From the NCBI GenBank assembly GCA_024276655.1, contig JAJRWU010000008.1:1-34551 (forward strand): DNA of 34,551 bases. The letters are read 5' to 3'. Below, piece by piece: positions 1-34,551 of this stretch (position 1 is the first letter of the stretch; the number at the start of each line of letters is the position of its first letter). This DNA comes from Planctomycetota bacterium. GTDB lineage: Bacteria; Planctomycetota; Planctomycetia; Pirellulales; Pirellulaceae. The notes below the pieces were generated by a model. It ran no database searches. It was not told where the DNA came from and worked only from the letters and a program-made list of their open reading frames with translations. A program made the translations under genes and the position numbers.

Positions 1-1
1 C

Positions 2-637
2 GAACAGCTCATTCTCGACGCCATCGGGAGCATTGGCGGCGAACTCAAGCGGCCCTGGAAAGACGCGCAGATCGATTTTACGCCGCCGTTCCAAAGAGCA
101 ACCTACAACGACCTGTTCGCCGAACACGCCGGCGTCGACCCAACCGACGAAGCCGCCGTGGCCGCGTTAGCGAAAAAGCTGGGCTTCGACACCGCTGGCA
201 AACATGCCGATGTCATCAAGAACGAAGTGTTTGAGGAAAAAGTGGAAGACGCTCTGGTCGGGCCGATTTTTGTCACCGATTACCCCGCCAGCATTTGCCC
301 CTTAACAAAGCGAAAACGCTCGCAGCCGGAAGTCGCGGAACGTTTCGAGCTGTTTATTCAGGGCATGGAAATCGCGAATGCGTACACCGAACTGAACGAC
401 CCCGACTTACAAGAAGAACTGTTCAGCACACAATTGGCTGGGCTGCCGGAAGACGATTCCATGGCCCGCATGGACCACGATTTCATTCGCGCGTTGCGTT
501 ACGGCATGCCGCCTGCCGGAGGATTGGGCGTCGGTATTGATCGTCTTGTCATGTTGCTCACCGATACACAGAGCATTCGCGAAGCAATTCTCTTTCCTCT
601 GTTGCGGTCGGAAACGGCGTCGCCAACGAAGGAATAG
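2..637 (+). CDS. lysS: Lysyl-tRNA synthetase class II, C-terminal part (5' end outside window)
   Basis: This frame is open from the left edge of the window (codons from base 2) to the TAG ending at 637, so the start lies upstream. The enzyme charges tRNA-Lys with lysine in the cytoplasm. The visible 211 residues are the end of the class II catalytic domain: a stretch with ICPLTKRK, then ELFIQGMEIANAYTELNDP (motif around the lysine pocket), and the motif 3 block GLGVGIDRLVMLLTD followed by SIREAILFPLLR, which is characteristic of bacterial LysS. The protein ends about ten residues after motif 3, a normal ending. The next gene begins 89 bases downstream on the same strand. Identification rests on the motif 3 block and is very secure. 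Confidence 0.95.
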   Translation, partial: EQLILDAIGSIGGELKRPWKDAQIDFTPPFQRATYNDLFAEHAGVDPTDEAAVAALAKKLGFDTAGKHADVIKNEVFEEKVEDALVGPIFVTDYPASICPLTKRKRSQPEVAERFELFIQGMEIANAYTELNDPDLQEELFSTQLAGLPEDDSMARMDHDFIRALRYGMPPAGGLGVGIDRLVMLLTDTQSIREAILFPLLRSETASPTKE

Positions 638-726
638 CGCTGAAGGAATGGCGTGAGGGAATCGCTTCAGAAATAGAGTGAAGGAATACACGGCCGCGCG
701 AAGCGGCCCTTGCCGAAGGATTGGCC

Positions 727-2295
727 ATGTACAAGCTGCTTTTGTGTTGGCGTTATCTGCGCACGCGATATATCGCCCTGGCTTCGATTATCAGTGTTAC
801 GCTGGGCGTCGCGACGTTGATCGTCGTCAACAGCGTGATGGACGGCTTCACCGTCGAAATGCATCATCGCTTGAACGATGGGCTCTCCGATATTGTCTTC
901 GAGGGACGCGGCCTAAACGGCTTTCCCGACCCCGAATGGCATAAAGAAGAGATTCGCAAAGTGCTCGGCGACGATCTCAAGGGCATCACGGCCACGGTTG
1001 TCGTGCCCGCCATGTTCAATCTGACCGTGCAAGGCGAAAGCATGATGCAGCACGGCAGTTTGATCGGCATCGACCCTCAATCGTATGGAACGGTCAGCGA
1101 TTTTCCCCAGTATTTGCTCCACGCCGAGAACCGCGAGCGGTTGAGTTTTGCTCTCCGCGACGAGGGCTACGACAACCGCCTGCCGCCTTCCGGTTGGAAT
1201 TGGCGCCGAAAACGGATCACGCTCGAACGCGATTACTTGCGGCAAATGCAGGAAGCCGAGCGGTTGCGCCGCGAAGCATTGGGTGAGCCGGTCGCGATGA
1301 ACACGCTCCCCGCGGCGGAAACGCCCGTAACCGAAGCAGCGCCCGAAACAGCGGGGCCGATCGATCCTTTTCAAAGGAAACGCCAGGCCGCGGCGGAGGA
1401 ACATGTGTTCGACGAAATGAAGCAGCAGCATCCTGGCGTGGTGCTGGGAATTGGCATCGCCAGCCATCGTTATCGCGGCGCCGATAAAGAAGTCAAGGAT
1501 ATTTTCTATTGCCGCCCCGGCGACGACATTCAAATATCATTCCCCACCGCGGGGCAGCCTCAAATCGTGGCGGACAATTTCACCGTGGTCGATTTCTACG
1601 AAAGCAAAATGAGCGAATACGATCATACTTTCGCTTTCGTGCCGCTCGATCATTTGCAGGAAATGCGCGGCATGGTCGACCCGCTCACCGGCGTGCCCAG
1701 TGTGACGCAGATCCAAATTCGGCTGCACGACGGCGTCGACCTGGAAGCCGCCCAACAGAAACTTTACGACCGCTTCCCGCCCCAGCAGTTTGGCTACAGC
1801 ATTCGCACCTGGCAACAATTGCAGGGGCCTTTGCTGCAAGCCGTGCAAATGGAAACCACCTTGCTGAATATTCTTTTGTTTTTGATCATCGCGGTGGCCG
1901 GGTTCGGCATTCTGGCCACGTTCTTCATGATTGTGGTGGAAAAAACTCGTGATATCGGCGTGTTGAAATCCTTGGGCGCTTCGAGCCGCGGAGTGATGAC
2001 GATTTTTCTCACGTATGGATTTTCACTGGGCATCGTGGGTTCGGGCGTCGGCATCCTGATTGGTTTGTTATTCGTGGTGTATATCAATACGATTGCGGCG
2101 GGTTTGGAATGGGTGACCGGCCGCCCGGTATTCGATCCAACGGTCTATTATTTCCAACAGATACCAACCGTCATAGAACCGTTCACCGTTGGGTGGATCG
2201 CATTAGGATCGGTGTGCGTGGCCATTGTGGCCAGCGTGCTGCCGGCATTGCGCGCCGCCCGGCTTCATCCTGTCGAGGCGCTGCGTTATGAATAA
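727..2295 (+). CDS. ABC transporter permease, LolC/LolE (FtsX/MacB-like) type
   Basis: This is a 522-residue inner-membrane permease of the type that extracts lipoproteins or other lipophilic substrates from the membrane. An N-terminal membrane segment (about residues 16-38, following MYKLLLCWRYLRTRYIALAS) leads into a large periplasmic domain (about 40-375), then three membrane segments near 380-405, 430-455 and 485-515. The segment EKTRDIGVLKSLGASSRGV is the FtsX-family cytoplasmic coupling loop, and the end ALRAARLHPVEALRYE is typical of the family. The ATG at 727 is preferred over a TTG at 721 because GAAGGA lies 7 bases upstream of it. Residues about 158-235 form a charged, Pro/Glu-rich insertion not usual in LolC/E. 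The stop codon overlaps the start of the ATPase gene, so the two should be translated together. Which Lol-like substrate it handles cannot be told. Confidence 0.9.
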   Translation: MYKLLLCWRYLRTRYIALASIISVTLGVATLIVVNSVMDGFTVEMHHRLNDGLSDIVFEGRGLNGFPDPEWHKEEIRKVLGDDLKGITATVVVPAMFNLTVQGESMMQHGSLIGIDPQSYGTVSDFPQYLLHAENRERLSFALRDEGYDNRLPPSGWNWRRKRITLERDYLRQMQEAERLRREALGEPVAMNTLPAAETPVTEAAPETAGPIDPFQRKRQAAAEEHVFDEMKQQHPGVVLGIGIASHRYRGADKEVKDIFYCRPGDDIQISFPTAGQPQIVADNFTVVDFYESKMSEYDHTFAFVPLDHLQEMRGMVDPLTGVPSVTQIQIRLHDGVDLEAAQQKLYDRFPPQQFGYSIRTWQQLQGPLLQAVQMETTLLNILLFLIIAVAGFGILATFFMIVVEKTRDIGVLKSLGASSRGVMTIFLTYGFSLGIVGSGVGILIGLLFVVYINTIAAGLEWVTGRPVFDPTVYYFQQIPTVIEPFTVGWIALGSVCVAIVASVLPALRAARLHPVEALRYE

Positions 2296-3103
2296 ACCAC
2301 AAGAGCTTGAGCGGAATGTTGTTGTTCATCGCCGGCGCAAAAACGGTGGCGCTCCCGTGAAAAAAAAGGGCCAATCCCAGCGTATCGACGGCCCGCACGG
2401 ATCGGGTTATTTGTCGACGCGATCTTTGGTGAAGAGCTACTACAAGGGGAAAATCGAAATCCCCGTGTTGCGGGGCGTCGATTTGAATGTCGTGCAGGGC
2501 GAATTCACGACCATCGTGGGGCAAAGCGGCTCCGGCAAGAGCACGCTCCTGCACTTGTTGGGTGTTTTAGACGCGCCCGATTCGGGCGAAGTGTATTTTG
2601 ACGGCCAGCAAATCGATAACCTTCCCGCCTCCGCCCGGGAGTTGCTGCGAAACCGCACCTTCGGGATGATCTTTCAGTTTTATCATCTGTTGCCCGAACT
2701 CACGACGCTCGAAAACGTGCTAGCGCCCTGCATGATTCGAGAGAGTGTTTGGGGATACTGGCGCCGCCGCCGGCAATACAAACAACGGGCCGAGGCATTG
2801 CTGGAGCGGGTCGGGCTTTCGCATCGGCTGCGGCACCGGCCAAGCGAACTTTCCGGCGGCGAAATGCAACGCGCCGCCATTGCGCGGGCGCTGATTCAGT
2901 CGCCGCAACTTCTGCTGGCCGATGAGCCGACCGGCAATCTTGACGAAACCACCGGCCAGGAAATCTTCTCGCTGCTGAAGTCGCTCAACACGGAGCAACA
3001 ACTTACCATCGTGATGGTCACGCACGATCGGCGAATCGCCTGTCAGACCGACCGCGTCGTGCAGTTGGTCGAGGGCCGCGTGGTGGAAAATCCGTCTTCC
3101 TGA
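2288..3103 (+). CDS. lolD: ABC transporter ATP-binding protein, LolD-like
   Basis: This 271-residue ATPase powers the neighbouring permease. Seen in order: Walker A GQSGSGKST (about 78-86), Q-loop in MIFQFYHLLPELT (about 127-139), signature LSGGEMQRAAIARAL (about 188-202), Walker B LLLADEPTGNLD (about 208-219), and H-loop MVTHD (about 243-247). The family and the permease next door match the LolCDE/MacB group. The ATG at 2288 overlaps the permease stop by 8 bases, indicating translational coupling. A longer reading from a GTG at 2225 would lie inside the permease gene and is unlikely. There is an unusual basic N-terminal tail of about 40 residues (HRRRKNGG, VKKKGQ) before the normal LolD start. 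The gene symbol reflects family similarity only. Confidence 0.9.
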   Translation: MNKPQELERNVVVHRRRKNGGAPVKKKGQSQRIDGPHGSGYLSTRSLVKSYYKGKIEIPVLRGVDLNVVQGEFTTIVGQSGSGKSTLLHLLGVLDAPDSGEVYFDGQQIDNLPASARELLRNRTFGMIFQFYHLLPELTTLENVLAPCMIRESVWGYWRRRRQYKQRAEALLERVGLSHRLRHRPSELSGGEMQRAAIARALIQSPQLLLADEPTGNLDETTGQEIFSLLKSLNTEQQLTIVMVTHDRRIACQTDRVVQLVEGRVVENPSS

Positions 3104-3166
3104 AGTGTTTGAACTGCTACGAGCTGCCGCGTTTTCAACAATCCGTTTTTCGCGGAGAAACCGCGA

Positions 3167-3347
3167 CTAGTCGGTGGCGACCCAGCCGCCCTGATGCCCG
3201 ATTTTGCGGAGCAGGTCGGCGCTCGTGCGCGGCGGACATCGTAGAACGCGTGCGAGAGGTCTTTGGCGCCGATGTGCTCGGCGAAGTCCACACCAGATTT
3301 TCGGCGAAATCGATCAGATCCTTCGCGGCTTCTGTATTGTCAACCAT
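3167..3347 (-). pseudogene. Decayed small gene of unknown function, two frameshifts
   Basis: On the minus strand an ATG at 3347 has a strong ribosome-binding site (GGAGG, 4-5 bases before it). The frame begins VDNTEAAKDLIDFAENL, but a coherent protein continues only if the frame is changed twice: next VDFAEHIGAKDLSHAFYDV, then ADLLRKIGHQGGWVATD ending at a TAG (3167-3169). Each shift is repaired by adding one base, near 3290 and near 3220. The reconstructed product is about 58 residues, soluble, helical and of no family I recognise. Open frames on the plus strand across the same bases show no ribosome-binding site or recognisable protein and look like shadows. This is either a true remnant or a gene damaged by sequencing errors. 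Confidence 0.5.
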
Positions 3348-3567
3348 CGTTCCTCCGTGAGACGCAGCGGCGGTGCGTCTGGATCGTGCGCGGGGCTAGT
3401 CACCGCACTTGGCAGGCTGCTTCGTATTTTTCCAAGTGTTTCATCCTCGCAGTGTTTTCTGCTAGAATCGGTCAGTCAATTCGCGCGATGGGTAAGTCGC
3501 TGGCTGCCGCCCGGTTAGCTCAGTCGTTCCGTGCCTCCCCTCCGCAACCATTTCGCATGAAATCACG

Positions 3568-3864
3568 ATGACAGCCCAAGCCAGAAACATTCGCGTTACT
3601 TTCCACAAGACGGGACCAACCCTCGCTCGCGACAAGGTCACGGTTCTGCCAACAGAGATGTCTGATCCATCGCACCCCGTTGGCGACTCATGGCTCGAAG
3701 AAGATATTATCTTTGTGGCCGTGTACCTCGCTGTTCCCTACTTCCCGGACGAAGAGATCAAACCACAACTGCGTCGCCATGGATTCGATTGGGGCCGCCA
3801 AGCGCAAGACGTTTATCAGGAACATGCGGACGAACACATCGTGTTCCAAGACAAGAATAATTGA
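3568..3864 (+). CDS. Small hypothetical protein
   Basis: This open frame encodes 98 residues from an ATG at 3568 to a TGA. The product is soluble, mixed in composition and acidic overall, with a run DIIFVAVYLAVPYFPDEEIKP that could be a beta strand followed by a loop and helix (PQLRRHGFDWGRQAQDVYQEH). There is no signal peptide. The ribosome-binding site is not clear. I do not recognise the family. It lies between the decayed minus-strand gene and the toxin-antitoxin pair, a segment typical of accessory small genes. The amino-acid composition looks protein-like and the antisense frame does not, so it is listed as probable rather than certain. Confidence 0.5.
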   Translation: MTAQARNIRVTFHKTGPTLARDKVTVLPTEMSDPSHPVGDSWLEEDIIFVAVYLAVPYFPDEEIKPQLRRHGFDWGRQAQDVYQEHADEHIVFQDKNN

Positions 3865-4123
3865 GATGGGGCGGAACTGATCGAATAGCGGGGCGGTGTC
3901 CATTCGGGAACGCGGCAGAGTTTGAATGTTGTTGCTCGCGGGAACGGGGGCTTGGTACACTGGATGTGGTGTTGAGCGGCCTTCGGTTGGTAGTGCGTTG
4001 GCCGATTCACATTGATGGTGGGATCGCTGGGTTGATGGCGTATTCCAAGACGCTCCCGAAACCATTGCAATCGCAACGTTCGGTGATAGCAGTTGACATA
4101 ATACATGGCAGGCATGAGAAACG

Positions 4124-4351
4124 ATGATGGACGTAAACACGGATTCCATTTTCAATCTGAGCCCGCCGGAAAAACTCCAGCTTGTGGAGGATCTTTGGGA
4201 TGACCTGGCAGCTGATCCTTCGGAGGTGCCCATCTACGATTGGCAAAAGGAGGAGTTGGCCCGACGAAAGGCCAACCTGATGAATAATCCGTCCGTTGGT
4301 TTATCCTGGGAAGAAGTCAAACGTAGGGTTCGAAACCAGTATGGCCGCTGA
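4124..4351 (+). CDS. Addiction-module antitoxin, RelB-like (TIGR02574 type)
   Basis: This encodes a 75-residue acidic antitoxin that should bind and neutralise the toxin made from the next gene and, with it, repress the operon. The sequence FNLSPPEKLQLVEDLWDDLA followed by WQKEELARRKANLMNNPSVGLSWEEVKRRV is the hallmark pattern of the putative addiction module component family: an N-terminal helix with LxxPExLxLVxDLWD and a C-terminal SWEEVKxR toxin-binding segment. Two ATG codons in tandem (4124 and 4127) could serve as start; there is no strong ribosome-binding site. The toxin ATG at 4341 lies inside the end of this gene, an 11-base overlap that is typical of coupled antitoxin-toxin pairs. 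Confidence 0.88.
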   Translation: MMDVNTDSIFNLSPPEKLQLVEDLWDDLAADPSEVPIYDWQKEELARRKANLMNNPSVGLSWEEVKRRVRNQYGR

Positions 4352-4640
4352 TTTGATTATTGCACCCGAAGTAGAGTTCGATATTAGCGAGGCTTATGGA
4401 TGGTACGATGACCATCGATCGGGATTAGGAGAAGAGTTTTTCAGTTGCGTCGACGCTTGTATTCAAAGAATCCGTCGTGTGCCTGAGATGAACGCTAAAA
4501 TACACGAAGAATACCGCCGTGCGTTGATCAGACGATTTCCTTACGCGGTATTTTATGAATTTACAGAAGAGACTGTTACCGTTTACTGTATCTTTCACAC
4601 ATCCCGTGATCCCGAGAAATGGCGACGGCGGTTACCGTAA
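4341..4640 (+). CDS. RelE/ParE-superfamily toxin
   Basis: This encodes a 99-residue toxin, the usual length of the family. After a short strand (LIIAPEVEFDISEAYGWYDDH) come the helix GLGEEFFSCVDACIQRIRRVPE, then EYRRALIRRFPYAVFYEFTEETVTVYCIFHTSRDPEKWRRR, which matches the ParE/RelE core: the R-RFPY-V-Y motif and the C-terminal strand ending with H-SRDPxxWR. Family members either cut ribosome-bound mRNA (RelE) or poison gyrase (ParE); the sequence does not decide which. The start at 4341 is chosen because it overlaps the antitoxin gene by 11 bases; an upstream GTG at 4296 would add unrelated residues read from inside the antitoxin. The pair is isolated, with no mobile element recognised next to it. 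Confidence 0.88.
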   Translation: MAADLIIAPEVEFDISEAYGWYDDHRSGLGEEFFSCVDACIQRIRRVPEMNAKIHEEYRRALIRRFPYAVFYEFTEETVTVYCIFHTSRDPEKWRRRLP

Positions 4641-4806
4641 TTCTAGGCGCCGACGAACAATGTGCTGAACCTGACTGCGAACCACCTCAATGATTAGACG
4701 GAGATTTCCGTGCAGCAGGTTAGCATGATCGTTACTGCTCTTGCGATTCCAGAGCCCGCTTGAAAGCGTCGCGGGTTATGTGTGGCCGTTTGGCACGACA
4801 ATTGCG

Positions 4807-4956
4807 ATGCTTTATAGACGGACGAGCGTGGCGTTTGTGCTGTTGCTCGTTTGTTGTACGTGGCTGAAATGGGTCTGTGGGGCCGAAATGAGAAGAGGCG
4901 CCCAGCCAACGGGGCCGGAAACAGTGAAGAAGGCAAGTCGTCAACCTCTTATTTAA
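4807..4956 (+). CDS. Possible 49-residue secreted peptide or 5' fragment of a lost gene
   Basis: An ATG at 4807 opens a 49-residue frame beginning MLYRRTSVAFVLLLVCC, a positively charged start followed by a hydrophobic core and a possible signal-peptidase site in WVCGAE. After that the frame runs only about 27 residues (RRGAQPTGPETVKKASRQP) before its TAA. This could be a small secreted peptide, the remaining 5' end of a longer secreted-protein gene that has been lost, or chance. No clear ribosome-binding site precedes it. Listed at low confidence because the export signal looks real but nothing downstream supports a full protein. Confidence 0.22.
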   Translation: MLYRRTSVAFVLLLVCCTWLKWVCGAEMRRGAQPTGPETVKKASRQPLI

Positions 4957-5037
4957 TAACGGTTTACGAATGTTTCCGCCATGGCGGGAAGAGGCCGGCC
5001 ACGAGCGGCGAAGGGTTTCGAACGACAGAGAAGCGAG

Positions 5038-5155
5038 CCGCCTTAAACGGCGGTCGTGATCAGCACAAGCGAGTTGCGCATCCTTTGGAACGGGGTGTTC
5101 AACTCGCTTGTTGCATTTTTGCTGTACGATTTCGCTGAACCGGTGCAAAATGCAA
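5038..5155. other. Cluster of three strong hairpins, candidate structured RNA or repeat
   Basis: Three inverted repeats follow one another: CCGCC/GGCGG at 5038-5053 with a 6-base loop; a perfect 12-base stem ACAAGCGAGTTG/CAACTCGCTTGT at 5065-5111, which can be extended inward by further pairs between 5078-5083 and 5093-5098; and TTGCATTTTTGC/GCAAAATGCAA at 5111-5155, one bulged T. The second and third stems abut. None is followed by a run of T, so they are not ordinary terminators. No gene overlaps them convincingly. A small RNA, a leader of the propeller gene 145 bases downstream, or a dispersed repeat are all possible. Confidence 0.4.
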
Positions 5156-5299
5156 CGCGCCGACCCTGCTGCCAGCGTGCTATTTCGATACCCGATCGAA
5201 CGCCCCATTGCGCCGTCCTGGCATGTTATCATGCACACCTGAATATGCAGATGATGTCAGCATCCGCCACGTCGGCGCACACCTGGGAATCGAACTCCG

Positions 5300-6831
5300 A
5301 TGACGCACAAAAGATTTTCTGTTTTTGTTTTCATGGCGTTGCTGCTGTTTTTCGCGGCGCCGCTTCGAAGCGGCGAACCGCTCAACATCGGCTCGCGGCG
5401 GGAACTTTTCGTCGATGATTTTCTGATCGAGAAGTTGTCGGGCGAGGCGGAGTTGCGGCTGCATCATCCCACGCCGCGAGAACTGGCCATCGTTCACGAC
5501 GCCCCCTGGGAGGGGACCAGTTCCGGCTACCATACCGTGTTTCAAGATGGCGACCTCTACCGCATGTATTATCGCGGCTTGCAGCTCGACGTGAGCAAGG
5601 GCCGAATCAGCACCGGGCGGCACGAGCCGTTTTATTGTTACGCCGAGAGCCAGGACGGCGTCCACTGGAACAAACCGGACCTGGGGCTGGTCGAATTCGA
5701 AGGCTCCAAGAAAAACAACATCATTCTTCGCGGCGTCGGCACGCACAACTTCGCGCCCTTCAAGGACGAGAACCCAAACTGTGCGCCGGAGGCGCGTTAC
5801 AAGGCGTTGGGCGGTATTATGTCGGAAGGCGGTTTGTTCGCTTTCCAATCAGCCGACGCATTCATTGGTCGTTGATGCATGACAAACCCGTGATCACCAA
5901 CGGCGCCTTCGACTCACAGAATCTCGCCTATTGGGATAGCTCCCTCGGAAAGTACCGCGCCCATTGGCGGATTTTCACCGGCGGCGAGACAACCAAAAAG
6001 GTCTGGAAACCGACCGGCGACCGCGCGATTCGCACCGGCGTATCAGACGACTTCCTGCATTGGGGCCAATCCACTGATTTGACCTACCTCGATTCGCCGC
6101 CGGTGGAACTCTATACGAATCAAATCAAACCGTATTACCGCGCGCCGCATATTCACATCGGCCTGCCGACGCGCTATATCGAGCGGGGCTGGTCCGACTC
6201 AATGCGTGCTCTGCCCGACCGCAAACTGCGCGAGTTGCGCGCCTCGGCCCACGTGCGTTACGGCACGGCCCTCACTGAATGCATGCTCATGGCCAGCCGG
6301 GACGGCGTTCAATTCAAACGCTGGAATGAAGCGTTCATGCGTCCTGGCATCGGCCGCCCGGGAACCTGGCTCTACGGGCAACATTATGTCGCCTGCCATG
6401 TGGTGGAAACCGCCTCTTCGCTGCCGGGCGCGCCACCGGAGCTTTCGCTCTACTCCACCGAAAGCAATTGGCACGGCAAGGGCGGCCTGCTCCGTCGCTA
6501 CACATTGCGGCTCGACGGCTTCGTTTCGATGCATGCTCCCTACGAAGGCGGCGAGTTTCTTTCCCGGCCACTCATTTTCTCCGGCGACCGCCTGACGTTG
6601 AACTTCTCCACGTCGGCGGCTGGAAGCGTGCGCGTGGAAATACAAGAACTCGATGGAACGCCGGTTTCTGGATATGCGCTCGCCGACTGCCCGGAACAGT
6701 TCGGCGACGCCTACCAACACACGGTAACCTGGAAAAACGGCGGCGATGTCGGCCAACTCGCCGGACGCCCGCTTCGCCTGCGGTTCCAACTCAACGACGC
6801 CGACCTCTACTCGCTACAATTTGTAAAATAG
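5300..6831 (+). pseudogene. Secreted beta-propeller glycoside-hydrolase-like protein, broken by a one-base frameshift
   Basis: The ATG at 5300 starts an export signal (MTHKRFSVFVFMALLLFFAAP) followed by LNIGSRRELFVDDFLIE and YHTVFQDGDLYRMYYRG. This resembles the GH32/GH43-like five-bladed propeller proteins common in planctomycetes, which are mostly of unknown substrate. The frame stops at 5873-5875, but the protein plainly continues in another frame as IHWSLMHDKPVITNG and on to a TAG ending at 6831. Adding one base near 5857-5859 turns the junction into the usual SADGIHW blade motif, so a single G is probably missing. Restored length is about 510 residues. The C-terminal part (about 420-510) resembles a beta-sandwich. 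A true mutation or a sequencing error are both possible. A hairpin at 6868-6901 can end transcription. Confidence 0.75.
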
Positions 6832-6867
6832 AACCGCTAGAATTCGCGGTGGAGCGCCGGCGAATCT

Positions 6868-6901
6868 AAAAGCCCGCCATTTCCGAAATGCCGGGCTTTT
6901 T
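6868..6901 (+). terminator. Hairpin with T-run after the propeller gene
   Basis: An inverted repeat AAAAGCCCG-C-CATTTC / GAAATG-C-CGGGCTTTT with one C:C mismatch and five T at its end lies 37 bases after the stop codon. It has the form of a Rho-independent terminator. It also belongs to the GCCCGGC palindrome family found at six other places in this window, so it may be repeat-derived. Confidence 0.6.
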
Positions 6902-6950
6902 AACACCCTGAAAACCCCCCGAATATCACCCACCCTTTTGAAACGCCGCC

Positions 6951-8228
6951 ATGATTCGCACCACCCTGTTTTTGAGCATCGTGCTGACAACTTGCATCTT
7001 CACGACTCGGCTGCCGGCGGCGGAAAACGAACCTTCGCCGATCAAAGTTTCCGCCGCCGACTGGCCTTGGTGGCGCGGCCCCAACCGAAACGGCATCGCC
7101 GCCGAGGGCCAACATCCTCCACTGCATTGGAGCGAAACGGAGAACATTCTCTGGAAGACGTCCCTCCCAGGACGCGGCCATAGTTCGCCCACGGTGGTCG
7201 GTTCGCGCATCTATCTGACCTCCGCCGATGAACAGCAAGAAATCCAATACGTGCTCTGTTACGACCGTCAAACTGTAAAAGAAATATGGCGAACGGCCGT
7301 CCACCGTGGCGGGTTCGGCCAGAAGGGCAACAAGAAACGCTCTCAGGCTTCGTCGTCGGTCGCTTGCGACGGCGAGAGGTTGTTCGTGAATTTCCTCAAC
7401 CACGGCGCCGTCTATACGACAGCCCTCAGCCTCGCGGGCAAGCAACTGTGGCAACAGAAAGTCACTGATTATGTCACCCACCAGGGCTACGGCTCCTCGC
7501 CGGCGTTGTATGAATCCTTGGTGATTGTCTCGGCCGATAACAAAGGCGGCGGCGCCATTGTGGGTTTCAACCGGGCGACCGGCGACGTGGTCTGGAAAAG
7601 AAAGCGGCCCGAAATGCCCAACTACGCCTCGCCGGTTATCTTTCATCTGGCCGGACGCGATCAATTGCTGTTTTCCGGGTGCGAGGTTGTTTCGAGTTTT
7701 GATCCCCTGACCGGCAAAACCCTCTGGGAAGTCGAAGGCGCCACCACCGAATGCGTGACCACCATGGTTACCGATGGCGTGCGTGTTTTCACCACCGGCG
7801 GATATCCCAAGAATCATGTCGCGGCGATGCAGGCCGATGGCTCCGGCAAGGTTGCCTGGGAGAATACGGTGCGAACGTATGTGCCCTCGCTGCTCGTAAA
7901 CGACGGTTATCTGTATGCCGTGACCGACGCCGGCGTGGCGGTTTGTTGGAAAAGCGATACCGGCGAGGCGCTTTGGAAAAACCGTTTGGGGGGCGTCTTC
8001 ACTTCTTCGCCGGTGCTGGTCGGAGAGCGTATTTTCGCTACCAATGAAAGCGGGAAAACATTTGTTTTCGGGGCGAATCCGCGGGCGTTCCAGTTGCTCT
8101 CGAAAAACCAATTGGGCGAGCAGGTCTACGCCACGCCCACTTTCTGCGATAGCCGCATTTATATGCGCCTAGCCGATGGCGCCGGGGTCGACCGCCGCGA
8201 AACGCTCTACTGCATCGGCGTGGAATAA
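6951..8228 (+). CDS. Secreted PQQ-like beta-propeller protein
   Basis: This encodes 425 residues. An N-terminal Sec signal (MIRTTLFLSIVLTTCIFTTRLPAAE) is followed by DWPWWRGPNRNGIAAEG, the opening motif of the planctomycete outer-membrane-assembly/PQQ-like repeat proteins. Repeated blade motifs are seen: VLCYDRQTVKEIWR, ALSLAGKQLWQ, GFNRATGDVVWKR, SFDPLTGKTLWE, CWKSDTGEALWKN; each shows the pattern A-D-x-x-T-G-x-x-x-W of PQQ/WD-like blades. The protein should be periplasmic or exported. There are no residues that would prove PQQ binding or dehydrogenase activity, so a scaffold or carbohydrate-related role is equally possible. It follows the propeller gene after a terminator and is probably transcribed separately. 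Confidence 0.87.
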   Translation: MIRTTLFLSIVLTTCIFTTRLPAAENEPSPIKVSAADWPWWRGPNRNGIAAEGQHPPLHWSETENILWKTSLPGRGHSSPTVVGSRIYLTSADEQQEIQYVLCYDRQTVKEIWRTAVHRGGFGQKGNKKRSQASSSVACDGERLFVNFLNHGAVYTTALSLAGKQLWQQKVTDYVTHQGYGSSPALYESLVIVSADNKGGGAIVGFNRATGDVVWKRKRPEMPNYASPVIFHLAGRDQLLFSGCEVVSSFDPLTGKTLWEVEGATTECVTTMVTDGVRVFTTGGYPKNHVAAMQADGSGKVAWENTVRTYVPSLLVNDGYLYAVTDAGVAVCWKSDTGEALWKNRLGGVFTSSPVLVGERIFATNESGKTFVFGANPRAFQLLSKNQLGEQVYATPTFCDSRIYMRLADGAGVDRRETLYCIGVE

Positions 8229-8662
8229 CGGCTAAGCACCGTTCGAGAAATAATTGTCTGATTTGCACGGGAAGAAGAAATTTATCAATAGTTATTTTTC
8301 ATTAGTCATTTGTCATTGGAGAAAGAGAAACAAAGATGCGAGCAAACAGACGGCCAATGACAAATGGCCATGAACCACCGGAGAAACGAACTACCGAAGA
8401 AACAGAGAAACCATAACCGACGCCGAAAACCAATTGGCGGACGAGTCTGAAGTATTTTAACCACGGATAACACAGATGGGCGCGGATGCCAGCAGCCACG
8501 ACTCTTCTTCATCCGTGTGATCCGTGCCATCCGTGGTTCATTTGTTACGCGGTTAGGGCCGCTCGTGAAATGACGGGATGCACTGAGGAATAATCACGCC
8601 GTTGCACGGCAATGAGTTTAACCATTCAAAATCGCAAGTCGTCACTAATTTCGCGAGCGGTC
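8229..8662. repeat. Intergenic interval made of dispersed-repeat fragments
   Basis: No gene is seen in these 434 bases. They hold a 19-base segment CGTTCGAGAAATAATTGTC (8240-8258) repeated exactly at 33228-33246; an inverted repeat TCATTTGTCATTGG / CCAATGACAAATGG (8306-8319 and 8354-8367, one mismatch); and an inverted repeat AACCACGGAT.../...ATCCGTGGTT spanning 8459-8538 with an inner ATCCGTGTGATCCGTG. The last two resemble repeats that are dispersed in planctomycete and other genomes. Confidence 0.6.
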
Positions 8663-9322
8663 CTAATGCGCAGCTGGAGAATCTTGCTCGCAATTCGGGA
8701 AAACGATGCAGCCGAGTTGCTCCGCCTCCATGCAGCAGCGAACGAGTTCCGCCAAGGTGCGGCAACTGGTCTTCTGAAAGACTTGGGCGCGGCGGTTCTC
8801 CACGGTGCGCAGGCTGACGCCAAGCCTAGCCGCGACGGCTTTGTTCGCCACGCCATCGAACATCATTTTCATCACGGCTCGTTCGCTGGTCGTGAGTCGA
8901 GATATCCGACTTTCGATGTCGTCTCGTCGGGCGCGGCGTCTTCGGCGAGTGCGGTCAATCTCTAACGCCTGGCGGACCGCTTGGGTCAGATTCGTGGCGT
9001 CACAAGGTTTTTCGAAAACGGTCACGGCGCCGTCGCGCATGGCGTCGACGATCGTCCCGACCTCCATTTCATTACCAAGCATGATGGCGGGGCGAGCGTC
9101 TCGCAGTTCGATCAGCGTTTGTTGGAGTTTGCGGCCGTTCATGCCCGGCAAGCCAAAAGCGATCAGAACACACCCTGCGTCATTCGGGCGGCGGTCGCGG
9201 AGAAACTCCTCCGCCGAGGAATAGCGTCGCACCTGCAAATGAAGCGAAGAGGCAATCGCGGACGCCGCTTGGCAAACCTGCGGTTCTTTATCAACGACAA
9301 AAATAGTGGCGATTGTATTCAT
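8663..9322 (-). CDS. FixJ/LuxR-family response regulator with a degenerate receiver
   Basis: This 219-residue protein has a receiver domain (about 5-120) and a LuxR-type helix-turn-helix (about 142-200: LTTSERAVMKMMFDGVANKAVAARLGVSLRTVENRR), the FixJ arrangement. Normally a partner kinase phosphorylates an Asp four residues before the conserved Pro of the receiver. Here that position is Ala55 (sequence LIAFGLPGMNG). The acidic pocket VDDD is VDKE, and the switch Thr is replaced (PAIMLGNE). The Lys of the EKP motif (about 105) is kept. The receiver therefore probably works without phosphorylation, through dimerisation or ligand binding. The DNA-binding helix is intact. The gene stands alone with no kinase gene nearby. 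The start at 9322 gives the normal FixJ beginning. Confidence 0.9.
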   Translation of the reverse strand: MNTIATIFVVDKEPQVCQAASAIASSLHLQVRRYSSAEEFLRDRRPNDAGCVLIAFGLPGMNGRKLQQTLIELRDARPAIMLGNEMEVGTIVDAMRDGAVTVFEKPCDATNLTQAVRQALEIDRTRRRRRARRDDIESRISRLTTSERAVMKMMFDGVANKAVAARLGVSLRTVENRRAQVFQKTSCRTLAELVRCCMEAEQLGCIVFPNCEQDSPAAH

Positions 9323-10178
9323 TTGATCGACTCATTGAATTCGCACATCGCGATTTGCAAGTTATACCTTCTAACACAACTTGGTGGGTCAGCATTAAAC
9401 TCCGTGTTTGAAACGCCAAACAGGGGTTATGTTAGGAGCTCTTAGGTTGTTGTATTCGCCATTTCGTGACCGCAATAATCGGCCTGGAAACGGGTTGTTT
9501 GTGTCGGCGCACTCTGTTTGCTCGAAAATAGGTCGGGCGGACAAACAGCGGTGTTTTACACAATTACTGATGCAAAAACGCAAGTTCCGTTCGTAAAAAG
9601 CGCAAGATAACGGCCTCCAAGAACCAAAAAGGAACCTTATGGCGATCGGCTGTCAAAATTGCCGGTGCGCCGCCGCCCCCATAAACATTGTGTCTACTCC
9701 GGTTTCCACCCACGTTTTTCAGAGTTGCGCAGGGTAATCGTTGAGAGTATCGCTCGCGAATCCGGCGCGCCAATGAGCAAACCCCGCAAACATCTACGGC
9801 TCACCACACCGTGGCGACAGGGGGCGCAGATCACATTGCCGGAAACTCGTTGCCAAGCCAAAATTTCAAAGAAACGCCAGCCACTCGAAATGGTTCTACG
9901 GAATTATGGTTTTAAGTCCAGCTTTTTGCACTCTTTTCCGGGGGGCTTCCACTGGCCGCAAAGTGGAGTTCGTAGTCTGTGTTATTCGGTCTGGCTAGGG
10001 GCTTGCGGGTAACCGTGAGCGGCGCGGTCGGGCTAGGAATCGCCATTCGCCCCAGCAGCGAGGAGGGTTTGCGGTGAAAAAACGGTAAATGGCCATTTTT
10101 CTTGCTGTACTACGAAAGAAGCAAACCTAAACTTGGATAACACAACTTCTTGCGTTGCGCGTGGCTCTGTCGGTGAAA
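9323..10178. other. Gene-poor interval of about 850 bases upstream of the FixJ-like gene
   Basis: No convincing gene. Open frames on both strands (for example 9659-10012 plus) have compositions unlike proteins and lack ribosome-binding sites. A hairpin TCCACT/AGTGGA sits near 9949-9969. The part next to 9322 should hold the promoter of the minus-strand regulator, and the part before 10179 that of the small membrane-peptide gene, but I cannot identify either with confidence. Confidence 0.5.
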
Positions 10179-10331
10179 ATGATCATGTGGCACACTATTC
10201 TGCGTTGGAAAACGATGATCTTACGGCACTTCGCCAATATGGATCAGGAAGAAATGATGCTCCTGGGGGTGGTGCTGTTGGTGGTTGGCGTTTACTGCCT
10301 GAAAGGCTCCAACCGGCGGCTGGGAATATAA
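10179..10331 (+). CDS. Small single-pass membrane peptide, 50 residues
   Basis: This short frame encodes 50 residues from ATG 10179 to TAA 10331. The first half is polar and amphipathic (MIMWHTILRWKTMILRHFAN), then MDQEE and a clear membrane helix MMLLGVVLLVVGVYCL, ending in a positively charged tail KGSNRRLGI. The composition and the positive-inside tail suggest a real membrane peptide. A strong hairpin terminator begins 7 bases after the stop codon, which supports it as a transcribed unit. GTG codons at 10161 and 10173 and the ATG at 10185 are alternative starts; no strong ribosome-binding site is seen. I do not recognise a family. Confidence 0.55.
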   Translation: MIMWHTILRWKTMILRHFANMDQEEMMLLGVVLLVVGVYCLKGSNRRLGI

Positions 10332-10337
10332 TCGCCC

Positions 10338-10373
10338 GCCTGAGAACGCCCTCTGGGGTGTTCTCAGGCTTTA
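10338..10373 (+). terminator. Rho-independent-like terminator after the small membrane peptide
   Basis: A perfect 10-base stem GCCTGAGAAC / GTTCTCAGGC (10338-10347 and 10360-10369), with further G/C pairs toward the loop CTCT, is followed by TTTA. It begins 7 bases after the stop of the small gene. Confidence 0.65.
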
Positions 10374-10380
10374 GGGCTCG

Positions 10381-10470
10381 TCTGAAAATAAGTTACCGGT
10401 TGTCCGATCAAAAAAGCCCGGCATTTTCAAAATGCCGGGCTTTGAATTCGGTAAGTTACTTGCGGACAGA
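10381..10470. repeat. Palindromic repeat, GCCCGGC family (inverted copy)
   Basis: The core palindrome AAAAGCCCGGCATTTT / AAAATGCCGGGCTTT is flanked by outer arms AAGTTACCG / CGGTAAGTTAC and ends TCTG/CAGA. Read on the minus strand it matches the copy at 31645-31736 both in the core and in the arm ACCGGTAACTTAT. It abuts the GGCGAGCGGC element that starts at 10477. Confidence 0.75.
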
Positions 10471-10476
10471 TCCTTA

Positions 10477-10620
10477 GGCGAGCGGCGGAAAATAACTTAC
10501 CCGCACGCAGCGGGAGTCCGTGATTTTTTTGGGTTCCCACCTATGCGGGAATGACCGTTTTCTGATTCACTCGCTTGCGCTTCGTGCTTGTATTAGGTAA
10601 ATTTTCATCTGCCGCTCGCC
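10477..10620. repeat. MITE-like element with GGCGAGCGGC terminal inverted repeats
   Basis: The left end GGCGAGCGGCGGAAAATAAC and the right end (ending GCCGCTCGCC) form terminal inverted repeats of about 24 bases with a few mismatches. The 144-base unit has no open frame and is bordered by TTA on both sides, a possible target duplication. A second copy is at 33324-33449. The right end touches the stop codon of the enolase-superfamily gene. Confidence 0.7.
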
Positions 10621-12027
10621 TTACTCAAAAACCGGGCCGTTCTTGGCGGCTTCGAACCGCTGCCGCCATTGGGCGCTGCCGTCGTTCGGCACAAGGCGCG
10701 TGTCGGCGCCGCGGCGAAAGAACGGCGTCTCGCCGCGACGGGCCGGATTGAGCATGAAATTCACTTCGCCGGTCGGCGCGTAAAAAACTTTTTGGCCGTT
10801 GGGCCAGGTGGTTTCGATCAATCGGGGAGGGTCGGGACGGCGGCGGGGTTTTTCCACACGGTAACGTTCGAGCGCTGTGCGGTTGAGTTCGTAGCCCAAC
10901 CCCGGCGTTGTGGGAACTTCGGCCATGCCATCGCGGACGACAATCGGCTTGGCGAGCATGTTGGTCGTAAAGAGTTGGTGACAATTCACGGCGGGCCAGG
11001 TGGCGTGGCTGAGCACCGCGCCAAAGTGGAGCGAGAAGGCGGCGGTAATGCCCGTGCCCACCAGTTGCAGCCAAAACGGTTTGTTCGCCATCGCCGCGAC
11101 CCGCCCGGCGGCCATCACCTTACTGGCGCCGCCGCCCACGACAAAGCCATCGCAAATCTCTTCTTTCAACGCCACGATCGGATCAGGCGTGCCATAGTGC
11201 ATGGCCAACCCGGCTTTCATCGCACGGCGAATGATTTGGTTGTCTTTGATGTTCGACTGATCAATCGGCGATTCGCAAATGGCGAACTGCGGGTAGGCGT
11301 CCATGTCTTTGATGATCGGCAGCGCGCGTTTGGCGTCGAGCAGGGTGTCGTTGAAGTCCATATCAATTTTGAAGGTTTCCGGCACGGCGGCGGTGGCCAG
11401 ATCCATCTGGCGCCAGAGGTCGAACCAGGGACGGCCCTTGGTTTTGTAGGCGGTGTAGCCTTGGCGATGGGCTTCGGCGCATTCGGAGGCCATGTCGGCG
11501 GCGGAGGTGTCGATATTCCACCAGGAGAGCGGCGTATTTTCATGCACTTGCGATCCCAGCAACCGATGCACGGGAACCTGCGCCGCGCGGGCCACGGCAT
11601 CGAACAGCGCCATTTGCAAGCCGGCGCCGAGGGAGTCGTCCCACATTAGCGCGGCGGCGTTTCGGCCCTCAGCGCGGGCGACGTCGGCGTCGTCGGTCGC
11701 GCCCCAGGTGTAATAAAGCAGCGTCTCTCCCAGGCCGACATCGCCCGACTGCAACCGCACTTCAAAAATCTCGCTGTATTTCCAGTGCGGCAGTTCGCGC
11801 GACATCGCCCGATTCGGCGCCGGCCGAAAATCGAGCTTCACCGTGGTGCGTTGGATGTTCACGATGCGCAGATCTTGCTCGCGCGGCAGCGCCACGGCCG
11901 AGCGCGTCCCGAAGCCGCCCAAGACGGCGGCGCTGGCGGCGCCCATGCTGGCTTTCAGAAAATCGCGGCGGGGTATATGGCGGCGGCGGGGTATATGGCG
12001 AGCGGCGGACGCGCGTGGCGAGGACAT
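10621..12027 (-). CDS. Tat-exported enolase-superfamily (mandelate racemase/muconate cycloisomerase-like) protein
   Basis: This 468-residue protein starts at ATG 12027 with a twin-arginine signal: PRRDFLKASMGAASAAVLGG. The mature part follows the enolase-superfamily plan: an N-terminal cap (VNIQRTTVKLDFRPAP, GLGETLLYY), then the barrel with GYTAYKTKGRPW (a K-x-K base motif), KIDMDFND (first metal ligand), CESPI (second ligand) and EICDGFVVGGGASK (third ligand region). Members abstract a proton next to a carboxylate; the substrate here is not known. Export by Tat is unusual for this superfamily but is seen in planctomycetes. An exact 18-base tandem duplication (11965-12000) doubles HIPRR just before the Tat motif. 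An upstream ATG at 12087 is possible but would place the signal about 40 residues in. Confidence 0.85.
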   Translation of the reverse strand: MSSPRASAARHIPRRRHIPRRDFLKASMGAASAAVLGGFGTRSAVALPREQDLRIVNIQRTTVKLDFRPAPNRAMSRELPHWKYSEIFEVRLQSGDVGLGETLLYYTWGATDDADVARAEGRNAAALMWDDSLGAGLQMALFDAVARAAQVPVHRLLGSQVHENTPLSWWNIDTSAADMASECAEAHRQGYTAYKTKGRPWFDLWRQMDLATAAVPETFKIDMDFNDTLLDAKRALPIIKDMDAYPQFAICESPIDQSNIKDNQIIRRAMKAGLAMHYGTPDPIVALKEEICDGFVVGGGASKVMAAGRVAAMANKPFWLQLVGTGITAAFSLHFGAVLSHATWPAVNCHQLFTTNMLAKPIVVRDGMAEVPTTPGLGYELNRTALERYRVEKPRRRPDPPRLIETTWPNGQKVFYAPTGEVNFMLNPARRGETPFFRRGADTRLVPNDGSAQWRQRFEAAKNGPVFE

Positions 12028-12163
12028 AGCATTTTCTCGATTCAGCCAGGGATAACATCGGTGAGCGGGGGGGCGGCCGAAGGACATCGTACCACCGATA
12101 GACGCCCGACGCCAAATTTGCCCGGCTCACGCGGCAGTTGCCGGCTGAACCGCAAGCGTTGCC

Positions 12164-13501
12164 TCACCCAACCAATTCGTGGATCGGCTGGCCGGCGTCG
12201 ATCAACGGCATCGGGCGGTCGAGCCGGTCGGGGAATGTCACGTGTTTGGCGTCGATGCCCAAGTGATGGTAAATCGTGGCGGCAACATCTTGGGGAGTCA
12301 GCGGGCGCTCCATCGGCCGCTCCCCTCGCGCGCTCGACCTGCCAATGGCTTGCCCCATGTTCATGCCGCCGCCGCCGAAGAGCACGCTGAAGGTTCGGCC
12401 CCAATGGTCGCGGCCGGCGTTTTTGTTCATGCGCGGCGTGCGGCCAAACTCGCCCATCGCCACGATCAACGTTTTTTCGTACAGGCCGCGATCGATCAAG
12501 TCTTGCACCAGTCCGCCGATGGCGGCGTCTAGCGGCGGGATGAGTTTGTGGGAGCCCTCTTCTGTTTTGTATTGGCCGGGCGAACCGTGGTGGTCCCAGG
12601 GCACGCAGTTGACTGTCACAAACGTCACGCCGTTCTCCACCAGCCGTCGCGCGAGCAACGCACTTTGGCCGAAGGTGTGCCGGCCGTAGGAATCGCGCAG
12701 CGAACTCGGCTCGGCGGATATATCAAACGCTTCGCGCACTTGGTTGCTCGTGACCAGATCGAACGCTTGCCGCTGGTGTTCGGCGAGATCTTGCATGCCG
12801 GTTTCCGCCCGCGCGCGGAAGCCGTCCAGGTCTTTGAGCAACGTGCGCCGGTGTTCGACCCGCGAAGATGTCAGACTTTGCGGCAACGATAGATTCCGCA
12901 CCTGGAATTTGTCACTTTGAGGATCGGAATTAACGACAAAAGGATTCACGCCGCCGCCCAAATACGCCGCGTAGTGGAAAAGATTATCGGTCCCGCCTCG
13001 CAAATGCGGAACCGCCGCATACGCCGGCATGCCGGCTCGATTCGCGCCGCGAAGTTTGGCGGTTGCCGAACCGACTGAAGGCCGCCGCTGTTGCCGATTA
13101 TCGGGCGCGTTGAACGCCGGCCCTTCAAAGCCGGTGAGCATCCAATGATTGCCCTTGGTGTGGTCGCCGGAACCGTGCTGCACCGTACGCACGATCGCCA
13201 AATGCTCCATGAGCGCCGCTTGCCGGGGCAGCAATTCGCTGAGGAAAACATCGGGGACCGAACTCGCAATGGCGGCCAGTGGTCCTCGAAATTCGGCGGG
13301 AGCTTCGGGTTTGGGGTCCCAGGTTTCCATGTGGCCGGGTCCGCCGCTGAGCCAGAACAGAATCACGCTGGTATCTGCGCGCTGCGGAGAAATAGCGCCC
13401 TGCGTTTGCAATTTCAGATAATCGGCCAGCGTGAGGCCGCCTAATCCCAACACGCCCATTTGCAGGACGTTGCGCCGCGAGATTCCCTGGCAATCTATCA
13501 T
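12164..13501 (-). CDS. DUF1501 protein, Tat-exported
   Basis: This encodes 445 residues. It begins MIDCQGISRRNVLQMGVLGLGG, a twin-arginine signal, then TSVILFWLSGGPGHMETWDPKPEAPAEFRGPL, the diagnostic DUF1501 opening (sulfatase/alkaline-phosphatase-like fold). Later signatures are seen: FTVNCVPWDHHG-like FVTVNCVPWDHHGSPGQ, LYEKTLIVAMGEFGRTPRMN, GRDHWGRTFSVLFGGGG and DVAATIYHHLGID. The family is abundant in planctomycetes, nearly always next to DUF1549/DUF1553 genes, and has no proven reaction. This copy is instead 35 bases after trpE on the same strand, without such a partner. ATG 13501 is chosen because the Tat motif follows it directly; a longer frame would overlap trpE. Confidence 0.9.
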   Translation of the reverse strand: MIDCQGISRRNVLQMGVLGLGGLTLADYLKLQTQGAISPQRADTSVILFWLSGGPGHMETWDPKPEAPAEFRGPLAAIASSVPDVFLSELLPRQAALMEHLAIVRTVQHGSGDHTKGNHWMLTGFEGPAFNAPDNRQQRRPSVGSATAKLRGANRAGMPAYAAVPHLRGGTDNLFHYAAYLGGGVNPFVVNSDPQSDKFQVRNLSLPQSLTSSRVEHRRTLLKDLDGFRARAETGMQDLAEHQRQAFDLVTSNQVREAFDISAEPSSLRDSYGRHTFGQSALLARRLVENGVTFVTVNCVPWDHHGSPGQYKTEEGSHKLIPPLDAAIGGLVQDLIDRGLYEKTLIVAMGEFGRTPRMNKNAGRDHWGRTFSVLFGGGGMNMGQAIGRSSARGERPMERPLTPQDVAATIYHHLGIDAKHVTFPDRLDRPMPLIDAGQPIHELVG

Positions 13502-13536
13502 GGTTTTTTCCCTGGCTGATTTCTCTAGCGGACAAC

Positions 13537-15030
13537 CTATTCTCGCACGCGTTCTTCGGTGATTTCTATCGCCTTGAGTAGGCCGCGGGCCTTGTTGCGA
13601 GTTTCCTGGAATTCCGCTTCGGGATCGCTGTCGGCCACGATTCCCGCGCCCGCCTGCACGTAGGCTTTGCCGTTTTGAATCACGATCGTGCGCAGCGCGA
13701 TGCAAGTGTCCATATTGCCGCCCAGGTCGATGTAGCCCACGGCTCCAGCATAGGGCCCCCGCCGGTTCGGTTCCAGTTCATCGATGATTTCCATGGCCCG
13801 CACCTTGGGCGCGCCGGAAACCGTGCCGGCGGGCAAGCTGGCTTGGAGGGCGTCGAAGGCGTCGCAATCGTGGCGGAGCACGCCATCAACGTTGGAAGAG
13901 ATATGCATCACGTGGCTATAGCGTTCGATGGTCATGCAGTCGGTCAGTTGCACGCTGCCGAAGCGGGCCACGCGGCCTACGTCGTTGCGGCCCAAGTCGA
14001 CCAACATCACATGTTCGGCGCGTTCCTTGGGATCGGCCAACAATTCCTCCGCCAAGGCGGCGTCTTGTTGTTCATTTTCGCCGCGGGGCCGCGTTCCGGC
14101 CAGCGGCCGCACGGTCACGACGTTGTCTTTCACGCGGCACATGATTTCCGGCGAGCTGCCCACCAACGTACACTCCGGCGTGCGTAAATAAAACATGAAC
14201 GGGCTGGGGTTCACCACGCGCAACGTGCGATACACTTCCAATGGACTGGCGGTAAGATCGACCTCGTACCGCTGGCTCAAAACCACTTGAAAAATATCGC
14301 CCGCCTCAATGTACTTCACGCACTCTCGCACCGCCTGCTTGAACGCCTCCGGCTTGAAATTGGAACGCGGCTCTGAATGCAAATCTCCGGCGGTGGCGAT
14401 ATCGGCAGGCGCCGGCGTGGAGGAGGCGGTTGACAAACAAGCCACCAACGCATCGACGCGCGCCGTCGCGTTTTGATACGCCTGGGCGGCCGATTCACCG
14501 TTTTCGATGCGGGCCGAAACGATCACGTACATGGTCTTCGTGACGTTGTCGAAGACCACCATCTGGTCGTAAAAAGCAAACGAAAGATCCGGCAATTGCC
14601 GATCATCGTACGGCGCGTTGGGCAGGTGTTCCGCATACCGCACCACATCGTACCCCGCATAACCGACCACGCCGCCAGCAAAGGGCGGCAAACCCTCGGG
14701 CCGCGCCGCACTCAGTGCGTCGAGCCGCCGGCGGAGTTCATGCAAGGGGTTTTCTGAATGAAACTCCTCACGCCTCCCGTCGGCTTCAATCACGACACGA
14801 TTGCCATAGGCCCGAATTCTCCAGAACGGCTGCGCAGCGAGGAAACTGTAACGCCCCACTTTTTCGCCGCCCACCACGCTCTCAAAGAGGCACGAACTGG
14901 CGCCTTTATCGAGTTTGAACAAGGCGTTGACGGGTGTCAGATTATCGCTGAGCAGTCGCCGAAACACCGGCACGATCTGGTGCTCGCGGGCCAGGTTTTC
15001 AAACGTTTCAAGATCGGGGTAGTGCGGCAT
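13537..15030 (-). CDS. trpE: Anthranilate synthase component I
   Basis: TrpE (497 residues) makes anthranilate from chorismate, the first step of tryptophan synthesis, using ammonia from the TrpG subunit. Visible landmarks: CLFESVVGGEKVGRYSFL near the N-terminus (the L-ES element binds feedback tryptophan), PLAGTRPRGENEQQDAALAEELLADPKERAEHVMLVDLGRNDVGRV, SHVMHISSNVDG, LPAGTVSGAPKVRAMEIIDELEPNRRGPYAGAVGYIDL and AGAGIVADSDPEAEFQET at the chorismate site. Length and order are normal for stand-alone TrpE. No trpG or other trp gene is in the window. No ribosome-binding site is clear before ATG 15030. A DUF1501 gene follows 35 bases downstream and could share its transcript. Confidence 0.96.
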   Translation of the reverse strand: MPHYPDLETFENLAREHQIVPVFRRLLSDNLTPVNALFKLDKGASSCLFESVVGGEKVGRYSFLAAQPFWRIRAYGNRVVIEADGRREEFHSENPLHELRRRLDALSAARPEGLPPFAGGVVGYAGYDVVRYAEHLPNAPYDDRQLPDLSFAFYDQMVVFDNVTKTMYVIVSARIENGESAAQAYQNATARVDALVACLSTASSTPAPADIATAGDLHSEPRSNFKPEAFKQAVRECVKYIEAGDIFQVVLSQRYEVDLTASPLEVYRTLRVVNPSPFMFYLRTPECTLVGSSPEIMCRVKDNVVTVRPLAGTRPRGENEQQDAALAEELLADPKERAEHVMLVDLGRNDVGRVARFGSVQLTDCMTIERYSHVMHISSNVDGVLRHDCDAFDALQASLPAGTVSGAPKVRAMEIIDELEPNRRGPYAGAVGYIDLGGNMDTCIALRTIVIQNGKAYVQAGAGIVADSDPEAEFQETRNKARGLLKAIEITEERVRE

Positions 15031-15464
15031 CGAACATTCTGGAAGTAGGCCGTTGTGGGAAAAAAGCGTTCCCGCGCAAGGAGGGAGCGGCGTTCGACGG
15101 GAAGGCGTCTCGGAAGATTACCCCGCCACGGCTGAAGCCGCCGCCGCATACGCGCCACGGCGAGACATTGTTAAGTTTATCTCGCGGCCGGTTCTCTCAC
15201 AATGTCGGCCGCGTACGGTTTGACGCCTTGAGGCAAAGCTCGCGGGGAAATCAAATCCCGAATTGGCGCCTGAGAAGCCCGGCTTTTTGAAAAAGCCGGG
15301 CTTCTGAACCGGGAGGTAGTCTTCCCACACTTCCTGAGAACACAGACAACAGCCGAACCACGCACGCTCCCACGGCGCGGAAAACGGTCGCTTAAAACGC
15401 CCGTTTATGGTTTAATGCAGAGGTGTGTTGTCCCGCCTCAAACGCCTCTTCTTGGGTTTCCGGT
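15031..15464. other. Divergent intergenic region between trpE and the cytochrome/DUF1549 gene
   Basis: These 434 bases hold no convincing gene. They contain a perfect palindrome at 15273-15305 (listed), and an inverted pair ACATTGT/ACAATGT near 15169-15205 enclosing GCGGCCG/CGGCCGC. Promoters for the divergent genes must lie here, but I cannot name them. Confidence 0.5.
15273..15305. repeat. Perfect hairpin, AGAAGCCCGGC subfamily
   Basis: Two 16-base arms, AGAAGCCCGGCTTTTT and its exact complement, are separated by one G. The core AGAAGCCCGGC / GCCGGGCTTCT recurs at 28743-28774. It lies between divergent genes, so it is not needed as a terminator for either and is better seen as a dispersed palindromic repeat. 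Confidence 0.7.
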
Positions 15465-18400
15465 ATGTTCAGACCAACCGTTTGGCGCCCACGCGAGATT
15501 TCGCGACGCTCGCTGTCATCCCTTCTCATATTGCTGCTCGCCGTTTTGGGTGTCAGCGAAGCGCCTCGCAGTGCGATGGGCGATGAAAACCCGATCGATT
15601 TCGTGCGAGATATCGAACCTCTGCTTCAGCAAAATTGCTATTCGTGTCATGGCGAAGATGAACAAGAAGGCCAACTACGGCTCGACGCCCGCGCTATTGT
15701 CATGCGGGGAGGCATCTCGGGCGCTTTGTTCACGCCCGGCGATAGCACCAAGAGCCTGTTGCTCGACCGCCTGCGCGGCGTGGGCGACGCCGATCAAATG
15801 CCGCCCGACGAAGACCCTCTCACCGCTGCGGAAATCGATCTGATCAAACGCTGGATCGAAGCCGGCGCGCCGTGGCCCAAGGGCGTGGGTTCGCCGGTCG
15901 ACGCGCTCGACATGCACTGGGCCTACCAACCGGCAAAAAAAGCCGCGTTGCCGGCGGTTTCGCGTCCCGAATGGGTGCTCACTCCGCTCGACGCCTTCGC
16001 CCTGGCCAAGCTCGACCAACACCAGCTTTCGCCGGCGCCGCCGGCCGAAAAAGCCACACTGTTGCGGCGCGTCTCGCTCGATTTGATCGGCTTGCCGCCG
16101 ACCATTGAAGAAGTCGACGCCTTTCTCGCCGACTCTCGCCCCGACGCCTACCAACGCGTGGTCGCTCGGTTGTTGGCTTCACCTCAATTTGGCGAACGCT
16201 GGGCGCGGCCTTGGCTCGATCTAGCCCGCTACGCCGACTCCAACGGATACCAGGCCGACCAATACCGCGAAGTGTGGCCGTATCGCGACTGGGTGATTCG
16301 CGCCATCAACGCCGACCTGCCGTTCGACCAATTCACGATCGAACAGATCGCCGGCGATCTGTTGCCCAACGCCACGCTCGACCAAAAAATCGCCACCGGC
16401 TTCCATCGCCTCACGACCTGCAACGTCGAGGCGGGCGTCGACCCTGAAGAAAACCGGGTCAATCAGATTCTCGACCGCGTGATCACGACCGGCTCGGTTT
16501 GGTTGGGCACGACCTTCGACTGCGCACAATGCCACAACCATAAATACGATCCGTTCACGCAAAAGGATTTTTATCAGATCTTCGCGTATTTCAACAACAC
16601 GCCGTTGGAAGTGGAAGGAGACGGCGTGACCTACAATTTCTACGGCCCCAAAATGGAGTTGCCGCTCTCGCCGGCTCGCGCCGCTCGCCGCAAGACGGTC
16701 CAAGAGAAGCTGGCGGCGGTGCAGCAGGAGCGCACCAAATTGCTGGCCGTTTGGAAAAAAGAGCAGGCGGCTTGGGAGACGCGATTGTTGGCGGCTGCAC
16801 GGTCGGCGCCGAAATGGCATGTGTTGGAGGTGGAGTCGTTTGTTTCGACCGGTGGCGCTTCGGGCGATGTGTTGGAGGACCAGTCGGTTTTGGTGGGCGG
16901 CAAGCGTCCCGACAAAGACGAATACACCGTCGTCGTGCGGACCGACCTTGCCGGCATCACGGCTTTCAAACTCGAAACCCTGACCGACGCCTCGTTGCCC
17001 GCCAACGGCCCCGGTCGGCACGATGCGCCGCGTCCAAATTTCGTGCTCCAGGAATTTGAAGTGTATGTGGGCGGAGAGCCAGAGTCCTCGCAAAAAATCG
17101 TTTTGCATGGCGCCAAGGCTGATTTTTCGCAGCAGAATTGGCTCGTGGAGGGAGCGATTGACGGCCAGCCGGAAACCGGCTGGGCGATCAACCCGCAGTT
17201 CGGAAAGCCGCACGAAGCCACGTTCCTCACCCAAACACCGTGCGACGCGGCAGCCACGACCGGCCTGCGTTTCGTGATGAAGCAACACCACGGCGGCGGC
17301 CGAACACTGGGCCGTTTTCGTCTCTTGGCAATGACCGGAAATCCCGGGGCTGGCAACCCCGGAGAGAAGGCGCTGCCGGCCGATGTGGTCAAGGTTCTCA
17401 AAACGCCCGCGAAAAAACGTAGCAAAAAACAAGACAAAGTGCTGCAAGATTTTCGTCTCGCGGGTGAGCCGCGGGCCAAGAAGATCGACCAAACCATTAC
17501 TCAGTTGGAGAAACAACTCGCGGCGCTCAAGCCCGCCACGTCGCTCATCATGGTGGAGCAAAAGGAGCCCCGCGTGACGCGTGTTTTTGAACGCGGCAAT
17601 TTCTTATCGCCGACATTCGAAGTCAGCGCGTCGCCTCCCGATATTTTCATGGCGGCCGTGAAAAAGGACGCGCCGGTCGCCAACAACGGCGCCAAGCGGC
17701 AGACGCGCATCGACTTGGCGAAATGGTTGGTCGGCCCTGAGCAACCGCTCACGCCGCGGGTGACGGTCAATCGTTGGTGGCTCGAAATATTCGGCCAGGG
17801 CATTGTCGCGACGGCGGAAGATTTCGGCGCCCAGGGCGACCCGCCCTCGCATCCTCTCTTGCTTGATTGGCTGGCGCGAGAATTGGTCGACAGCGGCTGG
17901 TCGCGCAAGCATGTGTTGCGTTTGATCGTCAGTTCGGCGGTGTATCGGCAATCGTCGCGTATCTCGCCGGAAAAACTCGAAAAAGACCCCTACAACAAAC
18001 TGCTCTCTCGCGGCCCCCGTTTCCGTCTGCCGGCTGAAACGGTTCGCGATAACGCGCTCACGTTCAGCGGTTTGCTCTGTAGAAAGATGAGCGGCCCGCC
18101 GGTGTTCCCCCCGCAGCCGGACGGCCTCTGGCGCTCGGTGGGCCGCAACGCGCCGAAGTACGTCACGTCGCACAATGGCGATCGATTTCGCCGGGGCGTT
18201 TATACGTATTGGCTGCGGAGCACGCCGTATCCTGGTTTTATGAATTTCGACGCTCCCGACCGCACCACCTGCACGATCAAACGTTCGCGCACCAACACGC
18301 CGCTGCAGGCGCTCACGCTGCTGAACGATCAGGCATACGTGGAGATGGCGGCTGCGTTGGCGTTGCGCATCATGGGCAACGACACGCATTTGTCGGCGGT

Positions 18401-18656
18401 CGAGCGGGTGGAGTACGCATTTCGGCTGTGCCTTTCGCGTCGGCCGACGGACATGGAGTCGCAGCATTTGCTGGAGGTGTACCAGCGGGAGTTGCAGCGT
18501 TTTCAAGAGCATCCTGAAGCGGTGCAACAACTGCTTGCCGGTTTCGAGCAATCGATCCAACCTCCCTCGCCCGATTTGCCGCGCGCCCAATGGGCGGCCT
18601 GGTTTTATCTGTCGAACATTTTGTTGAATCTCGACGAAGTTATCACCAAAGGATAA
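15465..18656 (+). CDS. Planctomycete cytochrome-c domain + DUF1549 + DUF1553 protein
   Basis: This is a 1063-residue exported protein. After an N-terminal hydrophobic segment (about 15-30) comes a planctomycete cytochrome-c domain with one haem motif CYSCH (58-62) and a distal element DQMPPDEDPLT. DUF1549 follows (about 150-360: LTPLDAFALAKLD, LDLIGLPPTIEEVDAFL, RWARPWLDLARYADSNGY), ending near a second C-x-x-C-H, CAQCHNHKYDPF (about 353). The middle (about 440-640) looks like a beta-sandwich carbohydrate-binding-like module (DLAGITAFKLETLTDASLP, FRLLAMTGNPG). DUF1553 closes it (about 740-1040: LTPRVTVNRWWLEIFGQGIV, NTPLQALTLLNDQAYVEMA). The reaction is unproven; a role with extracellular polymers has been suggested for the family. 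ATG 15465 is preferred to an upstream GTG. A DUF1501 gene follows 3 bases after its stop. Confidence 0.93.
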   Translation: MFRPTVWRPREISRRSLSSLLILLLAVLGVSEAPRSAMGDENPIDFVRDIEPLLQQNCYSCHGEDEQEGQLRLDARAIVMRGGISGALFTPGDSTKSLLLDRLRGVGDADQMPPDEDPLTAAEIDLIKRWIEAGAPWPKGVGSPVDALDMHWAYQPAKKAALPAVSRPEWVLTPLDAFALAKLDQHQLSPAPPAEKATLLRRVSLDLIGLPPTIEEVDAFLADSRPDAYQRVVARLLASPQFGERWARPWLDLARYADSNGYQADQYREVWPYRDWVIRAINADLPFDQFTIEQIAGDLLPNATLDQKIATGFHRLTTCNVEAGVDPEENRVNQILDRVITTGSVWLGTTFDCAQCHNHKYDPFTQKDFYQIFAYFNNTPLEVEGDGVTYNFYGPKMELPLSPARAARRKTVQEKLAAVQQERTKLLAVWKKEQAAWETRLLAAARSAPKWHVLEVESFVSTGGASGDVLEDQSVLVGGKRPDKDEYTVVVRTDLAGITAFKLETLTDASLPANGPGRHDAPRPNFVLQEFEVYVGGEPESSQKIVLHGAKADFSQQNWLVEGAIDGQPETGWAINPQFGKPHEATFLTQTPCDAAATTGLRFVMKQHHGGGRTLGRFRLLAMTGNPGAGNPGEKALPADVVKVLKTPAKKRSKKQDKVLQDFRLAGEPRAKKIDQTITQLEKQLAALKPATSLIMVEQKEPRVTRVFERGNFLSPTFEVSASPPDIFMAAVKKDAPVANNGAKRQTRIDLAKWLVGPEQPLTPRVTVNRWWLEIFGQGIVATAEDFGAQGDPPSHPLLLDWLARELVDSGWSRKHVLRLIVSSAVYRQSSRISPEKLEKDPYNKLLSRGPRFRLPAETVRDNALTFSGLLCRKMSGPPVFPPQPDGLWRSVGRNAPKYVTSHNGDRFRRGVYTYWLRSTPYPGFMNFDAPDRTTCTIKRSRTNTPLQALTLLNDQAYVEMAAALALRIMGNDTHLSAVERVEYAFRLCLSRRPTDMESQHLLEVYQRELQRFQEHPEAVQQLLAGFEQSIQPPSPDLPRAQWAAWFYLSNILLNLDEVITKG

Positions 18657-18659
18657 GCG

Positions 18660-20114
18660 ATGTTTTCGCTCCCACAAAACTTAACGACGCCCAGCCGCCG
18701 AGAACTCTTTCAAACCGCCGGCATGGGTATTGGCGCCGCGGCGTTGTCGTCGCTGTTGCAGGGTGAGGCATCGGCCGCTCCCACGGCGGCAAGGCCTTTG
18801 CCGGCGAACCCCTTGGCGGTAAAGCCGCCGCACTTCGCGCCGCGCGCCAAGAGCGTGATTTTTTTACACATGGTGGGCGCGCCTTCGCATCTTGACCTGT
18901 TTGAAGACAAACCGACGTTGCGCAAACACGATGGCCAGCTCTGTCCCGAGAAATACTTGGAGGGCCAGCGGTTCGCTTTCTTGCGAGGCAAGCCGACGTT
19001 GCTCGGCTCCAAATTTGAATTCAAAAAGCATGGCGATTCCGGCCAGGAGTTTTCCTCGCTGCTGCCGAATCTGGCGAAATCGGCCGACGATATTGCGGTC
19101 GTCAAAACGCTGCACACGGAGCTGTTCAACCACGCGCCGGCGCAGCTTTTTTATCAAACCGGGTTCGGGCGGTTTGGGCGTCCTTCGTTGGGCGGTTGGG
19201 TGACTTACGGCCTCGGTTCGGCCAGCCAAGATTTGCCGGCCTTTGTCGTGATGATCACCGGCAACGTGGCGGGGGCGGGAAATAGTTTGTGGGGCAGCGG
19301 GTTCCTGCCCACGGTGTATCAGGGCGTGGAGTTTCGCGGCAAGGGCGACCCGGTGCTGTTCCTCTCGAATCCTCGGGGAATTGCCAGCAACGACCGCCGC
19401 CGCATTGTCGACAGCATCAACAAACTGAATGAAGTCCAATTGGCCGACGTCGGCGATCCTGAAATCGCGACGCGCATCAATCAATATGAAATGGCTTACC
19501 GTATGCAGTCGTCGGTCCCGGAATTGATGGACCTCTCGGCCGAACCAGAGCATGTGTTAAAGATGTACGGCGCCGAACCGGGCGGCGGCAGTTTCGCGAA
19601 CAACTGCTTGTTGGCTCGCCGGCTGGTGGAGCGGGGCGTCCGATTCGTGCAACTGTTTGATCAAGGTTGGGATCATCATGGCGGCTTGCAGGCGGGCCTG
19701 ACCAAAAAATGCAAGCAGGTCGATCAACCGGCCGCCGCCCTCATCCAAGACCTCAAACAACGCGGCATGCTCGACGACACGCTCGTGGTGTGGGGAGGCG
19801 AATTCGGCCGCACCCCCATGCTCCAAGGTAAGTCGAACAATGGCAAACCGAATAAGAACTTCGGCCGCGACCATCATAAAGACGCCTTCTGCGCGCTGTT
19901 GGCGGGCGGCGGCGTGAAGGGCGGCGCCACCGTCGGCAAGACCGACGAACTCGGCTATTACCCGGTGGAGGATCCTGTCAGCGTTCACGATTTCCACGCC
20001 ACCATTCTGCACTTGCTGGGCATGAACCACGAACGTCTGACGTTCAAATTCCAGGGCCGGGAATTCCGCCTGACCGACGTCGCGGGGAATGTGGTTCAAA
20101 AACTGTTGGCGTAA
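18660..20114 (+). CDS. DUF1501 protein, Tat-exported, partner of the preceding gene
   Basis: This encodes 484 residues starting 3 bases after the cytochrome/DUF1549 gene stops, so the two are almost certainly co-transcribed and translationally linked. The start [20 protein letters not shown] carries a twin-arginine motif and is followed by a hydrophobic, Ala-rich stretch. The DUF1501 landmarks are present: [87 protein letters not shown] and [14 protein letters not shown]. The fold is related to alkaline phosphatase/sulfatase, and the conserved Asp and His residues could bind metal. Its activity has not been established. Compared with the trpE-linked copy, it belongs to the longer subfamily usually found beside DUF1549/DUF1553 genes. 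Confidence 0.92.
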
Positions 20115-20172
20115 GAAACCGCGGCGGCGTCTTTTTCGACGCCACTTCAGAGAATCGGAGGAAGCAAACGGA

Positions 20173-21846
20173 ATGTCTGCGCTCGATTGGCTTATTGTCT
20201 TGCTGCTCAACGGTTCGATCATCGCCTATGGGCTCTATTTGGCGTGGGGCACGGAATCGAGCAGCGACTGGTTTCTCGCCGGTCGCGTGCTGCCGTGGTG
20301 GGCGGTGGGGTTATCAATGTTCGCCACGAATGTCGACAACGCCGATTTGGTCAGCGTCACCGGCCAAACGTACAGCCAAGGTCTACACGTGCTTACGGTG
20401 CATGCGTTGGGCAGCGCCGTGGGAGGCATTCTGGCCGCATTTTGGATTGTCCCCGCGATTGCCAAGTTTGGGTTTTACACCAATGCCGAGTATTTGGAGG
20501 CGCGTTTTGGTCCTGCCGCCCGCGTTCTCAGCGCTCTGATTCAAATTCAATACCGCACCTCCATGTTGGGGCTCATGATTTGGGGGGCGTACTTGGTTCT
20601 GACCAGTCTGGTTGAATTGCCGCCGGCGGGGGCCTGGGGTTTGATTATCGTGTTGGTCGTTTTTTCCGGTATTTACACCGCCTGGGGCGGGCTGAAATCG
20701 GTGGTCTGGACCGACGCCGCACAAAGTCTGGTGATGATGGCCTCTTCGTTGGTGATTTTTTTCACCGTTTTGAACGCCGTTGGCGGTTGGACGGGCTTGA
20801 AGGAATCTTTGGCGTTGGCCGATCAAACCCAAGGCCCGGCAACGGAATATCTTTCACATCAAGACCTGCTGCACATTTCCAGTTATCGGGGAGAACACAA
20901 CCAGACCTCGCCCTATTGGATAGTTGTCGGCTGGGTGATCATCGGCGGCGGTTACTGGACCGTCAACCACACGCAAACGATGCGTCTGATGGGCTCGCGT
21001 TCGCTCCGCGACATGAAACTTGCGGCGCTCTTCGGCGTGAGCCTGAGTTTGCCGATGATGATCCTCTCCGCCTGCCTGGGAGTTTTGGGCCGCGTGGCGC
21101 CGGGCTTGCCAGAATTCAGCACGGTCGACGAACTCTATCCGCTGATGGCCAATACGTATCTTCCGGCGGGGTTCAAGGGGATTGTCGTGGCGGGGCTGGC
21201 GGCGGCGGTGGTCAGCACGTTTGATTCGATGGGTTCGGCGCTTTCCGCGATTTTCACCCGCGACGTCTACGCGCGGTTCATCGTCCGCACGGGGTCTGAT
21301 AAACACTATGTGTTCGTGGGCCGCTTGGCGACCGGCGGCGTGCTCCTGATCGGCTTTTTATATCTGCCGTTCATCTGGAAACAGGAGCACATGCTCAACG
21401 CGTTGCTCACGCTCATTCCAGTCTTCGTGACGCCGCTGTTTACCGTGTACGTCGCCGGCGTCTTTACGCGAGCACACCGAAGAAGCGGTTTGTTCGGCCT
21501 TGTTTGTGGATCGGCCTACGGCATGTTGGCGCTGTGCGACCGGCAGTTTTTTGATATCACTTGGCTGCCCACTTGGCTCACCAGCCAGTGGCTGGCGTAT
21601 TCGTGGTCGATTCTATTCACTGCGGCGCCGATGCTTGTCGCCACGCTGGTGCTGGGAGCGGAGAGCCGCGAAACCGCAATGCTGGAGTTGAACGAACAAG
21701 GCTGGCTGGGGCGCAGCCGAGAAGAATTGCCGCCGTTGGAGGACGAAATCATCGATGCCGTCACGCCGCGCTGGCTGAACCCGAATTGGTTGGCCGTTCT
21801 GTTGTTGTTCGTCACCGCCTGGGTGACCTTCAGCCTTTTCTGGTAA
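20173..21846 (+). CDS. Sodium:solute symporter (SSS family)
   Basis: This is a 557-residue inner-membrane transporter with about 13 to 14 membrane segments. Family features: TESSSDWFLAGRVLPWWAVGLSMFATNVDNADLVSVTGQTYSQG in the first helices, a WGGLKSVVWTDAAQSLVMM segment, NHTQTMRLMGSRSLRDMKLAALFG, and GFKGIVVAGLAAAVVSTFDSMGSALSAIFTRDVY, the SSS signature in which S-T-x-D-S-x forms part of the sodium site. Members import sugars, amino acids, nucleosides or vitamins with Na+; the sequence here fits the sugar-like branch but the substrate is not known. ATG 20173 has GGAGGA about 10 bases upstream. It lies 58 bases after the DUF1501 gene, likely in the same operon, which suggests uptake of a product released by the exported pair. 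Confidence 0.9.
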   Translation: MSALDWLIVLLLNGSIIAYGLYLAWGTESSSDWFLAGRVLPWWAVGLSMFATNVDNADLVSVTGQTYSQGLHVLTVHALGSAVGGILAAFWIVPAIAKFGFYTNAEYLEARFGPAARVLSALIQIQYRTSMLGLMIWGAYLVLTSLVELPPAGAWGLIIVLVVFSGIYTAWGGLKSVVWTDAAQSLVMMASSLVIFFTVLNAVGGWTGLKESLALADQTQGPATEYLSHQDLLHISSYRGEHNQTSPYWIVVGWVIIGGGYWTVNHTQTMRLMGSRSLRDMKLAALFGVSLSLPMMILSACLGVLGRVAPGLPEFSTVDELYPLMANTYLPAGFKGIVVAGLAAAVVSTFDSMGSALSAIFTRDVYARFIVRTGSDKHYVFVGRLATGGVLLIGFLYLPFIWKQEHMLNALLTLIPVFVTPLFTVYVAGVFTRAHRRSGLFGLVCGSAYGMLALCDRQFFDITWLPTWLTSQWLAYSWSILFTAAPMLVATLVLGAESRETAMLELNEQGWLGRSREELPPLEDEIIDAVTPRWLNPNWLAVLLLFVTAWVTFSLFW

Positions 21847-21860
21847 CGCCGCCGCCCACC

Positions 21861-21888
21861 GTTGGAGTTCATGCTTTAGCATGTTTTT
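21861..21888. repeat. Fragment of the GTTGGAGTTCATG repeat
   Basis: The sequence GTTGGAGTTCATGCTTTAGC plus ATGTTT matches the left part of the complete element at 22639-22711. The matching right half is absent, and a 27-base inverted repeat begins 34 bases later, suggesting truncation or interruption. Confidence 0.6.
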
Positions 21889-21921
21889 TATTACCGCTCA
21901 CGGTTGAAAATGGCACATTTT

Positions 21922-22011
21922 CGTTTAACGGCAAGCCGAAGGCGACTGTGTTTTTTCCTTGACTGTACGCGCTGGCGCCAAACGCAGTCGCCTTCGGCTT
22001 GCCGTTAAACG
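21922..22011. repeat. Inverted repeat with perfect 27-base arms
   Basis: The arm at 21922-21948 (starting CGTTTAACGGCAAGCCG, ending GGCGACTG) is exactly complementary to 21985-22011. The 36-base spacer holds TGTTTTTTCC and a GCGCTGGCGCC motif. It occupies the gap between the symporter and the small membrane-protein gene. The arms are too long and too perfect for an ordinary terminator and suggest a small mobile or palindromic repeat. Confidence 0.75.
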
Positions 22012-22078
22012 AGTCATTGGTAGCCGTGCGAAGTTTGTTACCGCGAACAGCGACGTCGAATGAACAGGAGTTTCGGTC

Positions 22079-22600
22079 ATGCAGTGGATCGCGATTCTTT
22101 TGTTGTCGGTCGGTTTCTGCGTGGCGTATGGTATTGTTCACGATCAGATCACGGCGCGCATTTGCGTGGAATACTTTACCATTGGCCATCCTCCGGTTTT
22201 CGGCACAAACGACCCCACGCTGCTGGGCCTGGGCTGGGGCGTGATCGCCTCATGGTGGGTGGGCGTTTTATTGGGGGCGCCATTGGCTACGATCAGTCGG
22301 ATCGGCTCTCGGCCGAAGCGAACGGCGATTTCATTGATGCGTCCCATGAGCATTTTGCTGGTCGGCGTGGGCGCGTTGGCGACTCTGGCGGGAGGCGTGG
22401 GCTATTTTTGCGCGGTCAATGGCTGGGTGTGGCTTGTTGGTCCGATGCGAGTGGCGGTCCCCGACGATGTGCAGGTGTATTTTCTGACCGACCTCTGGAT
22501 TCACAACGCAAGCTACGCGGGCGGCTTTCTCGGCGGCCTCTTCTTGATGGTTTGGGTCTGGCGGTCGCGCATACAAGCGGCGCAATTGTCTGAGAATTAA
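22079..22600 (+). CDS. Small integral membrane protein of unknown function
   Basis: This encodes 173 residues with about four membrane segments: 1-20 (MQWIAILLLSVGFCVAYGIV), about 48-70 (LGLGWGVIASWWVGVLLGAPLA), about 88-112 (MSILLVGVGALATLAGGVGYFC) and about 145-165 (ASYAGGFLGGLFLMVWVW). Loops include TARICVEYFTIGHPPVFG, a recognisable motif in uncharacterised bacterial membrane proteins, and DDVQVYFLTDLWIHNASY. A ribosome-binding site AGGAG lies about 10 bases before ATG 22079. It is on the same strand as the symporter but is separated from it by an inverted-repeat element, so it may have its own promoter. No enzyme or transport motif is visible. Confidence 0.8.
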   Translation: MQWIAILLLSVGFCVAYGIVHDQITARICVEYFTIGHPPVFGTNDPTLLGLGWGVIASWWVGVLLGAPLATISRIGSRPKRTAISLMRPMSILLVGVGALATLAGGVGYFCAVNGWVWLVGPMRVAVPDDVQVYFLTDLWIHNASYAGGFLGGLFLMVWVWRSRIQAAQLSEN

Positions 22601-22638
22601 CCAAACACGGAGTTTTCCACAACCCGTTTGGCTGCACC

Positions 22639-22711
22639 GTTGGAGTTCATGCTTTAGCATGTTTCCGTCGTCGTCGCGTCTGTCGAAGTAGCCTAAAGGC
22701 TGAACTCCAAC
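22639..22711. repeat. Complete GTTGGAGTTCA inverted-repeat element
   Basis: A 73-base unit has perfect 11-base ends GTTGGAGTTCA / TGAACTCCAAC, followed inward by TGCTTTAGCATG and TAGCCTAAAGGC, which pair imperfectly. A partial copy is at 21861-21888. It lies between two plus-strand genes. Confidence 0.7.
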
Positions 22712-22822
22712 ACCAAACACGCTACATCGCGAAATCCAACCCACGACCCGTCAACGTTCGTGTAAGATAGTTGTGACCGTCGCCTGCACTTTGCAACGCT
22801 GGAAGACGCCAGAGATCGAAAG

Positions 22823-25800
22823 ATGCGATATTCGATGAGACGCACTGATTCACGATTCCTTTTCGGTTGTTTGTTCTGGTCCATTGCCTGGACAGGCGTC
22901 TGGCTGGGCGCTGGCCCGTCCGCTGGAGCCGCCGAAACGTCGAACGAAGATGCTCGGTTTTTCAACGAATCGGTGGCGCCGCTATTGGCTCGCCGCTGCC
23001 TGGGCTGCCACAACGCCACCGAAAAAGAAGGCGGGCTCGATCTTTCCGAACAAACGGCGGCCGCCGCCGGAGGCGACAGCGGACCGGCCTTGGTCGGCCA
23101 GGATCTAGGTGAAAGCAACGTCTGGCAGCGCGTTTCAGACGATGAAATGCCTCCCAAGCATCCGCTGCCCCAGGACGAAAAAGAGATCCTCAAACGCTGG
23201 ATTTTAAGTGGCGCCGTATGGGGCGACCAAAGGATCGATCCCTTTCGTTGGTCGACCGCTGACCGCGCCGGTTACGATTGGTGGTCGCTGCAACCGTTAC
23301 AGCATGCAGCGACGCCGGCTCCTGATAAGGCGTCTGAGGAAACGCTCCGTTGGGCGCGTAATCCTATCGATCATTTTATCATCCGCAAGTTGCAGCATCG
23401 CGGCTTGGCGCCTTCTCCCGAAGTTGATCGGCGCACGCTGATCCGCCGGTTGTCGTTCGACCTGCTCGGCCTGCCGCCGACCTACGAAGACGTCGAACAA
23501 TTCGCCGCCGACCGCTCGCCGCAAGCCTACGAACGTTTGGTTGATCGGCTGTTGGCTTCGCCCCGATACGGCGAACGTTGGGCGCGGCACTGGTTGGATG
23601 TGGTCCGATTTGGCGAAAGCCAAGGTTTTGAACGCGACCAAATCCGCCCCAACGCCTGGCGTTATCGCGATTGGGTGATTCAGGCCTTCAACCACGATTT
23701 GCCCTACGATGCCTTCGCCCGCCGGCAGCTTGCCGGAGATGTGCTCCAGCCCAACGACGCCGACGCCATCACGGCCACCGGTTTTTTGGTCGCCGGTCCT
23801 TATGATTCGGTCGGGCAAATGCAACAGAGCGTCGCCATGCGGGCGGTGGTTCGTCAAGACGAACTGGAAGATATCGTGGGCGCGGTGGGTCAGACGTTTT
23901 TGGGTTTGACGGTCAACTGCGCGCGTTGCCACGATCATAAATTCGATCCCATTTTGCAAAAGGAATACTACCAACTGACCGCCGCGCTGGGCGGCGTGCG
24001 GCACGGAGAGCGGCCTCTGATGACGCCGCCCATGCGGGAGCAAATCGCGAAGTTGGAGCAACGGCGGGCGGAGTTGCAAAATCGAATCGCGAACCTGGAG
24101 CAGCCAGTGCTGGCCGCGCTCAGGCGAGAACACGAAACGGACGAACGGGGAAGCGGCTCAACGTCCGCTCCGCGGCCTTTCGCCCGCTGGGATTTCAACA
24201 ACGACCTGCAAGACTCCATTGGCAAACTGCACGCTTCGGCGCGAGGCGCCGCGAAAACGGAAAACGGCCGCCTGATTCTCGACGGCAAAACCGCCTTCGT
24301 CGTGACGCCGCCCATTGAGAAGCCGTTGCCGAGCAAAACCCTGGAGGCGTGGGTGCAACTGGCGTATCTGGAACAGAGCGGCGGCGGTGTGCTCAGTGTG
24401 CAATCGCTCGATGGCCAGATGTTCGACGCAATCGTTTACGCCGAGCGGCAATCTCGCATCTGGACCGTCGGCAGCGACGGTTTTCGACGCACCAAAGATT
24501 TACAAGCCGCCTCCAATGAAGACCTGGCCGATCGGCAATTGGTGCATATCGCGATTGTGTACCACGCCGATGGCCGCATTGAATGTTACCGCAACGGCCG
24601 GCCGTACGGCGCCGCCTACAAGTCGAACGGCCCAGCCGGTTTCCAGCCGGGCGGCGCGCAAATTGTATTCGGTCTGCGGCATGGAACGGTTGCTGGCGGA
24701 AACCGCATGCTGGCCGGGCAGATTGACCGCGCACAGGTTTACGATCGGGCGTTGTCGGCTGAAGAGGTTGCCGCCTCGTTCGCCGCCAGTCCTTTCATAC
24801 TTCCCAGCAACATCACGGCGCGGTTATCGGCCTCGCAACGAACGCAGCGAGACAACTGGCGCGCCGCGATTGTTTCGCACGACCAACAAATAGCGAGGCT
24901 ACGCAATCGTAAGGCGTACGCCGTGACGCCCCGCGCGCCGGAAACCACGCACGTTTTGTTGCGAGGGAATCCGGCCAGTTTGGGCGACGTTGTTTCCGCC
25001 AACGGAATTTCGTCGCTCGGCGCCGAACACTCCGACTTTCAACTTCCCGCCGACGCCCCAGACGCCGCCCGCCGCCGCGAACTGGCCGCCTGGATCGCCT
25101 CGCCGCACAATCCTCTGTTTGCCCGCGTGATGGCCAACCGCATTTGGCACTACCACTTTGGCGTTGGCATTGTCGACACGCCCAACGATTTCGGCTTCAA
25201 CGGGGGCCGCCCTTCGCACCCGGAACTGCTTGACTTCTTGGCCAATCGGCTGATCGCGAATGATTGGAGCCTCAAGTGTTTGCAGCGTTTGATCGTGACA
25301 TCGGCCGCCTACCGACAACAAACCGGCGGCCGGCCGCTGGCCCTGAAACGAGACGCCCAAAATCGGCTGTTATGGCGCCGCGAACCACATCGAATGGAAG
25401 CCGAAACATTGCGCGACGCCATGTTGGCCGTCGCCGGAATGTTGAACCAGCAGTTGGGCGGTCCGCCGTATCAAGATTTCAAAACGTCGACTTTCAACTC
25501 CCAGTTCTATGAGATGATCGACCCGGTCGGCCCCGCGTTTCATCGCCGCACGATTTATCGCACCTGGGTTCGTTCGGGACGCAGCACTCTGCTAGACGCC
25601 TTCGATTGCCCCGACCCCTCCACCATGACGCCGAATCGCGCCGTCACGACCACTCCCGTGCAATCGTTATCGTTGCTCAACAACGCCTTCGTGTTGCGCA
25701 TGGCCGCCGCCGCCGCGACGCGCGTGAAAGCCGGCGCCGCCGAAGACGCGGCAGCGCAAGTGGTGGCTGTTTTCAGGTTGGCCTACCAACGTCGGCCCGA

Positions 25801-25903
25801 CGAGGCGGAATTACGCGCCGCGGCGCCGTTTGTCGAGCAGCATGGCCTGCCGGCTTTTTGCCGCATCGTTTTCAACAGCAACGAGTTTTTGTTTATTGAT
25901 TGA
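22823..25903 (+). CDS. Planctomycete cytochrome-c domain + DUF1549 + LamG-like + DUF1553 protein
   Basis: This 1026-residue exported protein has a signal segment ([19 protein letters not shown], about 12-30) and a haem motif CLGCH (59-63) with the distal element [11 protein letters not shown] (cytochrome-c domain). DUF1549 follows (about 175-370: [59 protein letters not shown]) and ends near a second C-x-x-C-H ([12 protein letters not shown], about 366). Unlike the copy at 15465, the middle (about 450-640: [64 protein letters not shown]) is a LamG/concanavalin-type jelly roll, a common sugar-binding module. DUF1553 ends the protein (about 735-1020: [19 protein letters not shown]). Its stop is 8 bases before the next DUF1501 start. 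The reaction is unknown. Confidence 0.93.
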   Translation: [1026 protein letters not shown]

Positions 25904-25911
25904 GAAATGTC

Positions 25912-27369
25912 ATGAACATGCATCGAGCGGCGGAAAACCATTTGAAAACGCGGCGGGATTTTTTATCTTGGTCGTCGGCCGGATTGGGCGGCGTCGCGCT
26001 GACCGCGTTACTAATGCAAGACGGCCAGGTGCAAGCCGCGCCGCTGCCGCCCGAAGCGGCCGACCCTTGGCCGCATCACGCCGCCCCCGCCAAACGCGCG
26101 ATTCACATCTGCCTCTGTGGCGGACTCAGCCAGGTTGATAGCTTCGACTACAAACCGGTGCTGGAAAAATACCAAGGCAAGAAGTTCGGCGGCATCGAAT
26201 CGGCCGATGTATTTTTTGGGCAGATCGGCCTGTTGCGAAAAAGCGATTGGGCGTTTCGGCAACGCGGCCAGAGCGGGCTTTGGGTTTCTGATCTGTTCCC
26301 GCACCTAGCCAAAGTGGCCGACGAACTCACCGTGATCAAATCGATGTATGCCGAAACATCGAACCACACGCCGGCCACATTCCAGCAGAACACCGGCTTT
26401 CGCCTCAACGGATTCCCCACCACCGGCGCTTGGCTCTCGTACGGAATGGGCGCCGAGACGGACGAACTTCCCGCCTTCGTCGTCATACCCGACGCCCGCG
26501 GCCTGCCCGCCGGCGGTTCGATCAACTGGAGCAACGGTTTTCTCTCGGCCACGCATCAGGGCGTCGTGATTCGCAGTAAAGGCGATCCGATCGATGATCT
26601 TTTCCCGGCCGTGAAAATTTCCGCCACCACCGAACAAGCCAGCCGCGTGCTGTTGGAAACCTTGAACCGCAAACATCTGGCGGCGCGCAGCGGCAACGAC
26701 GCCCTGGCCGCCCGCATTAAGTCGTATCAGTTGGCGGCGAAAATGCAGTTGGCCGTGCCGGAGGTCGCCAGTATTGCCGATGAAACCGAGTCCATGCAAA
26801 AATTGTACGGCCTCGACCAAGACCAAACCCACGATTTCGGCCGCAGTTGCCTGCTGGCCCGGCGGCTGTTGGAAAAGGGCGTGCGGTTTGTGCAACTCTT
26901 TTCCGGAGGCGCTTTCGGTTCGCCGCGCATCAATTGGGATGCCCACGAGAACATGGTCCAAAATCATGGCCGCGAGGCGGGGCGTATTGACCAGCCGCTA
27001 GCCGCGCTGCTCACCGACCTGCGGCAACGCGGCATGCTCGACGACACCCTGGTGTTATTCACGAGCGAATTCGGCCGCACGCCGTTCACGCAATCGGCCT
27101 CCGATGTGCTCGGCGCCGGGCGCGATCATAACCAAAATGGTTTTTCCGTGTGGTTGGCCGGCGCGGGCCTGAAGCCGGGAATGGCTTACGGCGCGACGGA
27201 CGAAATCGGCTGGAAGGCCGTGGAAAAACGCGTCCATTGGCATGATTTTCACGCCACCGTGTTGCAACAGTTGGGCATCGACCACACCCGCCTGACCGCC
27301 TACCACAACGGCATCCAGCGGCGTTTGACCAACGTACACGGCGAAGTGCTGTCTGAAATCATTCGCTAA
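25912..27369 (+). CDS. DUF1501 protein, partner of the preceding LamG-containing gene
   Basis: This encodes 485 residues. The start MNMHRAAENHLKTRRDFLSWSSAGLGGVAL carries a twin-arginine signal TRRDFLSW. DUF1501 landmarks: KRAIHICLCGGLSQVDSFDYKPVLEKYQGK, VRFVQLFSGGAFGSPRINWDAHENM, LDDTLVLFTSEFGRTPFTQ, GRDHNQNGFSVWLAGAGLKPGM and HWHDFHATVLQQLGID. ATG 25912 is chosen over the TTG at 25900 that overlaps the previous stop; a second ATG at 25918 is also possible. The gene starts 8 bases after the preceding stop, so both form one operon, repeating the gene pair at 15465-20114 but without a symporter. A palindromic repeat with terminator form follows 6 bases after the stop. Confidence 0.92.
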   Translation: MNMHRAAENHLKTRRDFLSWSSAGLGGVALTALLMQDGQVQAAPLPPEAADPWPHHAAPAKRAIHICLCGGLSQVDSFDYKPVLEKYQGKKFGGIESADVFFGQIGLLRKSDWAFRQRGQSGLWVSDLFPHLAKVADELTVIKSMYAETSNHTPATFQQNTGFRLNGFPTTGAWLSYGMGAETDELPAFVVIPDARGLPAGGSINWSNGFLSATHQGVVIRSKGDPIDDLFPAVKISATTEQASRVLLETLNRKHLAARSGNDALAARIKSYQLAAKMQLAVPEVASIADETESMQKLYGLDQDQTHDFGRSCLLARRLLEKGVRFVQLFSGGAFGSPRINWDAHENMVQNHGREAGRIDQPLAALLTDLRQRGMLDDTLVLFTSEFGRTPFTQSASDVLGAGRDHNQNGFSVWLAGAGLKPGMAYGATDEIGWKAVEKRVHWHDFHATVLQQLGIDHTRLTAYHNGIQRRLTNVHGEVLSEIIR

Positions 27370-27374
27370 CGAAC

Positions 27375-27462
27375 AGTCCCGAATTTACATGCGGAGTTAA
27401 AAGCCCGGCAATTTCAAAATGCCGGGCTTTTTGAGTTACAACCGGGAACTTATTTCGGGACT
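27375..27462. repeat. Palindromic repeat, GCCCGGC family
   Basis: Outer arms AGTCCCGAA (27375-27383) and TTCGGGACT (27454-27462) are perfectly complementary. They enclose the core hairpin AAAAGCCCGGCA / GCCGGGCTTTTT (27399-27432), which also has terminator form and lies 30 bases after the DUF1501 stop. The layout matches the copies at 29881 and 31645. Confidence 0.8.
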
Positions 27463-27700
27463 ATTCCTAAGAATAGAGAGGAATCCTTTTCGAGATCGGA
27501 GTTTTCCTTTGCGTGGGCGCTCCTCTCGCAATGACGTGTTTTTCTTGGTAACGCCCGTTTTGCTTGCGGGCGGCAACTCACCGGCTATACTCCTGGTTGT
27601 TTCGCTCGTGCGGGCTTTTGACCGCCGGAGGCCGAAAACCTGGCTTGAATGCCGATCCTGGAAGCGGCCGCTCTCAATAACTCCGCACGGATTGTGCGTG

Positions 27701-27812
27701 TATTTCTGACCGCTGAAACGGAGAAATCCGTATTTCCCTAGTGAAGGCCCGCGGTTTTGTACGTGAACGCCGCTCTAGTTTCCAACCAGACATTTTTTTT
27801 GAGGGGAAGAAA
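27701..27812 (+). promoter_or_regulatory. Conserved leader of the first His-rich gene
   Basis: Bases 27701-27759 align almost throughout with 28928-28986 (shared blocks CTGACCG, TGAAA, GAAATCCG, TAGTGAAGGC, GCGGTTTTG), and both blocks end exactly 54 bases before the start codon of their gene. The segment ends with the ribosome-binding site GAGGGGAAGAAA, also identical in both. This implies a shared promoter or 5' leader kept after gene duplication. Confidence 0.5.
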
Positions 27813-28703
27813 ATGAGAAAGCTCCTACTGGCCGCCCTGTTGGGCGGCGTCGGCTTGTCGGTTTGTTCGGATGCCAACGCGCAATACCGCCGCAGCTACG
27901 GCCACAACAACAACAGCTACGGCCACAATTACGGGCACGATTATGTGCAATTCGGCCACACGCAACCGTCGTATCGTTTCGGCGCTCGGTCGCACATGGT
28001 TGCACTGTCGGGCCAGATGTATCAAAAAACGAAAGATATATGTTGGGAAATGCACCACCACTATCACCACATGCCGGGGTATCGGGATACCTACCGTGAA
28101 ATGTATCAGGTGATGCGAGACGCCAAACACGTCCACGATGAAGTGCATCGCCAGAACGGCGACTACGGTCATCATGTGGGCGCGGGCGACGACCACATCG
28201 CACGAGATCTTCACAACATGGATCGCCTGTTCCAACACGTTAAAGGCCATGTCGTTACCTGGACATCGCAAGGCCGCGCCTCCACACTCGCGATACAGAT
28301 GTTGCAGGTTGAATCGACGCTGCTGCACCTCATGCAAGACTACGGCGTGAGAAGCCAGTTACCTGTGGTGGCGCCGCAGCCGGGGTATGCTCCTCAGCCG
28401 GGAGCAGCGCCGCGGGGGCCTGTAGCTCCACAACCTGGTTATGCACCGCAGCCGGGTTATGCACCGCAGCCGGGAGCAGCGCCGCAGCCGGGAGCAGCGC
28501 CGCGGGGGCCTGTAGCTCCACAACCTGGTTATGCTCCGCAGCCGGGTTATGCACCGCAGCCGGGAGTGGCGCCGCAGCCGGGAGTGGCGCCGCAGGGGCC
28601 TGTCGCTCCGCAACCCGGTTTTGCACCGCGAGCGCCTGTTGCGCCGCAACAGGGAGTTGGCCCGGTGCCCGTGATTGCTCCTCCGCCCCTTCAGACGCCG
28701 TAA
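27813..28703 (+). CDS. Secreted His-rich protein with Pro/Gln/Gly repeat tail
   Basis: This encodes 296 residues from ATG 27813, 12 bases after GAGGGG. The signal MRKLLLAALLGGVGLSVCSDANA is followed by a His/Tyr/Asn-rich segment (YGHNNNSYGHNYGHDY), then a helical domain (about 50-180: FGARSHMVALSGQMYQKTKDICWEMHHHYHHMPGYRDTYREMYQVMRDAKHVHDEVH, later HIARDLHNMDRLFQHVKGHV). The tail (about 185-290) repeats PQPGYA and PQPGAAPRGPVA units. The His spacing suggests metal binding, but this is inference. The paralogue at 29040 shares the signal, the helical domain and a 38-base identical stretch (28324-28361 against its copy), so they arose by recent duplication. The function is unknown. A hairpin repeat follows at 28743. 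Confidence 0.8.
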   Translation: MRKLLLAALLGGVGLSVCSDANAQYRRSYGHNNNSYGHNYGHDYVQFGHTQPSYRFGARSHMVALSGQMYQKTKDICWEMHHHYHHMPGYRDTYREMYQVMRDAKHVHDEVHRQNGDYGHHVGAGDDHIARDLHNMDRLFQHVKGHVVTWTSQGRASTLAIQMLQVESTLLHLMQDYGVRSQLPVVAPQPGYAPQPGAAPRGPVAPQPGYAPQPGYAPQPGAAPQPGAAPRGPVAPQPGYAPQPGYAPQPGVAPQPGVAPQGPVAPQPGFAPRAPVAPQQGVGPVPVIAPPPLQTP

Positions 28704-28742
28704 CCTAGTTGCAGCCATGAATGCGCGACACGATGCACCCTC

Positions 28743-28774
28743 AGAAGCCCGGCTTTTGAAAAAGCCGGGCTTCT
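28743..28774 (+). terminator. Perfect hairpin after the first His-rich gene
   Basis: Arms AGAAGCCCGGCTTTT and its exact complement (15 bases each, GA loop) lie 39 bases after the stop codon. Only a short CTCTT follows, so terminator function is likely but not classical. It shares its sequence with the palindrome at 15273-15305. Confidence 0.55.
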
Positions 28775-28927
28775 CTTGTTGGAGCGACGATATTCTAAGC
28801 GACGGCTTTTTGAGCGACAAATTTTTAAGCGAGGATGTTGAGCACTGTGAACATGGTCGCTGTGCGCAACCGGTCGGCCGTAAGATTTGCCGGCGTTGCA
28901 ACGTGGACAGTGGACAGTTTCGGAAAA

Positions 28928-29039
28928 TATTCCTGACCGGTGAAATGCGGAAATCCGAATTGTATTAGTGAAGGCGGGCGGTTTTGAATTCCGTCCCGGC
29001 CGAAATTTCAATACCAACAATTCTTTTGAGGGGAAGAAA
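28928..29039 (+). promoter_or_regulatory. Conserved leader of the second His-rich gene
   Basis: This is the counterpart of 27701-27812. Shared blocks include CTGACCGGTGAAA, GAAATCCG and TTAGTGAAGGC, and the distance from the block to the start codon (54 bases) is the same. Between 28775 and 28927 there is nothing I can identify. Confidence 0.5.
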
Positions 29040-29804
29040 ATGAGAAAGCTTCTATTGGCCGCCCTGTTGGGGGGCGTCGGTATGTCGTTCAGTTCGGTTG
29101 CCAACGCGCAATTAGGCCACGGCAATATTTTGCACGGCAATATTTTGCACGGCAATGTCCAACATGGCAATGTCCAACATGGAAACGTGCATCATGGCAA
29201 CGTCCGACGTGGCAACGTCCAACATGGAAACGTGCATCATGGCAACGTCCGACGTGGCAACGTGCATCATGGTAACGGCCATGCGCAGCCAGTATATCAT
29301 TTCGGCGCTCGGTCACACATGGATTCACTGACCTCCGACTTGTATAAAATCGCGAAAGACATTTGTTGGGAAATGCACAACAGCTACCAGCACAATCCAG
29401 GATACCAGGACACCTACCGTGAAATGTATAAGTTGATGCAAGACGCCAAGCACACCTACGATTTGGTGCATCGGCAACGCTACCACCTGGGGAATCATGC
29501 GGCTGGAAACGCGGACCACATCGCGCGAGACCTTCACAATATGAACGGGCTGTTTCACCACGTGAAAGGCCACACCTTGTCGTGGACATCGCATGCTCAC
29601 GGCTCTCCGCTGACGATTAAAATGCTTCAGCTTGAGGCCACACTACTTCACCTCATGCAAGACTACGGCGTGAGAAGCCAGTTACCCGTAGCGGGCGCAC
29701 CGCCCGTGGGTTCGCCGGGTTTTGCGCCGCAACAAGGTTTTGCGCCGCAGCAGGGCGCCGGCCCATTGCCGGTGATTGCACCTCCGGCGGTGCAGGCGCC
29801 GTAA
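29040..29804 (+). CDS. Secreted His-rich protein with HGN pentapeptide repeats, paralogue of the preceding gene
   Basis: This encodes 254 residues with the same signal (MRKLLLAALLGGVGMSFSSVANA) and ribosome-binding site as its neighbour. After the signal lie about twelve tandem pentapeptides of the form H-G-N-V/I-x (residues about 26-80; bases about 29116-29280), encoded by 15-base repeats. The helical domain (about 85-215: FGARSHMDSLTSDLYKIAKDICWEMHNSYQHNPGYQDTYREMYKLMQDAKHTYDLVH) matches the paralogue. The Pro/Gln tail is much shorter (PQQGFAPQQGAGPLPVIAPP). The repeat expansion is therefore at the N-terminus here and at the C-terminus in the neighbour. Tandem HGN units could bind metal or form a structural rod, which is inference. 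Repeat number probably varies between strains. Confidence 0.8.
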   Translation: MRKLLLAALLGGVGMSFSSVANAQLGHGNILHGNILHGNVQHGNVQHGNVHHGNVRRGNVQHGNVHHGNVRRGNVHHGNGHAQPVYHFGARSHMDSLTSDLYKIAKDICWEMHNSYQHNPGYQDTYREMYKLMQDAKHTYDLVHRQRYHLGNHAAGNADHIARDLHNMNGLFHHVKGHTLSWTSHAHGSPLTIKMLQLEATLLHLMQDYGVRSQLPVAGAPPVGSPGFAPQQGFAPQQGAGPLPVIAPPAVQAP

Positions 29805-29880
29805 GGACCGCTTGGATATTTGAAGTCGTCCTCGGGAATGGGCAAAGTCATTTGTCAATAGTGAGTGGTCCTGAGGAACA

Positions 29881-29968
29881 GCCCCGAATTTACCTACCGC
29901 ATTCAAAGCCCGGCATTTTCAAAATGCCGGGCTTTTTTTGAGCTACCACCAGAAGCTTATTTCGGGAC
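29881..29968. repeat. Palindromic repeat, GCCCGGC family
   Basis: Outer arms CCCCGAA / TTCGGGA and the core AAAGCCCGGCATTTT / AAAATGCCGGGCTTT (29904-29939, with seven T) have the same layout as 27375-27462. It separates the second His-rich gene from the convergent minus-strand regulator gene, and the core can terminate transcription from the left. The remaining bases from 29805 to 30031 hold nothing else I can identify. Confidence 0.8.
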
Positions 29969-30031
29969 AGGTCTGTTCCGCGTGGTTTTTGACAGCAAGT
30001 GGGCGGATCTGCTGGTAAGGCGTCAATGTAT

Positions 30032-30757
30032 TCAGGCCGCCGCCTGGTCGGTCGATCTTTCGCTGTTGCAATCGGGTTTGCGTCGGTTGCTCGCCAGGGC
30101 GACGATTGTTTTCGATAGTCCTAGCAAATCGCCGAGGTAGACGAGCCATTCATCGACGGGCGCGCACTTGGCCATCTCTTCGTCGCGACTGGTCCCGAAG
30201 GGCTGGTAGAGCCACACACGGAGCCGCCGATCGAACAGACTCAGCTTTCGCGCAAGCAGCCAGCCGTTTTGATCGGGTAGGTCGATGTTCGCCACGACCA
30301 AGGTTGGCTCTAACCTGGGAAACAACTCCAAGGCTTCGGCGGCCGACTTGGCGCGCACCACGCGCATTCCCGACTCAGCCATGTCGGTCGCGATTCTCGC
30401 GAACACTTCGTCGCGGTGCTCGACTAAAATCGCCGTGGGCCGCGGGACGATTTCACCGCCATCGACTTCCAACGAAGGCTCAATATTTTCATCGGACAAC
30501 CGCCGGCAATACATTGAGGCGGCGCTTTTCGCAGCTCTTTCGTTTCTGATCGACCGCAGCAAGTTATCGGCGCGTTGCAATGCATCGCCACAATCCAGCT
30601 TTGAGGCGGTTGGTCCGTCATTGCCGGTTTCAGACACGACGAACTGCCCACCGCAATGGGCGCACTCCAACTCCCGATGGAGGTGTCGAAAATGAATCTC
30701 CACCGGACGACCGCAAACGGGGCAATCCAAGACAGCGTAAGGACGTTGCAGAATCAT
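30032..30757 (-). CDS. Zinc-ribbon protein with a degenerate receiver domain
   Basis: This encodes 241 residues from ATG 30757, which has a strong GGAGGAG site just upstream; longer frames to 30892 are unlikely. The N-terminus is a zinc ribbon with Cys12, Cys15 (CPVC) and Cys32, Cys35 (CAHC). A linker (about 45-105) is followed by a response-regulator receiver fold (about 107-215): TAILVEHRDEVFARIATDM, then LVVANIDLPDQNGWLLARKL and RLRVWLYQPFG. The phospho-accepting Asp is Asn157 and the acidic pocket is EH instead of DD, so standard phosphorylation is not expected. There is no DNA-binding output domain, so the zinc ribbon probably does the binding to nucleic acid or protein. Same-strand neighbour upstream is the Cys-rich gene, 161 bases away. 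Confidence 0.75.
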   Translation of the reverse strand: MILQRPYAVLDCPVCGRPVEIHFRHLHRELECAHCGGQFVVSETGNDGPTASKLDCGDALQRADNLLRSIRNERAAKSAASMYCRRLSDENIEPSLEVDGGEIVPRPTAILVEHRDEVFARIATDMAESGMRVVRAKSAAEALELFPRLEPTLVVANIDLPDQNGWLLARKLSLFDRRLRVWLYQPFGTSRDEEMAKCAPVDEWLVYLGDLLGLSKTIVALASNRRKPDCNSERSTDQAAA

Positions 30758-30918
30758 GATTTTCTCCTCCACATCGCGCGAACCACATGCGCAGCCACAC
30801 GACCTACCTAAGAAATCCAACACGGGTTGAGGCGATGCGGCGGGGGTGAGACCCACAACATCTGAGAACCAGAGATGGCCCCGCGGCTTCAATGCCGCGA
30901 ATTGGCGTGGAGAAGGAT

Positions 30919-31398
30919 TCAGAGCCGAAAACAGCAGAGTTGGATACAGCGATCTGAACCGCTGCCCGCGAATGAGGCAACCGCAACTAGGGCGTTGGCC
31001 AGGGAGTCATTCGCACTGATCTCGATAGCGATCGTGGCAGCGCCGCGGAACGCCTCGAAAGTCGGCACAACCTGCAAGGAAGATTCGGTGTTTGGCGGCT
31101 CAGCCGCCGCGGGCGCCGAGTTTTTCTCACAGCCGCCGCGATCCTTGCAGGGTTTTGATTGCGAGCCGGAAGAGTTTTTCTCGCAACACGTCGGCTCGCG
31201 TCCGCTAGCACCGGTGCAGCAACTCGTTTGGGTTTGCGAGCAACAACCCGCCCCAGATCCGCTGGCTGCTTGAATCACACGGCCCTGACCGCCCAAACAG
31301 CAGCCGGTCGCGGCCAAAGACTGCTGAACCGGCAGCAACGTAATTGCCAGCAGGGCCAACGCCTTCGAGGTTCGTGAAAGTGAAGCTAGTCGGTTCAT
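30919..31398 (-). CDS. Secreted Cys-rich protein with paired cysteines
   Basis: This encodes 159 residues from ATG 31398. The signal segment MNRLASLSRTSKALALLAITLLPVQQSLAA is followed by four CC pairs (residues 33-34, 52-53, 60-61, 71-72), single cysteines at about 84 and 90, and a C-terminal CIQLCC. The spacer is Gly/Ser/Thr-rich and there is no catalytic motif. Paired cysteines with signal peptides suggest metal (for example copper) binding or a disulphide-stabilised exported protein; this is inference from composition only. An upstream ATG at 31440 would add 14 residues and bury the signal. Its orientation and 161-base gap suggest a possible operon with the zinc-ribbon/receiver gene downstream. 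Confidence 0.6.
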   Translation of the reverse strand: MNRLASLSRTSKALALLAITLLPVQQSLAATGCCLGGQGRVIQAASGSGAGCCSQTQTSCCTGASGREPTCCEKNSSGSQSKPCKDRGGCEKNSAPAAAEPPNTESSLQVVPTFEAFRGAATIAIEISANDSLANALVAVASFAGSGSDRCIQLCCFRL

Positions 31399-31740
31399 GG
31401 TTTCGTCGGCGTCAGAATCGTGATCGCGACACACGGACACATACTCCCGTTATCGGTCGCTCCGCCGATTATTATCACTGAAAAGTCATAGTTAGAGAGT
31501 CCCTAAGGGCTATACGCGAACTGGCGATGGTTTGTTCACACCAAGCTCAATTTGGGTGGCAGGCGCGATGATTGCACATCTGAGACCGGCGACACAGCCG
31601 GACGCCCACCCCACACCGTGCGGCCCATGCCGCTGGCTATGGAGACAGTCGTGAATTTACATGCCGAAATTAAAAGCCCGGCATTTTGAAAATGCCGGGC
31701 TTTTTTGAACCACAACCGGTAACTTATCTCAGGACGGTTC
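31399..31740. other. Gene-free interval with a palindromic repeat
   Basis: About 340 bases. The first 240 show no gene or structure I can name and probably carry the promoter of the Cys-rich gene; the rest is the palindromic repeat at 31645-31736. Confidence 0.5.
31645..31736. repeat. Palindromic repeat, GCCCGGC family
   Basis: The core AAAAGCCCGGCATTTT / AAAATGCCGGGCTTTT (31671-31706) is perfect. The outer arms are weaker than in other copies (CAGTCGTGAATTTAC against TTATCTCAGGAC). It also contains ACCGGTAACTTAT, shared with the inverted copy at 10381-10470. It lies just beyond the stop codon of the glycosyltransferase-like gene and may end its transcript. Confidence 0.75.
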
Positions 31741-33168
31741 CTATGCACAATTGCTGGCAAGCTGACGCTGCAACTGTTGGGCTTCACCGTTATGCGGCTC
31801 GTATTCGATCCAAACATCGACCACCGAAGCGGCCGAAGGGTGCTCATGTAAGTTGAGAAAGGAAAGGCTCAGCCATCGCAAACACAGTGGATGCCGACAT
31901 CCGCCTCGATAGGCCGCCAGCAAAATTTCGTTCGCTTTGGTCCATTGCTTTTTGGCCGCCAAAGTCGCGCCTCGCACCGTTGCACGTAGTTGACGTTCTT
32001 CGGCCGCATCGGCCGCCAAGCGGGCCGCCAATTCCTCGGCCGCCTGTTCCTCTCCCTGCTGGATATAACATTCCAGCAGAGCGGGCCCCAAGCGAGTGGA
32101 GTGAGGATATTGGAGCAAGGATTCTTGCAGCACGGTGGCGGCTTTCCGAGATTCGCCGCCGAGAAAAAGGGCTCGCGAATAAAAAAAGGCCGCAACCTCA
32201 TGGATATCGACCAAATTCCAAACGAAGGGATTCGCCTGGCCATGTTCGTGAGCCGTTCGGTAGGCGCGTCGGGCGAGGTCGAGCCGCCCCTGCGTTTGCA
32301 AATAGCCGCCCATGGCGCAGAGCAGTTGAATGTCGACTGGAAAATCGTCGAGTGCTCTCAAGCAAAGCGCGGGTTTTAGCTCCAAGTTATCGGTGGCGGC
32401 GTCCAGGCAACTGAGCCAGCCGTAGTAGGCTTCCAAGGCGGGGGCTGTTCCCGCCTCGCTGAGCGCGGCGGCCTGCTGGAACAGTTGCTGCGCGCGTGAA
32501 TGCTCGCCCAATTTCCGATACGCCTCGGCCAGACGGTTAACGACTTCCGGCCGTGCTTTGCCATCGTTGAGTTCGAGCGAGGCCAATGCGATATCTCGTT
32601 GCGCGTGACGAGCAAGATGTTTTTCATTGCGAAACCATTCGCCGCGTTGGATTTTTATCGGCAGAGCCTCGAGTTGGAGTCCGGCCGCTTCAATCGAGGA
32701 CTGCATCTCCTCGCAGACCCGCCCCTGAAAACGAATGCCAGGATGGTTGGGCGCCAGCCGAATCGAACCGGCTTGCTCCGCCGACACGGCGTCGGCCATG
32801 GGAGGCGCCACGACCAACAGCATAATGGCGTGCCCAGCCGATGCGTTTTCATTCAGCGTTCGTTGCAATTCCTGCACGGCGGCTTGTTCGAGAGTTTCGC
32901 CAGGTTCGAGCCACAGCACCCAATCTCCTTCCGCGACCGCCAAGGCGGCGTTCCTTGCGGCGGAGAGGTCGTCTTGCCAGTTGTGCGGCGCAAGGTGCGC
33001 GCCGTATTGATTTGCCAGCTTTCGCGTTCGCTCCGATGATGCAACATTCACGACAATCGTTTCGTGCGCCCATTGCGAGGTGTTTGCCAGCGTGCGATCC
33101 AGATCGTCGGTTGCATCGAACGATACGATGGCCACGGAGATGTTTTTTTTCTTTGTTGCATCGGTCAT
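31741..33168 (-). CDS. Glycosyltransferase-family-2-like protein with TPR repeats
   Basis: This encodes 475 residues from ATG 33168. The N-terminal part (about 10-110) resembles a short GT2 domain: ISVAIVSFDATDDLDRTL, ETIVVNVASSERT, and LSAARNAALAVAEGDWVLWLEPGETL. In active members the last motif contains D-x-D (typically WLDADE), which coordinates the sugar-nucleotide metal; here it reads LEPGE, so activity is doubtful. From about 220 to 470 the protein is a series of helical TPR-like repeats (RLAEAYRKLGEHSRAQQLFQQAAALS, AMGGYLQTQGRLDLARRAY, ALLECYIQQGEEQAAEEL). The domain order GT2 then TPR is known in bacterial proteins of unknown acceptor. An in-frame start at 33279 would read across a repeat element and is rejected. 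It is a single-gene unit. Confidence 0.75.
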   Translation of the reverse strand: MTDATKKKNISVAIVSFDATDDLDRTLANTSQWAHETIVVNVASSERTRKLANQYGAHLAPHNWQDDLSAARNAALAVAEGDWVLWLEPGETLEQAAVQELQRTLNENASAGHAIMLLVVAPPMADAVSAEQAGSIRLAPNHPGIRFQGRVCEEMQSSIEAAGLQLEALPIKIQRGEWFRNEKHLARHAQRDIALASLELNDGKARPEVVNRLAEAYRKLGEHSRAQQLFQQAAALSEAGTAPALEAYYGWLSCLDAATDNLELKPALCLRALDDFPVDIQLLCAMGGYLQTQGRLDLARRAYRTAHEHGQANPFVWNLVDIHEVAAFFYSRALFLGGESRKAATVLQESLLQYPHSTRLGPALLECYIQQGEEQAAEELAARLAADAAEERQLRATVRGATLAAKKQWTKANEILLAAYRGGCRHPLCLRWLSLSFLNLHEHPSAASVVDVWIEYEPHNGEAQQLQRQLASNCA

Positions 33169-33227
33169 TCTGGTCTGCTCTCCTTCGAATCGCTCTCGCC
33201 CGAAGATTTTTAATTCTTGCCAAGGAG

Positions 33228-33302
33228 CGTTCGAGAAATAATTGTCTTGTGGTCGCCTTTTGCTCCGCGAAAGTAGCATTCTTTCGCGGAGCGAAAGGCG
33301 AC
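33228..33302. repeat. CGTTCGAGAAATAATTGTC leader plus a GTCGCCTTT palindrome
   Basis: The leader CGTTCGAGAAATAATTGTC (33228-33246) is identical to 8240-8258. It is followed by a 22-base inverted repeat (33252-33273 and 33281-33302, one G/T difference) based on CTTTCGCGGAGCGAAAGG. A related unit is at 34269-34333. Confidence 0.7.
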
Positions 33303-33323
33303 TAAAAACTGGAACGGTCCTAA

Positions 33324-33449
33324 GGCGAGCGGCAGGAAAAAATTTACCGGCCGCTTACGTGTACGACGGACGCTCCTGACGCGTCGAAATGCTCAGTCAG
33401 GCAGGAGAGCCCGTCTTAATAAGGAGTGATTTTTTATCCGCCACTCGCC
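33324..33449. repeat. MITE-like element, second GGCGAGCGGC copy
   Basis: Ends GGCGAGCGGCAGGAAAAAAT and (right, complement) GGCGAGTGGCGGATAAAAAA match the element at 10477-10620. Length is 126 bases. The interior (for example CGCTCCTGACGCGTCG) differs from the other copy, as expected if only the ends are needed for movement. Confidence 0.7.
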
Positions 33450-33461
33450 TAGACAGCCCAC

Positions 33462-33523
33462 TTCCCAGGGCTGCCGCTTAGCGAAATCCGGCAAAGTGTA
33501 GCGAGAAGCGGTAGCCCAGGGAA
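33462..33523. repeat. TTCCCAGGGCT inverted repeat
   Basis: TTCCCAGGGCTGCCGCTT (33462-33479) pairs with AAGCGGTAGCCCAGGGAA (33506-33523) with a few mismatches, flanked inside by GCG on both sides. It is probably a further dispersed inverted-repeat unit; only one copy is in the window. Confidence 0.55.
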
Positions 33524-33729
33524 CCCCATTCTGGGTACGCGCAAAATCGCAAAAGCTGACACGCGATCAAAATACTCGGGCGGCGGAGTTCTGTATTGTT
33601 GCAAACCGACTGTTTTGTTAGCTTACCGACCTGTCAGAAGACAACGACCAAAATAAGGCGGAACGACCACCGATTGCCAGCCGATCTGGGGAGGTCGCGC
33701 CTCTAGCCCGCTTAAGGAAGGATTCCGGA

Positions 33730-34248
33730 ATGGGTTCTGCAGGGAAACAGAAATTACGTGTTCATATCCGTTGGATGATTCGCCGAGACATGGCCGAAGT
33801 GCTGGAAATCGAGCGGGCGAGTTTTGAGTTTCCCTGGCTGGAAGACGATTTTGTGCGTTGCCTCCGACAACGCAATTGCATCGGCATGGTGGCCGAACAC
33901 GACGACGGCGTGGTCGGCTTCATGATCTACGAATTACACCGGTCGCGTTTGCATATTTTGAATTTTGCCGTGTCCGCCGACGTTCGGTATTGCAACGTCG
34001 GCGCTCAGATGGTCGAAAAACTGATCGGCAAGCTCTCGCACCAGCGTCGCAATCGGATCCTGCTGGAAGTGCGCGAAACGAATCTGGACGCGCAACTTTT
34101 TTTCCGCGCGATGGGCTTTCGAGCCACCGACGTATTGCGAGACTTTTACGACGACACCACCGAAGACGCCTATCTGATGCAGTTCAGCCATAAGGCGCCG
34201 ATGCTCAGCCCCGCGATCACCAATCGCATTTCCCGGCTGGCCGGTTAA
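33730..34248 (+). CDS. GNAT acetyltransferase, RimI-like
   Basis: This encodes 172 residues. GNAT features: IRRDMAEVLEIERASFEFPWLEDDFVRCL (N-terminal helix and strand), CIGMVAEHDDGVVGFMIYEL, LHILNFAVSADVRYCNVGAQMVEKLIGKL (the acetyl-CoA-binding turn, in place of the classic R-x-x-G-x-G/A with CNVGAQM) and ILLEVRETNLDAQLFFRAMGFRATDVLRDFY. This order and LNFAVSADVR/NLDAQLFFRAMGF match RimI, which acetylates the N-terminal Ala of ribosomal protein S18, though RimI-like proteins often have other targets. ATG 33730 follows AAGGAAGGA about 10 bases upstream. The usual partner tsaB is not in the window. Inverted-repeat elements flank the gene on both sides. Confidence 0.88.
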   Translation: MGSAGKQKLRVHIRWMIRRDMAEVLEIERASFEFPWLEDDFVRCLRQRNCIGMVAEHDDGVVGFMIYELHRSRLHILNFAVSADVRYCNVGAQMVEKLIGKLSHQRRNRILLEVRETNLDAQLFFRAMGFRATDVLRDFYDDTTEDAYLMQFSHKAPMLSPAITNRISRLAG

Positions 34249-34268
34249 GACCGGCGTACAGGTAAGGA

Positions 34269-34333
34269 ACGTTCGAACAACGAGTGTCGCCTTTCGCTCC
34301 GCGAAAGAACGCTACTTTCGCGGAACGAAAGGC
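34269..34333. repeat. GTCGCCTTTCGCTCC palindrome, second copy
   Basis: Left arm GTCGCCTTTCGCTCCGCG (34286-34303) extends to GAAAG at 34307. It pairs with CTTTCGCGGAACGAAAGGC (34315-34333) across a 7-base loop. The preceding ACGTTCGA corresponds to the leader of the 33228 copy. It lies 21 bases after the acetyltransferase stop. Confidence 0.7.
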
Positions 34334-34438
34334 AAGAAATCAAATCTCGGCGATGTTCATCGGCCGTGCGATTGCGTTGCATCGTCAACTTGGGCCGAGA
34401 TAATTGGCGCCTGTCCTCTGCGGCCCTCCGCGCCTTTG

Positions 34439-34551
34439 GTGCGCCAGGCGAAGCCTGTCTGATCTACTCAAATGAAAGGAGTTGAGCATGATAATTGTTC
34501 GTTAATCATGTAGCTGAGGAGGCGATGTTCTCGGGGTAACCCGGTCGTTGA
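34439..34551 (+). other. Possible 5' end of a group II intron (continues beyond window)
   Basis: From 34439 the sequence opens with GTGCG, the 5' consensus of bacterial group II introns. It is followed by a compact series of hairpins: CAGGC-GAA-GCCTG (34445-34457), CTCAA/TTGAG around ATGAAAG, CATGAT/ATCATG, and CGGG-GTAA-CCCG, a GNRA-type tetraloop. The bases just before (CCTCCGCGCCTTTG) resemble an unrelated dispersed repeat, as if interrupted at this point. This is suggestive only: the intron body and any reverse-transcriptase gene would lie outside the window. Bases 34334-34438 hold nothing else I can name. Confidence 0.35.

Follow-up and report, generated by a model that had tools for sequence, protein, structure and literature searches.

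What keeps a block of leader sequence alike in front of two neighbouring genes when much of the sequence around it has drifted apart, and what do the genes so headed have in common? The question is raised by a tandem pair of genes for His-rich, secreted-looking proteins in a planctomycete of the family Pirellulaceae. The 34,551 nucleotides analysed, called the window throughout, make up contig C4 in a draft genome of 5.96 Mb (G000). An earlier note on this DNA had proposed that the shared leader reflects common regulation, for example by a metal or by envelope stress, and the present analysis bears on both halves of that proposal: the leader as a control element and the proteins as its clients.

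Two paralogues with a common plan and different expansions

Gene 1 (27813–28703, + strand) encodes a protein of 296 residues, in which a signal peptide recognised by eye is followed by a short His/Asn-rich segment, a four-helix core (about 27972–28376, + strand) and a long Pro/Gln tail containing 2.8 copies of a 90-bp unit (28374–28629, + strand). Gene 2 (29040–29804, + strand) encodes 254 residues, with a signal peptide (again by eye), HGN pentapeptides built on a 15-bp unit (29118–29281, + strand), a four-helix core (about 29292–29696, + strand) and a short Pro/Gln tail. Histidine makes up 20 of 296 and 29 of 254 residues, and the whole proteins contain two cysteines and one, respectively. 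The cores are 65% identical as protein and agree at 308 of 417 positions as DNA, and the longest identical run between the genes is exactly 38 bases (28326–28363, equal to 29649–29686, + strand). The signal peptide, helical domain, 38-base identity and leader of about 59 bases, 54 bases from the start, were all described in the earlier note and are borne out here.

The same note described the repeat expansion as shifted from one end of the protein to the other. A different segment is indeed expanded in each gene, the tail in gene 1 and the HGN segment in gene 2, but both proteins possess a His-containing N-terminal segment as well as a Pro/Gln tail. Both repeat regions carry indels between the window species and its sister species (38 and 15 window bases unaligned). 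The genes upstream of the pair look to be of the DUF1501/DUF1553 type, which we take to be typical of planctomycetes.

A leader at a fixed distance from both starts

The leader block extends from −113 to −54 relative to the ATG (27700–27758 for gene 1 and 28927–28985 for gene 2, both + strand, with 47-base modelled cores at 27709–27755 and 28936–28982), and at this fixed offset 46 of its 59 bases are identical between the genes. The next 38 bases towards the ATG agree at 18 positions and the last 16, which include the ribosome-binding site GAGGGG, at all 16 (27797–27812 and 29024–29039, + strand). Upstream of the leaders, identity falls towards chance, with 3–5 matches in 20 from −200 to −150. 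The best 59-base window contains 47 matches, as against a maximum of 31 in 2000 Markov-shuffled pairs.

In the sister genome (G014), leader 2 is conserved at 59 of 59 positions and leader 1 at 56 of 59; with cores and intergenic sequence also 93–97% alike in the two genomes, the leader match across species alone says little. In the tree, each window paralogue pairs with its own G014 orthologue, so that the duplication is older than the split between the two species. The leader was also considered as coding sequence, there being an in-frame GTG 24 codons upstream in both window genes; this reading fails because gene 1 of the sister genome has one additional T, and because of the frame at a related gene in G032, a genome outside the genus that contains a candidate leader.

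A third copy before an unrelated His-rich gene

A covariance model was trained on five leaders, comprising the two loci in each of the two species and the G032 candidate, and was used to search 396 genomes of the order. It recovered, at E 2.4e-6 in each case, a third leader locus in G000 and the orthologous locus in G014, neither of which had been in the training set. In G014, this leader precedes genes for tandem secreted-looking proteins of 108 and 154 residues, which consist of HGYSG and HGYNSGN repeats and lack a helical core; in G000, the leader is followed by a repeat protein of the second type, of which the contig end leaves only the start. Leader 3 matches leader 1 at 36 of 47 positions and leader 2 at 35 of 47, and leaders 1 and 2 match one another at 36 of 47, so the copy at an unrelated gene is as close as that of a paralogue. 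With a model rebuilt to include this third locus, the three loci score at E about 1e-15 and the next match in G000 at E 0.25. The search of the genome for further leaders, suggested in the earlier note, has thus yielded a third copy before a non-homologous His-rich gene. As judged from these alignments, the leader is kept or recruited by non-homologous His-rich genes, and no other observation speaks as strongly for a control element common to these genes.

Within the HGYSG/HGYNSGN tandem at locus L173 (8039–8365 and 8758–9222), the leader stands before the first gene only, and much of the region from leader to start is common to both genes. Just upstream of leader 2 lie 2.3 copies of GTGGACA (28903–28918), and a similar GTGGAAAG is seen by eye at the same distance before leader 3 and not before leader 1.

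Beyond the three loci and the G032 training sequence, the rebuilt model, run on 12 genomes, gave its next matches at E of at least 0.09, and the order-wide search of 396 genomes returned nothing below E 0.002, four of its weak matches appearing chance-like on inspection. A class-wide model search (397 genomes) gave no further copy below E 0.006, and a strict pattern matched only the two window copies in the window genome. The idea of a widespread planctomycete motif was discarded, with 21 pattern matches against 43 for a reversed-pattern control in 20 genomes, and 12 against 29 in 241 genomes. Among nine loci inspected, only that in G032 precedes a gene of the helical-core family. It does not serve as independent proof: a model trained on sequence alone failed to recover it once it was left out of the training, and although only 2 of 5000 shuffles match leader 1 as well as it does, for leader 2 the figure is 573 of 5000. 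It is thus a candidate only, and uncertain as a copy outside the genus. Viral contigs scanned with the G032 leader gave 0 matches.

DNA and RNA readings of the leader

The leader could function as DNA, namely as a promoter with an overlapping operator for a dedicated sigma factor or regulator, and we regard this as having nearly an even chance of being correct. Such an arrangement might be exemplified by yTGACC(G) and C(g/t)wATT, separated by 16/17 bases, together with a direct repeat (n)GTGAA. When the alignments are compared by eye, neither the putative hexamers nor the distance between them varies among the three loci or between the two species, and the TGAA repeats, 28 bases apart in the leaders of the genus and 17 apart in G032, differ in separation by about one helical turn. 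However, the −10-like hexamer is a poor one for sigma-70, the hexamer pair is unlisted by the promoter scan, and conservation extends some 20 bases beyond the supposed −10, which, moreover, an 11-base deletion would remove in G032, where a sigma-54-like promoter lies upstream.

The leader could instead function as RNA, in the form of a 5′-UTR element controlling translation or transcript stability, a reading that we hold somewhat tentatively. The proposed fold consists of an outer stem (ACCGs/sCGGT) and an inner hairpin, with TGAA and GTGAAGGC unpaired. Four of its pairs are changed on both sides among six distinct leaders, a count reached in 13 of 500 shuffles, and every slid register scores below the true one; yet the structure was named on the very sequences that were scored, two of the four covarying pairs depend on the uncertain G032 sequence, and pair 5/43 is broken in three of the six. 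An earlier choice of hairpin gave only 56 of 500 shuffles, and the RNAalifold covariation term for the five first leaders was unfavourable (+0.72). The G032 candidate folds better than its shuffles (z −2.6) and, being downstream of a sigma-54-like promoter, would be transcribed, but the other five leaders folded alone are no stabler than shuffles (z −1.1 to +1.0). A sigma-70-type site on the + strand (28904–28931) runs up to the start of leader 2 and would place that leader at the 5′ end of a transcript, although chance alone would give 1.4 such sites in the stretch and no counterpart is listed at leader 1. Rfam 15, compared with window positions 27400–30100, produced two sub-threshold matches, neither of them on the leaders. 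Taken on its hexamer spacing and TGAA repeats, as seen by eye, the DNA reading seems about as good as the RNA reading.

A helical-core family in two branches

A profile of the core detects relatives in 40 of the 396 genomes of the order. In a tree of 49 rows (four rows that are fragments, repeats of a gene or lack a start Met having been dropped), the window genes belong to a branch A of 22 rows, one of them a long-branch outlier, and a sister branch B contains 27; support for the split is moderate (83/88), and long branches call for caution. AlphaFold, run from four sequences, predicts the core as four confident helices and has low confidence elsewhere, and a fold search returned generic four-helix bundles of many kinds with no outstanding match. 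Profile searches of the PDB were likewise set aside as indicating no relation, the best matches being helical proteins that are designed or coiled-coil-like, with a designed bundle in first place (E 6.7e-7). Neither window protein matches a Pfam or NCBIfam family above cut-off or a known metal-binding Pfam family, and a Pfam scan of 29 family members gave weak coiled-coil-like families (among the matches listed, 25 of 71 families).

Metal-exporter genes beside the relatives

Metal exporters, counted as CzcA-type RND proteins, adaptors, outer-membrane factors, CDF proteins and P-type (ZntA-type) ATPases, occur at 9 of 18 branch-A loci and at 0 of the 11 branch-B loci examined, out of 27 branch-B members. 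The 18 loci comprise every branch-A locus not from the window's genus, except the long-branch row L112. They are not all separate genomes: three share G032 (the positives L126 and L141, on one contig, and the negative L140) and two come from G329; L132, L137 and L138 are short stretches. The query proteins came from L125 and L126, both of which are among the nine positives, and an HtrA match, also found in branch-B locus L115, was excluded as an exporter. At the other nine branch-A loci no exporter was seen in the stretch examined, three of these stretches being short. All three RND proteins scanned exceeded the cut-off of TIGR00914 (CusA/CzcA), as did all three ATPases scanned that of TIGR01525 (heavy-metal P-type ATPase), and Pfam confirmed the CDF, adaptor and outer-membrane families where scanned.

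One of these neighbourhoods is a large metal island on contig C103 of G032 (L126 and L141). It combines a CzcA-type RND pump with two P-type ATPases (ZntA-type), a pair of CDF proteins and a ZIP-like protein that stays below the Pfam cut-off, and it also has two branch-A proteins and other small His-rich secreted-looking proteins. Across the nine exporter-bearing branch-A loci there are 17 His-rich proteins, four of which are the homologues themselves, as compared with one at the 11 branch-B loci.

By the test used on the relatives, the window contig contains no metal exporter. It does contain a gene for a receiver-like protein with an N-terminal zinc-ribbon-like segment (30032–30757, − strand), in which Response_reg scores 27.0 bits, below its cut-off of 30.2, Zn_ribbon_TFIIB is also below cut-off, and Pfam recognises no output domain. 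This protein is 52% identical over 132 residues (E 7e-35) to a homologue in the G032 metal island and is related (E 3e-13) to one in a Czc cluster (G379, L134), where a Cys-rich gene stands beside the receiver-like gene in the same order as in the window. The window's adjoining Cys-rich protein, secreted-looking (30919–31398, − strand), has no sequence similarity that we could find to its counterpart in the Czc cluster, and tblastn (E up to 1) gave it no match in the loci of 29 relatives. From its gene content, the window looks like an exporter-less fragment or satellite of a metal cluster.

Together, the exporter neighbours of the relatives and the receiver-like homologues in metal clusters lend indirect backing, by gene context, to the metal half of the earlier proposal. 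A metal role for the window proteins is likely, on circumstantial grounds.

Sigma-54-like promoters in the sister branch

The envelope-stress half of that proposal is backed only indirectly, by promoter-like sequences in the sister branch. A −24/−12 site was defined as TGGCACG-N4-TTGCW with at least 9 of 12 matches, the GG and TGC being fixed, within 300 bases of the gene. Such a sigma-54-like site precedes 27 of 51 homologue rows and 2 of 51 reverse-strand controls (the rows include three fragments or repeats of one gene, and two rows lacking a start Met were omitted). By branch, the count is 23 of 27 in branch B versus 4 of 22 in branch A, with L079, whose promoter was unscanned, entered as lacking the site. 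Neither window gene has a site of at least 9 of 12 within 300 bases; the bare pattern GG-N10-GC is present at three places before gene 1 and at none before gene 2. For 15 of the 27 genes with a site, an inverted repeat near GTCATCA-N2-TTGATGAC is best matched 106–119 bases upstream of the −24 element, the mean best score being 12.8 as against 10.9 in shuffles, with a consensus taken from the scored sequences. The upstream regions of sister-branch genes (L084–L108, L023 and others) may represent a planctomycete enhancer-binding-protein regulon.

These promoters invite the suggestion that the window proteins are envelope-stress chaperones resembling ZraP, Spy and CpxP rather than metal buffers. 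The inverted repeat found at 15 of the 27 genes with a site adds to it, as does a 2025 study that predicts stress and chaperone genes and ZraR as planctomycete sigma-54 targets (PMC12316311). The window genes themselves, however, are without a well-scoring sigma-54 site, and neither protein contains an LTxxQ motif or matches the Pfam families Metal_resist or LTXXQ up to E 1, and we consider a chaperone function unlikely.

It is more doubtful still that these are surface or adhesive structural proteins with an incidental metal context. A resemblance to cytadhesin P30 is seen in the tail of gene 1 (E 6e-8), at 33 bits where the cut-off is 40, but the match is confined to residues 185–282, that is, to the repeat tail, and is absent in gene 2, and so it is probably compositional. 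In addition, it is the core that is conserved in the family, and no metal exporters were seen as neighbours at the sister-branch loci examined.

A proposed metal-buffering mini-regulon

The explanation that we favour, and that we consider somewhat probable, is that of periplasmic metal-buffering proteins under a shared cis-element. Both genes would encode secreted, probably periplasmic, putative metal-binding proteins, each with a four-helix bundle bearing conserved histidines and flanked by expandable His-rich and Pro/Gln-rich low-complexity segments. Such proteins may bind or buffer a toxic divalent metal in the envelope, alongside Czc/ZntA/CDF exporters. A putative cis-element of about 55 bases (TATTyyTGACCGsTGAA ... 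TnGTGAAGGCnnGCGG) heads both genes and the third His-rich gene, and because the same element stands before all three, one regulator or signal might control them jointly. What the sequences show directly is the homology, the three copies of the leader and, for half of the branch's relatives, a setting among metal exporters; secretion, metal binding, the regulatory role of the leader and the nature of the signal are all things that we infer.

Common regulation gains support from a leader that is 78% identical between saturated flanks, from a duplication that predates the species split and from the third copy. The same observations, along with a spacer identical at only 18 of 38 positions, make it extremely improbable that the leader similarity is a mere residue of recent duplication, as the adjacency and paralogy of the genes might suggest; the earlier note had named recent duplication with no other genome copy as the finding that would speak against common regulation, and the genome presents neither. 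A further reading, conceivable although we would not put it as high as an even chance, makes this element of about 55 bases a previously undescribed cis-regulator, responsive to metal or envelope signals, of a mini-regulon of structurally unrelated His-rich repeat proteins; a planctomycete lineage would recruit the element to further repeat genes and expand the metal-binding repeats independently.

Comparison with known systems

SilE, PcoE and CopK are small secreted His-rich metal-binding proteins of the periplasm, encoded beside RND or P-type exporters in resistance operons. Relatives of the window genes similarly encode small secreted-looking His-rich proteins beside exporters. Unlike these systems, the window family has a conserved core of about 130 residues forming four helices, with expandable pentapeptide or Pro/Gln segments, and the window contig lacks an exporter; the likeness is one of description. 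Planctomycete CusA/CzcA RND clusters provide a parallel in gene context: metal-exporter genes are present at half of the loci of branch-A relatives, whereas the window locus has possible accessory genes only (receiver-like, Cys-rich and His-rich).

ZraP, CpxP and Spy are helical secreted proteins that share the metal and envelope theme. The window core is a generic four-helix bundle, and the sigma-54-like promoters of the sister branch recall ZraP, but the window pair is without LTxxQ, a Pfam match or a well-scoring sigma-54 site. The copper storage protein Csp is also a four-helix bundle (6q6b_B: VIA Z 11.4, rmsd 2.5, 114 residues aligned), a match at 4% identity that is within the range usual for any helical bundle; with two cysteines and one, the window proteins would not form a Cys-lined bundle.

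The sister branch would fit the sigma-54 regulon predicted for planctomycetes (PMC12316311); the window genes lack a well-scoring promoter of this kind. The passages of that study consulted here do not mention the helical-core family (PMC12316311), and literature searches on planctomycete sigma-54, His-rich proteins, heavy metals and cis-regulatory RNA turned up no title on the family or the leader. A family lacking a Pfam match would gain a testable role, that of metal buffering in the planctomycete envelope, and its gene neighbourhood ties it to Czc/ZntA/CDF clusters. The putative cis-element is compact and has three natural copies, which makes its regulation directly testable, and the sister branch, with probable sigma-54 control and a shared upstream inverted repeat, would provide a handle on a planctomycete stress regulon.

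A repeated hairpin between the genes

Between the two genes lies a hairpin with fully complementary 15-base arms (28743–28774, assigned to neither strand). It is possibly a terminator, and is absent from the list produced by the terminator scan. Another 36 places in the genome match it at 88–97% identity over some 35–45 bases, and hairpins of this type seem more uniform than ordinary terminators.
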